From: Cyanobacteria bacterium SW_9_44_58 | GTDB taxonomy: Bacteria; Cyanobacteriota; Cyanobacteriia; Cyanobacteriales; Rubidibacteraceae | DNA: 58,770 nt | Direction of reading: 5' to 3' | Assembly: GCA_003021905.1 (NCBI GenBank) | Contig: PXPI01000029.1 | Span: 39,646-98,415 of the forward strand | Part shown: one piece after another, positions 1-58,770 of the stretch | Numbering within the stretch: position 1 is the first letter of the stretch | Layout of the letters: every line of letters starts with the position of its first letter | Program-made: the position numbers and the translations under genes | Notes under the pieces: model-generated | What the model saw: only the letters and a program-made list of their open reading frames with translations | Told to the model about the DNA's origin: nothing | Database searches by the model: none

Positions 1-111
1 TTATCGGTTTGCCCGGGTTCAAGATATCGAGTCTTTCAGCCCGGCGCGCCTTATATCCAAGGTCTAAAGACGCTTGGTTTTACGGCGCCTTTCTATAAAA
101 ATCATTGATGG
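1..111 (+). other. Possible 3' fragment of an unidentified gene at the window edge
   Basis: The first 111 bases are open on the plus strand in frame 1 up to a TGA at 109-111; a second frame is open to about base 68. The frame-1 peptide ends in GLKTLGFTAPFYKNH. I do not recognise either peptide, and the stretch is too short to decide which frame, if any, is coding. It could simply be intergenic sequence downstream of purD. Confidence 0.2.
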
Positions 112-143
112 TTGATAACTGTTACTTAATTGGGGTTGCGCAG

Positions 144-177
144 GGATCAGTGAACCAACGTTTCAAGACGCTGATCC
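144..177. repeat. Inverted repeat at the 3' end of purD
   Basis: GGATCAG (144-150) is repeated in inverse orientation as CTGATCC (171-177), with a 20-base loop; the right arm touches the purD stop codon. It could fold at the end of the purD transcript. There is no run of T after it on the minus strand, so a normal intrinsic terminator is not well supported. Confidence 0.3.
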
Positions 178-1442
178 TAGGACTGATAACGGACGTGATA
201 GCCAATATCAGAGCGATAATAACACCCGGAGAAATGAATCTGCGCGATCGCGCTGTAAGCCTGATCCGCGGCTTGATCAAAATCGTCTCCTAAACCGGTT
301 GCGCCTAACACACGTCCCCCGCTGGTGAGGAGGTTCTGTTCCGCATCAAGACGAGTCCCGGCATGAAACACTAAAGCATCCTTAACTTGGTTAATGCCAG
401 CAATGGCTTTGCCTTTTTCATAGCTTCCCGGATATCCTGCAGAAGTGGCAACCACACAAAGGGCTTTTTTCTGTAACCATTGCAGTGGCGGCAAACTTTC
501 CAATCGTTTGTCTAAACAAGCTGTAATCACTTCTTCTAGCGGCGTTTCTAACAGCGGCAATATCACCTGGGTTTCCGGGTCGCCAAAGCGGCAGTTAAAT
601 TCTAGAACTTTCGGTTCTCCTTCGGGGGTAATCATTAAGCCGGCATACAACACCCCTTGATAATCAATGCCTCGTTCTCGCAAGGCGTTAATGGTAGGCT
701 GTAAGATCGTGTCTGTCACTTGTTTCAGCAACTGGGAACTCATAAGGGGGGCTGGGGCATAGGCACCCATTCCGCCGGTATTGCCGCCGGTATCGCCTTC
801 GCCAATCCGTTTATAATCTTGAGCAGGGAGTAAGGGACGTACTGCGATGCCATCGGTAACGGCAATGACAGAAACTTCTTGTCCGGTTAAACATTGTTCC
901 ACAACAACTTGTGGGGTATTGGCGGCAAATAGGGCATCAATGGCATGGTGAGCATCTTCTACCGTCTCTGCTACGGTGACGCCTTTTCCCGCAGCTAAGC
1001 CATCGGCTTTAACCACAATCGGTGTCCCTTGTTGAGAAATATAGGCTTTTGCCGGTGCGGCATCGGTAAAGGTTTCTCCATTAGCAGTGGAAATGCCCAC
1101 TTCCTGCATTAAGGATTTGGCCCACCATTTGCTGGCTTCAATTTGCGTCGCGGTTTGGGTGGGACCAAATACCGGAATATTGTCTCTTTGCAGCGCATCG
1201 CGAATGCCTTGGGTAAGCGGCAATTCCGGACCTACCACAACAAAGGAGACTGCCTTTTCTTGGGCATAGTTGGCAATGCTTGCAAAATCTTCCTCTGTTG
1301 CCGGTAAGTTTTGACAGTTGGGGAGTAAAGCTGTTCCCCCATTCCCTGGTACACAGAAAACTTGTTCCACATTGGACGATTGCAACAGTTTCCAGGCGAG
1401 GGCGTGTTCTCTTCCCCCACCCCCAACAATTAAAACGTTCAT
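177..1442 (-). CDS. purD: Phosphoribosylamine--glycine ligase (GARS)
   Basis: Catalyses the second step of de novo purine synthesis in the cytoplasm, joining 5-phosphoribosylamine and glycine with ATP to make GAR. The 421-residue length is normal. The protein begins MNVLIVGGGGREHALAWKL, the typical N-terminal glycine-rich loop, and continues through an ATP-grasp core with GGNTGGMGAYAPAPL and the FNCRFGDPETQ motif near residue 290, which carries metal and ATP contacts. It is transcribed away from dnaE across a 116-base gap that must hold both promoters. Another purine gene, purC, lies about 48 kb away on the same strand. The identity is firm. Confidence 0.97.
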   Translation of the reverse strand: MNVLIVGGGGREHALAWKLLQSSNVEQVFCVPGNGGTALLPNCQNLPATEEDFASIANYAQEKAVSFVVVGPELPLTQGIRDALQRDNIPVFGPTQTATQIEASKWWAKSLMQEVGISTANGETFTDAAPAKAYISQQGTPIVVKADGLAAGKGVTVAETVEDAHHAIDALFAANTPQVVVEQCLTGQEVSVIAVTDGIAVRPLLPAQDYKRIGEGDTGGNTGGMGAYAPAPLMSSQLLKQVTDTILQPTINALRERGIDYQGVLYAGLMITPEGEPKVLEFNCRFGDPETQVILPLLETPLEEVITACLDKRLESLPPLQWLQKKALCVVATSAGYPGSYEKGKAIAGINQVKDALVFHAGTRLDAEQNLLTSGGRVLGATGLGDDFDQAADQAYSAIAQIHFSGCYYRSDIGYHVRYQS

Positions 1443-1558
1443 GGCAACTTTCTTTGAAACAGCAGTTATTTATTGTCTCACTTCCCGTGTTTTGTTGCTG
1501 GCTAATTTCGAGAACCTTGTTATTTTAGTAAAAGCATTGGCACCAGGAACAGGAAAGT

Positions 1559-4234
1559 ATGTCATCATTTGTCGGTTTACATATTCATAGTGATTACAGT
1601 TTATTAGATGGGGCATCGCAACTACCCCTTTTAATCGATCGCGCAGTAGAACTGGGAATGGACGCGATCGCGCTCACGGATCATGGCGTGATGTATGGCG
1701 CGATCGAATTAATCAAGTTATGTCGGTCGAAAAATATTAAACCCATCATCGGCAATGAAATGTATGTCATTAATACCGATGATTTAGAAGCCCCAGGACG
1801 CTACAAAAAATATCACCAAGTAGTTTTAGCCAAAGATACCACGGGCTATCAAAATTTAGTGAAATTAACGACCGTTTCCCATCTCAAAGGGGTGCACGGG
1901 AAAGGCATTTTTGCGCGGCCTTGTATTAATAAACAGTATCTTGAACAATACAAAGAAGGACTAATTGTTACCAGCGGTTGCTTAGGCGGCGAAATTCCCC
2001 AGGCGATTTTAAGAGGCGAACGGGAACATGCCCGTGAAATTGCCAAATGGTATCAAGATGTTTTTGGGGATGACTATTATTTAGAAATTCAAGATCATGG
2101 GTCTCCTGAAGACCGAATTGTTAATACTGAAATTTTGAAAATTAGCCAAGAATTAGGCATTAAAATTGTTGCGACCAATGATTCCCATTTTATTTCCTGT
2201 AATGATGTGGAAGCCCATGATGCCTTAATTTGTATTCAAACCAATAAATCCATTACGGAAGATAAACGCCTGCGGTATAGCGGCACCGAATATCTGAAAT
2301 CGGCGGAGGAAATGCGGCAATTATTTCGCGATCATCTTCCCGACGAAGTCATTGAAAGCGCGATCGCGAATACGGTGGAAGTTGCCGAAAAAGTCAAAGC
2401 ATACAACATTTTAGGGGAACCTCGAATTCCCAATTATCCCATTCCCAGCGGCCATACGGCTGATAGTTACCTAGAAGAATTATCCTGGAATGGTTTGCTA
2501 GAACGCCTGGGTTGCCGCAGTCGTTCTGAAATTCATGAAACCTATAAAACCCGTTTAGAACGAGAACTCAAAATTATGCAACAACGCGGGTTTTCCACTT
2601 ACTTTTTGGTTGTTTGGGATTATATCAAATATGCCCGAGATAACAACATTCCAGTGGGTCCGGGACGGGGGTCTTCTGCTGGTTCGTTAGTGGCCTATGC
2701 CCTAAAAATTACCAATATTGATCCAGTTCATCACGGATTACTCTTCGAGCGTTTCTTAAATCCAGAACGGAAATCCATGCCGGATATTGATACCGACTTT
2801 TGCATTGAACGGCGCGAAGAAGTGCTGGATTATGTTACCCGTCGTTATGGGGAAGATAAAGTTGCCCAAATTATCACCTTTAACCGCATGACATCGAAGG
2901 CAGTATTAAAAGATGTCGCGCGGGTTTTAGATATTCCCTATTCCGAGTCCGATCAATTGGCAAAATTAATTCCGGTGGTACGCGGCAAGCCAGCAGAACT
3001 AACAAAAATGATTTCCGATGAGACCCCAGAACCGGAGTTTAAAAAACGCTATGATAATGAGGAAAAAGTTCGTCGTTGGGTCGATATGGCCATTCGCATT
3101 GAAGGCATGAACAAAACTTTTGGCGTTCATGCTGCTGGCGTTGTGATTTCTAAAGAACCGTTAGATGAAGTTGTTCCCCTACAAAAGAACAATGATGGGG
3201 CGGTCATTACGCAATATTACATGGAAGATTTAGAAGCCCTGGGCTTGTTAAAAATGGACTTTTTGGGGTTAAAAAACCTAACGACAATCCAACGAACAAC
3301 CAACTTAATTGAACACAATAAAGGCGATAAAATTGATGCAGAAAACTTGCCCCTAGAAGAAATTAAATCGCGACAAATTTTAGCCAAAGGACAAATTAAA
3401 GATCAAAAACCCCATGATATTCAAAGCACTTATAACTTGATTGAAGAAGGATGGTTAGAGGGGGTTTTTCAATTAGAATCCTCGGGAATGTTAAAAGTGG
3501 TGCAAGACTTAAAACCTTCTAGCATTGAAGATATTTCTTCCATTTTATCCCTATATCGCCCAGGCCCTTTAGATGCGGGATTAATTCCCAAGTTTATCGA
3601 CCGGAAACATGGACGGGAAGAAATTACCTATGACCACCCCTATCTGGAACCAATTTTAGATGAAACCTACGGGGTCATGGTTTATCAAGAACAAATCATG
3701 AGAATTGCCCAAGACATGGCTGGCTATTCCCTGGGGCAAGCGGATTTGTTACGCCGTGCCATGGGCAAGAAGAAATTAAAAGAAATGCAAAAGCATCGGG
3801 AATGGTTTATTGATGGGGCAACCAAAAATGGGGTTAAAGAAGAAACTGCAGAATATTTATTTGAGCAAATGGAGAAATTCGCTGAATATTGTCTCAGTTA
3901 CGAGACGGAAATTTTAACAGAAGAATATGGTCCCCTTCCTATTGGCAAAATTGTAGAAGAACAAATTAATTGCACCATTTATACAGTTGATGAAAATGGC
4001 TTTGTTTATCCCCAACCCATCGCCCAATGGCATCCTCGGGGTGAACAAGAAATTATCGAATATACCTTAGAAAATGGCCGAATTATCCGTGCCACTCCTG
4101 ACCATAAAATGATGACCGAAGACGGAAAAATGGTTCCCATTGAAGAGATTTTTCAAAAAGGTTTAGCGTTAAAAACGGTTGCCAAAACTGATAGGAATAC
4201 TAGCTATAGAAAAATCGCTAAACCAATTAACTAG
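1559..4234 (+). CDS. dnaE: DNA polymerase III alpha subunit, N-terminal half with N-part of a split intein
   Basis: The N-terminal part of the replicative polymerase catalytic subunit, 891 residues. A PHP domain starts at about residue 5 ([12 protein letters not shown]). The catalytic metal-binding aspartates lie in PDIDTDF (D409, D411), with [14 protein letters not shown] upstream. The host sequence stops at KFAEY (residue 777). From Cys778 to the stop there are 114 residues starting [10 protein letters not shown] and containing the block-B motif TPDH, the N-half of the cyanobacterial DnaE split intein. The C-half gene (intein C plus the rest of DnaE) is not in this window; in this family it is encoded elsewhere, and the two products splice in trans to make full-length polymerase. 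The gene is complete as a split gene, not a truncation. Confidence 0.97.
3890..4231 (+). other. Split intein, N-terminal fragment (DnaE-N intein)
   Basis: Codons 778-891 of dnaE. Cys1 follows the extein end AEY, and the fragment opens [20 protein letters not shown], very close to the first block of the Npu and Ssp DnaE inteins as I remember them. The block-B TxxH motif ([10 protein letters not shown]) is intact. The fragment is 114 residues, between the Npu (102) and Ssp (123) N-inteins as I recall them. The last ~20 residues ([16 protein letters not shown]) are basic, as expected for the end that meets the acidic or basic partner during assembly. All expected N-fragment catalytic residues are present. 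Confidence 0.95.
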
Positions 4235-4275
4235 GATAAATAATTAGGGATCTCACTTTGACAAGAAAATTTTCC

Positions 4276-4294
4276 TCCCCCTAAAACAGGGGGA
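4276..4294. terminator. Stem-loop between dnaE and the methyltransferase gene
   Basis: TCCCCCT (4276-4282) pairs perfectly with AGGGGGA (4288-4294) across a 5-base loop. It sits between two convergent genes. On the minus strand it is followed by GGAAAATTTTCTTG, so it could end the methyltransferase transcript; on the plus strand no T-run follows. The same 7-bp stem is used at the end of rpoC2. Confidence 0.5.
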
Positions 4295-4311
4295 ATGAAT
4301 GAAAAAACGCT

Positions 4312-5307
4312 TTATGTTTCCCTTTGAACTGCCTGAGTGGAAGCTTTTTCTGCTACTTGATTAGAGGCGTTGGCGCGAGTCGCACGAAACATGCCAAAGC
4401 GACAAAGACCAGTGCCAAATCCCAGTCGCATTAACAGCAAGGTGGGAACTTCTCGCAAAGACTTAATAAAACCATAGACGCCAAATTTGATCAGTCCTCT
4501 GGGTCGCACAATTCCTTGCCAGATAGAATCAAACCAGGAGGGTAGGGTAGGTTCGGTCCAATCGTCGGTGATGACATGCCCTTCTACCAATCCTGTGGCT
4601 TCCAAGGTTTCCGAGAAGCCTTCAATACTGGAAAATTCGGGATGGGACCATTGATCTAACAATTGACGCATGACGGTTTTTTCCCAACCTTTCAGCGGTT
4701 TTTGACGCAAATCTCGTTGGTTCCAATCGGCAACTACCAGACGCCCCCCTGGCTTCAACACGCGAAGCAATTCTCTGGCAAAACTCTCTTTATCGGGAAT
4801 ATGGGGTCCTGTTTCAATGGACCAAACCACATCAAAACTTTCATCGGGGAAGGAAAGCGACATGGCATTATCCACCTGAAATTTGGCATCAACATCAGCC
4901 GGTGTCAGTTCTTTTGCCCGTATGACTTGTTCTTCGCTAATCGTGACGCCAGTGACATCAAAACCATAATCTTTGGCGAGAATGCGGCTGCTGCCGCCGA
5001 TGCCGCAACCCACATCTAGGACTTTGGTTCCGGCAGGCAATTGATCTAATCCTCCCCAACGGGCCATTTCATGAACAAAATCCGATTTGGCTTGGAGAAA
5101 GTCTTTCTTTTGCGGGGGTGACCCATAGTGACCCAGGTGGATATGTTCCCCCCAATAAAATTCTAAAATGCCGTCTTGCGTCCATTGGTCGTAGGAATTT
5201 GCCACCGATTCTTCAGATTGAAACCGACGGGCAGTTACTAAATAGGCAACAATGCCAATGACCAACAGAACAACCAGAATGCCCAGAATTAAAACAAATA
5301 AATTCAT
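4312..5307 (-). CDS. MPBQ/MSBQ (2-methyl-6-phytyl/solanesyl-benzoquinone) methyltransferase
   Basis: SAM-dependent C-methyltransferase, 331 residues, expected to add a ring methyl group in tocopherol and plastoquinone synthesis. It follows the Synechocystis Sll0418 sequence closely by memory: one N-terminal membrane helix (residues ~3-25, ending TARRFQSEE), then SYDQWTQDGILEFYWGEHIH, SAM motif I VLDVGCGIGGSSRIL, and a C-terminal region WFDSIWQGIVRPRG and MRLGFGTGLCRFGMFR. The helix would anchor it to the thylakoid or plasma membrane where the lipophilic substrate lies. It is 78 bases downstream of metE on the same strand, so co-transcription with the gene that supplies methionine is possible but unproven. 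A gamma-tocopherol methyltransferase is the main alternative; the N-terminal helix and sequence favour MPBQ/MSBQ. Confidence 0.9.
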   Translation of the reverse strand: MNLFVLILGILVVLLVIGIVAYLVTARRFQSEESVANSYDQWTQDGILEFYWGEHIHLGHYGSPPQKKDFLQAKSDFVHEMARWGGLDQLPAGTKVLDVGCGIGGSSRILAKDYGFDVTGVTISEEQVIRAKELTPADVDAKFQVDNAMSLSFPDESFDVVWSIETGPHIPDKESFARELLRVLKPGGRLVVADWNQRDLRQKPLKGWEKTVMRQLLDQWSHPEFSSIEGFSETLEATGLVEGHVITDDWTEPTLPSWFDSIWQGIVRPRGLIKFGVYGFIKSLREVPTLLLMRLGFGTGLCRFGMFRATRANASNQVAEKASTQAVQRET

Positions 5308-5369
5308 GGAACTCCATTTCCAAGCTTGTTGACAATACTGTTAACGATCTTAATAATTGCGCGACTGCT

Positions 5370-5385
5370 AGTGATAAAAATCACT
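5370..5385 (-). terminator. Short stem-loop just after metE
   Basis: AGTGAT and ATCACT form a perfect 6-bp stem around a 4-base loop immediately next to the metE stop codon (5386-5388). No T-run follows in the minus direction, so read-through into the methyltransferase gene is plausible. Confidence 0.3.
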
Positions 5386-7641
5386 CTAAGTAGCCTGAGA
5401 TTCCACTTCTTGGCGCAAGGTTTGGGCTGCTTTCACCATGTTTTTCAAGGAAGGCATCACTTCTTCCCAACTGCGAGTTTTCAAACCGCAATCGGGATTG
5501 ACCCAAATTTGTTCTACCGGTAAATTTTCTACACCGGTTCGCAACTGTTGCACCATCTGCTCAACACTGGGAACACTGGGACTATGCACATCATAAATGC
5601 CATTGCCTACTTCATGCTGATAGCCTGCATTGGTAACTTCAAACAGGGTTTCGTTGTTGCTGCGGCTGTTTTCAATGGATAACACGTCGGCATCTAAACG
5701 TTCGATATGGTCAATAATATCCCCAAACTCGGAATAGCACATATGGGTGTGAATTTGGGTTTCCGGCTTGGCAACACTGGTGGCTAACCGAAAGGCATCC
5801 ACAGCCCAGGAGAGATACTCCTCCCAACGTTCCGGTTTCAAGGGCAACCCTTCTCGCAGCGCCGGTTCATCCATTTGAATCATTTTTGCCCCTGCCTGTT
5901 GAAGATCATTGACTTCCTCTCGCAAAGCCAGGGCAATTTGCATGGCTTGATTGCGACAGGAAATATCGTTGCGCGGGAATGACCAGTTGAGCATAGTCAC
6001 GGGTCCTGTGAGCATCCCTTTCACGAATTTTGAGGTGAGGGATTGGGCATATTGAAATTCTTGCACGGTCATGGGCTGAGGCCGGGCAACATCTCCATAA
6101 ATAATGGGAGGACGCACGTAACGATTGCCATAGCTTTGCACCCACCCTTGGCTGGTAAAGGCAAAGCCCGACAACTGCTGGGCGAAAAATTCTACCATGT
6201 CGGTGCGTTCAAATTCGCCATGCACCAACACATCTAATCCCGCTTCTTCCTGCAAGTGAATGCATTTGGCAATCTCTTGGTCGATCGCGCTTTGATACTC
6301 AGCTTCTGTAATTTCGCCCCGTCGCAGTTGTCCCCGTAATTTTCGCACCTCTGAGGTTTGGGGAAACGATCCGATGGTGGTGGTGGGGAATAAGGGTAAA
6401 TCCGGTTGCTTGTCCCGTCGTTTTTGGTATGGTAAGGGGCGCTGGAAATCCTTATCCGTTAGGTTGTTTAATTGTTCTTGAACGGTAGAAGCGGTGTCGT
6501 TAAATTCTTCAAACATTTCCCACTGCATATGCCACAGGGCTAATTGATCTTCTGCCCCTTCTGCCGATAGGGAAAGCGCGTTTGCCAGCATCCCCACTTC
6601 CTCAAGTTTTTGTTCTGCGAAGCTTAAGACGTTGCGCAATTCCTCCGGAAGTTTTGTTTCTTGCTGGGCATCATAGGGAACAAATTGCAAGGATGCTGAG
6701 GGTTGAATACTGAGATTCGAGGTAATGCTTTCAATGCTTTCTAGCCTGGAAAGGGTGGCTTCGGGATGAACTTTCCAGACGTTGCGGGCATCAACAATTC
6801 CCACGCCTAATTGTTTATCCTCTGGGAAACCATGATGTTCAAGCAACTCAAAATTCTTGCCGCGAGTAAAATCTAAGCTAATGACAGAAACCGGCAGTTG
6901 GATAACCCAAGGATAGGCTTCTCCCAAATCATCAAAGTAGGTGGCCAAATTAATGGGAACATCCACAGCTGCTAAGGTTTGATAAGTTAATTCATAGGTG
7001 TTTCTAAAGTTGCTCGCATCCCCGAATGCTAAGGCCGGTTCATGGAGTTGCACTTCGGCAACCCCTAGCTTTTTTAATTCTTGCAACAATTCGACATAAC
7101 GATCGCGCAATTGAGGCATTGCCGTTTCCCAATCGGTTTCTAATCGACTGAGGCGCAACAGAGTCACTGGCCCTAATACAACGGGAACAGCGCGATTTTC
7201 CCCCAAAACTGTTTGCGCTTGTTGTACGGTTTCTAAGAAGCCGCTAAAGTCATGGGGTTGCAAGGTGCCATCTACTTCCGGCACGAGATAGTGATAGTTG
7301 GTATCAAACCATTTGGTCATCTCCAGGGCAGGGATTTCATTTTTGCCCCGTGCCATGGCAAAATAGCGATCCAATCCCGACAAATTCCGGAAGCGTTGCG
7401 GAATGATCCCCAAACGCACTGCCCAATCCAGAACATGGTCGTAGAGGGTGGCATCGCCTACGCCAATGCGGTCAATCCCAGCTTCCAATTGGGTTTTCCA
7501 GTTGTCAGTTTCCACTGTCCGGCAGGTATGGAGTAGGCTTTCTTTGTCCGATTCTCCTTTCCAGAAAGCTTCCAAGGCTTTTTTGACTTCCCGCTGTTTT
7601 CCAATGCGAGGATAGCCTAAAGTTTTCGTTGTAATTGTCAT
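5386..7641 (-). CDS. metE: Cobalamin-independent methionine synthase
   Basis: Transfers the methyl group of 5-methyltetrahydropteroyl-triglutamate to homocysteine without B12. 751 residues, the usual length. The N-terminal domain starts TLGYPRIGKQREVKKALE; the linker contains LPLFPTTTIGSFPQT; the C-terminal catalytic half has the zinc ligands in HTHMCYSEFGD (His and Cys) and NPDCGLKTR (Cys), plus MIQMDEPALREG. The cell can therefore make methionine without B12, at least from this gene; whether metH also exists cannot be seen here. The 328-base upstream region has no obvious B12-riboswitch box. It is followed by a methyltransferase gene, a SAM user. Confidence 0.97.
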   Translation of the reverse strand: MTITTKTLGYPRIGKQREVKKALEAFWKGESDKESLLHTCRTVETDNWKTQLEAGIDRIGVGDATLYDHVLDWAVRLGIIPQRFRNLSGLDRYFAMARGKNEIPALEMTKWFDTNYHYLVPEVDGTLQPHDFSGFLETVQQAQTVLGENRAVPVVLGPVTLLRLSRLETDWETAMPQLRDRYVELLQELKKLGVAEVQLHEPALAFGDASNFRNTYELTYQTLAAVDVPINLATYFDDLGEAYPWVIQLPVSVISLDFTRGKNFELLEHHGFPEDKQLGVGIVDARNVWKVHPEATLSRLESIESITSNLSIQPSASLQFVPYDAQQETKLPEELRNVLSFAEQKLEEVGMLANALSLSAEGAEDQLALWHMQWEMFEEFNDTASTVQEQLNNLTDKDFQRPLPYQKRRDKQPDLPLFPTTTIGSFPQTSEVRKLRGQLRRGEITEAEYQSAIDQEIAKCIHLQEEAGLDVLVHGEFERTDMVEFFAQQLSGFAFTSQGWVQSYGNRYVRPPIIYGDVARPQPMTVQEFQYAQSLTSKFVKGMLTGPVTMLNWSFPRNDISCRNQAMQIALALREEVNDLQQAGAKMIQMDEPALREGLPLKPERWEEYLSWAVDAFRLATSVAKPETQIHTHMCYSEFGDIIDHIERLDADVLSIENSRSNNETLFEVTNAGYQHEVGNGIYDVHSPSVPSVEQMVQQLRTGVENLPVEQIWVNPDCGLKTRSWEEVMPSLKNMVKAAQTLRQEVESQAT

Positions 7642-7969
7642 AGCATTCTCCTATATATCACTAATAATATTTCGACTGTATTCATGGCGGCTTTCAGGTA
7701 GGTTGCAATGCTTGTCTTTCCATTACCGCTAACCGCGTTTCCACCCAAACTTTCATTCATCCTCGATCATGGCATCAGTACTTGTTGACTCGCCTCTTTA
7801 CCTCATCGAAATCGAAAGCGACACTTAAGTTGGCGAGTTGTTAATTCCTATCCTGTTTGAAAATTTCTAGGCACATTTGTAGCGCGATGCAACAAACAAT
7901 TTGCCTTCGACGATCGCCCAATTCATTCAAATAGAGTACCACACATTGCCTTGCTCGACAAAACAGGAA
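7642..7969 (-). other. Intergenic region upstream of metE
   Basis: A 328-base stretch between coaE and metE (both minus) that should hold the metE promoter and leader. I see a loose inverted pair ACTCGCC / GGCGAGT about 40 bases apart around 7787-7840, and a HIP1-like GCGATCG run in the far part. I find no B12 box, no convincing promoter pair, no tRNA and no open frame worth calling. Confidence 0.3.
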
Positions 7970-8557
7970 TTAGCCCTTGATTGTTGCCTGATCAACCTGC
8001 TGATATAACTCATTTACCGTTCCCGAATTATCAATTGCCACATCAGCTAAAGTTACTTTTTCCTGTAATGATAGTTGGGAATCAATGCGCGATCGCGCGT
8101 CTTTTTCTGATAATTTATCCCGTTCCATTACCCGTGCCAATTGTTGTTGAGAGGAACAATAAACCACCCAAGTTTCTGTTACTAAATCCGTCATTTCGGC
8201 TTCAAATAAAAGGGGGATGACGACCACAATTAGTGATGCTTCCAGTTGGGATAATGCGGTTTCAATTTTTTGACGCACATGGGGATGAATTTGTTGTTCC
8301 AACCACTGTTTTTCGGCTGGCTGATTAAAAATAATCTCACCTAAGCGCGATCGATTTAAACTCCCATCCGGCTGTAAAATTTGATGGCCATACCGTTGTT
8401 TAATCTGTTCTAAAATTGGTGAATCAGTGCTCACTGCCTCTTTCGCATAATCATCAGCATCTAAAATCGGAACATTATACTGTGTTGCCAAATAATCGGA
8501 AACAGTACTTTTGCCAGTACCAATCCCACCGGTTAAACCAATAATACGCTGACCCAT
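7970..8557 (-). CDS. coaE: Dephospho-CoA kinase
   Basis: Last step of coenzyme A synthesis: phosphorylates the 3'-hydroxyl of dephospho-CoA with ATP. 195 residues, normal for the family. The P-loop is at the N-terminus (GLTGGIGTGKSTVSDYL), followed by the DADDYAKEAV and HPHVRQ motifs of the CoA-binding lid and VVVIPLLFEAEM. It follows the PAS/GGDEF/EAL gene by only 12 bases on the same strand, so the two are probably one transcript with hemD, although the three functions have no direct link. Confidence 0.95.
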   Translation of the reverse strand: MGQRIIGLTGGIGTGKSTVSDYLATQYNVPILDADDYAKEAVSTDSPILEQIKQRYGHQILQPDGSLNRSRLGEIIFNQPAEKQWLEQQIHPHVRQKIETALSQLEASLIVVVIPLLFEAEMTDLVTETWVVYCSSQQQLARVMERDKLSEKDARSRIDSQLSLQEKVTLADVAIDNSGTVNELYQQVDQATIKG

Positions 8558-8569
8558 TTTGATTCTGAT

Positions 8570-10945
8570 TTATTTTAAAATTAAATCCTGATGACACTCA
8601 ATCAAGTCTCGAATTGCCTCTTCCGATAACGGTTTGCTAAATAAAAAGCCTTGTCCATATTCACAATTTAATGATCGCAAAAAGTCCCACTGTTCCACTT
8701 CTTCAACGCCTTCAGCAATCACTTCCATATTTAAATTATGAGCCAATGTAATAATGGTTTGAACAATTTGTCTGATTTCTTCATCCTTTAACATGCGACT
8801 GGTAAAAGAGCGATCAATTTTTAAGGTATTAATGGGTAATTGATGCAATCGCTTTAAAGAGGAATAGCCAGTGCCAAAATCATCAATTGATAATAAAATT
8901 CCCATTTTTTGCAGTTGTTTTAAAATACTAGCCGTGGTTGTATTGCCCTCTAAAATAATCCCTTCAGTTACTTCTAATTTTAAACAGCTAGGAATAATAC
9001 CAGTCCCCTTAATAATGCGATCAAGTCGTTCTAAAATTCCCACTTGATTAATCATATTTTCCGATAAATTGACATTCATGGATAAGCAGTGCCCCTGGGG
9101 AATCATTTTTTCCCAAATGGCCAATTTTTCGCAGGCTTCTGCCAAAACCCACCAATCAATAAAACCAATTAACCCTAATTCTTCAGCTAAGGGCATAAAT
9201 TGACTGGGCGAAACTAACCCTTGTTCTGGATGTTGCCATCGCACTAAGGCTTCAAACCCTGATAATTTTCCTTCAGCAATGGTCACCGTGGGCTGATAAA
9301 AAACATGGAGCTGCTTTAATTTTAAGGCCCGTCTTAATTCCGTTTCCAAGTGAACTCGCATTGCTGCCGGCTGATGCAAGTAAGGATGAAAAATGACACA
9401 AGGCAAGGTTGCCTCCCCTCGGGCTACATTCATGGCTGTATCCGCTGCATGAAGGAGGGCGGAAGGTTCTTGCAAACATTGATCCGCAGCCGGATTATAA
9501 ATGGCAACTCCCACACTGACTGGGCAAAATAATTCTTCTTCCCCCACTTCTAGGGCTAAACTTAGTTGTAAATGGATCAACTGAGCAATTTGTTCAATTT
9601 CTTCTTTTTGATGAATTTGGGGTAGAATCGCCGCAATAACCGCATCGCCAACCCGAGCAAAATCATCATTTAATTGCAAGGTTTCTTTAAGGCGTTGGGC
9701 AACCGCAACCATTAATTGTTCTGCTAATTCCAGCCCTAACCCATATTTGACTACCCCATATCGTTCTAATCTGACGACAATAACGGCTAGCCCCTGTTCA
9801 TCGCTGGCATCAATGTTTGTCCCAATTTGTTGCAACAGCCAAGTTTTATTGGGCAAATGGGTTGTGGGATCAAAAAAAGCCTGTTTTTCCAGCAATGCTT
9901 CTAATTGCTTCCCAGGAGTCAGATTTTGGATAATACAAATGCCTCCGGCAATGTTGCCGTTTTCATTGGGTAGGGGAGACCCATGAACATAAAAGGTATA
10001 GTGATGATATTGGAACTGCCGGGTTTGATGATTTCCCAACAAAATTTGTTCTTGGAGCAGCTTTAAAGTGTTTCTTAATTCAGCACCGAAAACTTGCGAA
10101 AAAGATCTCCCTTCAATCGTAGGTTCCTCTTCTGCCATGGTCATTTCTGTTAGTTGGTTAATGGGATTGCCCACAGCAAGGGGATAAAACCATTGATCAT
10201 CAAAACATAAAATACCGCAAGGCGGAAAACGCTGGGCTAAAGCTGTTTCGGAATGGGTGCTTGGTTCCAGGACAGTTTTTGTATATTTATATTGGGTAAT
10301 GTCATGGGCAGTCAGTAAAATGTCATCAGCTTCTCCCATACAAATTGGGCAAGCTGTAACTGCCATGTCACTTAGCTTGCCATCTTTGCGATAATGTTGC
10401 CACTCCCCAGCCACAAATTCCGAGACGGTTTCCAAAGGAGGCGGAATATTATGAGAAGGATGCAACGTTGGAAGCCTCATTTGTAGAAATTCTGTTTCAC
10501 AATACCCATATTGATCAATGGCAGCTTGGTTAACCGCCTTAATGGCAAACCTGTGGGCTTGGTAAATCAAAGCAGGAATTGGCAAGTATTCCAGGGCTAG
10601 TTTCTGAGTATTGCCGGTAAAGCAATCAAGGGGTTGGGCAATGAAAAAAACAGAAGCAAGGGAAAGGGGAAAGAAATAACTAAAGTAGGGCTGCGTTTTA
10701 CTGGAACTAGAAAGGGAAATCGATAGCGGTTTTGGCGATTGTTGCGTTAAAACCTCCCTTGTTAAGGTGTGAATTTTCGCAGCATTTTCTTCTGAAAAAA
10801 GCGTCTGCAGCGTTGCTGTTTTTCGTTGATTCCAGCTCTCATGGAAGTTACTTTTAAAAAAGTGAATGACACGACACTCCCCTTTCCGATTAATCACTAA
10901 AAGAATGGGATTAAGCGATGCGATTGAGCTGTTTTCTACTAACAT
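8570..10945 (-). CDS. PAS - degenerate GGDEF - EAL protein, probable c-di-GMP phosphodiesterase
   Basis: A 791-residue signalling protein. Two PAS-like regions (roughly residues 115-225 and 240-350) precede a GGDEF-type domain (about 350-510) and an EAL domain (about 530-785). The diguanylate cyclase signature is lost: where RxGGDEF is expected the protein reads RVGDAVIAAI, so synthesis of c-di-GMP is unlikely and the domain may instead bind GTP or be structural. The EAL domain looks intact: GFEALVRW, KLEVTEG, IDDFGTGYSSL, LKIDRSF, IAEGVE and QGFLFSKP are all present, which predicts hydrolysis of c-di-GMP. No transmembrane segment is evident, so it should be cytoplasmic. It lies between hemD (12-base gap) and coaE (12-base gap). 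Confidence 0.9.
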   Translation of the reverse strand: MLVENSSIASLNPILLVINRKGECRVIHFFKSNFHESWNQRKTATLQTLFSEENAAKIHTLTREVLTQQSPKPLSISLSSSSKTQPYFSYFFPLSLASVFFIAQPLDCFTGNTQKLALEYLPIPALIYQAHRFAIKAVNQAAIDQYGYCETEFLQMRLPTLHPSHNIPPPLETVSEFVAGEWQHYRKDGKLSDMAVTACPICMGEADDILLTAHDITQYKYTKTVLEPSTHSETALAQRFPPCGILCFDDQWFYPLAVGNPINQLTEMTMAEEEPTIEGRSFSQVFGAELRNTLKLLQEQILLGNHQTRQFQYHHYTFYVHGSPLPNENGNIAGGICIIQNLTPGKQLEALLEKQAFFDPTTHLPNKTWLLQQIGTNIDASDEQGLAVIVVRLERYGVVKYGLGLELAEQLMVAVAQRLKETLQLNDDFARVGDAVIAAILPQIHQKEEIEQIAQLIHLQLSLALEVGEEELFCPVSVGVAIYNPAADQCLQEPSALLHAADTAMNVARGEATLPCVIFHPYLHQPAAMRVHLETELRRALKLKQLHVFYQPTVTIAEGKLSGFEALVRWQHPEQGLVSPSQFMPLAEELGLIGFIDWWVLAEACEKLAIWEKMIPQGHCLSMNVNLSENMINQVGILERLDRIIKGTGIIPSCLKLEVTEGIILEGNTTTASILKQLQKMGILLSIDDFGTGYSSLKRLHQLPINTLKIDRSFTSRMLKDEEIRQIVQTIITLAHNLNMEVIAEGVEEVEQWDFLRSLNCEYGQGFLFSKPLSEEAIRDLIECHQDLILK

Positions 10946-10957
10946 AAACCATGTTTT

Positions 10958-11797
10958 TTATGAGGAGTTGTCAACGGAATAATGAGAGCGATAGTCCAAC
11001 AAGGCTTGCGTCAATCCCTCTAGGGTATATTCTTGGGCTTCAATATCGCATCGTCCTAACCAATTTCGACAGGCTTGAGACGTTTGCGGCCCAATGGAGG
11101 CGATAGCAACCCTTGCTAATGCTTGTTTTAAGTTTACCTTAGAACCAAAAATGGGGGTCAGCAGCTGGCAGAAAAACTGAACGGTCTTAGAACTGGCAAA
11201 GGTAATGATATCAACTTGTTGGGCTTGGAGGGCTTTCACCGCTGCCGGATCTGCTTTTTCGGGACAACTTGATTGATAGGCCGGCACAGCAATAACGTCA
11301 GCCTGATTTTGTTGAAATTCCTGAATTAAAACTTCTCTTCCGCCACTTTCAACGCGGGGAAAAAGGATTTTTTGTTGGGATAAAGTTTCGGGAAAGCTTG
11401 CCACTAGAGAGTCGGCAACAAAGTCGGGAGGAATAAAAGTGGGATGAACGCCTTGCTTTTCTAAAACTTTGGCTGTTTTTTTTCCTACCACTGCAATGTT
11501 GAGTTGGTTGAGGAGAGCGCGATCAATTTTTAATTCGTCTAAGCGTTGAAAAAAGAAATTGACACCATTGGCAGAGGTTAAAATGAGCCAATCGAAACTT
11601 GATAACTTGCGAATCGCTTGATCCAGCAGTTCCCAACTGGAGGGAGGCTGAATTTCTAAGACCGCCATTTCTATGACATGGGCCCCTTGATTTTCCAGAA
11701 GGGTACGAAAGGTTTGGGCTTGCTTGGCCGCTCGTGTTACTAAGACGGTTTGATTATTTAAACTCAAAGACACAATAATAACTGAAGAATTGACCAA
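10958..11797 (-). CDS. hemD: Uroporphyrinogen-III synthase
   Basis: Closes hydroxymethylbilane to uroporphyrinogen III, the branch point to haem, chlorophyll, bilins and B12. About 270-279 residues. The family is weakly conserved, but VLVTRAAKQAQTFRTLLE at the start, DWLILTSANGVNFFF, AVVGKKTAKVLEKQG and ITFASSKTVQFF are characteristic, as is SIGPQTSQACR near the end. No ATG starts the frame: a TTG at 11797, a GTG at 11773 and a TTG at 11767 are all possible, and no strong ribosome-binding site decides between them. It is first in the hemD-EAL-coaE group. The 206-base region upstream is AT-rich with no clear regulatory element. Confidence 0.9.
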   Translation of the reverse strand: MVNSSVIIVSLSLNNQTVLVTRAAKQAQTFRTLLENQGAHVIEMAVLEIQPPSSWELLDQAIRKLSSFDWLILTSANGVNFFFQRLDELKIDRALLNQLNIAVVGKKTAKVLEKQGVHPTFIPPDFVADSLVASFPETLSQQKILFPRVESGGREVLIQEFQQNQADVIAVPAYQSSCPEKADPAAVKALQAQQVDIITFASSKTVQFFCQLLTPIFGSKVNLKQALARVAIASIGPQTSQACRNWLGRCDIEAQEYTLEGLTQALLDYRSHYSVDNSS

Positions 11798-12003
11798 CGG
11801 TAATGTCTAACTTGCTAATTGCAAGGGGCGCACTAAAGTCCCGTTTCCAACTTGAACGTTGTGCTCTTTATTCTAACAAAATTTTCCCTTTAAAATAATA
11901 CAGAAAATTATTACAATAACTTAAATTTATTTTTGCTAAAAATCGGAGAAATTGATTTAGTCACCCCGTTTTTTTGCTAGTTAATTGCTTCAAAACAATC
12001 AAC

Positions 12004-14874
12004 CTAACCATTTTTGATTAAAGACTTTAAATAATGTCCGGTATAAGAGTTCGGTTCATTAGCTATCATTTCCGGGGTTCCCGTGGCAATAACATCGCCT
12101 CCTTTATCTCCTCCTTCGGGACCTAAATCAATTAACCAATCGGCACAACGAATGATATCGAGATTGTGTTCAATGACTAAAACCGAGTTTCCTTTATCTA
12201 CTAATCGCTGTAAAACATTTAATAATTGGTGAACATCATAGAACGATAAACCGGTAGTGGGTTCATCGATTAAATAGAGGGTTTTGCCGGTTGCCCGTCG
12301 GGATAATTCCGTTGCCAATTTAATCCGTTGCGCTTCTCCCCCCGATAAGGTCGGGGCAGGTTGACCCAGGGGAATATAGCCTAACCCCACATCAACCAGG
12401 GTTTGTAACCGAGCGGCGGCGCGAGGAATATTTTCAAATACCCCTAAGGCTTCTTCCACTGTCATCTGCAAAACATCAGCGATGGTATAGCCTTTATAGG
12501 TCACTTGCAAGGTTTCCCGGTTGTACCGCGCGCCTTTACAAACTTCGCATTCCACATAAACATTGGGCAGAAAGTTCATTTCAATGACATTGACGCCCTG
12601 TCCCCCACAAGCTTCACAGCGTCCCCCTTTCACATTAAAGGAAAAGCGTCCCGCTTTGTAGCCTCGGGCTTGGGCTTCCACTGTTTCAGCAAAGACAGCG
12701 CGGATAGGATCAAAGGCGCCGGTATAGGTAGCAGGATTCGATCGCGGGGTGCGGCCAATAGGGGATTGATCCACCACAATCACTTTGTCCACGGCATCCA
12801 ATCCTTTCAGTTGTTCCAATCCGTTGGGAAAGGGAACTTTAAACCCTAACCGATGTTGCAAGGCAGGGTGCAGCAATTCTTTAATTAAAGTGGATTTGCC
12901 GGAACCGGAAACCCCAGTTACGCAAACCAGTTTCCCTAAGGGAATATCAACATTGATGTGTTGTAAATTGTTGGCGTAAGCATCAATTAACGATAAGCAT
13001 CGCCCATTGCCTTTCCGTCTTTCCGTTGGGGTTTCAATGATGCGTCTTCTGGCTAAATAATCGCCGGTAATCGAGTCTTGAGAGTCAGTTATTGCTTCTA
13101 AGCCGCCTTGGGCAATAATTTTTCCCCCGTGAATGCCAGCGCCTGGGCCGATATCCACCAGATGATCCGCACTGCGAATGGTTTCTTCGTCATGTTCCAC
13201 AACAATTAAGGTATTCCCTAAATCGCGGAGTTTCTGCAACGTATCTAATAAGCGTCGGTTGTCTCGTTGATGCAATCCAATACTGGGTTCGTCTAGCACA
13301 TATAAAACCCCAGTTAGCCCCGATCCAATTTGGGTTGCCAGGCGAATGCGCTGCGCTTCTCCCCCGGATAAAGTCATGGCCGGGCGATCTAAAGTTAAGT
13401 ATTCTAAGCCCACATCCATTAAAAACTGCAGTCTGGCTTCAATTTCTTTGAGGGCAAGTTCGCCGATTTTAGCTTGCAGCGGTGACAGTTCCAGGTTTTG
13501 AATGCGGTTTAAACACTCGGTAATGGAAACACTGGTTAATTGGATAATGTTGTATTGCCCTAACTGGATGGCAAGGGATTCCGGTTTCAGTCGTTTGCCC
13601 CCGCAAACATCACAGGTTTGGTAAACCATGTACTGTTCCAGTTTTTGTTTATAGGTTTCGGAGGCGGTTTCCAAGGCGCGTTCTAAACCGGGAATGACCC
13701 CATAATATTGTTTATAATACCCTCTGGGTTTTCCCCCCCGGTCGTCTTCGTAGATGAAAATGGGGTCCTGGGTGCCATATAAAACGACTTGTTTTTGATC
13801 CGGAGTCAGTTTTTCCCAGGGGGTTTGCAGTTCAAATCCATAGGCTTGCCCCACACTATACAGCAGGGAAAGGTAATAACTGTTGTCTTTTTCCGACCAG
13901 GGCGCGATCGCGCTATAAACAGGCTGTTTGGGATTCGGCACAATTAAGTCTATTGAAAACAGCCGCAAACGCCCAATGCCGTGACAATGGGAACAAGCCC
14001 CATAAGGGGAATTAAAGGAAAACAAGCGCGGGGATAATTCTTCAATGACCGCCCCATGTTCTGGGCAAGCAAAGTTTTCGGAAAAGGTGATTTCTGGGGG
14101 CAGTTCGGTTGCTGAAGCCTCGCTCTTTTCTTCTTCCGAGGGGGCTTTGACAATATCGATCACAGCAATGCCGCTAGATCTTTGCAAACAAGTGGCGAGA
14201 GAGTCCGCTAAACGTTCTTCAATGCCGGGCTTTTTCACTAAGCGATCCACCACCACTTCAATGGTATGCTGTTTATTCTTACTAAGTTCAATATTGTCGG
14301 TTAATTCTTGAACCGTGCCATCCACCCGTACTCGAACAAATCCTTCACTGGCGAGACTAGACAGCAATTGCTGGTGAGTGCCTTTTTTCCCGCGAACCAC
14401 CGGCGCTAAAATTTGGAAGCGGGTGCGTTCGGGAAGTTCCATGACGCGATCGCACATTTGGTCAATGGTTTGAGGCGCGATCGCGCGATCGCAGCGGGGA
14501 CAATGGGGTTCACCAGCCCGTCCGAATAACAGCCGGAGATAGTCATAAATTTCCGTTACGGTTCCCACCGTAGAACGGGGATTATGGGAAGTGGACTTTT
14601 GGTCGATGGAAATGGCAGGACTTAAGCCTTCAATGGCATCCACATCCGGTTTATCCACCTGTCCCAAAAATTGACGGGCATAAGCGCTTAAGGATTCCAC
14701 ATATCGCCGTTGCCCTTCTGCAAAAATCGTATCAAAGGCAAGAGAAGACTTCCCCGAACCGGAAACGCCGGTAAAGACAATCAGGTGATTGCGAGGCAAT
14801 TCTAAATCGATATTTTGCAGGTTATGTTGTCTTGCACCACGAATGCGAATGGGAGAGGAAGAAGGATCAGACAT
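12004..14874 (-). CDS. uvrA: Excinuclease ABC subunit A
   Basis: DNA damage sensor of nucleotide excision repair; a dimeric ABC ATPase that loads UvrB at lesions. About 956 residues from the ATG at 14874, normal length. Both Walker A motifs are visible (FTGVSGSGKSSLAFDTIFAE and VTGVSGSGKSTLIKELL), both ABC signatures (LSGGEAQRIRLATQIG and LSGGEAQRIKLATELS), and zinc-binding CxxC pairs (CPRC; CEACGGQG with CEVCKGARYN). I chose 14874 because AGGAAAG lies just upstream; a TTG 21 bases further upstream would add seven residues. It diverges from sodN across about 310 bases. Confidence 0.97.
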   Translation of the reverse strand: MSDPSSSPIRIRGARQHNLQNIDLELPRNHLIVFTGVSGSGKSSLAFDTIFAEGQRRYVESLSAYARQFLGQVDKPDVDAIEGLSPAISIDQKSTSHNPRSTVGTVTEIYDYLRLLFGRAGEPHCPRCDRAIAPQTIDQMCDRVMELPERTRFQILAPVVRGKKGTHQQLLSSLASEGFVRVRVDGTVQELTDNIELSKNKQHTIEVVVDRLVKKPGIEERLADSLATCLQRSSGIAVIDIVKAPSEEEKSEASATELPPEITFSENFACPEHGAVIEELSPRLFSFNSPYGACSHCHGIGRLRLFSIDLIVPNPKQPVYSAIAPWSEKDNSYYLSLLYSVGQAYGFELQTPWEKLTPDQKQVVLYGTQDPIFIYEDDRGGKPRGYYKQYYGVIPGLERALETASETYKQKLEQYMVYQTCDVCGGKRLKPESLAIQLGQYNIIQLTSVSITECLNRIQNLELSPLQAKIGELALKEIEARLQFLMDVGLEYLTLDRPAMTLSGGEAQRIRLATQIGSGLTGVLYVLDEPSIGLHQRDNRRLLDTLQKLRDLGNTLIVVEHDEETIRSADHLVDIGPGAGIHGGKIIAQGGLEAITDSQDSITGDYLARRRIIETPTERRKGNGRCLSLIDAYANNLQHINVDIPLGKLVCVTGVSGSGKSTLIKELLHPALQHRLGFKVPFPNGLEQLKGLDAVDKVIVVDQSPIGRTPRSNPATYTGAFDPIRAVFAETVEAQARGYKAGRFSFNVKGGRCEACGGQGVNVIEMNFLPNVYVECEVCKGARYNRETLQVTYKGYTIADVLQMTVEEALGVFENIPRAAARLQTLVDVGLGYIPLGQPAPTLSGGEAQRIKLATELSRRATGKTLYLIDEPTTGLSFYDVHQLLNVLQRLVDKGNSVLVIEHNLDIIRCADWLIDLGPEGGDKGGDVIATGTPEMIANEPNSYTGHYLKSLIKNG

Positions 14875-15186
14875 AAGCGTTGCTTTCCTAGGCAATGAGT
14901 ATCAGGATAACTTAGAGCAAGATGGAGAGTAGAAATATTCCCTGCAATATCTTAGGGCGAAGCGATAAAACGCACCAATCGTTAATTGTTCTCTATCGGG
15001 AGACAGGAATTACATCAAAATCTCTGATCCCCCCTAGGAGGATAGGTGTTTCTTGTTTTATGATGATGGTGAATGCTCATAAGTCAGTAAATTTGGCTAA
15101 TAATTCTTTCAAGAGCGGATTTTTTTCGCTTTGGCGTCAATTTAGCCGTAGAAATCTGACTAGCAACCAGAGAGGTGTTAAAACTT
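14875..15186. other. Divergent intergenic region between uvrA and sodN
   Basis: About 310 bases holding the promoters of both genes and the 5' leader of sodN. AGAGAGG at 15168-15175 is the likely sodN ribosome-binding site, 11 bases before the ATG. A CCCCCCTAGGAGGAT stretch lies near 15030. I see no convincing -35/-10 pair, binding-site palindrome or RNA gene. Confidence 0.35.
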
Positions 15187-15657
15187 ATGTTGAGACCAAT
15201 TACCGCAACCTTCAAAAATCTATTCCCGGCAGAAGAAGCAAATGCCCACTGCGACGGTCCCTGTGGCGTTTATGATCCCTCTTCCGCTCGGATTGCGGCA
15301 GAAGCTGTGCTGTCAATGACGAAAAAGCTCATTGATCTAGAACCAAAAGACAACAGCAAAGAAGCGCAGCTAGAGTATCAAAATACATTTGCTCGCTTCG
15401 TCAAAATTAAAGAAGAACAAGCGCAAATCGCAAAAGAAGAACTCCTGATTCTCTGGACTGACTATTTCAAAGAAAAGCATTTAGAACAGTATCCCGATCT
15501 CCATAACACCTTCTGGAAAGCAGCCAAACTTTGCTCTGCTTGCAAAATGGAAGTTAACTTGCAACATGCGCAAGAATTAATGGATACAGTTCAGAAAGTT
15601 CACAATATGTTCTGGGAGTCCAAAGGCCGCGATATTCAATGGTATCAAGCTAGCTAA
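15187..15657 (+). CDS. sodN: Nickel superoxide dismutase (Ni-SOD) precursor
   Basis: Dismutates superoxide using nickel bound in an N-terminal hook. 156 residues from the ATG at 15187; an upstream in-frame GTG at 15175 is possible, but AGAGAGG sits correctly for the ATG. The hook HCDGPCGVYDP begins at His21 (codon at 15247); in the mature enzyme His1, Cys2 and Cys6 would bind nickel, so residues 1-20 must be removed as a propeptide ending ANA. The rest (AAEAVLSMTKKL, FWKAAKLCSACKM) fits the family, with a mature length near 136. The maturation protease SodX, often encoded next door in cyanobacteria, is absent from the immediate neighbourhood. A strong terminator follows. Confidence 0.96.
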   Translation: MLRPITATFKNLFPAEEANAHCDGPCGVYDPSSARIAAEAVLSMTKKLIDLEPKDNSKEAQLEYQNTFARFVKIKEEQAQIAKEELLILWTDYFKEKHLEQYPDLHNTFWKAAKLCSACKMEVNLQHAQELMDTVQKVHNMFWESKGRDIQWYQAS

Positions 15658-15686
15658 CATCGTTCACTTCCATATCAATTGATCGC

Positions 15687-15740
15687 ACCGAGTTTCTGGC
15701 TTTCCTAGCGGGGAGAGCGGGAAACTCGGTTTTAGTTTTT
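15687..15740 (+). terminator. Intrinsic terminator after sodN
   Basis: ACCGAGTTTC (15687-15696) pairs perfectly with GAAACTCGGT (15721-15730), a 10-bp stem, and is followed by TTTAGTTTTT. The 24-base loop can form a smaller inner stem. It is a convincing rho-independent terminator for sodN and also separates it from the convergent hydrolase gene. Confidence 0.85.
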
Positions 15741-16622
15741 AGGCGCATAGCAGGAGAGTAATCCCGTAACCGGGGCAGGGGTTTCTAAATGGGGTAAAAC
15801 CCCAGTTCCAGGGATGACTTTAAAAGCCGCGATCGCGCCGGGATTTAAATTAGCCAATCGCCTTCCTTGCTGCGGACGGCTAAACCGGGATTTTGAGCCC
15901 CAAACAAAAACGGTCGGGGTTTGCAACTGTTCCATATATTGGGCTAAATCAAAACACAAATCCCCTCGCAACGAGGCAAGGGCAGAATACTCGGCATTGG
16001 GTTTGACCGCAGACGCCAGATAAGCAGCGACAATTTCGTCTGTTAAACGAGAAGCATCAGCAAACAAAAACTGTTCCAAAAAGTTTCGCACTGCCCATTC
16101 ATTCGCCGCCCCGACGGTATAAATAAGTTGATCGAAACCGGGTAAACGAATCAGTTGCGAGGACGTTTCTTGTCGATAATCTTCGCTAAAATCCCGATAG
16201 CCGGAAGGAGAGACTAAAAACAATCCGCGAAATAATTGCGGTTGTTGAATCGCTAAGCGAATGGTTAATCCGGCGGTTAAAGAAGAAGCAACCACCCAGG
16301 CTGGCGTAACCGCGACGTTTTCTAACAAGGTTTGGATAATAGCAAGATAGTCTTGGGGATAATACCGAATTTTGGGATGAGCCGAATCTCCCCAACCAAT
16401 TAAGTCAGGGGCAATCACGCGATGAGTGCTGGCAAAACCGGGATAAACTTTCGACCATTCATAAGCGGAAGAACCACCCCCTAAACTATGTAGAAAAACT
16501 AACGGTGTCGGTTCCGAAACGGCTTGCGGATAAAAGGCGGAATCGGGAACAGAATACACCATCTGTCCGAACGGGGTTTCTAGGCTGCGCTGTTGAAAGC
16601 CGGCAGGTTGATATTGTCGCAT
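15732..16622 (-). CDS. Alpha/beta-fold hydrolase
   Basis: 296 residues with the alpha/beta hydrolase layout: FLHSLGGGSSAYEW (oxyanion strand), HRVIAPDLIGWGDSAHP, a nucleophile elbow in VVASSLTAGLTIRLA, and a late histidine candidate in GVLPHLETP. The elbow reads A-S-S-L-T-A rather than the textbook G-x-S-x-G, but serine is still positioned for catalysis; TPTVFVWGSKSRFSRP precedes the expected acid and histidine. Cyanobacteria have several such proteins of unknown substrate, so I give no substrate. No signal peptide is seen. It converges on sodN. Confidence 0.85.
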   Translation of the reverse strand: MRQYQPAGFQQRSLETPFGQMVYSVPDSAFYPQAVSEPTPLVFLHSLGGGSSAYEWSKVYPGFASTHRVIAPDLIGWGDSAHPKIRYYPQDYLAIIQTLLENVAVTPAWVVASSLTAGLTIRLAIQQPQLFRGLFLVSPSGYRDFSEDYRQETSSQLIRLPGFDQLIYTVGAANEWAVRNFLEQFLFADASRLTDEIVAAYLASAVKPNAEYSALASLRGDLCFDLAQYMEQLQTPTVFVWGSKSRFSRPQQGRRLANLNPGAIAAFKVIPGTGVLPHLETPAPVTGLLSCYAPKN

Positions 16623-16701
16623 ATTTCCGATTAAAAAATATTAAAGTAATCAAATGAATCTGTAGAAGTTGTTACTGGAAATGAATCGTTTGATGTTTTC
16701 C

Positions 16702-17202
16702 TTAATTTTTACCAAGTTGCTGTTTTAAATAAGCAAGTTTTTCCGCTACTGATTCATGACTGTATTCATCTTCCGGGTGAGCTGGTTGTCCCGGCTTTTG
16801 AAAATAAGGACGTTCCCCATACATTTGTCCCCATTCCCAATCTGCTTGTTGCACCATTTCATAAAATAGCGCTTGATTAGTTAATAATTTCTCAACCACT
16901 TGCGCTAAACTTTCGAGTGGTGATTCTAAATTTTTGCTGACAATGGGATCGGCGTTTACCCAAGTTTTTAAAACCGACTGCAATGCCCCTGAAGAATCGG
17001 GAAGATTGTTATCAATAAATAAATTGATTTCTGCTCTGACTTGAACGAGTTTGGGAACTGGGGATTCGCCTTTTAAAAAATTGCCGCCTTCCCGCGCGAT
17101 CGCGTCTGCTAGCGAATAGCTGCGACCAGATAAAATATCTTCTTGGATTTGCTTTTTTCGGTCTTGATTGGCATTTTCTTGTTGATTGGATTGAGAACTC
17201 AT
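16702..17202 (-). CDS. Conserved hypothetical protein
   Basis: About 166 residues starting MSSQSNQQENANQDRKKQIQ. I chose the ATG at 17202; an upstream TTG at 17262 would add 20 residues that do not look conserved. A charged N-terminal stretch with SLADAIAREGGNFLKG is followed by a mostly helical body and a Trp/Tyr-rich segment (QADWEWGQMYGERPYF), then a C-terminal helix ending AYLKQQLGKN. No signal peptide or membrane helix. I do not recognise a family with a known role; the composition suggests a soluble cyanobacterial protein. Confidence 0.7.
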   Translation of the reverse strand: MSSQSNQQENANQDRKKQIQEDILSGRSYSLADAIAREGGNFLKGESPVPKLVQVRAEINLFIDNNLPDSSGALQSVLKTWVNADPIVSKNLESPLESLAQVVEKLLTNQALFYEMVQQADWEWGQMYGERPYFQKPGQPAHPEDEYSHESVAEKLAYLKQQLGKN

Positions 17203-17331
17203 AAGGTAAAATAATAGGGAAACATCAACAACTCTCTTCCTATTGTGGCACTGTTTTATCAATCTGGTAGGACTGCGCCATAACCAGTTTAGGAAGGAAA
17301 TTTAAGTAACAAATCAAGAATCGGCCATCAA

Positions 17332-17772
17332 ATGCGTGTTGTTATCCAACGAGTGAAGTCTTCAAAAGTCGAAATTCAAGGAAAAATTAGCGGTGAAATT
17401 GGGCACGGCTTAAATTTATTAGTGGGAATTGCTGCGTCTGATACCGAGACAGAAGTAGATTGGATGATACGCAAATGTCTGGATTTAAAATTATTTCCAG
17501 GAGAAAATAGCAACCGTTGGGACTATTCCGTGCAAGATATTCAGGGAGAAATTCTAGTCATTAGCCAATTTACCCTTTATGGGGATTGTCGCAAAGGCCG
17601 CCGTCCTTCTTTTAGTGACGCTGCAACTCCTGAAACAGCGCAATTGCTTTACGATCAATTTGTGAGTAAACTCAAAGAGAGCAACTTGCACATTGCCACC
17701 GGCGAGTTTGGTGCCAATATGCAAGTCAGTATTGATAATGATGGCCCTGTGACCCTCATTCTAGAACGCTAG
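17332..17772 (+). CDS. dtd: D-aminoacyl-tRNA deacylase
   Basis: Removes D-amino acids mischarged on tRNA, a quality-control step. 146 residues, the standard size. [15 protein letters not shown] at the start, the active-site motif [17 protein letters not shown], and the C-terminal [11 protein letters not shown] (the family's NxGPVT motif) are all clear. The stop codon overlaps the convergent lipoprotein gene by four bases. Confidence 0.96.
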
Positions 17773-18656
17773 CGTCGTCTCCGACCGCGCGATCGCGTGC
17801 GCGATCGACTGCTTCCGGAACCGAATCGGCTGCCTCGAGATTTGCGCATTTGGCTTGAGTCATTGGAATTGCTATTGTTCAGGGTACTGCTGCCCACACC
17901 GGAACCGGTACTGCGACTGGAATTGCGAGTGCTGCGGTTGGTTGTATTGCTGCTGGCGGAACGATTGAGGCTGCCGGTGGTTCTCACTTGTGCCCGTTGA
18001 TTTTGTACCGAGGGGGGTGAGGACTGATAGCGGTTTTGATAGCGATCAACAGCTTGGGAATAGCTGCTGCCATACCCGCCATAGCCAGTGAGAACATTTG
18101 TCCCCGATTGATGATAAGGCGGGGGAACATAATATTGCGGCGTAAACAACATACTGCCAATCGCTTGACCGGCTAATGCTCCAGCAAACGGCGCCCAAAA
18201 GTTGGATTCCCGGCGGACAATCACGCGTTCTTCTTGCCCTGTTTCTGGATTGGTTTGGGTTTGGGCTACCCCATGAATATATTCAATCCGGAAATCTTCA
18301 TCCAAATGCAAGGAATACTCCCCATTGTCCACTAATAAGTAACTTTTCTGTCCCTGTTCAATTTCTTCTGGGGTAAGCCGCGCCATTTTGATATTCTCCC
18401 TTTCCAATACTGGCGGATTGGCATTGAGGAGAAATAACCGATATTCCCTGCTCACATCATCATAAGTTGCTTGTTGCAATTCATATTTGCCATTGGGAAG
18501 CGTGCGTTGGCTGTTGGTTTGGGTTGCTGAATCAGTATTGCGACCGATTTCCTGAGACGGTGCTTGGGAACGATTGTCGCCGCAGGCAACGCTGGTCAAA
18601 CAAAGGGAAACAATTAAAATAACGGTGACAGTTTGGCGAAAAATTAGCTGCATCAT
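17769..18656 (-). CDS. Hypothetical lipoprotein with Arg/Ser-rich C-terminus
   Basis: 295 residues. A lipoprotein signal is clear: a hydrophobic stretch [17 protein letters not shown] ends in a lipobox with Cys at about residue 25. The middle has a folded-looking region ([40 protein letters not shown]) then [19 protein letters not shown]. The last ~90 residues are low-complexity Ser/Asn/Thr/Arg, ending in dense RS/RG repeats ([12 protein letters not shown]). Part of that tail is encoded by overlapping HIP1 octamers near 17787-17805. Probably anchored in a membrane by lipid, with a basic tail that could bind polyanions; that role is inference. Confidence 0.8.
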
Positions 18657-18659
18657 TAT

Positions 18660-19236
18660 CTAAAGTGGAATTAACTCTGGGAAATTTTCTAATACTTGGT
18701 CATCAGTGAGCTCATCTCCAAACCGCGCCGGAGAGAAATGAATTTGAATGGCTCGCAACCGATTATTGTAATGGAGGTTAATTAAATCTTTCAGTTAAAT
18801 CCGTTTCTAACGTTTCCATTTCCCCAGTATAAGCCACAGTTAACATCAAAACGACATTTCGAGTGACTGGCAAAGCTAAGGGAGCATCAGGGTTGCTATT
18901 GCCGTCGCCCACAACATCACTGAGATACCGTTGTGCCGAATCGGTAAAGAGTTCATTCACATAATCCCCTGCCTCTCCTTCTTGCCAAAAAAGATCTCCT
19001 TCATTGGCTGCGGCTTGCCAGCTGCTGGGGATTCTCAAAAGGGATTCGCAAATTTCTACTAATCCTTCCCCCATAACCTGTAAATCGCCCTCGGCATCCA
19101 TCGCCTTTTGTGCCACCCGATTAAACAAGCCAAGCTGTGGCGGCGCTTCTTCCCCAGATAAATGCAACATCAACCGCAAGACAACAAAGCGGGTTCGTCC
19201 TCGAAATTTTTCTACGCGATCGCGCCATCCACCCAT
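18660..19236 (-). pseudogene. DUF1517-like conserved protein, interrupted by a frameshift
   Basis: The main frame (from ATG 19236, or GTG 19239) runs about 152 residues, MGGWRDRVEKFRGRTRF to GEMETLETDLTERFN, and stops at 18778. The next frame is open without a start from 18794 to a TAG at 18660 and encodes 44 residues: LKDLINLHYNNRLRAIQIHF, then SPARFGDELTDDQVLENFPE and LIPL. Joined after ETDL, the two parts give a roughly 195-residue protein whose end resembles the C-terminus of the DUF1517 family as I remember it. One extra base (or two missing) near 18795-18800 explains the break. It could be real gene decay, a base-call error or recoding. The function is unknown. Confidence 0.6.
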
Positions 19237-19304
19237 CACTCACGTTACTCTTTCTTGGTTCTTTATCTTATTTTAACTAGCAAGAGCGCGAGAACATAAG
19301 TCCT

Positions 19305-19328
19305 GCGCTGTAATCTCTGATTCAGCGC
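19305..19328. repeat. Left-end subterminal hairpin of the tnpB element
   Basis: GCGCTG (19305-19310) and CAGCGC (19323-19328) form a perfect 6-bp stem with a 12-base loop. The same stem, starting with the same GCGCTGTA, recurs just past the end of tnpB. Matched subterminal hairpins at both ends are the hallmark of IS200/IS605-type elements. The exact left boundary (and the flanking target motif) is not resolved; it lies between the DUF1517-like gene and about 19300. Confidence 0.6.
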
Positions 19329-19392
19329 TGGGATATCCTCACTTCCTCGTCGCTTCGCTCCTGCGTCGCTGCGTTGGAGTTGGAGTCTCGCC

Positions 19393-19427
19393 GTCAGTCG
19401 AAGGGGTTCGATACCTCTTCTACTGAC
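19393..19427 (+). promoter_or_regulatory. Hairpin in the leader of tnpB
   Basis: GTCAGT at 19393-19398 pairs with ACTGAC at 19422-19427; inside, after one mismatch, GAAG pairs with CTTC and GG with CC through a G-T step, giving about 13 paired positions with a short TTCGATA loop. It ends 38 bases before the tnpB start. IS200-type elements are known to carry leader hairpins that block read-through transcription or translation; that role here is inference. Confidence 0.5.
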
Positions 19428-19465
19428 AAATTACCAACAAATTATTTTTGTGGTAACATAGAATT

Positions 19466-20725
19466 ATGATTCTAAACTACACTTATCGCATCTACCCAAA
19501 TAATCAACAAGCTCAACTACTTGATGAGTGGCTGGAAACGTTGCGACTCTCCTACAACCATGCGTTGCGGGAACTCAAAGATTGGATTGCTTCTAGGAAG
19601 TGTCCTATCGACAGGTGTAGTTTAGAATCAGAATATATCATGAGTGCAGATTATCCCTTTCCTAGCTATCACCAACAACAAAACAATTTACCGAAAGCCA
19701 AGAAGGACTTTCCTAGACTAAAATCAGTCCCTTCTCAAGTTTTGCAAACCAATATCAGAAGGTTGCATGATGCTTGGGACTTTTTCAGGCATAGGGGATA
19801 CGGTTTTCCTCGGTTCAAAAAGATGGGACAGATGAAGTCTTTTTTATTTCCACAGTTTAGAACCAACCCAATTACAGGATGGCATATCCAACTTCCAAAA
19901 CTGGGGAAAGTAGAAGTTAATTTACATCGACCAATCCCCGATGGCTTTACGATTCGGCAAATCAGAATCGTAAAGAAGGCTAAAGGATGGTTTGCAATAA
20001 TCACCCTTTATGCTGATGTCGAGATTCCTTCCCCTTCCCCGCGCGGTCGGGCAATCGGGGTAGATGTCGGATTACTATCTTATTTGGCAACCAGTGATGG
20101 CTTTATCGAGCCGGGACGCAAATTCTTCAAGACCGAGCAAAGTCGGCTGAAAGTGCTACAACGCCGGTTAGCGAAGAAACAAAAGCGTTCCAAAAACTAC
20201 GAAAAGGCTAGACAAAAGGTAGAGAAGCAACATAATCATATCGCCTTCAAGCGGAAAGACTATCAATTCAAACTTGCCCATAAGCTCTGTGACATGGCGG
20301 ATACCATTTTCCTCGAAGACATTGATTTCCGTACCATGGCGAAAGGGTTTCTAGGCAAGCACAGTTTGGATGCTGGATTTGGACAGTTTCGTACTATCCT
20401 CAACTTCGTTGGCGGAAAACGGGATGTTTTTGTGGGAGAAGTTGACCATCGAGGGACTTCTCAAACTTGTCCGAATTGCCGAATTACAGTAAAGAAAAAA
20501 CTATCAGACAGGAAGCATTCTTGTCCCGAATGCCTGTATGAAGTAGATAGAGATGTTGCTTCCGCTCAAGAAATCTGCAATCGAGGAATAGAAACGTATC
20601 GGGGGACTCCCGAAAAGCAAGAAATTGGCTCTCAAGTCGAAGTGTCGGGGGCAATGTGCCTAGATAACTGGCGTAGGGGAGCAATGCTCATTCGCGAGGA
20701 TGAGAAGCCCGCGCTGTACCGATAG
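19466..20725 (+). CDS. tnpB: TnpB, RNA-guided endonuclease of an IS200/IS605-type element
   Basis: 419 residues, full length for the family. The N-terminal helical region starts LNYTYRIYPNNQQAQLLDEW. The RuvC catalytic acids are all present: D200 in AIGVDVGL, E284 in FLEDID, and D363 in EVDRDVASAQEI. The inserted zinc ribbon has CPNC (335-338) and CPEC (353-356). TnpB proteins are nucleases guided by an RNA made from the 3' end of the element, and help keep the element at its site. No tnpA is nearby. The gene is intact, so it is either active or recently arrived. The guide RNA should overlap the 3' end of this gene. Confidence 0.92.
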   Translation: MILNYTYRIYPNNQQAQLLDEWLETLRLSYNHALRELKDWIASRKCPIDRCSLESEYIMSADYPFPSYHQQQNNLPKAKKDFPRLKSVPSQVLQTNIRRLHDAWDFFRHRGYGFPRFKKMGQMKSFLFPQFRTNPITGWHIQLPKLGKVEVNLHRPIPDGFTIRQIRIVKKAKGWFAIITLYADVEIPSPSPRGRAIGVDVGLLSYLATSDGFIEPGRKFFKTEQSRLKVLQRRLAKKQKRSKNYEKARQKVEKQHNHIAFKRKDYQFKLAHKLCDMADTIFLEDIDFRTMAKGFLGKHSLDAGFGQFRTILNFVGGKRDVFVGEVDHRGTSQTCPNCRITVKKKLSDRKHSCPECLYEVDRDVASAQEICNRGIETYRGTPEKQEIGSQVEVSGAMCLDNWRRGAMLIREDEKPALYR

Positions 20726-20745
20726 GTCAGCGCCGAGAGAATGTC
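20560..20745 (+). ncRNA. Candidate omega (right-end) RNA of tnpB
   Basis: By family knowledge the guide RNA scaffold is transcribed from the 3' part of tnpB through the right end, with the guide taken from flanking DNA just beyond it. Here the right-end hairpin (20711-20733) overlaps the tnpB stop codon, and the sequence just after it (from about 20740) would supply the guide. The limits are an estimate; no promoter or processing site is visible. Confidence 0.35.
20711..20733. repeat. Right-end subterminal hairpin of the tnpB element
   Basis: GCGCTG (20711-20716) and CAGCGC (20728-20733) form a 6-bp stem with an 11-base loop; the tnpB stop codon (20723-20725) is in the loop. Same stem sequence as the left-end hairpin, preceded by a similar CCC-type context. 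Confidence 0.6.
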
Positions 20746-20750
20746 ACTGG

Positions 20751-20779
20751 CTCGCTAAAGCTAATACCGCTTTACCGAG
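20751..20779. repeat. Stem-loop at the 3' end of the Crp-type gene
   Basis: CTCG, a mismatch, then TAAAGC (20756-20761) pair with GCTTTA (20769-20774), a mismatch, and CGAG (20776-20779). The structure spans the crp-type stop codon and abuts the presumed right end of the tnpB element. No T-run follows on the minus strand. Single-strand transposons often enter near hairpins, so it may mark the original landing site; that is inference. Confidence 0.35.
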
Positions 20780-21335
20780 GAAGAACAATATAGTATCGTT
20801 GCTGACGGACAATTTTTCCTTCTTCTTCTAGCTCTTTTAATAACTTAGTTACCGTTACGCGAGTGGTACCAATTAATTCAGCAATATTTTGATGAGTTAA
20901 GCGCAAATCAATCAATATGCCTTGTGATACCGTGCGGCCAAACTTATTGCCTAACCAAATGAGAAGCTTATCAAGGCGATGATAAATCCGTTCACTGCGA
21001 ATAATGCGAAACAATTCTTTTGTTTGCTGACTATGAGAGATAATTCGGTCTAAAAACTGATGCCATTGTTGAGTAGGGATAGAAGTGACTTCCACGCTGG
21101 TTAAACATTCAATCTGATAAGGAGATATGCCGGACAGGGGCTGACCGACGACATCGCCAGCTCCCCAATACCCCAAAGTAATTGCTGAGCCTTCTTCATT
21201 CCAAGTCAAAGTGCGAACATTTCCCCATTCCACTGACCATAGCAAATCGGGACGAGCAGGAAGAAAATCATTGCGGCTAAACGGAAAGCGCGTCAGTTGC
21301 TGTGAAAAACTTGGGAATTCAGTAGTTAACGTCAT
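20772..21335 (-). CDS. Crp/Fnr-family transcriptional regulator
   Basis: 187 residues. The C-terminal winged helix-turn-helix is clear (LTHQNIAELIGTTRVTVTKL, then EEEGKIVRQQRYYIVLP) and resembles that of NtcA and other cyanobacterial Crp-like factors. The N-terminal cyclic-nucleotide-binding-like domain is short: it starts at LLWSVEWGNVRTLTWNEEG and keeps ITLGYWGAGDVVGQPL but lacks the first strands and any clear cAMP-binding PBC motif (RxS). It probably senses something other than cAMP or nothing at all. It is preceded by a 380-base AT-rich gap and is not obviously in an operon with the taxis genes upstream. Confidence 0.85.
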   Translation of the reverse strand: MTLTTEFPSFSQQLTRFPFSRNDFLPARPDLLWSVEWGNVRTLTWNEEGSAITLGYWGAGDVVGQPLSGISPYQIECLTSVEVTSIPTQQWHQFLDRIISHSQQTKELFRIIRSERIYHRLDKLLIWLGNKFGRTVSQGILIDLRLTHQNIAELIGTTRVTVTKLLKELEEEGKIVRQQRYYIVLPR

Positions 21336-21715
21336 ATTAATTCAATTCTCATTTGGGTAAGGGCATGCTTACTTAAGCTAATAACAATAATTCAATCTAT
21401 CTACTGAGTGTTCCAGTTTTTTAAACACTCTTTTCTGTTTTTTTTTTGGATTAATGATCAGTTTATTTTGTTGTGATATAGATTCGATAAGACTATGATT
21501 CTGTTTTTATAGAGTTACCCTGATGATACTTTATCACAACAACTTATTATTTTATTTAAGAGAAGTTTAACGAGAGGTTATGAATAATTTAAGTTCTCTG
21601 TTGATGCTAAGATATTTAATCCTTAAAAATTCATTTTAATCGTAATGTAATTTTACAAGAAGCAAATTAAATCAAAATAGCTAGAAATTTTTGATTCAAA
21701 TTATTCAAAAAGATA
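21336..21715 (-). other. AT-rich intergenic region upstream of the Crp-type gene
   Basis: 380 bases between the taxis cluster end and the Crp-type gene. An AT-rich inverted repeat AATCAAAA (21670-21677) / TTTTGATT (21689-21696) lies just after the cheW-like stop and could act as a weak terminator. No clear Crp/NtcA-type palindrome, RNA gene or open frame was found. Confidence 0.3.
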
Positions 21716-22243
21716 TTATTCATAAACTGAGAAAACGAACCGCTTATCGACATCTAACAAATAAATGGCTTCTTTTGAGGTTTTTCCTTCAAACTGAATA
21801 AAGGCAACAAAACGAGCAACCCCATATAAATTTGTTTGCCGATAAGCCTTAGGAAGCGGTTGAATTTCATCAATAGGCAACTCCATCATGTTAGGCAAAA
21901 CATCAATGGGAATGCCGCATAATTCCTCTTGGCGCGTTTGTGTCAATATCAGAAATTCTCCCTGAATATCGGGTTTCGAATCCTGTTGGCTGCTTAGTTT
22001 TTCATGCAAATTCAGCAGCATGATGCTTTGATTTTCCAACATCACCAACCCCAAACCAGCTAAATGTCGGCTTAGTTCCGGTGGACTTGTTGTTACTTGC
22101 AAAATGGCATTAATGGGAAGAGCAAACCAATAGTCGCCCACCTCAAAAACAATTACTCTTAGAGGTTCTTTTTGTGATTGCTTTTGTTGATCAGACGAAC
22201 GAAAAAGGGGATTGGAAGAAAGTGCCGATGGATGATTCATCAT
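21716..22243 (-). CDS. CheW-domain coupling protein
   Basis: 175 residues; one CheW domain (about 30-175): RVIVFEVGDYWFALPINAIL at the start, LGLVMLENQSIMLLNLHEKL, and FLILTQTRQEELCGIPIDVL. CheW links receptors to the CheA kinase. It lies 6 bases downstream of the hybrid cheA on the same strand and is the last gene of the taxis cluster. It corresponds in role to PixI/TaxW of the Synechocystis phototaxis loci, but the exact orthology is not established. Confidence 0.9.
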   Translation of the reverse strand: MMNHPSALSSNPLFRSSDQQKQSQKEPLRVIVFEVGDYWFALPINAILQVTTSPPELSRHLAGLGLVMLENQSIMLLNLHEKLSSQQDSKPDIQGEFLILTQTRQEELCGIPIDVLPNMMELPIDEIQPLPKAYRQTNLYGVARFVAFIQFEGKTSKEAIYLLDVDKRFVFSVYE

Positions 22244-22249
22244 TTCTAA

Positions 22250-25200
22250 TTAATTCTTGATTGCTGACCACTGATAATTACAAATTTTTCCAACTGTATC
22301 GAGCAACTCTTGATCCATGTAAGGTTTTGTTAAATAATCAGAGGCTCCCAATTCCATAGCAATGCGTTGGTATTTATCACGGGTTCGGGATGTTAGAACA
22401 ATTACGGGAATTTTTGCGAATTCAGGATTCTGCCGCGTGGCGCCAATAAATTCTAAGCCGTTCATGCGAGGCATTTCTAGGTCACAGACAATTAAATCAA
22501 CATTGGCCCCTTGTTGCAGTTTTTCTAAAGCATCTTGGCCGTCCTGGGCTTGGATTACCTGATGTCCTGCCTTTTGCATAATCATGGAGAGGGTTTGCCG
22601 CTCGGTAATGGAGTCATCAATGACAAGCAATTTTCGGAATTGGTCGCGATCAATGGGAGGAGCTTGATCACGCGCAGCGGAGGCGCTTGGAGAAGAGGTT
22701 TCATGGATATTTTCGGCTTTTCCCTCTGGATTGGCATAACTGCTATAGGGATTGGTGGCATCTTCGCTTAGGCGTTGATAGGGAAGCTTGCCTTGGGATT
22801 TACTGGGAAGGGTTGCCGGTTGCTTGGCATTGAGTGTGGATTGACCATTAGCAGATATACTTAAATAAGCTTGACTATGACTGAGAAGCGCTGCTCCATC
22901 AATTACCAGGCTAAGACGGCCATCGGGAAGAATGGTGCAGCCATAGGCATAGGGAGGAGGATTCACCACCGTGGAGATTGGTTTTAGGACTAATTCTTGT
23001 TCTTCAATAACTGTATCAATTTCAAGTCCCACTCTTCCTTCCGGCGTTCGCACCAGCAATAAGGGAGCAATTCCTTCCTCAGCAGTCAATAAGGTCGTTT
23101 CTTGTTCCATCTCAAGTTCCGAAGCCCCTTGACTTTGCAGCAAATAGCGGGCATTAGGCTGATAATTTAAGAGATTGGTCAGAGGATGAATAGGAATTGT
23201 CGTGGGTTCTTCTCCTTGTTGGGGTTGCCACTGTAACACTTTGCGGCTGCCTAGCCATTTGAGTTTTTCTTGGTCGGGAATGAGCACCTGTTCCACTTCA
23301 TCAGCAATAAAACTATAGACCCCATTGCCGGCTTTACACACTAATAAGCGGGCGTTCATCAGCGCCCCCCGAATTTGTAAATAGAAGGTAGTTCCCGCTC
23401 CCAGTTGGCTTTCCACAGTAACCGAGCCATTCAGTTTTTGCATTTGGGAATAAACCACATCGAGACCAATGCCGCGTCCCGATAAATCCGTAGCGTTGGC
23501 AACAGTAGAAAATCCCGGTTCACACAAAACTCGCAACAGTTGGTCTTCAGGACGAGCGGCGTTTTGAATTTCTTTAAATTGTGCCCTTGTAATGAGATCT
23601 TTTTCTAAAGCCCGTTGGCAAATTTGTTCTACGTTCAATCCCCGACCATCATCTCTTACTTCGATAATGGTGCGATTGCCTTGGTTATAAGCATGAATGA
23701 CAATTTGCCCGGTTGCGGATTTTCCTTGCTGTTTCCGTTCTTTCGGGGATTCAATGCCATGATCGAATGCGTTGCGAACTAAATGCAGCAGGGCGTCGTA
23801 AACATTCTCGGTAACGGCTTTATCTACCAAGACTTGCACGCCGGATAGCTTTAAATTCACCGGCTTTTCATAGGATTGGCTTAATTTTTTCACCATCGGA
23901 GGAAAGCGATTCAAAACTTTCTCGATGGGAACCATCCGCACCGATTCTAAGCTGTCTCGAATTTGCCGGGAGAGGCGTTGTTCCCGTTCCACAGAAGTTG
24001 CCGTAGCGCGAGCCAAATGATTGACATCATCCAGGGCTTGTTCTAATTGCGTATTTTCTTCTAGAGAAGCGTACAAGAATTGGGCAAAGTCGCTATTGGC
24101 GTATTCAGCAGGGAGTTGATCCCGCAGCTGAAACAGCGTCCGTCGGTGTTGAGAAAGCCATCCGCCCAGTTTTTGCAGGGAATTTTGATATTGTTCATCC
24201 CGCAACGACAGTAGGTTTTGGTTAATGGAGAGTTCCCCAACCAAATGGTTCAAGTTTTCCACTTGTTCTAAGTCAACCCGAATGCTAACGCCGGTGCGAG
24301 GGGTAGAACTGGATTGTTGTTTATGGAATTGGGCAGATTCAAGTTCGGGGCTATGGCTAGTGTCAAGGGCTCCTGCTTGTTCTTCTGAATCCGATTGAGA
24401 AACGGGTTCCGCAGTGGGTTCCACTTCAGTGGGCGAAGTAGATGACGGTTCTTCTGACGGTGCTGATTCTGAGACGGGTTGAGGACTCGGTTGGGCTTGT
24501 GTGGCGGATGAAAAAGATTCTTCTTGGGATTCTGCTTGAGAAACGGGTTGGGCTGCGGTTTCTGCTTCTGCGGGAGTAAAGGCAGAAAAGGGGTCTTCCA
24601 CCGTACTGGCTTCAAAGTCGCCAAAGGTATCTTCTAAGGAAAAACCATCTTTGGAAGCATCTGTATTCTGGGTTTGGCTGGACAATTCTTCGGCAAAGCC
24701 TTTGAGAATTTCCGAGGGTTCTCCCCCGCGATCGCGATCGCCGTTTAAAACAGCATCTCTGGCTTCGCTCAGGTTATTCAACACTTCCTGGGCAATATCA
24801 GCGGCTGCGTTGGGATGTTGTTCCAGGGCTTTAAGAGTGGTTTGGGCAATTTCTTTAAATCCGTCTAACCCCACAGATTCGGCTAAGCCTACAAACACTT
24901 CCATTTGCTTTTTCACCGTTTCCGCGATCGCGCTGGGATCGGACGTTTCGGCTAAAACCGATTCCATTTGTTCCATCCGTTGCTTCACTCCCACTTGAAA
25001 CACGGAGTGAGTCATATCAAATCCCAGTTCTGAGGAAGAGGGGATAGCCGGTTCTTCGTTAAAGCAGTCCCCTAACTTATCCTGGAGTTGCGCAAAAATT
25101 TTCTCGGCGCGTTGCAAGTTCTGGTCATCGTTGCTGTTATCCCCTTCTATTTCGTTGTTGTAGGCGACCCGCAAACATTCATAAATATCCAGCAGAAGGG

Positions 25201-25471
25201 TTTCCAGTTCACTGTCAAAGACGGCATTGGGAGAGAGTAACGCTCCAAACACATCTTCCAGTTGATGAGCAATTTTTTTGATGGTGGTTCGCCCTACATT
25301 GGCGGCGGCGCCTTTTAGGGTATGAGTGGCCCGCATTAAGCCGTGGACAGTGGGTTTGGAGTGATCCTCGCCAATGCTATAGATGCCGCTTTCCACTTGT
25401 TCCAGTAAATCAGGGGCTTCGTTGCGAAACAGTTCGTAACTCTGTTGGCGGATTTCGTCGTCGGTTGTCAT
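22250..25471 (-). CDS. Hybrid CheA histidine kinase with C-terminal receiver
   Basis: 1073 residues. An Hpt domain comes first, with the phosphorylated His50 in RATHTLKGAAANVG; a second helical region covers about 150-255; a Ser/Pro/Glu-rich linker covers about 265-390. The dimerisation and ATPase core follows (HLVRNAFDHGIES, RDDGRGLN, GRGIGLDVV), then a CheW-like domain, and a receiver (about 945-1065) whose phosphoacceptor is in VCDLEMPRMNG. This is the CheA-REC architecture of cyanobacterial PixL/TaxAY-type kinases, which drive type IV pilus phototaxis. It lies between the receptor gene and a cheW gene, all on the minus strand. Confidence 0.95.
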   Translation of the reverse strand: MTTDDEIRQQSYELFRNEAPDLLEQVESGIYSIGEDHSKPTVHGLMRATHTLKGAAANVGRTTIKKIAHQLEDVFGALLSPNAVFDSELETLLLDIYECLRVAYNNEIEGDNSNDDQNLQRAEKIFAQLQDKLGDCFNEEPAIPSSSELGFDMTHSVFQVGVKQRMEQMESVLAETSDPSAIAETVKKQMEVFVGLAESVGLDGFKEIAQTTLKALEQHPNAAADIAQEVLNNLSEARDAVLNGDRDRGGEPSEILKGFAEELSSQTQNTDASKDGFSLEDTFGDFEASTVEDPFSAFTPAEAETAAQPVSQAESQEESFSSATQAQPSPQPVSESAPSEEPSSTSPTEVEPTAEPVSQSDSEEQAGALDTSHSPELESAQFHKQQSSSTPRTGVSIRVDLEQVENLNHLVGELSINQNLLSLRDEQYQNSLQKLGGWLSQHRRTLFQLRDQLPAEYANSDFAQFLYASLEENTQLEQALDDVNHLARATATSVEREQRLSRQIRDSLESVRMVPIEKVLNRFPPMVKKLSQSYEKPVNLKLSGVQVLVDKAVTENVYDALLHLVRNAFDHGIESPKERKQQGKSATGQIVIHAYNQGNRTIIEVRDDGRGLNVEQICQRALEKDLITRAQFKEIQNAARPEDQLLRVLCEPGFSTVANATDLSGRGIGLDVVYSQMQKLNGSVTVESQLGAGTTFYLQIRGALMNARLLVCKAGNGVYSFIADEVEQVLIPDQEKLKWLGSRKVLQWQPQQGEEPTTIPIHPLTNLLNYQPNARYLLQSQGASELEMEQETTLLTAEEGIAPLLLVRTPEGRVGLEIDTVIEEQELVLKPISTVVNPPPYAYGCTILPDGRLSLVIDGAALLSHSQAYLSISANGQSTLNAKQPATLPSKSQGKLPYQRLSEDATNPYSSYANPEGKAENIHETSSPSASAARDQAPPIDRDQFRKLLVIDDSITERQTLSMIMQKAGHQVIQAQDGQDALEKLQQGANVDLIVCDLEMPRMNGLEFIGATRQNPEFAKIPVIVLTSRTRDKYQRIAMELGASDYLTKPYMDQELLDTVGKICNYQWSAIKN

Positions 25472-25533
25472 GGCAATTTGTTAGGAGTGACTGGTTGGCG
25501 TTTTCAAGCAAGAACTCGGAACCGTCAAAAAAG

Positions 25534-25602
25534 CCAGTTATCAGTAAGGGCTGGGAGGAATGCCATTGCTAAGAATCTCAATAGCGGCTCACTGATAACT
25601 GG
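25534..25602. repeat. Long inverted repeat between the receptor and cheA genes
   Basis: CCAGTTATCAGT (25534-25545) and ACTGATAACTGG (25591-25602) are perfect 12-bp inverse copies; GGAACC (about 25518) and GGTTCC (about 25608) extend the stem outward with internal loops. It fills most of the 151-base gap. It could be a mobile palindromic repeat, an mRNA stability or processing structure, or an attenuator that lowers cheA expression. Confidence 0.6.
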
Positions 25603-25622
25603 TCGCTGGTTCCGTTACAGGG

Positions 25623-28600
25623 TTAGATTTTGAATTTATCCACCGTGGTTTGCAGTTCCTGCGCCGTGTCTAACGCTTGCTTAAAGGAGGCTGAGAGGGC
25701 ACTGGATTGTTCAGAGGTGGCATTGGCAATTTCCGCCACTTCTTTCATAGTTTGGGTCACCGATTGCGATTGTTCCAGTTGTCCTTGACTGGCTTCGGTA
25801 ATGCCTTCGACTAGTTTGCTGATTTCTGCAGTGGCAGCCGCGATCGCGTTCAGTTCTTCTTTGGCTTCTTGCACTAAGTTGGTCCCGGAACTGACTTGGG
25901 CAATGGCGCGTTCAGTCACTTTAATCGCTTCACTGGTTTGATTGCGAATTTCCGCCACCAAGTCTTCAATTTCTTTGGTGGCATCGGCAGACTGACGGGC
26001 CAAGGAACGCACTTCATCGGCAACTACAGCAAAACCGCGGCCGTATTCTCCGGCGCGAGTCGCCTCAATCGAGGCATTCAGGGAGAGCAATTGCGTTTGT
26101 TTGGAAAAGTCGCTAATCAAGTTGACCACCCGAGAAATTTTCTGAGAGGATTCTCCCAACTGCCGAATGTTGCGACTGGTTTCGGAAACCGCATCGCGAA
26201 TGCCTTCAATCCCTTCCACGGTTCGATTCATCGCCGCATCCCCAGAAGATACTGTCTCATTGGACTTCTTCACGGCTTCATTAATGGCCTGGGCATTGTT
26301 GGCAACATTTTGCGTAGCATTGGTCATGGATTGAACTTGTTCCAAGGCGCTGCTTAAGGCTTGGGATTGTTGCGTTGCTTGATCAGACAGTTGGTTAATG
26401 GCTTGGTCGCTTTCGTTGGAAGTGTCTGCCACTTTATCCACAGCCTGTTGCACTTGCACCACAATCTGCCGCAATCCTTTCAGGGTATTGTTATAGGCAT
26501 CGGCAATGGTTCCCAATTCATCATCCGTTACGGGGGCACGTACTGTTAAATCTCCATCTAAGGCCGGACGAACGGCTGTTAACAAATCAATGGCCCGTTG
26601 CTGCAATAACTCTTTGGCATTGCGTTCCCGTTCCGCGGCTTGGGCAAGCTGTTCCGACTGTTGACGAATTTGCGCTAAAAACTCAGCTTGTTTCAAGGCA
26701 ATTCCCAGCTGGACGCCAATTTGCCGCAACAGTTTGACTTCCTGTTCTTGCCACTCTCGGCGATCGCCGTTTTGATAAACGCCTAAAATGCCCCAAAGCA
26801 CATCATCTTGGAAAACGGGAACCAGAATATAGGCCCGACATTGGAAGGTTTCCAACAATTCCAGGTGACAAGGATCAAAGCCTTCTTCATAGATATCGTT
26901 GACCACATGATTTTCACCGCGGGCATAACGGCCGCCTTTATTTTCTTGTAGATAGGTATCTTTTACCTTCGCCTCATCAGTGCCCACTAGGGGTTTCCAA
27001 CCGGTGGCAACGGATTCGGCCACAAATTCGCCGCTCCAGTCGTCGCCAAATTGATAAAGCCCCACGCGGTCCGCTTTTAGCAATAAACGCACTTCTTGGG
27101 TGGTGGTATCAAAAATGGCGTTCACTTCTTGGGAACGACGAATTTTATCAACGACCTTGGAAACCGCTTTTTCCCGTTCTGCTGCTTCGGCCAGTTCGTT
27201 GGATTGGGCTTGAATTTGTTCTAAATATTGCGCCTGTTTCAGGGCAACGCCAAATTGGGTTCCCACTTGCCGCGCCAGTTGCACTTCGCTGTCTTGCCAT
27301 TGCCGAGGGCCGCTATTTTGATAGACCCCTAAAATGCCCCAAAGCCCATCATCTTGGAAAACGGGAACCAGAATATAGGCTCGACATTGGAAACTTTCCA
27401 ACAGTTCCACGTGGCATTCATCAAACCCTTCTTCATAGATATCGGGAACCACATGATTTTGCCCAAGGGCATAACGCCCCCCTTGATTCTCTTTGAGGTA
27501 CGTATCTTTGACTGTGGCTTCTTCCGTTCCCACAAGCGGTTTCCAGCCAGTGGCAACGGATTCGGCAACAAATTCCCCGCTCCAATCCTCATAGAATTTA
27601 TACAATGCCACGCGATCGGCATTCAAAACATTGCGCACTTCTTGCGTGGTGTTATCGAAAACGGCATTGACTTCTGGGGTTCGGCGAATCCGATCCACGA
27701 CTTTAGAAACGGTTTTTTCCCGTTCCACTCCTTGGGCTAACTGTTCGTTTTTCTGCTCCAGTTCTTCCACAAATTCGGCTTGATTGAGGGCCACTCCCAA
27801 GGGATCGGCAACTTCCACCATTAAGTCTTTTTCCGCTTCTGTCCACTGCCGGGGACCAGTGTTTTGGTAGGCTGCCATTAATCCCCAGAGTTTCTCGCCT
27901 TGGAAAATGGGAACATTAATGTAGGCGCGACATTCATATTTTTCCAGCTGGTCAAGGTAACACCTGGGAAAATCCATTTCGTAAATGTCATTGACAACGC
28001 TGTATTTTTTCCCTCGGGCATAACCGCCCCCTTTGGTGTCTTGGAGGTAGGTATCTTCCGTCTGCCGGGAACGTCGGTCGCCGCCTAACATGCGAATACT
28101 GCAATCGTTTTTGACATCCCCTGCTGGATCATCGCTGTCAATAAGGGGGGTCCAACCGGTGGTTACCGCTTCGGCAACAAAGCCGCCGCTCCAGTCTTCG
28201 TTAAACCGGTAAATTCCCACGCGATCGCAGTTGAGGGCGCGACGCAGCTGTTGGGTGGCCACATCAAAAATCGTATCCAAATCTTGCGATTGCCGAATCT
28301 GCGAAATTAAATCAACTTTGGTTTGTTGACGGTTTTTCTCCGCTTTAACTTGTTGTTGGTAGTCAAAGCTGGCAATTTTTAGGGCGGCTTCGGTGCTAAT
28401 TTGATAAATGGCATTAACGGTACTATCGGGCCAAGGCTCTCCGGTTTGACAGCCATGAACGACTAATAAGCCCCAAGGTTCGCCGTCAATGCGAAGAATG
28501 AAGGCAAGACTGCTTTTGACTTGATAGCGATCCAGGAGTTGTTGTTGATAGGGGGTAGCGCGATCGCTGTTATTAATGGCAACAATTCCTTGTTGTAAAT

Positions 28601-28628
28601 ACTCCCGGTCTTCATCCCTACCAAACAT
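25623..28628 (-). CDS. Soluble multi-GAF methyl-accepting chemotaxis (probable phototaxis) receptor
   Basis: 1001 residues from the first ATG. Domains: the end of GAF1 (about 1-95), GAF2 (105-285), GAF3 (305-470), GAF4 (490-650), HAMP (680-735) and an MCP signalling domain (about 770-990, with [20 protein letters not shown]). No membrane segment is visible. GAF3 and GAF4 have the Cys-His pair that binds bilin in cyanobacteriochromes (C405-H406, C587-H588) within [15 protein letters not shown]-type sequence; GAF2 has C223-Y224 and an extra loop with a Cys (NDCSI). The start is doubtful: the same frame stays open for 96 codons upstream to 28916 and encodes the first part of GAF1, so the real protein starts further upstream, beyond a stop codon at 28917-28919. 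It matches PixJ/PtxD-type photoreceptors in layout. Confidence 0.85.
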
Positions 28629-28919
28629 TGTTGCCGGCAGGATTTCTTCGGCAGCGGGGGTCCAACCCCGTTCTACTTGTTCGGCTAGAACCTTGCCTTT
28701 TTCTTTCCCAGTAAATTGGTAAATTAAACAGCGTTGCGACCCGCTGATGGTTTGAGTTTCCTGACAAACTAAATCTAACAGTGTTGATAAGTCTTTGCTA
28801 TTTTGGATTTTTTCAGCAATGCTTAATAACGTTTCCCGTTGGGTCGCGCCATAGCTTCCGTTACCATTGCCGTATTGCCCATTTTCAACACTAGATTCAT
28901 TAATCCATTGTTCAAATTA
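28629..28919 (-). pseudogene. In-frame 5' part of the receptor gene, cut off by a TAA codon
   Basis: 96 codons directly upstream of the first ATG, in the same frame, with no stop and no ATG/GTG/TTG. They encode a linker and the first half of GAF1 ([33 protein letters not shown]). A TAA at 28917-28919 separates them from the 63-codon gene upstream, which is in the same frame. The simplest reading is one receptor gene of about 1160 codons with one nonsense codon. Confidence 0.7.
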
Positions 28920-29108
28920 TTCACCGAGGGTTTCAATTTCTTGAATTTTATTGAGGATTTCTGTTCGTTTTACGCCTCTCACTTTAGAGAGTTCTTGTTT
29001 TAACCCCTGTAAGGTGGCATGAAAATTTTTAATATCGGTATTGGAAGAGGGAAATTCGCCATTTTGAGGCGTTTCCGGAGTTGATGATTGGGTTTGGTCG
29101 GTATACAT
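28917..29108 (-). CDS. Short N-terminal segment of the receptor gene
   Basis: 63 codons starting MYTDQTQSSTPETPQNGEF, disordered at first and then a charged helix LQGLKQELSKVRGVKRTEI. It ends ETLGE-stop, exactly in frame with the receptor open frame that follows. Such an N-terminal helix is expected ahead of the first GAF domain. As it stands it would be made as a separate peptide; more likely it is the true start of the receptor. Confidence 0.55.
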   Translation of the reverse strand: MYTDQTQSSTPETPQNGEFPSSNTDIKNFHATLQGLKQELSKVRGVKRTEILNKIQEIETLGE

Positions 29109-29141
29109 GTTGCCCTTTCCTTATTGGTAATCAGTTGGATA

Positions 29142-29483
29142 TTATGATGAAAATGCCTTTACTAACGCCGGCGCATCTAAAATGATACTGCTGGCTTCAG
29201 TTAAATAGCCTTGAACATAAGAGAGAATATGGGATGGAAATAAGCCTTCTGGGGGTTGCAATTTTTGCCAATCATGCTGTTCAATCGTTTCCACTTGACG
29301 GACAGCAACACCAATTTCTTGGTTGTCCACCTGCAGGACAACAATATTAATATTGGCGGCAATATCTTCAATTTCCCAAAGCGGAGAAAATCCGATTTCA
29401 AAATTTAGCTCATGATTGAAATACCTTAAAAGCTCAAAGCTACTATCACTAAAGAAACTTCGCAAATAATTATGTATTATCAC
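29142..29483 (-). CDS. CheW-like protein, N-terminally truncated
   Basis: 113 residues from a GTG. The C-terminal half of a CheW domain is clear: INIVVLQVDNQEIGVAVRQV, then LQPPEGLFPSHILSYVQGYL and a final ASSIILDAPALVKAF. The first half of the domain is missing or unrecognisable, and a stop lies directly before the GTG with no ribosome-binding site. It may be a decayed coupling protein or one that works in partial form. It is 33 bases upstream of the receptor gene and divergent from the PatA-type gene. Confidence 0.6.
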   Translation of the reverse strand: MIIHNYLRSFFSDSSFELLRYFNHELNFEIGFSPLWEIEDIAANINIVVLQVDNQEIGVAVRQVETIEQHDWQKLQPPEGLFPSHILSYVQGYLTEASSIILDAPALVKAFSS

Positions 29484-29650
29484 TTAGAATAAAATACTTA
29501 ATTATTATGTTAGTTTCGTTAATTATTTTCACAATCTCCCAAAAAGAAAAATTCTAAATAATTGCTAAGGGAGGCAGATATCGAAAAGGACTAAACATAA
29601 TTTTAGATATTGTAAAAATAGGAAAAGCTTTTTGAAGCTAAAATAATTAA

Positions 29651-31012
29651 ATGATGATAAAAGATCAACTTAAGGGTCAACAACAACAGGAGCCTCTGAG
29701 TAGCTATCAGGAAAATAAGGTTGCTGAGAAGGGCTTTTTAAAAATCGAGGAACTTTTAAAAGAGATTTCCTCTCAGAGCCAACAGCAATTTACAGGACGC
29801 TTAACTATTGATATGCCGCAACAACAGCAATGGCGATTATACTTGGGAATGGGACGGCTGTTATGGGCTAGCGGCGGAGAACATCCTCGCCGCCGTTGGC
29901 GGAGACAATTAGCCTTGGCTTGTGGACAAGATAATTTCAAAGCTCATTACTCCCAAGATCATTTCCGGGAAGGAGATAATTACGAGTGCTGGGATTTTCA
30001 TCTTCTGTTGGCGCTGCACAAACGCAAAATTTTTAGTGCTGAGCAAGTGAGACGAGTCATGGGCGGGATCATTGCCGAAGTTTTGTTTGATCTTAACCGT
30101 CAAGGGGATGCCTTATGTACCAGCCAACAAGCCTATCCCCATCAGCCGAATTACTGCGGCAAACAAGTGTTTATCCTCAATTGGCAAGCTGGGAAACGCC
30201 CTTCTCAGGAAATGGTTGTTCCTCCCAGTTGGGGGGTTGATACGGACGCTTATTTAAAGACTGCCCAACAACAATGGCACCAGTGGCAAGAGACAGGGTT
30301 AACTCATGTTTCTCCCGATCGCGCTCCTCGTTTATTGCAGTTAAAACAGCTAGAAGCACAAACTTCTCCTGCTGTCTATAACAATCTAGTGAAATTAATT
30401 ACCGGGGATGCCACCCTGCGAGATTTATCGGTGTTAATGAACCGGGAAATTATTGCTATTGCGCGATCGTTGCAACCTTACCTTCGTCAAAATTTAATTG
30501 GTTTAGATGCAGTTTCCGATTTGCCACCGCCGGCATCGCTGCCTAGCAATCGTCATCAAAAAGAACAATTGCAATGCCGGGCTGAGGATGAAAACAACTC
30601 ATCGCCGCAATCTCCCGCAAGCGTTGCCCCTGCCAAGGAACGCCCCTTATTGGCATTTGTGGATGACAGTGAACAAAGCCGCAATATTATGGAGCAAATT
30701 GTGACCAATGGCGGCTATGAGTTTCTCGGCATTGGCGATTCGGCGGAAGCGATTCCCCTGTTGCTGGAAAGGCAGCCGCAATTGATTTTTCTGGATTTAA
30801 TGATGCCCCATATCAGCGGCTATGAATTGTGCAGTCAACTGCGTAAAATTTCTTCCCTGAAACAGGTTCCCATTGTCATTGTTACCGGCCAGGATGGGAT
30901 TGTCGATCGGATGCGCGCCAAAATGGCAGGGGCGACCAACTTTATCTCCAAGCCCATTGATCGCTCCGAAGTGTTAAGCTTGGCCGTGCAATATATTCAG
31001 CCTACGCATTAG
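29651..31012 (+). CDS. PatA-type response regulator (PATAN domain plus receiver)
   Basis: 453 residues. The N-terminal PATAN/DUF4388-like region (LKIEELLKEISSQSQQQFTG, WRLYLGMGRLLWASGGEHP) and a middle helical part are followed by a C-terminal receiver from about residue 335 (LLAFVDDSEQSRNIMEQI) with the phosphoacceptor in FLDLMMPHISGYEL and a late lysine in FISKPID. PatA-type regulators sit in cyanobacterial taxis loci (PixG, TaxP1) and control pilus motility or differentiation. Divergent from the rest of the cluster across 168 bases, and its end overlaps the convergent endonuclease V gene by four bases. Confidence 0.9.
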   Translation: MMIKDQLKGQQQQEPLSSYQENKVAEKGFLKIEELLKEISSQSQQQFTGRLTIDMPQQQQWRLYLGMGRLLWASGGEHPRRRWRRQLALACGQDNFKAHYSQDHFREGDNYECWDFHLLLALHKRKIFSAEQVRRVMGGIIAEVLFDLNRQGDALCTSQQAYPHQPNYCGKQVFILNWQAGKRPSQEMVVPPSWGVDTDAYLKTAQQQWHQWQETGLTHVSPDRAPRLLQLKQLEAQTSPAVYNNLVKLITGDATLRDLSVLMNREIIAIARSLQPYLRQNLIGLDAVSDLPPPASLPSNRHQKEQLQCRAEDENNSSPQSPASVAPAKERPLLAFVDDSEQSRNIMEQIVTNGGYEFLGIGDSAEAIPLLLERQPQLIFLDLMMPHISGYELCSQLRKISSLKQVPIVIVTGQDGIVDRMRAKMAGATNFISKPIDRSEVLSLAVQYIQPTH

Positions 31013-31671
31013 CTGTTTTTTCCGGAAGAAGCCAGCTTGTCAGCCCAACGGGTGGTTTCGGGAAGCCGATATTTGGGAGTGCAAGCGAGAGTCCAATCGA
31101 TCGCGCTGCGGAGACTGATGCGATGCCCAGGTGATACATAAACGGGTTTGACATTGCTGCGAGAGCGAAGTACGGCCCCAATTACTTCTCCCTGATCCCA
31201 AAGCGGTTGCCAAGCCCCCTTCTGGGATCCCACCTCTCGGTGTTTTCCAACTAAACGCGATTTCGCTACACCAATGGTAAGTTGATCCAGCAAGACTCCC
31301 AGGTGGCAGGCTAAACCAAACCGTCGCGGATGGGCAATTCCTTGACCGTCACAAAGAATTAAATCAACCTCGGTGTTGAGTTTTTCCAAGGCTTGGATAA
31401 TCGTTGGAACTTCTCGAAACGAGAGCAAACCCGGAATATAGGGAAAGCGAGTGGGCGATTGCGCCATGGCGCATTCTACCTTTTCCAATTCTGGGAAACT
31501 TAACACAGCAACGGCGGCTTGGGTAAGCTGATAGCCATCTTGAAATCCCACATCCACCCCTGCCACATAACGAATAGGCCGGGAAAATCGGTCATAGGTA
31601 ATCACCTGGGGAGATAATTGTTGTTGGAGCGCGATGGCGCTGGCATAAGAAAGCGATTCCGAGGTATCCAC
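31009..31671 (-). CDS. nfi: Endonuclease V (deoxyinosine 3' endonuclease)
   Basis: Nicks DNA near deoxyinosine and other deaminated bases. 220 residues, normal. Key motifs: YVAGVDVGFQDGYQLTQAAV (catalytic Asp), YIPGLLSFREVPTI, DLILCDGQGIAHPRRFGLA (second Asp and the HPR signature) and GVAKSRLVGKH. It is 8 bases downstream of hisD on the same strand, so it is probably co-transcribed; no functional link is apparent. Confidence 0.95.
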   Translation of the reverse strand: MDTSESLSYASAIALQQQLSPQVITYDRFSRPIRYVAGVDVGFQDGYQLTQAAVAVLSFPELEKVECAMAQSPTRFPYIPGLLSFREVPTIIQALEKLNTEVDLILCDGQGIAHPRRFGLACHLGVLLDQLTIGVAKSRLVGKHREVGSQKGAWQPLWDQGEVIGAVLRSRSNVKPVYVSPGHRISLRSAIDWTLACTPKYRLPETTRWADKLASSGKNS

Positions 31672-31679
31672 TGCTTCCC

Positions 31680-32990
31680 CTATTGTTGCCCATATTTCGA
31701 GGAACGCCGCAAACGGATGGATTCACTGTGAGAATATAATCCTTCTGCTTGCGCTAAGGTCTGAATGGCTTGGGAAACCTCATCTAAAGCTATATGGGAA
31801 TATTCAATCAAACTCGAGTGTTTCATAAAGGTTTCCACTCCCAACGCAGAGGAAAACCGGGCAGTCCCGGAAGTGGGAAGGGTGTGGTTGGGACCGGCTA
31901 AGTAATCTCCCACTGCTTCGGGGGTGGCATGACCCATGAAAATTGCCCCAGCATGCCGGATTAAACGCAGCATTTCCCAGGGCTCTTCCACTTCCAACTC
32001 CAAGTGTTCTGGGGCAAACAGGTTAGATAACTCCGCTGCTTGGGTTAGGGAATTGACCACAACAATCACCCCATAATTCGCGATCGCTTTTTCAGTGAGG
32101 GTACGACGGGGATGATTTTCCAGTTGCTGTTCCACTTGCCGCTGCACCTGCTGGGCTAGCGTTTCATCTGTGGTTAGGAGAATGGCCGATGCCATGGGAT
32201 CATGTTCGGCTTGCGCTAACAAATCAGCAGCAACATAAACGGGTTCCGCCTGTTGATCCGCAATAATTAACACTTCTGAGGGACCGGCGAGAGAATCAAT
32301 GCCCACTGTGCCATAGACCATCTTTTTGGCTAAAGTGACATAAATATTGCCAGGGCCTGTGATTACATCGACCTGTGGCAGTGTTTCTGTGCCATAGGCT
32401 AAGGCCGCGATCCCGTGAGCGCCTCCCACCCGATAAATTTCTTCAATCCCCGCTTCTTGCGCTGCTACCAAAACCGCTGGCGCAATTTTCCCCTCGGGAC
32501 CTGGCGGTGTGACCATGACCCGTCGTTCCACCCCTGCCACCTTGGCTGGAATGGCATTCATTAATACGGTACTGGGATAGGCCCCTCGTCCCCCGGGAAC
32601 GTACATCCCAGCGCGATCGACTGCCGTATAGCGTTTTCCTAAAACCGTGTCATTTTCCCCGAATTGAACCCAGGATTTGGGCATCCGTTGTCGATGAAAC
32701 GCCTCAATTCGATTGCCGGCTAAGGCAATGGCATCAATTAGTTCTTTTGAGACTTGTTGATAGGCAGCATCTAGTTCCGATCCATTGACCCGCAATTGTT
32801 CAATGGTTAAACTCTGTTGATCAAACTTTTCGGTATAATCCAGCAGTGCTTGATCGCCCTTGCTTTTAACTGTTTTGAGAATTTCCCTAACCGCGTCTTG
32901 CTTTCCTTCGATTTGCTTATCGTGAGTGCGGTGAGAAATCCGCTGCAGTTCGGTTGTTGCTTCCGCAAATTGAGTTATGATCCGCAACAT
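31680..32990 (-). CDS. hisD: Histidinol dehydrogenase
   Basis: Last two oxidation steps of histidine synthesis, histidinol to histidine with NAD. 436 residues, normal. Clear family signature: YVPGGRGAYPSTVLMNAIPA, YRVGGAHGIAALAYGT, VDVITGPGNIYVTLAKKMVY, and GIDSLAGPSEVLIIAD, with the zinc and catalytic residues in LAQAEHDPMASAILLT. It starts at the ATG at 32990. The 355-base region upstream separates it from rpsT. Confidence 0.97.
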   Translation of the reverse strand: MLRIITQFAEATTELQRISHRTHDKQIEGKQDAVREILKTVKSKGDQALLDYTEKFDQQSLTIEQLRVNGSELDAAYQQVSKELIDAIALAGNRIEAFHRQRMPKSWVQFGENDTVLGKRYTAVDRAGMYVPGGRGAYPSTVLMNAIPAKVAGVERRVMVTPPGPEGKIAPAVLVAAQEAGIEEIYRVGGAHGIAALAYGTETLPQVDVITGPGNIYVTLAKKMVYGTVGIDSLAGPSEVLIIADQQAEPVYVAADLLAQAEHDPMASAILLTTDETLAQQVQRQVEQQLENHPRRTLTEKAIANYGVIVVVNSLTQAAELSNLFAPEHLELEVEEPWEMLRLIRHAGAIFMGHATPEAVGDYLAGPNHTLPTSGTARFSSALGVETFMKHSSLIEYSHIALDEVSQAIQTLAQAEGLYSHSESIRLRRSSKYGQQ

Positions 32991-33259
32991 GGAGCCAAAA
33001 TACCCCTCTAAGCGACTACCCTCGTTTCTCGTTGAACCCTGAACCGTGTTGGCAAAAGAAATTTTAACGAATCAGGGGCTGGGAAGTTCGAGGAAACGAT
33101 GGTGTGGTTTTAATTCCCCAGCTTTTCTTTTCTAGCTTAACCTGAAATTTTCGGAATCTCCGTGTCCAAAATGAAAAACAGATGTTATATTTTGTTGATA
33201 GGAGCGCACTTATTTAATCAATTACTCTTCAGCTTATACCAAATCTTAATCGAGAGTGC

Positions 33260-33265
33260 TATAAT
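33260..33265 (+). promoter_or_regulatory. Probable -10 element of the rpsT promoter
   Basis: A perfect TATAAT at 33260-33265, about 80 bases before the rpsT start. No TTGACA-like -35 is seen at the usual distance, as often in cyanobacteria. Transcription should begin near 33272. Confidence 0.5.
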
Positions 33266-33271
33266 TATAGT

Positions 33272-33303
33272 TCCGTTATCTCTAAATTGGAATAACGGAT
33301 TTT
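33272..33303 (+). promoter_or_regulatory. 5'-leader hairpin of rpsT
   Basis: TCCGTTAT (33272-33279) and ATAACGGA (33292-33299) form a perfect 8-bp stem with a 12-base loop, then TTTT. It begins at the predicted transcription start, so it would cap the very 5' end of the S20 mRNA. It could stabilise the message, act as a weak attenuator, or bind S20 for autoregulation. Confidence 0.55.
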
Positions 33304-33345
33304 AGAGCAACCTGTATAAAATGATTAATTCTTTGAAGGATAACC

Positions 33346-33636
33346 GTGGCAAATATTAAATCCGCAAAGAAGCGTATCCAAACCGCAGAACGCAATCGCC
33401 TGCAAAATAAATCCTACAAATCAGCAGTTAGAACGCTGATGAAAAAATATTTTGCAGCTGTTAACGACTATGCTGCCAATCCAACTTCGGAGAAAGAACA
33501 ACAAGTGGAACAAGCGATGTCAGCTGCCTATAGCAAAATTGACAAAGCTGTGAAAGTCAATGCGTTGCATCGCAATAATGGCGCTAGAAAAAAAGCTCGT
33601 TTAGCCAAGGCTCTCAAAAATGTAATGCCCGCTTGA
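33346..33636 (+). CDS. rpsT: 30S ribosomal protein S20
   Basis: 96 residues, binds 16S rRNA early in 30S assembly. It begins with a GTG ([20 protein letters not shown] follows), with GAAGGA 7-12 bases upstream. It is rich in lysine and alanine as usual and ends [19 protein letters not shown]. First gene of the conserved cyanobacterial order rpsT-tatD-rpoB-rpoC1-rpoC2. Confidence 0.97.
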
Positions 33637-33745
33637 GTTCCCCATCCAAGTTAGAGGGCACCAAATTCGGATCCAGGATTGGGTCAGTAAAAAGTAGAGT
33701 AGTGGAATCATCAAGTCTAAAAAGGTTAAACAGCAGAGATTGGTA

Positions 33746-34543
33746 ATGCAGCTAATTGACACCCATGTTCACATCAACTTTGATGTTTTTGAAGCGGAAT
33801 TGGCGGCTTTAAAAGAGCGTTGGCAGGAACAAGGCGTGGTGCAATTGGTTCACTCTTGTGTGGAACCGCAAGAGTATGGCCAAATTAGCGCGATCGCGGA
33901 TCGGTTTCCGGAAGTTTCCTTTGCCGTGGGCTTACATCCCCTAGAAGCCGAAAAATGGACAGCACAGTTAGGATCCGACATTGAACGGCACGCCCAGTCT
34001 GATTCCCGAGTGGTTGCCATTGGGGAAACCGGGCTGGATCTATATAAAGCCGAAAATGTCGAGCAACAAAAAACGGCCTTTTGGGAACAGCTCGCGATCG
34101 CGCAACGTGTCAATAAACCGGTCATCATTCATTGTCGAGACGCCGCCGAGGAGTTAGTAGCACTGGTTCGCCAATTTCAACAAGAAAACGGAGCAACACC
34201 AGGGGTAATGCACTGTTGGGCGGGAACGCCCGAACAAACCCAAAAGTGCCTTGACCTGGGATTTTATATTAGCTTTAGCGGCATTGTCACCTTCAAAAAC
34301 GCCAAACCAGTCCAAGCCTCAGCCCAACTCGTACCAGAACAGCGGCTGTTAGTGGAAACCGATTGTCCCTTTCTGGCGCCAGTTCCCAATCGAGGTAAAC
34401 GCAATGAACCCAGTTATGTCCGCTATGTGGCAGAAACGGTCGCCCAACTGAGAGATATCTCCTTAGAGCGTTTAGCACAAACCACAACTAACAACGCTCG
34501 GGAACTGTTTTCCCTGCCCAGGGTTCCCGAAACCGGGACGTAA
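33746..34543 (+). CDS. tatD: TatD-family metal-dependent deoxyribonuclease
   Basis: 265 residues from the ATG at 33746 (an in-frame TTG sits six bases upstream). A TIM-barrel amidohydrolase-fold nuclease: [11 protein letters not shown] (two metal-binding His), [11 protein letters not shown] (Glu), PVIIHCRDA (His), GVMHCWAG (His) and [20 protein letters not shown] (Asp). Members cleave DNA 3'-5' and help in DNA repair or degradation. It sits between rpsT and rpoB, its usual place in cyanobacteria. Confidence 0.95.
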
Positions 34544-34624
34544 TCAGTTCCTTTCCTTCCTCTCTGGGAGCAATCTCAAGAGGAACCTCTACCGAACCCG
34601 CTAATGCGAAAACAAGAGTAAGCA

Positions 34625-37600
34625 ATGAGTAATTTAACCACCAATCTTTTACCTGACTTAATTGAGATTCAACGCTCTAGCTTCCGTTGGTTTCTAGAAA
34701 AAGGGCTAATCGAAGAACTAGATAGCTTTTCTCCGATTTCTGACTATACCGGAAAACTGGAACTGCGGTTTATTGGGGAGAACTTTAAGCTGAAACCGCC
34801 CAAATACGATGTTGATGAAGCAAAACGGCGGGATAGTACCTATGCGGTGCAAATGTATGTTCCCACCCGCCTAATTAATAAAGAAACAGGGGAAATTAAA
34901 GAACAAGAAGTGTTTATCGGGGAATTGCCCCTGATGACCGAACGGGGAACCTTTATCATTAATGGCGCCGAACGGGTTATTGTTAACCAGATTGTGCGTT
35001 CTCCTGGGGTTTACTATAAACCGGAAACCGATAAGAATAACCGCCGAACCTATTCCGCGTCTCTCATTCCCAATCGCGGGGCTTGGTTAAAATTTGAAAC
35101 CGACAAAAACGACTTAGTTTGGGTTCGCATCGACAAAACCCGTAAACTGAGCGCTCAAGTGCTGCTGAAAGCGATTGGGCTGCAAGATAGCGAAATTAAC
35201 GATGGGATGCGCCATCCCGACTACTATCAGAAGACCTTAGAAAAAGAAGGGAATCCCACAGAGGAAGAAGCTCTCTTAGAACTTTATCGGAAATTGCGCC
35301 CAGGAGAACCGCCTACTGTGGCAGGGGGACAACAGTTATTAGAATCCCGCTTTTTCGATCCCAAACGCTACGACTTAGGGCGAGTCGGCCGCCATAAACT
35401 CAATTACAAATTAAACCTTAGGACGCCCGAAACGGTGCGTGTACTGACCCAACAGGATATTTTGGCCGCCATTGACTATCTGGTCAATTTAGAATTTGAT
35501 ATTGGCGCCACCGATGACATTGACCACTTGGGCAATCGCCGGGTGCGTTCTGTGGGAGAACTATTGCAGAACCAAGTGCGAGTCGGGCTCAACCGCTTGG
35601 AACGCATTATTCGCGAACGTATGACCGTTTCGGAAGCCGAATCCTTAACGCCCACTTCTTTAGTCAATCCGAAACCGCTGGTGGCAGCGATTAAAGAATT
35701 TTTTGGATCGTCTCAGCTGTCCCAATTTATGGATCAAACCAATCCCCTAGCAGAATTGACCCACAAACGTCGCATTAGCGCTCTAGGCCCAGGGGGATTG
35801 ACTCGGGAACGGGCTGGCTTTGCGGTGCGGGATATTCACCCTTCCCACTATGGCCGCATTTGTCCCATCGAAACCCCAGAAGGTCCCAACTGCGGGTTAA
35901 TGGGGTCGTTGGCAACTTGTGCCCGCGTTAATGAGTTCGGCTTTATCGCCACGCCTTACTATCCTGTAGAAGATGGGCAAGTCAGGCGCGATCGCGAACC
36001 GGTTTATCTCACTGCGGATGAAGAAGATGACAAGCGAGTGGCCCCCGGCGATATTGCCACTGACGAACAAGGGAATATCCTTGGCAATACGGTCGCTGTT
36101 CGTTACCGTCAAGAATTTACCACCGCCAGTCCGAAGGAAGTAGACTTTGTGGCCATTTCACCGCTGCAAATTGTTTCGGTGGCGACCTCTTTGATTCCTT
36201 TCCTGGAACACGACGACGCCAACCGCGCCCTGATGGGGTCAAACATGCAGCGTCAAGCAGTCCCATTGCTGCGTCCAGAACGGCCCTTAGTGGGAACCGG
36301 CTTGGAAGCGCAAGCCGCTCGCGACTCAGGCATGGTCGTCGTTTCTCGGAATTATGGAACCGTCGATTATGTGGATGCAACCGTGGTGCGGATTAAAGTC
36401 AAAAATCCCCCTACGGAACAACCGCAACTGGAAGGCGAAAGCTCCGGCGAGGAAAAAGAACAAAAACAAAAACAGCGCATTATCGAATATCCGCTGCAAA
36501 AATATCAACGCTCCAACCAAGACACTTGTCTCAACCAACGTCCTCTGGTCTATGCCGGTGAAGAGGTGGTTCCCGGACAAGTCTTAGCGGACGGCTCAGC
36601 CACCGAAGGAGGCGAAATTGCCCTGGGTCGAAATGTCCTCATCGCCTACATGCCTTGGGAAGGCTATAACTACGAAGATGCAATTTTGGTCAGTGAGCGT
36701 TTAGTTAAAGATGACGTTTATACCAGCATCCACGTTGAAAAATACGAAATCGAAGCCCGGCAAACCAAACTGGGACCCGAAGAAATTACCCGGGAAATTC
36801 CCAATGTCGGCGAAGATGCCCTGCGACAACTGGATGAGCGGGGAATTATTCGCATTGGCGCTTGGGTAGAAGCGGGAGATATTCTCGTTGGCAAGGTCAC
36901 CCCGAAAGGAGAATCGGATCAACCCCCAGAAGAAAAGCTCCTCCGTGCCATCTTTGGAGAAAAAGCACGAGATGTCCGGGATAATTCTTTGCGCGTTCCC
37001 AATGGGGAAAAGGGACGCATTGTTGATGTTCGTGTCTTTACCCGGGAACAAGGAGACGAACTGCCGCCCGGCGCAAACATGGTGGTCCGTTGCTACGTTG
37101 CCCAAAAACGGAAAATTCAAGTCGGCGATAAAATTGCAGGACGGCACGGCAACAAGGGGATTATTTCCCGCATCTTGCCGGTCGAAGATATGCCTTTTCT
37201 CCCTGATGGCCGTCCCTTGGATGTGGCCTTAAATCCCTTAGGCGTTCCCTCTCGTATGAATGTGGGACAAGTGTTTGAATGTCTCTTGGGTTGGGCTGGC
37301 GAGAATCTCGCTTCCCGCTTTAAATTAACGCCCTTCGACGAAATGTATGGCGAACAAGCCTCTCGGAATACGGTGGAGGAAAAACTGAAACAAGCCGCCA
37401 GTCGTCCCCATAAGGATTGGATTTATGATGAGGAAAATGCGGGCAAGCTGATCCTCTATGACGGACGAACCGGAGAACCCTTTGATCGTCCCATTACCGT
37501 GGGACAAGCGTATATGTTGAAACTGGTTCACCTGGTCGATGACAAAATTCACGCTCGCTCCACTGGTCCCTATTCCTTAGTGACCCAACAACCCCTTGGC

Positions 37601-38023
37601 GGTAAAGCCCAACATGGCGGTCAACGCTTTGGGGAAATGGAAGTCTGGGCCTTGGAAGCCTATGGTGCCGCCTACACCTTACAAGAATTATTAACGGTCA
37701 AATCCGATGATATGCAAGGGCGCAATGAAGCGCTAAACGCCATTGTGAAAGGAAAGCCCATTCCCCGTCCAGGAACGCCGGAATCATTCAAGGTCTTGAT
37801 GCGGGAACTGCAATCATTAGGCTTAGATATTTCCGTTCATCGGGTGGATACCAACGAAGACGGCACCAGTCAAGACTTAGAGGTGGATCTTATGGCAGAC
37901 AGCGAACGCCGTCGCACCCCCTCGCGGCCGACTTATGAATCCCTTTCCCGGGAAGACATTATTCCTGTCGAAGAAGAACAAGAAGAACAAGAACCCGCTC
38001 CGACTACTGAAGAGGCGGAATAG
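34625..38023 (+). CDS. rpoB: DNA-directed RNA polymerase beta subunit
   Basis: 1132 residues, the normal cyanobacterial length. Recognised by [20 protein letters not shown] at the start, the rifampicin-region [40 protein letters not shown], and [20 protein letters not shown]. The C-terminus has [20 protein letters not shown], then an acidic Glu-rich tail. The next gene, rpoC1, starts 31 bases on. Confidence 0.98.
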
Positions 38024-38054
38024 AATCGTCTGTAAGCAATCACCAAGGATTTCC

Positions 38055-39953
38055 ATGGCACCAACGAATCAACTTGAACAAGAATTTGACTACGTCAAAA
38101 TTAGTCTTGCTTCCCCAGAGCGAATTCGGGAGTGGGGAGAACGCAACTTGCCCAATGGTCAAGTTGTGGGAGAAGTAACCAAACCCGAAACCATTAACTA
38201 TCGCACTCTCAAGCCGGAAATGGATGGACTATTCTGCGAGCGCATCTTTGGACCGGCAAAAGACTGGGAATGCCACTGTGGAAAATACAAACGGGTTCGC
38301 CATCGGGGGATTGTCTGTGAACGGTGTGGCGTTGAAGTTACCGAATCCAGAGTCCGTCGTCACCGCATGGGCTATATTAAACTGGCAGCTGCTGTAACTC
38401 ATGTTTGGTATTTGAAGGGGATTCCCAGTTACTTGAGTATCTTGTTGGATATGCCCCTGCGCGATGTGGAACAAATCGTTTACTTTAATGCGTATGTTGT
38501 CCTAGAAGCAGGAAACGCAGGGAATTTAGAATATAAACAGCTGCTTACCGAAGAACAATGGTTAGAGATTGAAGACCAACTCTACGCCGAAGATACAGAA
38601 TTAATGGGCGTTGAAGTAGGCATTGGCGCAGAAGCGATTCAACGCCTGTTAGAGGAAATCAACCTGGAACAAGAGGCGGAAACGCTACGGGAAGAAATTG
38701 CCAACGCCAAAGGGCAAAAACGGGCAAAACTGATTAAGCGTCTTCGGGTAATTGACCACTTTATTGCCACCGGCTCTTCTCCCGAGTGGATGATTCTCAA
38801 CTATATTCCCGTCATCCCGCCGGATTTGCGTCCTATGGTGCAACTGGATGGCGGACGGTTTGCCACCTCTGACCTCAATGATTTATATCGACGGGTCATT
38901 AATCGCAATAATCGTTTAGCCCGCTTACAAGACATTCTGGCACCCGAAATTATTGTTCGGAATGAAAAACGCATGTTGCAAGAAGCGGTGGATGCCCTCA
39001 TTGATAATGGCCGTCGGGGCAGAACCGTCGTGGGAGCGAATAACCGTCCTTTGAAATCCCTTTCTGACATCATTGAAGGGAAGCAAGGTCGTTTCCGGCA
39101 AAACCTGCTTGGCAAACGGGTGGATTACTCGGGACGTTCTGTAATTGTGGTCGGTCCCAAACTGAAAATGCATCAGTGCGGGTTGCCGCGAGAAATGGCA
39201 ATCGAGCTGTTTCAGCCCTTTGTCATTCACCGCCTGATTCGCAATGGCGTCGTCAACAACATTAAATCTGCCAAGAAACTCATCCAACGCAACGAGCCGG
39301 AAGTTTGGCAAGTCTTAGAAGAAGTAATTGCGGGACATCCGGTGCTGTTGAACCGAGCCCCCACCCTTCACCGGTTAGGGATTCAAGCGTTTGAACCCAT
39401 TTTAGTGGAAGGACGAGCGATTCAACTGCATCCCTTAGTCTGTCCGGCATTTAATGCTGACTTTGACGGCGACCAAATGGCAGTACATGTTCCACTGTCC
39501 CTAGAATCTCAATCTGAAGCTCGGTTGTTGATGTTAGCCAGTCACAATATCCTATCCCCGGCAACCGGAAAACCCATTGTTGCTCCTTCCCAAGATATGG
39601 TTTTAGGCTGTTATTATCTCACAGCGGACAATCCTACTGTCCCGTCGCAAGATAAGCATTATTATGCCAGCTTAGAAGATGCCTTGCGGGCTTATGAACA
39701 TGGGTACTTAAATATTCATGCTTATATCTGGGTTCGATTTGAAGGCCAAGTACAAGACCCCACCGAAGGTGATCCCGTGGAAGAAGAAACCCGCGATGAT
39801 GGTACCGTTGTCAAGCGTTATCCCAATCGACGGGTGCGAGAAACTGCCGAGGGCGAGATTATTAGCCAATATGTTCGCACCACGCCGGGTCGGATTATTT
39901 ACAACAAAACCATTCAAGATACCTTGTTAGGAGATTCGTTAACCCCAGCCTAA
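38055..39953 (+). CDS. rpoC1: RNA polymerase beta-prime N-terminal part (gamma subunit)
   Basis: 632 residues from the ATG at 38055, which begins [20 protein letters not shown]. In cyanobacteria and plastids beta-prime is made as two proteins; this is the first. It holds the zinc site [20 protein letters not shown] and the catalytic magnesium-binding motif NADFDGDQ (D469, D471, D473). The frame is open 120 bases further upstream inside rpoB, but that extension is rpoB coding sequence in another frame, so it is not used. Confidence 0.98.
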
Positions 39954-40049
39954 ATTGTACTCGTTTGTCCCAGTGGCGCATGGGAATAATCGCCCCTCAT
40001 TTTGACCGATTCTCCTTTGTTCCTTGTCCATTTTCTATTAAGTTAAACC

Positions 40050-43000
40050 ATGAGTGATAAGCAATCCCAAAAAATCTTCTGGAATCACGTTGTTGATAAA
40101 GGCCAACTGAAAAAATTAATCTACTGGGCATATGTTAATTATGGGAGTGCCAGTTGTTCGGCAATGGCCGACGAACTGAAGAATATGGGCTTCCATTATG
40201 CCACCCAAGCCGGGGTTTCCATTAGTGTGGAAGACCTGCAAGTTCCCCCGAATAAGCGGGAAATGCTGGACGTTGCAGAGGATACCATTACCCAAACCGA
40301 AGAGCGCTATCGTCGCGGCAAAATTACGGAAGTGGAGCGTTTCCAAAAAGTTATTGATACTTGGAATATCACCTCAGAAGCGCTCAAAGATGAAGTGGTG
40401 CGGAACTTTCAAGTCAGCGATCCCCTCAACTCAGTTTATATAATGTCCCAATCGGGAGCGCGGGGCAATTTATCTCAGGTGCGTCAATTAGTTGGCATGC
40501 GGGGCTTAATGTCGGATCCCCAAGGGGAAATTATTGACCTTCCCATTAAAACCAATTTCCGAGAGGGATTAACGGTCACTGAATACATTATTTCTTCTTA
40601 CGGCGCCCGAAAAGGATTGGTGGATACCGCCCTGCGAACCGCTGATTCTGGGTATTTGACTCGCCGCTTGGTTGACGTTTCTCAAGATTTAATCGTTCGG
40701 GAAGAAGATTGCGGCACCCAACGGGGAGTGACGTTAACTAGTATGACCGATGGGGAACGCACCTTGATTCCCCTAGAAAATCGATTATTTGGCCGTGCCC
40801 TTGCCGAGGATGTTGTTGATCCCGAAACTGGGGAAGTGATTGCTCGCCGCAATGAAGAAATGGATGAAGCTTTAGCCAAGAAAGTGGCGTCGGTTGCAAA
40901 AGAGGTGTCGGTACGATCGCCATTGACCTGCCAAGCGGCGCGATCGATCTGTCAATGTTGCTATGGCTGGAGTTTAGCCCATGGGCGTCACGTGGATAAA
41001 GGAGAAGCAGTGGGGATTATTGCCGCCCAATCCATTGGTGAACCGGGAACCCAGCTGACAATGCGGACTTTCCACACCGGCGGTGCTTTTACCGGCGATA
41101 TTGCCCAGCAAGTGACTGCTCCTGGCCAAGGAACCGTTAACATTCCGAAAAAATTGCGGACCCGGAAAATCCGAACCCGTCATGGGGAAGAGCGGGAACA
41201 GGTAGAAGTGGCCGGTGAAATTTCCATACAACTGGTCGATGGAGAAGAAAAAACCATTACTGTAACCCCTGGTTCCGTTCTCATGGTCAACAATGGCGAA
41301 ATGGTCCAAGCGGGACAACTCATTGTTGAAATTGCCGTTCCCAAAAAACTCTCTACAGAAAAAGCCACCAAAGACGTTTCCTCAGATTTAGCCGGAGAAG
41401 TTCTCTTCCAAGATTTAATTCCTGAAGAGAAAACCGATCGCCAAGGAAATATCACCCGTATTGCCCAGCGTGGGGGCTTATTATGGGTGCTGTCGGGAGA
41501 AGTTTATAACTTACTCCCTGGGGCAGAACCTGTGGTGAAAAATGGTTCTCAAGTCCAGCCTGGGGATATTCTTGCCGAAACCAAACTCGTAAGCAATAAA
41601 GGAGGCGTTGTCCGCCTGGGAACAGGGAAAGGGGAAATTGAAATTATTACGGCCTCCGTACAACTGGATCAAGCGGACATTCGTCGTTCCAACCTCGGCA
41701 GCGGGGAACAATATGTCATTTACGCCGCCAATAACCAACGCTTTGCCCTCAAAACTACCCCAGGCAGCAAAGTCCGGCATGGCGATGTCATCGCCGAATT
41801 AATGGATGACACTTATCACAGTGAAACGGGTGGTATTGTCAAATATGCCGGCATTGAAGTAGAAAAACGCGGAAAAGCCAAAGATGGTTACGAAGTAATC
41901 AAAGGGGGGACTCTCCTCTGGATTCCTGAAGAATGCCACGAAATTAATAAAGATATTTCCCTGCTCATGGTAGAAGATGGGGAATATGTGGAAGCCGGCG
42001 CAGAAATTGTTAAAGATATGTACTCTCAATCTTCCGGTGTTGTGGAAGTGGTCCAGAAAAACGACATTTTACGGGAGATTGTGATTAAATCGGGTGAAAT
42101 TCACCTCAGTGAAGAAAAACCCACCTGTGGCGTTGATCAACTGGTCCATCCCGGAGAAGAAATTGCGCCTGGCTTAACGGCGGATTCCTTGCGTTATGTG
42201 CAGTATGTAGAAACCCCGGAAGGAAATGCCATTCTGCTACGCCCGGTAGTGGAATACACCATTCCTGACGAGCCGGATATCCCCTCCCAAACCTCGATGA
42301 ATGAGTCAGGGGAAGTACAAATTGAATTAAAAGCTTCCCAACGACTGTTCTATAAAGATGGAGAACGAGTCAAATCTGTCAATGGCTTAGAATTGATGCA
42401 AACTCAGCTCGTCCTCAATATTAAGGATGAGGAATCCGCCTCGGATCAAGATGCCTTGCCCATGAGTGTAGATATTGAGTTAATCGAAAAAGAAGATGAT
42501 CCGGATGCTTATTTTCTGCAAATGGTCATCTTAGAATCCCTAGCCATCCGTCGCGAAAATGAGGGAGATGCCTTCGGTGGCAGCCCGAAAACTCGCATCT
42601 TGGTCGAGGATGGACAAGAAATTCCGGCCGGAGAAGTCGTAGCCCGCACCGAAATCCAATGTCAAGAAGCTGGAGAAGTCCGTGGCATTCGGGAAGGGGC
42701 AGAGGCACTGCGTCGGATTCTGGTAGTGCGAGAAGCTGACTTAACCGCTGTCCCCATTGAACAACATCCCCAAGTTCAAGTTAATGATTTAGTGGTTGCC
42801 AATGATGCGGTTTCAGCAGATGCAACGGCCCCCGATTCGGGACAGGTCGTTGATGTCAAGGACAATGAAATCGTGTTGCGTAAGGCGCGGCCTTATCGCG
42901 TTTCCGCTAACGCTGTGCTTCATGTGGATAACGGTAGCTTAGTACAACGGGGCGATCACCTTGTCCTACTCATTTACGAGCGGAGTAAGACAGGCGATAT

Positions 43001-43958
43001 TATTCAAGGTCTGCCCCGAATTGAGGAACTCCTAGAAGCCCGGAAACCCCGGGAAGCCTGTGTCCTTGCACGTCGGCCAGGAACAGCGCAAGTGGAATAT
43101 AAAGACGACGAAACTGTTGATGTCAAAATTATTGAAGATGATGGTGTCATTAGCGACTATCCCATCAACACGGGACAAAGTCTTCTCATTAGCGATGGAC
43201 AATGGGTTGATGCGGGAATGGCAATCACCGAAGGTCCTGCCAAACCTGATGAAATCCTAGAAATCTTCTTTGAACACTACTTAGAAGAGAAAGGAATGTA
43301 TGAAGCTGCTTTACAGAGTTTGCAAAAAGTACAGCAGTTTCTTGTGGATGAAGTGCAGGGCGTCTATCAGTCGCAAGGCATTGATATTGCCGATAAGCAT
43401 ATTGAAGTGGTTGTCCGTCAGATGACTTCCAAGGTGAAAGTAGAAGATGGCGGCGACACCATTCGCTTACCGGGAGAACTGGCAGAGCTGCGAGATGTCC
43501 ATAAAGATAATGAGACCATGTCGATTATTGGGGGAGCTCCCGTCCAGTATAAGCCCATTTTATTGGGAATTACCAAAGCCTCTCTCAATACCGATAGCTT
43601 TATTAGTGCGGCGAGTTTCCAAGAAACGACTCGTGTCTTGACAGAAGCTGCCATTGAAGGCTGTTCCGATTGGTTGCGCGGCTTAAAAGAAAACGTCATT
43701 ATCGGACGGTTAATTCCGGCAGGAACTGGCTTTAGTGTGAATGAAGAGGCATTGGGACGCTCAAGTTTAGAAGAGGAGGGATATTCAGACCAGAATAGTA
43801 TTTATCCCCTGCCCCCTGATATCTCCGAAATTCAACAAAGCAATGGCGATCTCGTGGATGATCAAACGGCCCGCAACTATCAGTTATCTTCTGATGATGG
43901 TTTCTTGGATGAGGTAGTTGATGATCAAGGGATTCAGCCTGAAAATAATGAAGAATAG
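40050..43958 (+). CDS. rpoC2: RNA polymerase beta-prime C-terminal part
   Basis: 1302 residues. Starts [20 protein letters not shown], with the trigger-loop region [20 protein letters not shown] and the zinc-binding cysteines in [19 protein letters not shown]. The large insertion between these and the C-terminus (about residues 390-1000) is the known SI3 domain of cyanobacterial polymerases. The end is acidic and low-complexity. It follows rpoC1 by 96 bases and is closed by a strong terminator. Confidence 0.98.
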
Positions 43959-43993
43959 GAATCTTTTTAAACTCACGTCCTAATTGTCTCCTT

Positions 43994-44019
43994 TCCCCCT
44001 CTCCGTAGGGGGATTTTTT
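43994..44019 (+). terminator. Intrinsic terminator of the rpoBC operon
   Basis: TCCCCCT (43994-44000) and AGGGGGA (44007-44013) form a 7-bp stem with a 6-base loop followed by six T. A textbook rho-independent terminator that overlaps the last bases of the convergent lpxB. Confidence 0.85.
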
Positions 44020-45196
44020 ATGATTGCGGAGTGATAACCGATAAAATTTCTTGGGCCGCGCGATCGCGCACTCCCGGTTGGCCTAATCCTTGGCGCACCC
44101 GCTGATAGCCTTGGAGCATGGTTTGCCGTCGCGCTTTATCTTGCAATAAACTTAGGGCTTCCTCGACTACCCGAGAAACACTCGCTTCTTCTTGCAATAA
44201 TTCGGGAACCACGGGCTCGTTGATCACTAAATTGGTAGGGGAAATAAACGGAACGGAAAACTTTAAAAACGTTCGTCCCAGCCACATAGTCAGGGGATTC
44301 ACGCGATACAGCACCACTTGCGGCACGTTTAACAAGGCAATTTCTAAGTTTACGGTTCCCGATTTGGCAATGGCTAAATCCGCAGCCGCGATCGCGCTCA
44401 TGGTGTCATCTTCAATAATTGTCACCGGCAACTGGCAACGCTGAATTTCCTTGCGAATCACTCCTAAAAATTCCGGACAAGATAGAGGCAATAAAAACTG
44501 CACCGTTGGCAACTGTTGTTGCAATAGTGCTGCCGCTTCCAAAATCAGCGGCAATAAATAGCGGATCTCTTGCTGACGAGACGCAGGAATCAAGGCAACA
44601 ACCGTTTCCGATTGCCCAATCCCCAACTGTTGACGGGCTTGTTCCCGAGTTGGCAGCTGAGCCATGCGATCTAACAAGGGATGGCCTACCCAACTGGCAC
44701 TGACGCCTTTTGCCTGAAAAAATCGAGCTTCTTCGGGAAAAATCGCCAACAAGCGATCGCTGACCCGAGCAATGGATTGCGTATCTTGGGAAAACGGGGA
44801 CCAAACCCAGGCTTGCGGTGCAATATAATAAACAATGGGCAACTGGGGCAAATGACGCCGCACATAGTTGCCAATGGCAAGATTGGGTCCCATATAATCA
44901 ATTAACACCAATACATCCGGGGGAGATGCTTTCAAAAAGGCTTTGGCTTTGCGTTGTACGTTTAGGGTGGGCAGCACAAAGGGGAGCGACTCCAAAATTC
45001 CCACCGAACCAATCCCGGTTGTATTTCCCAATAATCTAGCTCCGGCCTTTGCCATGCGGTTTCCCCCCAGAGCCACAATGTTTAAGGGTAACTGAGTTTG
45101 TTTTGCTTGATTGTAGAGCGCTTCCACAAGCAAGGCGCCCTGTAAATCCCCAGAGACTTCTCCCGTACTAATAAAGATAGTTTGCGATTTCATCAT
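44018..45196 (-). CDS. lpxB: Lipid-A-disaccharide synthase
   Basis: Joins UDP-2,3-diacylglucosamine and lipid X in lipid A synthesis; a peripheral inner-membrane glycosyltransferase. 392 residues. IFISTGEVSGDLQGALLVEA at the start, IGSVGILESLPFVLP, VYYIAPQAWVWSP, ALIPASRQQEIRYLLP and SGTVNLEIALLNVPQVVLYR are typical. Last gene of the bamA-lpxC-fabZ-lpxA-lpxB block, four bases after lpxA. This shows the organism has at least the early lipid A enzymes. Confidence 0.96.
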   Translation of the reverse strand: MMKSQTIFISTGEVSGDLQGALLVEALYNQAKQTQLPLNIVALGGNRMAKAGARLLGNTTGIGSVGILESLPFVLPTLNVQRKAKAFLKASPPDVLVLIDYMGPNLAIGNYVRRHLPQLPIVYYIAPQAWVWSPFSQDTQSIARVSDRLLAIFPEEARFFQAKGVSASWVGHPLLDRMAQLPTREQARQQLGIGQSETVVALIPASRQQEIRYLLPLILEAAALLQQQLPTVQFLLPLSCPEFLGVIRKEIQRCQLPVTIIEDDTMSAIAAADLAIAKSGTVNLEIALLNVPQVVLYRVNPLTMWLGRTFLKFSVPFISPTNLVINEPVVPELLQEEASVSRVVEEALSLLQDKARRQTMLQGYQRVRQGLGQPGVRDRAAQEILSVITPQS

Positions 45197-45200
45197 CTGT

Positions 45201-46001
45201 TCATTTCCCTTCCCTAGGCGTTAATCCTCGACGGTAAGGTTTTCGTGCCTGTTGCACAAAATGGTAAAGATGGGATAGGGGTTCAGAAGGCGGAAGACGT
45301 TCCAACGCCAATAACGCATCTTCTAAGCGATAACCGGAACGATATAAAATCCGAAATGCTTTTTTGAGCTGCGCAATTTCATCACTGTTATAACTGCGCC
45401 GTTTGAGACCGGTTAAATTCAGGGAGCGGATTCTCGCGGGATTGCCAGCCACTAGCATATAAGGAGGAACATCGCGGTCAATGCGGCTCATTCCGCCCAC
45501 CATTGCCAACCGACCAATATGAACAAATTGATGAATCCCCAATACGCCGCCAATGGTTACTTTTTCTTCAATATGGACATGACCGGCTAAGGCCACATTA
45601 TTAGCAATCACGGTTTCATTGCCAATAACGCAATTGTGGGCAATATGCACATAAGCCATTAGCAGAATCCGGTTGCCGATTTCGGTAATTTCCCCTTCGC
45701 CAGTGGCACGATTAATCGTGACATATTCCCGAATCAGATTGTTATCTCCAATTTTGACCCAACTATTTGCCCCTTGATACTTTAAGTCCTGAGGTTCTAA
45801 GCCAATAACAGCGCCGGGAAAAATGCGATTATTGGCGCCAATTTCAGTGGGCCCCTCAATGACAACATGAGATCCCACTGTCGTGTGAGCACCAATTTTG
45901 ACTTGTTCTCCAATAACGGTATAAGCCCCCACTTCCACACTAGGAGCTAACTCCGCCTTCGCAGAAATCACAGCAGTGGGATGAATTAATGAATTGCCCA
46001 C
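45201..46001 (-). CDS. lpxA: UDP-N-acetylglucosamine acyltransferase
   Basis: First acylation of lipid A synthesis. 266 residues built of hexapeptide repeats that form a left-handed beta-helix (IGEQVKIGAHTTVGSHVVIE, for example). The catalytic histidine region AYVHIAHNCVIGNETVIANN and the C-terminal helical part (LNLTGLKRRSYNSDEIAQL) are intact. Its stop is four bases before lpxB. Confidence 0.96.
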   Translation of the reverse strand: MGNSLIHPTAVISAKAELAPSVEVGAYTVIGEQVKIGAHTTVGSHVVIEGPTEIGANNRIFPGAVIGLEPQDLKYQGANSWVKIGDNNLIREYVTINRATGEGEITEIGNRILLMAYVHIAHNCVIGNETVIANNVALAGHVHIEEKVTIGGVLGIHQFVHIGRLAMVGGMSRIDRDVPPYMLVAGNPARIRSLNLTGLKRRSYNSDEIAQLKKAFRILYRSGYRLEDALLALERLPPSEPLSHLYHFVQQARKPYRRGLTPREGK

Positions 46002-46049
46002 AAAATTTCTCCTTCCTCACGCTTGGCTCTGGCTTTACTCCGGTATTGG

Positions 46050-46571
46050 CTACTCAAATACGGAAAAAAGCATCACGCCTTCGGCTGCCACTTCGCCATC
46101 TACTGTTGCTCGTCCTTGCACTTTGCCAAATCCTCGCTTAAAGGACAATAATTCCACCTTCATCATTAATTGATCCCCCGGTACTACCGGACGACGGAAA
46201 CGAATTTTATCAATACCGGCAAAAGCGAAAAAATTTCCGTCTGTCTCAGGCAATTGCGTTAAAATTACCCCGGCTACTTGGGCCATCGCTTCGACAATTA
46301 AGACCCCAGGCATAATTGGGCGATTGGGAATATGTCCTTGAAACTGGGGTTCATTAACGGTGACATTTTTCAATCCCACCGCACTTTTACCGGGAACATA
46401 TTCGGTAATCCGGTCCACTAATGCAAACGGATAGCGGTGCGGCAGCAATTCTTGAATTTCTTCAACGGTGTAAACCGTTTTCCCCTGTTGGGAAGATTCC
46501 TCGGAGGTTGGTTGTTCAGATGCGAGATGAGTGGGTTCGGAAGTTACTGAAGACATAGGTAATGGTTGCAA
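46050..46571 (-). CDS. fabZ: (3R)-hydroxyacyl-ACP dehydratase
   Basis: Dehydrates hydroxyacyl-ACP in fatty-acid synthesis and competes with LpxA/LpxC for the same hydroxyacyl pool, which is why it is often among lpx genes. 173 residues with a 30-residue N-terminal extension rich in Ser/Glu, then the hotdog fold: [17 protein letters not shown] (catalytic His) and [15 protein letters not shown] (catalytic Glu). The start could be the ATG at 46571 or at 46556. Confidence 0.95.
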
Positions 46572-46630
46572 AAAAAGTCCAGATTTGATTGTAAAGACAG
46601 TTCCGGGAAAGTCTGCACGCTAACTTAATT

Positions 46631-47497
46631 TTAAGGGGTAAGGGGGGCAAAAGTCTGATCATAGCATTGACTTTGGTGTAAGCGTTGAGCCAAACGAACA
46701 TGTAAGCGATGACTGGCTTTATAGGCAAAAATATGAGCTTGCGGCAGTCTTCCTAACAAACTTAAATCACCCACTAAATCTAGGATTTTATGGCGAACAG
46801 GCTCATTGGCAAATCGCAAGGGAGGATTTAACCAGCCTTGTTCATTGCAAACTAAAGCATTGTCTAGACTTCCTCCTTTAATGAGTCCGGCTTGGCGCAA
46901 AGACGCGACTTGTTCAGCTAAAACAAACGTTCGCGCCGGCGCGATCGCGTGATAATACGCTTCCCTTTCAGGATACCAACTGTACCACTGTTGTCCGATA
47001 GCTGCCACCGGAAAATCAATGCCATAACTCAAGCAAACAGTGTCACTGGGAAAAGCTGCCGCAATGGTGTCCTTTTCTTGCACCCAAACCGGAGACTGAA
47101 GCTTCAAGGGAGATGAGGCTGAAACCTGACAACTCACCCGTCCCGCCTGTTGCAATTGCTCAATCCAGAGTAGTGCCGATCCATCGAATAAGGGAACTTC
47201 TGGGCCGTTGATTTCAATTTTGACATTATCAATCCCCTCTGCCGCTAACGCTGACAATAAATGTTCCACAGTGCGCACTGACACTTCTCCCATAGCCAAT
47301 TCTGTGGACATTTCCGTGCGACTTGCCGCCTCCACTTTAGCGGGAATCGTTGGCTGTTCCGGTCTATCAGTACGGATAAAATAACGTCCCGCCCCAGCGC
47401 TAGCGGGCTTTAGGGTCACCATTGCTTCTTGTCCGGAATGCAAGCCTACCCCGGAACAAGTGAATGTCTGGCCAATGGTCTGTTGTTCCATCATCAA
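46631..47497 (-). CDS. lpxC: UDP-3-O-acyl-N-acetylglucosamine deacetylase
   Basis: Committed step of lipid A synthesis, a zinc hydrolase. 288 residues. Zinc and catalytic motifs are present: VEHLLSALAAEGIDNVKIEI (His) and PVRHKILDLVGDLSLLGRLP (His and Asp), followed by HIFAYKASHRLHVRLA. Starts within MMMEQQTIGQ. It begins two bases after the Omp85 gene stops, so the two are clearly one transcript. Confidence 0.96.
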   Translation of the reverse strand: MMMEQQTIGQTFTCSGVGLHSGQEAMVTLKPASAGAGRYFIRTDRPEQPTIPAKVEAASRTEMSTELAMGEVSVRTVEHLLSALAAEGIDNVKIEINGPEVPLFDGSALLWIEQLQQAGRVSCQVSASSPLKLQSPVWVQEKDTIAAAFPSDTVCLSYGIDFPVAAIGQQWYSWYPEREAYYHAIAPARTFVLAEQVASLRQAGLIKGGSLDNALVCNEQGWLNPPLRFANEPVRHKILDLVGDLSLLGRLPQAHIFAYKASHRLHVRLAQRLHQSQCYDQTFAPLTP

Positions 47498-47499
47498 TT

Positions 47500-49605
47500 T
47501 TAAAAACGTTCTCCAATGCCAAAATGAATACGATTGTCCCCCTCATCATTGATACCAAAATCAAGGCGAATTTGGCCCAAGGGAGACTGGACTCGCACGC
47601 CGGCCCCATAACCAAAGCCCGTACCAGGTTTATCACGGACTTCTGCCGGTTCTCCTGGAACATCATCTGCCGTTCCTAAATCCGTTCCCACATCGACAAA
47701 TAACGCACCGCCGATAATGGAAAAGATGGGAAAGCGATATTCTGCTGTTGCTTGCAGAAAACTGCGTCCTGCCCCTAAAGCGCCGATTTCATACCCCCGC
47801 ACAGAGTTGGTTCCCCCTAAGGAGAAGGCTTCATAGGGCGGTAAATCTCCTAAAACAGTTCCGGCTTGGACATTAAAGGCCAGGGTTTCTCCGCCTTCTT
47901 CCGTAAAATTGGTAAAGTCCACCGGAATAAAATAACTATAATTGCCTCGAAAGCGAGTTAAGAAAATATTGCCCGATCCCACAGGAACCGATTGATCCAC
48001 CCCGAAGCGCAACACTGAGCCATCAGTGGGTTGCCTGCGATTATTGCGCCGATCGCGCACTGCATCAAATTCTAGGGTCAGGAGATCATCTTCGCCGCTG
48101 TCATCAAAGGACAGTTGATTGCCCAACTCATCCACCGGAGAAATGTCGCCATCCTCATCTTTAACTTGCACCCGTTGATAATCAACCCCTGCCGAAAGTC
48201 TCCAATCAGCGCGGCTAAAAACATCCGGAGCTAGGGGACGGCTAAAGGTTATGCCGCCGCCGGTTCTAACAATGCGAGGTTCATCGCCATTTGGCAATTC
48301 CACATCTGTTTCTCCTTCATCAAAGATTACAGAAAGCGACCGTCGCCGGAATAAATTAACCGAGTAAGAGGTACGATGCGGGTCGCCAGCAATCCAGGGA
48401 TCGCGAAAACGGGTATTAAACAGTAACGTCCGTCCACCGGCTTGCACTTCTGCAGTCAAATCTTGATTATTGCCGCCTAAATTTTGTTCTTGAAAGCTGA
48501 CAGTACCAAATACCCCACCGGTATTGCTCACGCCAGCGCCAGCACCAATGGAACCAGTATTGCCTTCGACCACATCAAAGTTCAAAACCACCTGACGCGG
48601 ATCATCCCCTGGATTTAACGATAAACTGGCATCTTGGAAAATTCCTAACCCAAAAATACGCTCTAAGTCAGACCGGGCAACATCTCGCTTAAATACATCT
48701 CCTTCTGATAGTTGAACTTCCCGAGTGACAATAAAATCGCGGGTTTTTCCTTCAATTTGTTCTCCTTGCTCATTAAACGTTCGTACTTGAATATCTTCAA
48801 TAATGCCTTCAGCAACGTTTAGAGTAACCACACCATCAGAAGAAACCTCCGGTGACCCCACTACTTGCGCCAAACTGTAGCCGTTATCCTGATACCATTG
48901 ATTCAGTTCTTCAATATTGGCTTGTAAATCTTTTAAATTGAGAGTTTTGCCATATTGTTCACTAAAAATGTTGTTGACAACCGACTCCGGCAATACTCTT
49001 TGGTCGGCATCTTCGGGAACAGTTTTGACCTGCACTTGTTCTAGAACGGGATTGGGTTCCACAACAAATGTCACTCGCACCCCAAGGGGAGTATCTTCAG
49101 GAACCACTCTGACATTGGAAAAGAAACCAGTGGCAAAGATAGCATTGACATCTTCTTGCAATTTTGAGCGTGTCGTGAGCCGTCCGGGCTGAACTTCGGC
49201 AGCATTATATACTACATCTTCCAATCGTCCTTCTACGCCCTCGACATCCACTTCAACGATTAATACTTGTTCTTGTTGAGAAGAATCATCAGAGGAACCA
49301 TTATCCGGTTGCGATTGCGGAGAAGGAGAAAATTCTAGATTATTGGGACTATCGCCATTTTCTTGTTGCGACGGTTGAGAGGGAGCATCTGGCGTTCGGG
49401 ATGGCACAGATTCTGAATTATTAGGATTGTTGCCGTTTTGCGATTGCCCTGAACCAGAGGGCGACCATTCCAAATTATTGGGACTGCCATTGCGTTCTGG
49501 GCTTTCCTGCTCGCTTTTCGGTTGGCTTTGAGCAACGACAGTTTCGCTGCCGCTAATTAAGGAAAACAAGAGCGCTGTTGAAATGACAGGAGATAAACGA
49601 GACAT
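47500..49605 (-). CDS. bamA: Omp85/BamA-family outer membrane assembly protein
   Basis: Inserts beta-barrel proteins in the outer membrane; the cyanobacterial form is the relative of plastid Toc75. 701 residues from the ATG at 49605 (an upstream start at 49674 would place the signal peptide internally). Signal peptide RLSPVISTALLFSLISG, a low-complexity Asn/Ser/Pro linker with repeated PNNLE motifs (about residues 35-115), three POTRA-like domains (about 115-370), and a C-terminal barrel with GGTNSVRGYEIGALG and a final Phe (GIGERF). First gene of the lpx block. Confidence 0.93.
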   Translation of the reverse strand: MSRLSPVISTALLFSLISGSETVVAQSQPKSEQESPERNGSPNNLEWSPSGSGQSQNGNNPNNSESVPSRTPDAPSQPSQQENGDSPNNLEFSPSPQSQPDNGSSDDSSQQEQVLIVEVDVEGVEGRLEDVVYNAAEVQPGRLTTRSKLQEDVNAIFATGFFSNVRVVPEDTPLGVRVTFVVEPNPVLEQVQVKTVPEDADQRVLPESVVNNIFSEQYGKTLNLKDLQANIEELNQWYQDNGYSLAQVVGSPEVSSDGVVTLNVAEGIIEDIQVRTFNEQGEQIEGKTRDFIVTREVQLSEGDVFKRDVARSDLERIFGLGIFQDASLSLNPGDDPRQVVLNFDVVEGNTGSIGAGAGVSNTGGVFGTVSFQEQNLGGNNQDLTAEVQAGGRTLLFNTRFRDPWIAGDPHRTSYSVNLFRRRSLSVIFDEGETDVELPNGDEPRIVRTGGGITFSRPLAPDVFSRADWRLSAGVDYQRVQVKDEDGDISPVDELGNQLSFDDSGEDDLLTLEFDAVRDRRNNRRQPTDGSVLRFGVDQSVPVGSGNIFLTRFRGNYSYFIPVDFTNFTEEGGETLAFNVQAGTVLGDLPPYEAFSLGGTNSVRGYEIGALGAGRSFLQATAEYRFPIFSIIGGALFVDVGTDLGTADDVPGEPAEVRDKPGTGFGYGAGVRVQSPLGQIRLDFGINDEGDNRIHFGIGERF
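49335..49500 (-). repeat. Degenerate repeats encoding PNNLE-type motifs in the BamA linker
   Basis: The linker after the signal peptide repeats a phrase of the form NG(x)SPNN(L/S)E(x)SPS three times (near 49470-49495, 49420-49440 and 49336-49370). The DNA shows three matching ATTATTGGGACT-type stretches. Probably a flexible spacer that expands and shrinks by repeat slippage. Confidence 0.6.
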
Positions 49606-49704
49606 ATTGATTTGTTTAAACACTTCTACACACCAAAAAAAAACATTAGCTTCAGGATAAGCGGTGACGGTCACCGAAAAATCTGTTATGATTTTATGAA
49701 CCTT

Positions 49705-50436
49705 CTAGGAAGAAGTTGTTTCCAATTGTGACAATATTCGGGCTTGCACTTCCTGATAGGCAGTTTCCACATCCCCTAAGTCTTGACGGAAGCGATCTTT
49801 ATCCATGACCCGGGCTTTGGGATCAGTTTGGCTTTGATCCCACAAACGACAGGTATCAGGACTTATTTCATCTGCTAGGAGTAAATTTTGTTCGGCGTCT
49901 AGCCCAAATTCTAATTTAAAGTCCACAAGCGTAATCCCACAGCGAGAAAAAAAGGTTTTCAGATGCGTATTAATGGCAAGGGCTTTGCTTTGCAGTTGTT
50001 CCAGTTGGTTCAGACTAGACAGATTTAGAATTAAAATCCGATCGCGCGTCAACAGCGGATCGCCTAATTCGTCATTTTTGTAATAGAATTCTACTAACGG
50101 AAAAGGTAAAACCGTTCCTTGCTCTAATCCGGTTTGACGGCACAAACTTCCAGCAGCAATGTTTCGCACAACCACTTCTAAAGGAAGGATAGTCACTGCT
50201 TTGATGCGCATTTGCCCAGGCGCCGGTTCATCAATATAGTGGGTGGCAATGCCTTGTTTTTCTAACATTTGGAACAAAGCGCCGCTAATGCGACAGTTCA
50301 TTTCTCCTTTCTGCGCGATCGTGCCTCGTTTTTGAGCATTATAGGCAGTGGCATCATCCTTAAATTGGCTTAACAAAATTTTGGGATCATCACTGGGAGA
50401 AATAATTTTCGCTTTTCCTTCGTATAATTTTTCCAT
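49705..50436 (-). CDS. purC: Phosphoribosylaminoimidazole-succinocarboxamide (SAICAR) synthase
   Basis: Purine synthesis: couples CAIR and aspartate with ATP. 243 residues, normal. KLYEGKAKIISPSDD at the start, MNCRISGALFQMLEKQGIAT, LPLEVVVRNIAAGSLCRQTG and TLVDFKLEFGLDAEQNLLLA are characteristic, with LADEISPDTCRLWD near the end. It lies about 100 bases upstream of the Omp85 gene on the same strand. Confidence 0.97.
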   Translation of the reverse strand: MEKLYEGKAKIISPSDDPKILLSQFKDDATAYNAQKRGTIAQKGEMNCRISGALFQMLEKQGIATHYIDEPAPGQMRIKAVTILPLEVVVRNIAAGSLCRQTGLEQGTVLPFPLVEFYYKNDELGDPLLTRDRILILNLSSLNQLEQLQSKALAINTHLKTFFSRCGITLVDFKLEFGLDAEQNLLLADEISPDTCRLWDQSQTDPKARVMDKDRFRQDLGDVETAYQEVQARILSQLETTSS

Positions 50437-50495
50437 CTTGTCAAATGTTTTAAGGTAGAGGTAAATGGTTTGTTAGTTTGAGGATTGTCAATAGT

Positions 50496-50762
50496 ATGCC
50501 AGAATCTAATTCCAATAAAGATAAAGATGAGTTTTTATATCCCCATTACTCCTATCATGGGAAAGCAACTCCCGAAAATATTGTCTTCAATGCCAATCTA
50601 CAAGAATTTGCTCAACGCGTGAACTATATTTGCAACCTAGAAACCGGAGGTAAAATGTCCACAGAAGAAGCGTATCAAGAAATTAAAAATTTGTGGAAAC
50701 AATTAAAATCTTCCCGGCAAGGACTCAAAATCAATAAGCAATCTGACGATTCTGAACATTAA
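50496..50762 (+). CDS. Small conserved hypothetical protein
   Basis: 88 residues from the ATG at 50496 (an upstream TTG would add six). Contains YPHYSYHGKATPENIVFNAN and FAQRVNYICNLETGGKMS, then a helix EEAYQEIKNLWKQLKSSR. Soluble, no membrane helix. I recognise the pattern as widespread in cyanobacteria but without an assigned function. Divergent from purC. Confidence 0.8.
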   Translation: MPESNSNKDKDEFLYPHYSYHGKATPENIVFNANLQEFAQRVNYICNLETGGKMSTEEAYQEIKNLWKQLKSSRQGLKINKQSDDSEH

Positions 50763-50833
50763 GGGCAACCCGACCTTAATAAAAATAACTTGCTGCCCAA
50801 CCCAATGCAAAGATAATCAATCAATTTTATAGC

Positions 50834-51202
50834 ATGAGTGATCCCCTATTTTGGCTGGCGTTGTCCCTCTTTTTGGTTGCCATTAGTCTCACGGCTGTCC
50901 TTGTGGCAGCATTTCCCGCCTTTTTAGAATTGGCAAGAGCAGCCCGCAATGCTGACAAATTAATTGATACGTTACAACAAGAACTCCCTGCTACCCTAGA
51001 GGCAATTCGTCTCACCGGAGAAGAAGTTACAGAATTAACCAATGATGTTAATTCTGGTGTCAAAAGTGCTTCGCAAGTGGCAAAACGGGTTGATCGCGGT
51101 ATCAGTTCCGCCCAAAACCAAGCCCAAGGGGCAAGGAAGCAAACCCGGGGGGTCATTGCTGGAATTCGAGCGGCTTGGCAAACTTGGCGCCAAGGTTCAT
51201 GA
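50834..51202 (+). CDS. Small membrane protein, DUF948-like
   Basis: 122 residues: one N-terminal membrane helix (residues ~5-30, FWLALSLFLVAISLTAVLVA) and a long amphipathic helical part (LIDTLQQELPATLEAIRLTG, NDVNSGVKSASQVAKRVDRG) likely to form a coiled coil. The layout resembles the DUF948 family. Convergent with the next gene. No function is known to me. Confidence 0.75.
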   Translation: MSDPLFWLALSLFLVAISLTAVLVAAFPAFLELARAARNADKLIDTLQQELPATLEAIRLTGEEVTELTNDVNSGVKSASQVAKRVDRGISSAQNQAQGARKQTRGVIAGIRAAWQTWRQGS

Positions 51203-51227
51203 TTTTCCTGAATAGGATTGCTTTCCA

Positions 51228-51641
51228 TTAACGCCAGTAATTGCGCCCTTTCCAAAACACTCCGACCATCATGCCTAGGACAGCCGGATAAGAAAAATCA
51301 ACGAGAAAGCTTGGTAACGGCAGCAAACCGGTTACCCCTAACGCAATAATTAAACACAGCACTAAGGCCCATAAACTTCCAGCATTTAGAAATAGTCGCG
51401 GTTGGAATCGTTCACAAATATAGACCGCTAAAACGCCGATTCCGCCAGCGATCGCCAAGGGCAACAACATGCCCGCTGGGGGCGATAAAATTGCATAGAG
51501 CGTTTTCTGGAATGAGGCAGAATTGGCAATGAACAACATTAAAATTGAGTCAATGCTGGAAACAAAAATAATGGTAATAAAGGCAATAATAAATAGTTGT
51601 TTCCAGGGTTGAGCTTTAAAGGAACGTAGGGGATCATTCAT
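51228..51641 (-). CDS. Hypothetical membrane protein
   Basis: 137 residues with about four membrane helices (LFIIAFITIIFVSSIDSILM; MLLPLAIAGGIGVLAVYICE; LWALVLCLIIALGVTGLLPL; FSYPAVLGMMVGVFWKG). Lies 11 bases after the ABA4-like gene on the same strand, so it is probably co-transcribed with it. I do not recognise the family. Confidence 0.7.
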   Translation of the reverse strand: MNDPLRSFKAQPWKQLFIIAFITIIFVSSIDSILMLFIANSASFQKTLYAILSPPAGMLLPLAIAGGIGVLAVYICERFQPRLFLNAGSLWALVLCLIIALGVTGLLPLPSFLVDFSYPAVLGMMVGVFWKGRNYWR

Positions 51642-51652
51642 GACAAATTCAG

Positions 51653-52105
51653 TTAACTAGAAGCAGTTTCTGTGGTTTCCGATTTTCTAAAGAATTGTTG
51701 TGTAATCCAAGCGGTAACAATGTGAGAAAGTAATCCCACTGGACCGGCAAAGAGACATAAAATAATGGAATGGACGGTAAAAATGCCTTTTTCTTGTCCT
51801 TGCCAATAAACCCAGCGACCCACAAATAAATCCATGACTAAAAAGTGTGCCCAACCGGCAGCAGCAGCGCCTTTTTGAGAAAATAATTTGGTAATGGTAG
51901 GTAAATCGGGATTGGATAGCGCTTGGGCAGATTCGCCATTTAGCGTTACTGCAAAAAAGAAAATATAGAATCCCACTAATACAATAAACGGGAGAAAAGA
52001 GGACATTACTTTTTTTGTGAATCCCCAATTCGGTAGGAAAATTAGCAACGCCCAAAAGGGTAAAACAAATAAATTGGCAATGTTAAAAACAAGATTTAAA
52101 TCCAT
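51653..52105 (-). CDS. ABA4-like membrane protein
   Basis: 150 residues, four membrane helices. The motif GWAHFLVMDLFVGRWVYWQG and the following LCLFAGPVGLLSHIVTAWI are the family hallmark. Plant ABA4 is needed for neoxanthin formation; the bacterial members are thought to act on carotenoids, but the reaction is not settled, so I give no precise activity. Upstream of a small membrane protein gene. Confidence 0.88.
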   Translation of the reverse strand: MDLNLVFNIANLFVLPFWALLIFLPNWGFTKKVMSSFLPFIVLVGFYIFFFAVTLNGESAQALSNPDLPTITKLFSQKGAAAAGWAHFLVMDLFVGRWVYWQGQEKGIFTVHSIILCLFAGPVGLLSHIVTAWITQQFFRKSETTETASS

Positions 52106-52172
52106 AGCGATTAGTAATTAGTCATTCTTTATTTATCATTCGTATGGGATCGTTACCGATTATTATAATTGA

Positions 52173-52937
52173 TTACTGGTTAAGGGCTTTTAAGAAACTT
52201 TGCAAACTGCCTAAAATGCCTTTTCTTTGAGACGATTGATTTGCAAAAACAGGTTGTTCTTCTTCTTCGGAAACGTCTTCTCCTGCTGCTTTTCTGAGGA
52301 GGCGATCTAATTTATCGCCCACAGGTTTTTCCGGTTCTTCACAGAAGAATTCGAAGTTGTTTTCCCCTTTGTCAATCCAAATTTGCCAACCGCCGGGAAA
52401 CCGTCTGAGAAGGGCGACATCATCCATGGGTTGTAAAAAATAACAGCTTTCTAAGGTATTTAAAAACCGTTCCCGCAATTGACGCGCAGCATAGCCAATG
52501 CCTACAGTGGTTACATCTTCCAGTTGGGGAATGAGCAGAATAACAGGCCGATCGCCGGCCAAATTACAGAGTTTTTCCACTTTTTGGACTTCTACCGGAG
52601 AGGGAGAAACCACTAAGAATAATTGGTCATCTTCAGATACTTTATTCTCAATGGGGGTATTGCGACTCCCTAAATCATTCACTTGAAACGACACGTCTTG
52701 CCAGTTGCGCCGCGCTAAAGCGGCTGCCCCGCTATCGGGAAATAAAACCTTTAATCCCGCGCCATAGTCATCAGCAAATAAATCGGCAAATTCCTTGCCA
52801 ATGATTTCTCCTTTGAGGGCAATTTCGGGAATTTTTAATTCCACTTGCAAGCGAGTTAATCCTGCTTCTAGGGCAGTGAGCGTTGATTGCTTTGCCTGCG
52901 CGATCGCGCTTTCTAATGTGGTTGGAAACTCCATCAT
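52173..52937 (-). CDS. DUF1995-family protein
   Basis: 254 residues, soluble. FPTTLESAIAQAKQSTLTAL, KVLFPDSGAAALARRNW, VVSPSPVEVQKVEKLCNLAG, PVILLIPQLEDVTTVGIGYA and FLNTLESCYFLQPMDD follow the DUF1995 pattern; plant members (LPA3-type) help photosystem II assembly. The bacterial role is not established. A Glu-rich segment and a basic tail end the protein. Four bases after the cysteine desulfurase gene. Confidence 0.85.
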   Translation of the reverse strand: MMEFPTTLESAIAQAKQSTLTALEAGLTRLQVELKIPEIALKGEIIGKEFADLFADDYGAGLKVLFPDSGAAALARRNWQDVSFQVNDLGSRNTPIENKVSEDDQLFLVVSPSPVEVQKVEKLCNLAGDRPVILLIPQLEDVTTVGIGYAARQLRERFLNTLESCYFLQPMDDVALLRRFPGGWQIWIDKGENNFEFFCEEPEKPVGDKLDRLLRKAAGEDVSEEEEQPVFANQSSQRKGILGSLQSFLKALNQ

Positions 52938-52941
52938 GCCT

Positions 52942-54111
52942 TTATTTTGCTAACACCAAATTCGATTCTGCTATTGACCGTTGTAACACTTGTTTGAAAA
53001 CCATTGCTGTCCACTCAATATCGGCGGCAGCGGTATTGCGTCCCAACGTGAATCGCAAACCTGCCAATGCCAACTCTGGAGAATACCCCATCGCCAACAA
53101 AATGGGACTGGGATGGAGTTTACCGCTATTGCAAGCTGACCCGGCACTTACCGCAATTCCCGCTAAATTCAATTGACGAACCAAGGTTTTGCCAGTAACT
53201 GTTTCCCCTGGACTTGTTACGGCAAAACTGACATGATGGGGGAGACGATGAACGCGATCGCCGGTGGCAATTAAGTAGGGGGAATCGGCTAACAACTCAA
53301 AGAGTTTGTCTCGCAGCCCTTGCAAACGAGGGGTTTCCGTCGGCATTTCTGTGCGGGCTAATTTCGCTGCGACGCCCAATCCCGCGATCGCGCTCACAGC
53401 TTGGGTTCCCGACCGCACCCCCTGTTCTTGTCCGCCCCCTTTAATTAAGGGGTGAATTTCGATGCCATCCCGCACATATAAAGCACCCGCCCCTTGCACA
53501 CCATACATTTTATGACCCGATAGGGATAGTAAATCCACCGGCAGCTGTTGGACATCAATGGGGAGCCGCCCAGCCACCTGTACCGCATCGGTATGGAACA
53601 AAATGCCTTTGGCTTGAGCAATTTTGCCCAATTCCGCAATGGGTTGCAAGGTTCCCACCTCGCTTTGCCCATAAATAACGGAAATGAGAACGGTATGGGA
53701 TTGAATTGCCTGTTCTAACTCCCAGGGATGAACGCGCCCTGTTTCATTCACCGGCAGACGAGTCACTTCCCATCCCTTAGCTTCTAAGCGTTGGGCCGTT
53801 TTTTCAATAGCAGAATGCTCGACACTGGAAATAATCAGATGCTGCGGAGAATGATATTGCTCAGCAACCCCCAACAATGCCAAATTATCGGCTTCGCTGC
53901 CGCCGGAGGTAAAAATAATGGTTTCGGGATTAGGGGCATTGATTAATTGCGCCGTTTCCAGCCGTGCCATTTCTAATTCTGTTGCGGAACGTTCCCCCCA
54001 AGCATGAAGACTGGAAGGATTTCCCCACTGTTGGCTTAAAACGGTTTGCACCTTGGCAATCACATCCGGGTGAGGGGGCGTCGTGGCACTGTGGTCGAGA
54101 TAAATTTGCAT
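52942..54111 (-). CDS. Cysteine desulfurase
   Basis: PLP enzyme that takes sulfur from cysteine for iron-sulfur clusters and thio-modifications. About 389 residues from the ATG at 54111 (an upstream ATG adds eight). IYLDHSATTPPHPDVI at the start, SSVEHSAIEKTAQRLEA, HTDAVQVAGRLPIDV, the PLP lysine in LSLSGHKMYGVQGAG, and the catalytic Cys in AVSAGSACNSGKLHPSPILL. It is an IscS/NifS-type; which of the several cyanobacterial paralogues cannot be told from sequence alone. Confidence 0.94.
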   Translation of the reverse strand: MQIYLDHSATTPPHPDVIAKVQTVLSQQWGNPSSLHAWGERSATELEMARLETAQLINAPNPETIIFTSGGSEADNLALLGVAEQYHSPQHLIISSVEHSAIEKTAQRLEAKGWEVTRLPVNETGRVHPWELEQAIQSHTVLISVIYGQSEVGTLQPIAELGKIAQAKGILFHTDAVQVAGRLPIDVQQLPVDLLSLSGHKMYGVQGAGALYVRDGIEIHPLIKGGGQEQGVRSGTQAVSAIAGLGVAAKLARTEMPTETPRLQGLRDKLFELLADSPYLIATGDRVHRLPHHVSFAVTSPGETVTGKTLVRQLNLAGIAVSAGSACNSGKLHPSPILLAMGYSPELALAGLRFTLGRNTAAADIEWTAMVFKQVLQRSIAESNLVLAK

Positions 54112-54230
54112 AGGCTTTGAGTCAAGTTGGGACACTAATCGGCAAGGATTCTTCTTCTATGGTAAAGGGTGAGGGTCTGCCCCTCGCTACAATATTTATT
54201 TAGAGTAAGAGCATTGAAATAAGGAGACGA

Positions 54231-55928
54231 TTGTCCATCGAGACTCTCTACGGCAACCTAAAGGGACTCAAACCCAGCCAAACCAAGCAGCTGCAACGGC
54301 TGTACTATCAGCGTCAACCGCGCGATCGCGCGACTAATCCTGAATTTGCGCAACGCCTTGCAGCAATTAGTACCGAAATCAATCAGCCGGTCTCGGCATA
54401 TATCAACCGTCGCGGGCAAGTGATTCGGGTGGGAGTAGGAACGCCCCGAGAGACGCAAATTCCGCCGTTGGAATTGCCTCGGTATAGCGCCAAACGACTG
54501 TCTGGGATTCGTTGCATTACTACGACCCTGAAATCGGAACCCCCGAAACAATCCAGTCTGACGGCAATGGTGTTGCAACGGTTAGATGTGTTAGTTACCT
54601 TAACCCTCACTGGTGAGGGCTTCCAACGCCGTGGGGGCGGCGCCGCTGGGTATGTGGAATCTGCTTATTTGGCGCATTTGGCCCCAGAATCGGACCCGAA
54701 TCGGGAAAATGGCCTTTATTGGAATGTTTCCCAACCCTTAAGTCTTGATCTCCTCACTAAACAAGACTTCTTGGACTTAGTGGAAGGACTGGAAGAAGAA
54801 TTTGAACGGGAATATGTTACCCAACAGGTTGACAGTTCCCACCAGCGAGTGCTTGTGGTGGGATTAATGACTGCCGATTTATCCAAACAGGAATTTGAAG
54901 ATGGCTTGGCAGAAGTGACTCGCTTAGTCGATACCGCGGGCGGCGAAGTGTTGCAGGTCATTACCCAACGCCGCAAACATCCTGATCCCCAAACGGTTAT
55001 TGGTGCGGGCAAAGTGGAAGAAATTGCCATTGCCGTACAGACATTAGGGGCAAGTTTAGCAGCCTTTGACCAAGACTTAACGCCTGCCCAAGTGCGCAAT
55101 TTGGAACGGGAAATCGGCGTGAGAGTCATTGATCGCACTGAGTTGATTTTAGACATTTTTGCCCAAAGAGCGCGATCGCGTGCCGGAAAATTACAGGTGG
55201 AACTGGCGCAGCTGGAATATCTCATGCCTCGTCTCGTTGGGCGCGGTGAAGCCATGTCTCGTCTTGGCGGGGGCATTGGCACTCGCGGTCCTGGGGAAAC
55301 CAAGCTCGAAACGGAACGTCGTCGGATTCAAAAGCGGGTATCGCGCCTCCAGCAGGAAGTTGACCAACTGCAATCCCATCGGGCGCGCCTACGGCAACAG
55401 CGTCAGAAAAAAGAGATTCCCACCGTTGCTGTAGTAGGATACACCAATGCCGGGAAATCAACCTTGCTCAATAACTTGACGAATGCCGATATTTATGCCG
55501 AAAACCAACTATTTGCCACCCTTGACCCCACCACCCGCCGGTTAACAGTTCCCTCCGAAGACGGCGAATTGCAAACCATCTTACTTACTGATACCGTGGG
55601 CTTTATCCGAGAACTTCCTCCCTCACTAGTCGATGCCTTTCGCGCCACCTTAGAAGAAGTCAGCGAAGCCGATGCCATGTTGCATGTGGTGGAGTTATCC
55701 CATCAGGCTTGGCAAAGCCAAATTCAATCGGTGAACAAAATTTTAGACGACATGCCGGTGCAGCCGCCAAAACCGTTAATTGTCTTTAATAAAATTGACC
55801 AAGTAGAAAACGAGCGTTTAACCCAAGCTAAAGACCAGTTTCCCGAGGCTGTTTTTATTGCTGCCCAAAAACGATTAGGCTTGGGAACCTTACGGGAAAA
55901 AATTGGCATGATAGTGGACAATTGTTAA
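54231..55928 (+). CDS. hflX: GTPase HflX
   Basis: Ribosome-associated GTPase that rescues stalled or hibernating ribosomes. 565 residues, longer than the E. coli form because of a ~190-residue N-terminal extension usual in cyanobacteria. The HflX domain has ADLSKQEFEDGLAEVTRLVD, GAGKVEEIAIAV, RLGGGIGTRGPGETKLETER; the G domain has VVGYTNAGKSTLLNNL (G1), TDTVGFIRELPPSLVDAF (G3) and VFNKIDQVE (G4). Starts with TTG; AAGGAG lies four bases upstream, which supports it. Convergent with menF. Confidence 0.94.
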   Translation: MSIETLYGNLKGLKPSQTKQLQRLYYQRQPRDRATNPEFAQRLAAISTEINQPVSAYINRRGQVIRVGVGTPRETQIPPLELPRYSAKRLSGIRCITTTLKSEPPKQSSLTAMVLQRLDVLVTLTLTGEGFQRRGGGAAGYVESAYLAHLAPESDPNRENGLYWNVSQPLSLDLLTKQDFLDLVEGLEEEFEREYVTQQVDSSHQRVLVVGLMTADLSKQEFEDGLAEVTRLVDTAGGEVLQVITQRRKHPDPQTVIGAGKVEEIAIAVQTLGASLAAFDQDLTPAQVRNLEREIGVRVIDRTELILDIFAQRARSRAGKLQVELAQLEYLMPRLVGRGEAMSRLGGGIGTRGPGETKLETERRRIQKRVSRLQQEVDQLQSHRARLRQQRQKKEIPTVAVVGYTNAGKSTLLNNLTNADIYAENQLFATLDPTTRRLTVPSEDGELQTILLTDTVGFIRELPPSLVDAFRATLEEVSEADAMLHVVELSHQAWQSQIQSVNKILDDMPVQPPKPLIVFNKIDQVENERLTQAKDQFPEAVFIAAQKRLGLGTLREKIGMIVDNC

Positions 55929-55955
55929 TGCTAACTGATGAATTGGAAGATTAAT

Positions 55956-57383
55956 TTATCTGAGTGCTTTTAACATCGCTTGCAGTTTCAGTTGCACTTC
56001 GGCTAATTCTTTGTCTGGATTTGACCCCGCAACAATACCTGCCCCGGCATATAAACGCGCTTGATTTTGATTAATCATGGCAGAACGAATTCCCACCATA
56101 AATTCGGCATTGCCTTGACAATCAAACCAACCAATAGGGGCAGCATAAAGGGCGCGATCAAAGGTTTCGTATTGACGGATTTTTTCACAAGCAATTGCAG
56201 TTGGGACACCAGCCACTGCAGGAGTCGGATGCAACTTGGCAACAATATCTAGCGGATTGATATGATTGGGAACATCTGCATGAATTAGGGTCCAGAGATG
56301 TTGAATATTGCTTAATTTTAAAAGTTGTTGGCGCGATGGTTGGGGCGTTAGTCCTAACTGTTCCAGTTGTTTGATAAGATAATTCTTTACTGCTTGGTGT
56401 TCTCGTCTTTCTTTTTCATTATTGAGAAGCGCTTTCCCGAGTTTTTCATCCGCGATCGCGCTTTGGTTACGCGGGGCAGACCCGGCTAAAGCATCACTGA
56501 CCAACTTTTGTTTTCTGAGACTGAATAAACGTTCTGGTGTGGCCCCCAAAAAGGTGGTTCCCTTGCTATTCCCCACTGAAAAAATATAGCAACCAGGATG
56601 TTTCTGTCGTAAATCGTTCAGGGATAAAAAAGGTGAAAATGGCACAGGAGAAATAACATCAAGATAGTGGGCAAGAACAATTTTTGTTAATTTTTTATTG
56701 TCAATATCATTAAGTGCTAACTTCACTGATTTTTTGAATTGATTTTGCTGGTTTAAGTCAGTTGTTTGAAACGATTTTAAATCCTGCTTAAATTGAGGAA
56801 AAGGAAAAGTAACAATATAGTTAAAAAGATTATCTATTTTTTGAATTTTGTGTCGAATTTCGTTTTTTATTTCTGATAAATTACTGTTTCCTGATAAGAT
56901 GCAATTATGAGTAAGAAAGCAATTCTCTTGAGAACAGCTCACTTGCCATTTGGGAATAAAAATAGTTACAGAAGGAAAAGGCGATTTCAAGTCGGGAGCA
57001 TCAAAAAATGTAAAATGACTTAAAAATTTTAGACCAATTTCTGGTAATTTTGCGTCTCCAATTTCGATTATTTTTTCTTTAAAGCTATCAATAAAATTCT
57101 GTATCTCTTTGAAAGAATATCCAACTTGTATCGTTTTTTCTTGACAACTTTCCCAGGCAGCAATGGTACTACTTTCTTGTTGATTTTCCCAGTAAAAATG
57201 TCGTTCGTTGGCGACAGTAAAGCGTTGTAAGATCGCAAGGGGTTCTACCAGAGGCAGCGGTTGCGTAACACTAACAATTAAAGATTCCTCCGTTTCTAGA
57301 CATCTTTTTCGGCAAGTTTGTAAGACGTGATGAAGATGGCGATCATCGGCTAATTGTCTCGCATAGCAGGGAGTCACTGACAT
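55956..57383 (-). CDS. menF: Isochorismate synthase
   Basis: Converts chorismate to isochorismate, first step to phylloquinone (vitamin K1), an electron carrier of photosystem I. About 475 residues from the ATG at 57383 (17 more are possible). The C-terminal chorismate-binding domain is clear: KIVLAHYLDVISPVPFSP, GTTFLGATPERLFSL, ALAGSAPRNQSA, HLWTLIHADVPNHINPLDIV, LHPTPAVAGVPTAIA, and APIGWFDCQGNAEFMVGIRS. Divergent from menA, which acts later in the same pathway; the shared 380-base gap probably holds both promoters. Confidence 0.95.
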   Translation of the reverse strand: MSVTPCYARQLADDRHLHHVLQTCRKRCLETEESLIVSVTQPLPLVEPLAILQRFTVANERHFYWENQQESSTIAAWESCQEKTIQVGYSFKEIQNFIDSFKEKIIEIGDAKLPEIGLKFLSHFTFFDAPDLKSPFPSVTIFIPKWQVSCSQENCFLTHNCILSGNSNLSEIKNEIRHKIQKIDNLFNYIVTFPFPQFKQDLKSFQTTDLNQQNQFKKSVKLALNDIDNKKLTKIVLAHYLDVISPVPFSPFLSLNDLRQKHPGCYIFSVGNSKGTTFLGATPERLFSLRKQKLVSDALAGSAPRNQSAIADEKLGKALLNNEKERREHQAVKNYLIKQLEQLGLTPQPSRQQLLKLSNIQHLWTLIHADVPNHINPLDIVAKLHPTPAVAGVPTAIACEKIRQYETFDRALYAAPIGWFDCQGNAEFMVGIRSAMINQNQARLYAGAGIVAGSNPDKELAEVQLKLQAMLKALR

Positions 57384-57765
57384 GAGTGCAAAATTGTAAA
57401 TATTTTTATAATTTTTCTGGTCTTTGGGAAACAAAAATGATATTTCTAAGGAGAAGTTGTTTTCAGTTAAAGATTACGCCTTCGGAAAACGGAAGGCGCC
57501 TACTCTAACCGTTGGTCACAACTATTGCATTGCTCGCTATTTATTTATCTTAACGTTGAATTGAAAACTTACTCAGCTTTGCTGATCATCATGGTAATAA
57601 CTGCCAGATCGATCATGGCCTAAAAGGTCGTGATTTTCCCTAATGTCTAATTTAACTTGACTGACGTACCAGCTTACTTCAGTGAGGAGGAAAAAGCAAC
57701 GTTGCCTTTTCTAGAAAGGGTTGCCATCTCTGACAGTCCAAATTTTAAATGCGGTTTTTATTCCT
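57384..57765. other. Divergent intergenic region between menF and menA
   Basis: Contains a hairpin CGCCTTC (57477-57483) / GAAGGCG (57492-57498) with an 8-base loop in an otherwise AT-rich region. The arms may be part of a dispersed repeat. No clear promoter pair, tRNA or open frame was identified. GAGGAGG at 57693-57699 lies too far from the menA ATG to be its ribosome-binding site. Confidence 0.4.
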
Positions 57766-58677
57766 ATGCGTTTAACTCGTTCCCAAAATCGTCCTGTAAA
57801 AAAAATTAATAAATCATTGTGGATAGCGGCAATTAAGCCTCCCATTTATAGCGTTGCAATTATTCCGATTACCATAGGAACGTTGGTTGCTTATTGTGAA
57901 AACCAATCACTAAATTTGGGTATCTTTTTGTTGTTTTTACTGTCAGGAATTTTGATTATTGCTTGGCTGAATCTAAGTAATGATGTTTTTGACTCGGAAA
58001 CAGGAATTGATATTAATAAAACCACTTCTGTTGTCAATATAACCGGCAATAAATTGCTGGTTTTTTGGATTAGCAATCTTTGCTTAGCATTGGCAATTTT
58101 AGGGTTAAGCGCGATCGCGTGGTTGCAACAAGCCTTCCCTGTCATCGGTTTAGTCTTACTAGCTTGTTTTTTAGGCTATACCTATCAGGGACCCCCGTTT
58201 CGCCTCGGTTATCAAGGATTGGGAGAATTAATTTGTTTTATCTGTTTTGGCCCCATTGCCATTAGTGCTGCCTATTATTCCCAAGCGCAAACATTTAGTT
58301 GGGTAGCGTTAGCCGTCTCCACCCTGATTGGCATCAGTACCTCAATGATTCTATTTTGTTCCCATTTCCATCAAGTAGAAGACGATTTAGCCGCAGGCAA
58401 ACGATCGCCGATTGTACGTTTGGGAACAAAAACCGGTGCTAATGTTTTATTGGGATTAACCGCAAGTATTTTTGCCTTAACCTTAGTTTGGATTTGTTGT
58501 GACTATTTCCCCCTATCAACTCTCCTCATTTTTCTTGGGCTTCCGTGGGCTTATCAATTAGTACGTCACGTAAAACAATATCACGATCAACCGGAAAACG
58601 TTAGCAATTCTAAATTTATTGCTGTCCAATTTTATATTTGGAGTAGTTTTTTCCTGGGCTTAGGATTCATCTTATAG
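57766..58677 (+). CDS. menA: 1,4-dihydroxy-2-naphthoate phytyltransferase
   Basis: Adds the phytyl chain to dihydroxynaphthoate in phylloquinone synthesis; UbiA-type membrane prenyltransferase. 303 residues from the ATG at 57766 (a TTG 45 bases upstream is less likely). About eight membrane helices. First acidic motif LSNDVFDSETGIDIN (NDxxD) and second HFHQVEDDLAAGKRSPIVRL, as required for prenyl diphosphate binding. Divergent from menF. Confidence 0.93.
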   Translation: MRLTRSQNRPVKKINKSLWIAAIKPPIYSVAIIPITIGTLVAYCENQSLNLGIFLLFLLSGILIIAWLNLSNDVFDSETGIDINKTTSVVNITGNKLLVFWISNLCLALAILGLSAIAWLQQAFPVIGLVLLACFLGYTYQGPPFRLGYQGLGELICFICFGPIAISAAYYSQAQTFSWVALAVSTLIGISTSMILFCSHFHQVEDDLAAGKRSPIVRLGTKTGANVLLGLTASIFALTLVWICCDYFPLSTLLIFLGLPWAYQLVRHVKQYHDQPENVSNSKFIAVQFYIWSSFFLGLGFIL

Positions 58678-58770
58678 CAATTCTCGAATTCATAAGGTAC
58701 AGTAACAACAGTGAGTAAACCAATTCCGAATATCTTGATTAGTTACTTTTAGCATCGCCTCTGTAATCGC

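What the first reader, a model, noticed from the sequence alone, without database searches (positions are those of the whole stretch)
19305..20745. Intact stand-alone TnpB with matched end hairpins
All RuvC acids and the zinc ribbon are present, and GCGCTG-loop-CAGCGC hairpins mark both ends, but there is no tnpA. The element could still make an RNA-guided nuclease whose guide matches the sequence just beyond 20740, which is the 3' end of the Crp-type gene. It may be domesticated or waiting for TnpA in trans.
Basis: partly seen in the sequence, partly recalled or inferred. Interest (0 to 1): 0.6.

Follow-up and report, generated by a model that had tools for sequence, protein, structure and literature searches.

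The report
Cyanobacterial TnpB-only jumping element
This is a 1.5-kb mobile DNA element in a cyanobacterium that carries an apparently intact RNA-guided DNA-cutting enzyme but no transposase; it is a new member of a known kind, with an unexpected predicted RNA fold over the enzyme's start codon.

Summary
The finding is real, but its ends need correcting. Copies in other cyanobacteria place the element at 19278-20747 (1470 bp), directly after TTAAC (19273-19277) and ending ATGTCAC. The reported hairpins are subterminal and covary in relatives. TnpB (419 aa) keeps the RuvC acids and zinc cysteines, departs from relatives at 3 of 193 near-invariant positions, and shows dN/dS near 0.05. The right end is a covarying omegaRNA scaffold; its guide would be 20748-20767, intergenic, and does not reach the Crp gene. 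Four of five same-genus genomes have the Crp/DUF1517 junction without the element. Nineteen relatives measured end to end are only 1.4-1.54 kb, and no complete intact Y1 tnpA was found in this assembly. Best reading: an IS1341-type, TnpB-only IS200/IS605-group element whose TnpB cuts the emptied site so that repair restores it, moved by a TnpA in trans. Two scaffold changes make this copy's activity uncertain. Less expected: the same left end serves TnpBs only 27% identical, and the tnpB start region is complementary to codons about 50-58 in nearly all relatives examined, beyond what coding explains, though without clear covariation.

The parts
19273..19277 (+). TTAAC, target-site / TAM candidate flanking the left end
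   Evidence: TTAAC at this place in 29 of 31 left ends; in 8 of 9 and 11 of 11 when anchored on other left-end sequence
19278..20747 (+). whole element, 1470 bp, TnpB-only
   Evidence: common ends in relatives and unrelated flanks; absent in 4 of 5 same-genus genomes
19302..19332 (+). left-end hairpin with a bulged T (core GCGCTG...CAGCGC 19305-19328)
   Evidence: covariation in 15 sequences; fold
19393..19427 (+). second left-end hairpin GTCAGT...ACTGAC with GGTTCGATACC in its top; function unknown
   Evidence: seen by eye at the same place in several copies; covariation not tested
19431..19459 (+). possible tnpB promoter: TTACCA, 17 bp, TAACAT preceded by TGG
   Evidence: similar words at the same place in relatives by eye; the promoter scan did not list it
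19466..20725 (+). tnpB, 419 aa
   Evidence: NF040570 268.9 bits, Pfam OrfB_IS605, TNB, HTH; residues kept; dN/dS about 0.05
19463..19488 (+). 5' arm of a predicted helix that covers the tnpB start codon
   Evidence: 88% complementary to 19609-19634; codon tests; fold z -3.86; little covariation
19609..19634 (+). 3' arm of the same helix
   Evidence: as above
20636..20747 (+). omegaRNA scaffold, overlapping the 3' end of tnpB
   Evidence: 34 aligned right ends, 25 pairs, 11 with two-sided changes; 17-sequence count; 4 departures at 57 near-invariant positions in this copy
20711..20733 (+). right-end hairpin with a bulged T
20748..20767 (+). predicted guide, TGGCTCGCTAAAGCTAATAC, in the spacer beside the Crp-type gene
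   Evidence: right-end boundary; by analogy with ISDra2, about 16 nt of flank (PMC8612924, passages)
20772..21335 (-). Crp-type regulator gene, right neighbour (not part of the element)
18778..19239 (-). DUF1517 gene, left neighbour (not part of the element), shortened at its 3' end

Best explanation
A TnpB-only (IS1341-type) member of the IS200/IS605 group inserted between a Crp-type gene and a DUF1517 gene. A Y1 TnpA acting in trans would bind the two bulged-T hairpins, excise one strand at TTAAC on the left and GTCAC on the right, and insert it 3' of another TTAAC (inferred). TnpB would bind an omegaRNA made from the 3' end of its own mRNA plus about 16-20 nt of flank, and cut the rejoined TTAAC-guide site left after excision, so that repair from a sister copy restores the element (inferred from ISDra2). 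Shown here: the ends, the TTAAC flank, covarying hairpins and scaffold, a conserved and constrained TnpB, sites without the element, and the lack of tnpA in it. Not shown: expression, RNA, cleavage or movement.
For: Shared ends in 31 left-end and 34 right-end loci; covariation; RuvC and zinc residues kept, 3 of 193 near-invariant columns departed from; dN/dS 0.053 and 0.059; empty junction in 4 of 5 same-genus genomes; nearly identical left ends at four contig starts of one same-genus genome, 83-96% like the window, as expected of a multi-copy element; ISDra2 precedent for guide, TAM and repair model (PMC8612924, passages).
Against: No tnpA with these ends was found, so movement in trans is inference. 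This copy has a hairpin-breaking base (20736) and a base at 20740 that differs from 33 of 33 relatives. The intergenic spacer of relatives is too diverged to show the exact empty-site bases. The promoter scan lists no site before tnpB.
Confidence: 0.85

Rival explanations
1. Decaying relic: a stranded copy whose TnpB frame is still open but whose omegaRNA, and so its nuclease function, is failing.
For: Two scaffold departures not compensated (20736, 20740); left neighbour gene shortened; the nearest own-genome relative of it is broken (L055).
Against: Protein departs at only 3 of 193 near-invariant columns and dN/dS is about 0.05, though this measures the whole divergence and not only this copy's recent history.
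Confidence: 0.3
2. Domesticated, RNA-guided regulator or nuclease kept for the host (TldR-like).
For: No tnpA in the element; it lies beside a regulator gene.
Against: RuvC acids kept, unlike TldRs as I recall them; mobile-type ends; guide equals its own flank and no other close genomic match was found; site empty in 4 of 5 same-genus genomes.
Confidence: 0.03
3. A type V-U / C2c8-like CRISPR effector.
For: Matches to C2c8 (115.6 bits) and PADLOC Cas12u2/Cas12f models.
Against: C2c8 score is below its cut-off of 350; repeat search of 18200-22200 shows no array; transposon ends are present.
Confidence: 0.01

Closest known systems
IS1341 group (TnpB-only elements of the IS200/IS605 superfamily)
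   Same: One tnpB gene between left and right ends, no tnpA (definition in PMC9956272, passages)
   Different: TTAAC flank; a left end shared by TnpBs 27% identical; predicted start-codon helix
ISDra2 (IS200/IS605) TnpB
   Same: TnpB domains, RNA expected from the right end, 5' flank equal to a TAM, guide equal to flank (PMC8612924, passages); solved TnpB chains match at E about 2e-25
   Different: ISDra2 carries tnpA and uses TTGAT; here no tnpA and TTAAC
IS605 elements of Halanaerobium with lost tnpA but intact ends
   Same: Authors propose transposition by TnpA in trans (PMC7290912, passages)
   Different: There a copy with intact tnpA exists in the genome; none was found here
Acaryochloris marina pREC2 tnpA-tnpB pair (L258)
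   Same: TnpB 47% identical
   Different: Has an adjacent divergent tnpA and a right end read by eye as ...GTCAA
AmaTnpB mRNA cis-regulation
   Same: tnpB mRNA may limit its own nuclease (PMC10278001, passages)
   Different: There a stretch near RuvC-II is thought to pair with the omegaRNA; here the start region is predicted to pair with codons about 50-58

Membership tests
IS1341 group (TnpB-only IS200/IS605) | tnpB flanked by left and right ends with subterminal hairpins | tested here: met
IS1341 group (TnpB-only IS200/IS605) | no transposase gene in the element | tested here: met
   only tnpB fits in 1470 bp; ORF list, Pfam
IS1341 group (TnpB-only IS200/IS605) | fixed 5' target flank without target-site duplication | tested here: met
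   TTAAC in 29 of 31 left ends, right flanks without common bases
IS1341 group (TnpB-only IS200/IS605) | mobilisation by a Y1 transposase | not testable with these tools
   needs an assay; no matching tnpA found by motif in 60 of 102 Y1 matches of 12 genomes
TnpB RNA-guided nuclease | TnpB profile, RuvC D/E/D and zinc ribbon | tested here: met
TnpB RNA-guided nuclease | omegaRNA scaffold at the right end | tested here: met
   by covariation; this copy has two uncompensated departures
TnpB RNA-guided nuclease | RNA-guided cleavage next to the TAM | not testable with these tools
   needs an assay
TldR (nuclease-dead TnpB regulator) | lost RuvC acids (recalled) | tested here: not met
   all kept
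Type V-U / C2c8 CRISPR effector | CRISPR array beside the gene | tested here: not met
   no array in 18200-22200; C2c8 model 115.6 bits, cut-off 350
IStron | group I intron in the element | tested here: not met
   no Rfam family reaches its gathering score in the window

The most novel reading that the evidence does not exclude
A set of cyanobacterial TnpB-only elements that share one pair of ends (TTAAC flank, AAGTCC-hairpin) although their TnpBs are only about 27% identical, with no tnpA of their own in any member examined, and in which TnpB translation in the main lineage is held down by an mRNA fold-back that buries the start codon, so that nuclease dosage is set by RNA structure.
Probability: 0.3. 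Interest if true: 0.55.

Novelty: new member of a known kind. Interest (0 to 1): 0.36.

Why it matters
It gives a clean, testable TnpB system (ends, TAM candidate, guide, scaffold, sites with and without it) for asking how TnpB-only elements persist and move when they carry no transposase. The start-codon helix, if functional, would show how such elements limit their own nuclease, a question raised for TnpB mRNA in PMC10278001 (passages).

Tried and rejected
Outer helix enclosing the left hairpin (for example GTCGGGCT/AGCCCGAC): looks compensatory by eye, but 0 of 29 left ends beat shuffled arms at p<0.05; not claimed.

tRNA-like reading of the second left hairpin: ARAGORN finds no tRNA in the window; left unexplained.

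Matching TnpA: motif scans for TTAAC...AAGTC-type left ends in 30 Y1 loci (of 42 matches) of 8 genomes and 30 Y1 loci (of 60 matches) of 4 genomes gave no left end that I judged convincing; several coding-sequence matches were set aside by eye. A TTAAC N8-30 AAGTCCC scan of 10 genomes gave as many matches as, or fewer than, its reversed control in six of them (G000-G005) and more in the other four; the pattern alone is weak evidence and its listing was cut. Six loci from it were fetched; the script's motif matched in three: a further TnpB lineage (L247), a probably broken copy (L249) and a left end with no tnpB seen (L248).

Phage carriage: no relative in viral contigs.

Start-codon helix: RNAalifold on 29 sequences did not return it; a fixed-register count shows pairing (69.3% against 32-39% when slid) but only 2 two-sided pairs against a shuffle mean of 1.6.

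Bulged T: 26 of 33 right ends and 16 of 30 left ends; part of the misses come from my crude cutting of long left hairpins.

Not used: structure prediction, fold search, covariance-model building.

Full report
What is there. The window lies in a 2.94-Mb draft genome (G000:C29:39646-98415); the closest named relative of the element is in a Halothece MAG (L123). ORF 19466-20725 encodes a 419-aa TnpB: NF040570 guided_TnpB at 268.9 bits (cut-off 100), Pfam HTH_OrfB_IS605, OrfB_IS605 and TNB; solved TnpB chains match at E about 2e-25. Against 26 homologs, 193 columns are nearly invariant (95% or more); the window departs at three (H32, V151, R164). D200, E284, D361/D363 and the four cysteines are kept. 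dN/dS is 0.053 to L123 and 0.059 to L111, with dS 1.2 and 1.4, near saturation.

Ends. Of the 32 loci of the named-genome scan, 19 have a left end that I could recognise; 13 do not (cut by a contig end, shortened, or not found). With 12 loci from the genome search, the window included, that makes 31. TTAAC stands at the same place in 29 of 31; L058 has TCACC and L124 TTAAT. Because that script used the motif, I also anchored on other left-end sequence: 8 of 9 Halothece-type and 11 of 11 Crocosphaera-type loci have TTAAC, with unrelated DNA further out. On the right, 33 distinct ends (chosen with GTCAC in the motif, the window set by hand) are followed by DNA with at most 0.31 bits per position. 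The element is therefore 19278-20747, 1470 bp; 19 relatives measured end to end, of 20 tried, are 1407-1540 bp.

Structure of the ends. The left hairpin pairs in 97.0% of cells in 15 sequences (31-47% when slid), 5 of 9 pairs with two-sided changes. RNAalifold on 34 right ends gives 25 pairs, 11 with two-sided changes; a hand-drawn four-helix form on 17 of them pairs in 97.5% of cells (36-43% when slid), 13 of 27 pairs with two-sided changes against a shuffle mean of 5.4. No Rfam family reaches its threshold in the window. Both hairpins of this copy fold with one bulged T. Y1 TnpAs are described as binding such subterminal hairpins, with a guide tetranucleotide at the hairpin foot and a target tetranucleotide flanking the left end (PMC6006769, passages); here the feet read AAGT and GAAG.

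Site. In G001, G003, G004 and G005, four of five same-genus genomes, the matches to the Crp-type and DUF1517 genes lie 34-50 bp apart; in the window about 1.5 kb separates them. In G002 the DUF1517 gene has another neighbour. The spacer is too diverged to show the exact bases of the empty site. The guide would be 20748-20767 and stops short of the Crp stop codon, 20772-20774. TTAAC plus 13 guide bases was found only at the element's own flank (2 mismatches) and at one place with 3 mismatches; the reversed control also gave 2.

Mechanism. In ISDra2 the RNA bound by TnpB comes from the 3' end of tnpB and the right end plus about 16 nt of flank, the TAM equals the transposase target, and TnpB is proposed to cut the rejoined donor site so that repair restores the element (PMC8612924, passages). 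The counterparts are here: TTAAC, scaffold, flank and nuclease. TnpA is missing. The eight Y1 matches in this assembly come to six places: one gene with a stop (C55), two with a frameshift before the tyrosine helix (C86, C134), two partial matches (C86:41127, C134:109) and one cut by a contig end (C54). Sixty Y1 loci of 102 matches in 12 other genomes showed no convincing TTAAC-type left end by motif. A 47%-identical TnpB on Acaryochloris pREC2 sits beside a tnpA, so this branch may have lost its own. Movement in trans is inferred.

Caveat on this copy. At 57 near-invariant scaffold positions it departs four times: 20688 and 20703 compensate each other, 20736 breaks a hairpin pair, 20740 differs from 33 of 33. 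Six of 34 right ends, the window included, have four or more departures, so four is not unique.

Shared ends. L058 and L056, in the same genome, have the same left end (74-83% DNA identity over the matched pieces), yet their TnpBs are 27-28% identical to this one. L056 has a 576-aa reverse-transcriptase-like ORF (group II intron type, my reading, no search made) between left end and tnpB. A short TTAAC element without tnpB is read by eye at L069 3280-3548. In Crocosphaera a further TnpB lineage has TTAAC and AAGTCCC ends (L247).

Start-codon helix. The start region (19463-19488) is 88% complementary to 19609-19634. In 26 of 27 homologs the best partner of the first 30 coding bases, sought from +60 to +400, lies between +144 and +174. 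Against synonymous resampling, 22 of 27 exceed the null at p<0.05 (20 of 27 on repeat); 28 control pairings give 0-3 of 27. Folding the first 195 coding bases gives mean z -2.56, 19 of 27 below -2; control stretches give -1.18, -0.55 and -0.85, with 9, 3 and 3 below -2. The window stretch has z -3.86, 0 of 200 shuffles. In 27 of 27 some start-region base is predicted paired with that stretch at 0.91 or more; no null was run for this last figure. Against it: RNAalifold does not return it; the fixed-register count has no excess of two-sided pairs; the genes are related; the partner was found before it was tested. Of 13 TnpB-like ORFs from own-genome and other loci, 11 show nothing; the other two are the window's own and L158, at another place. 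Of nine plasmid relatives (of 13 found), L253 has it at the same place (p=0.027, uncorrected for six windows), L257 and L260 have signals near +131 and +133, L255 one elsewhere, five none. I read it as probable translational control, unproven.

Novelty. TnpB-only elements are a named group (PMC9956272, passages), and copies moved in trans were proposed before (PMC7290912, passages). TnpB with TTAAC as a whole word gave no paper in the held library; one search on TnpB mRNA and translation (listing) pointed to PMC10278001, whose passages I read. Subscription papers and ISfinder were not searched. I file it as a new member of a known kind.

Noticed in passing
window 19463-19634: Start-codon region of tnpB complementary to coding bases about +144 to +174, conserved beyond synonymous-codon expectation in 22 of 27 homologs.
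   Followed up: partly
window 18660-19239: DUF1517 gene is 153 aa here against 200 aa in G002 (L108); the alignment is about 26-31 bp shorter than in relatives, so its 3' end is probably frameshifted.
   Followed up: no
L055 1501-4325 (G000:C55): A second, broken copy of this TnpB, interrupted by another tnpA/tnpB element whose tnpA has a stop; its tnpB remnant holds two in-frame extra stretches and stays open for 337 aa.
   Followed up: partly
L056 1001-4871 (G000:C58): A 576-aa reverse-transcriptase-like ORF lies between a TTAAC left end and its tnpB, like a nested group II intron.
   Followed up: no
L069 3280-3548 (G000:C86): Short element with TTAAC flank and hairpins at both ends but no tnpB, MITE-like; a similar left end at L064 1071 (G000:C39).
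   Followed up: no
window 19335-19373: ATCCTCACTTCC...GCTGCG stretch repeated at many places in this and same-genus genomes, also outside the copies of this TnpB element.
   Followed up: no
window 19393-19427: Second left-end hairpin with GGTTCGATACC, resembling a tRNA T-arm, in several Halothece-type copies.
   Followed up: partly
L253 (Gloeothece citriformis plasmid pP742402): A TTAAC-type TnpB relative lies just downstream of annotated cas4/cas1 and cas2 genes.
   Followed up: no
G000:C69:11673-12198 (L110): A second Crp-type gene, 77% identical in DNA to the one beside the element.
   Followed up: no
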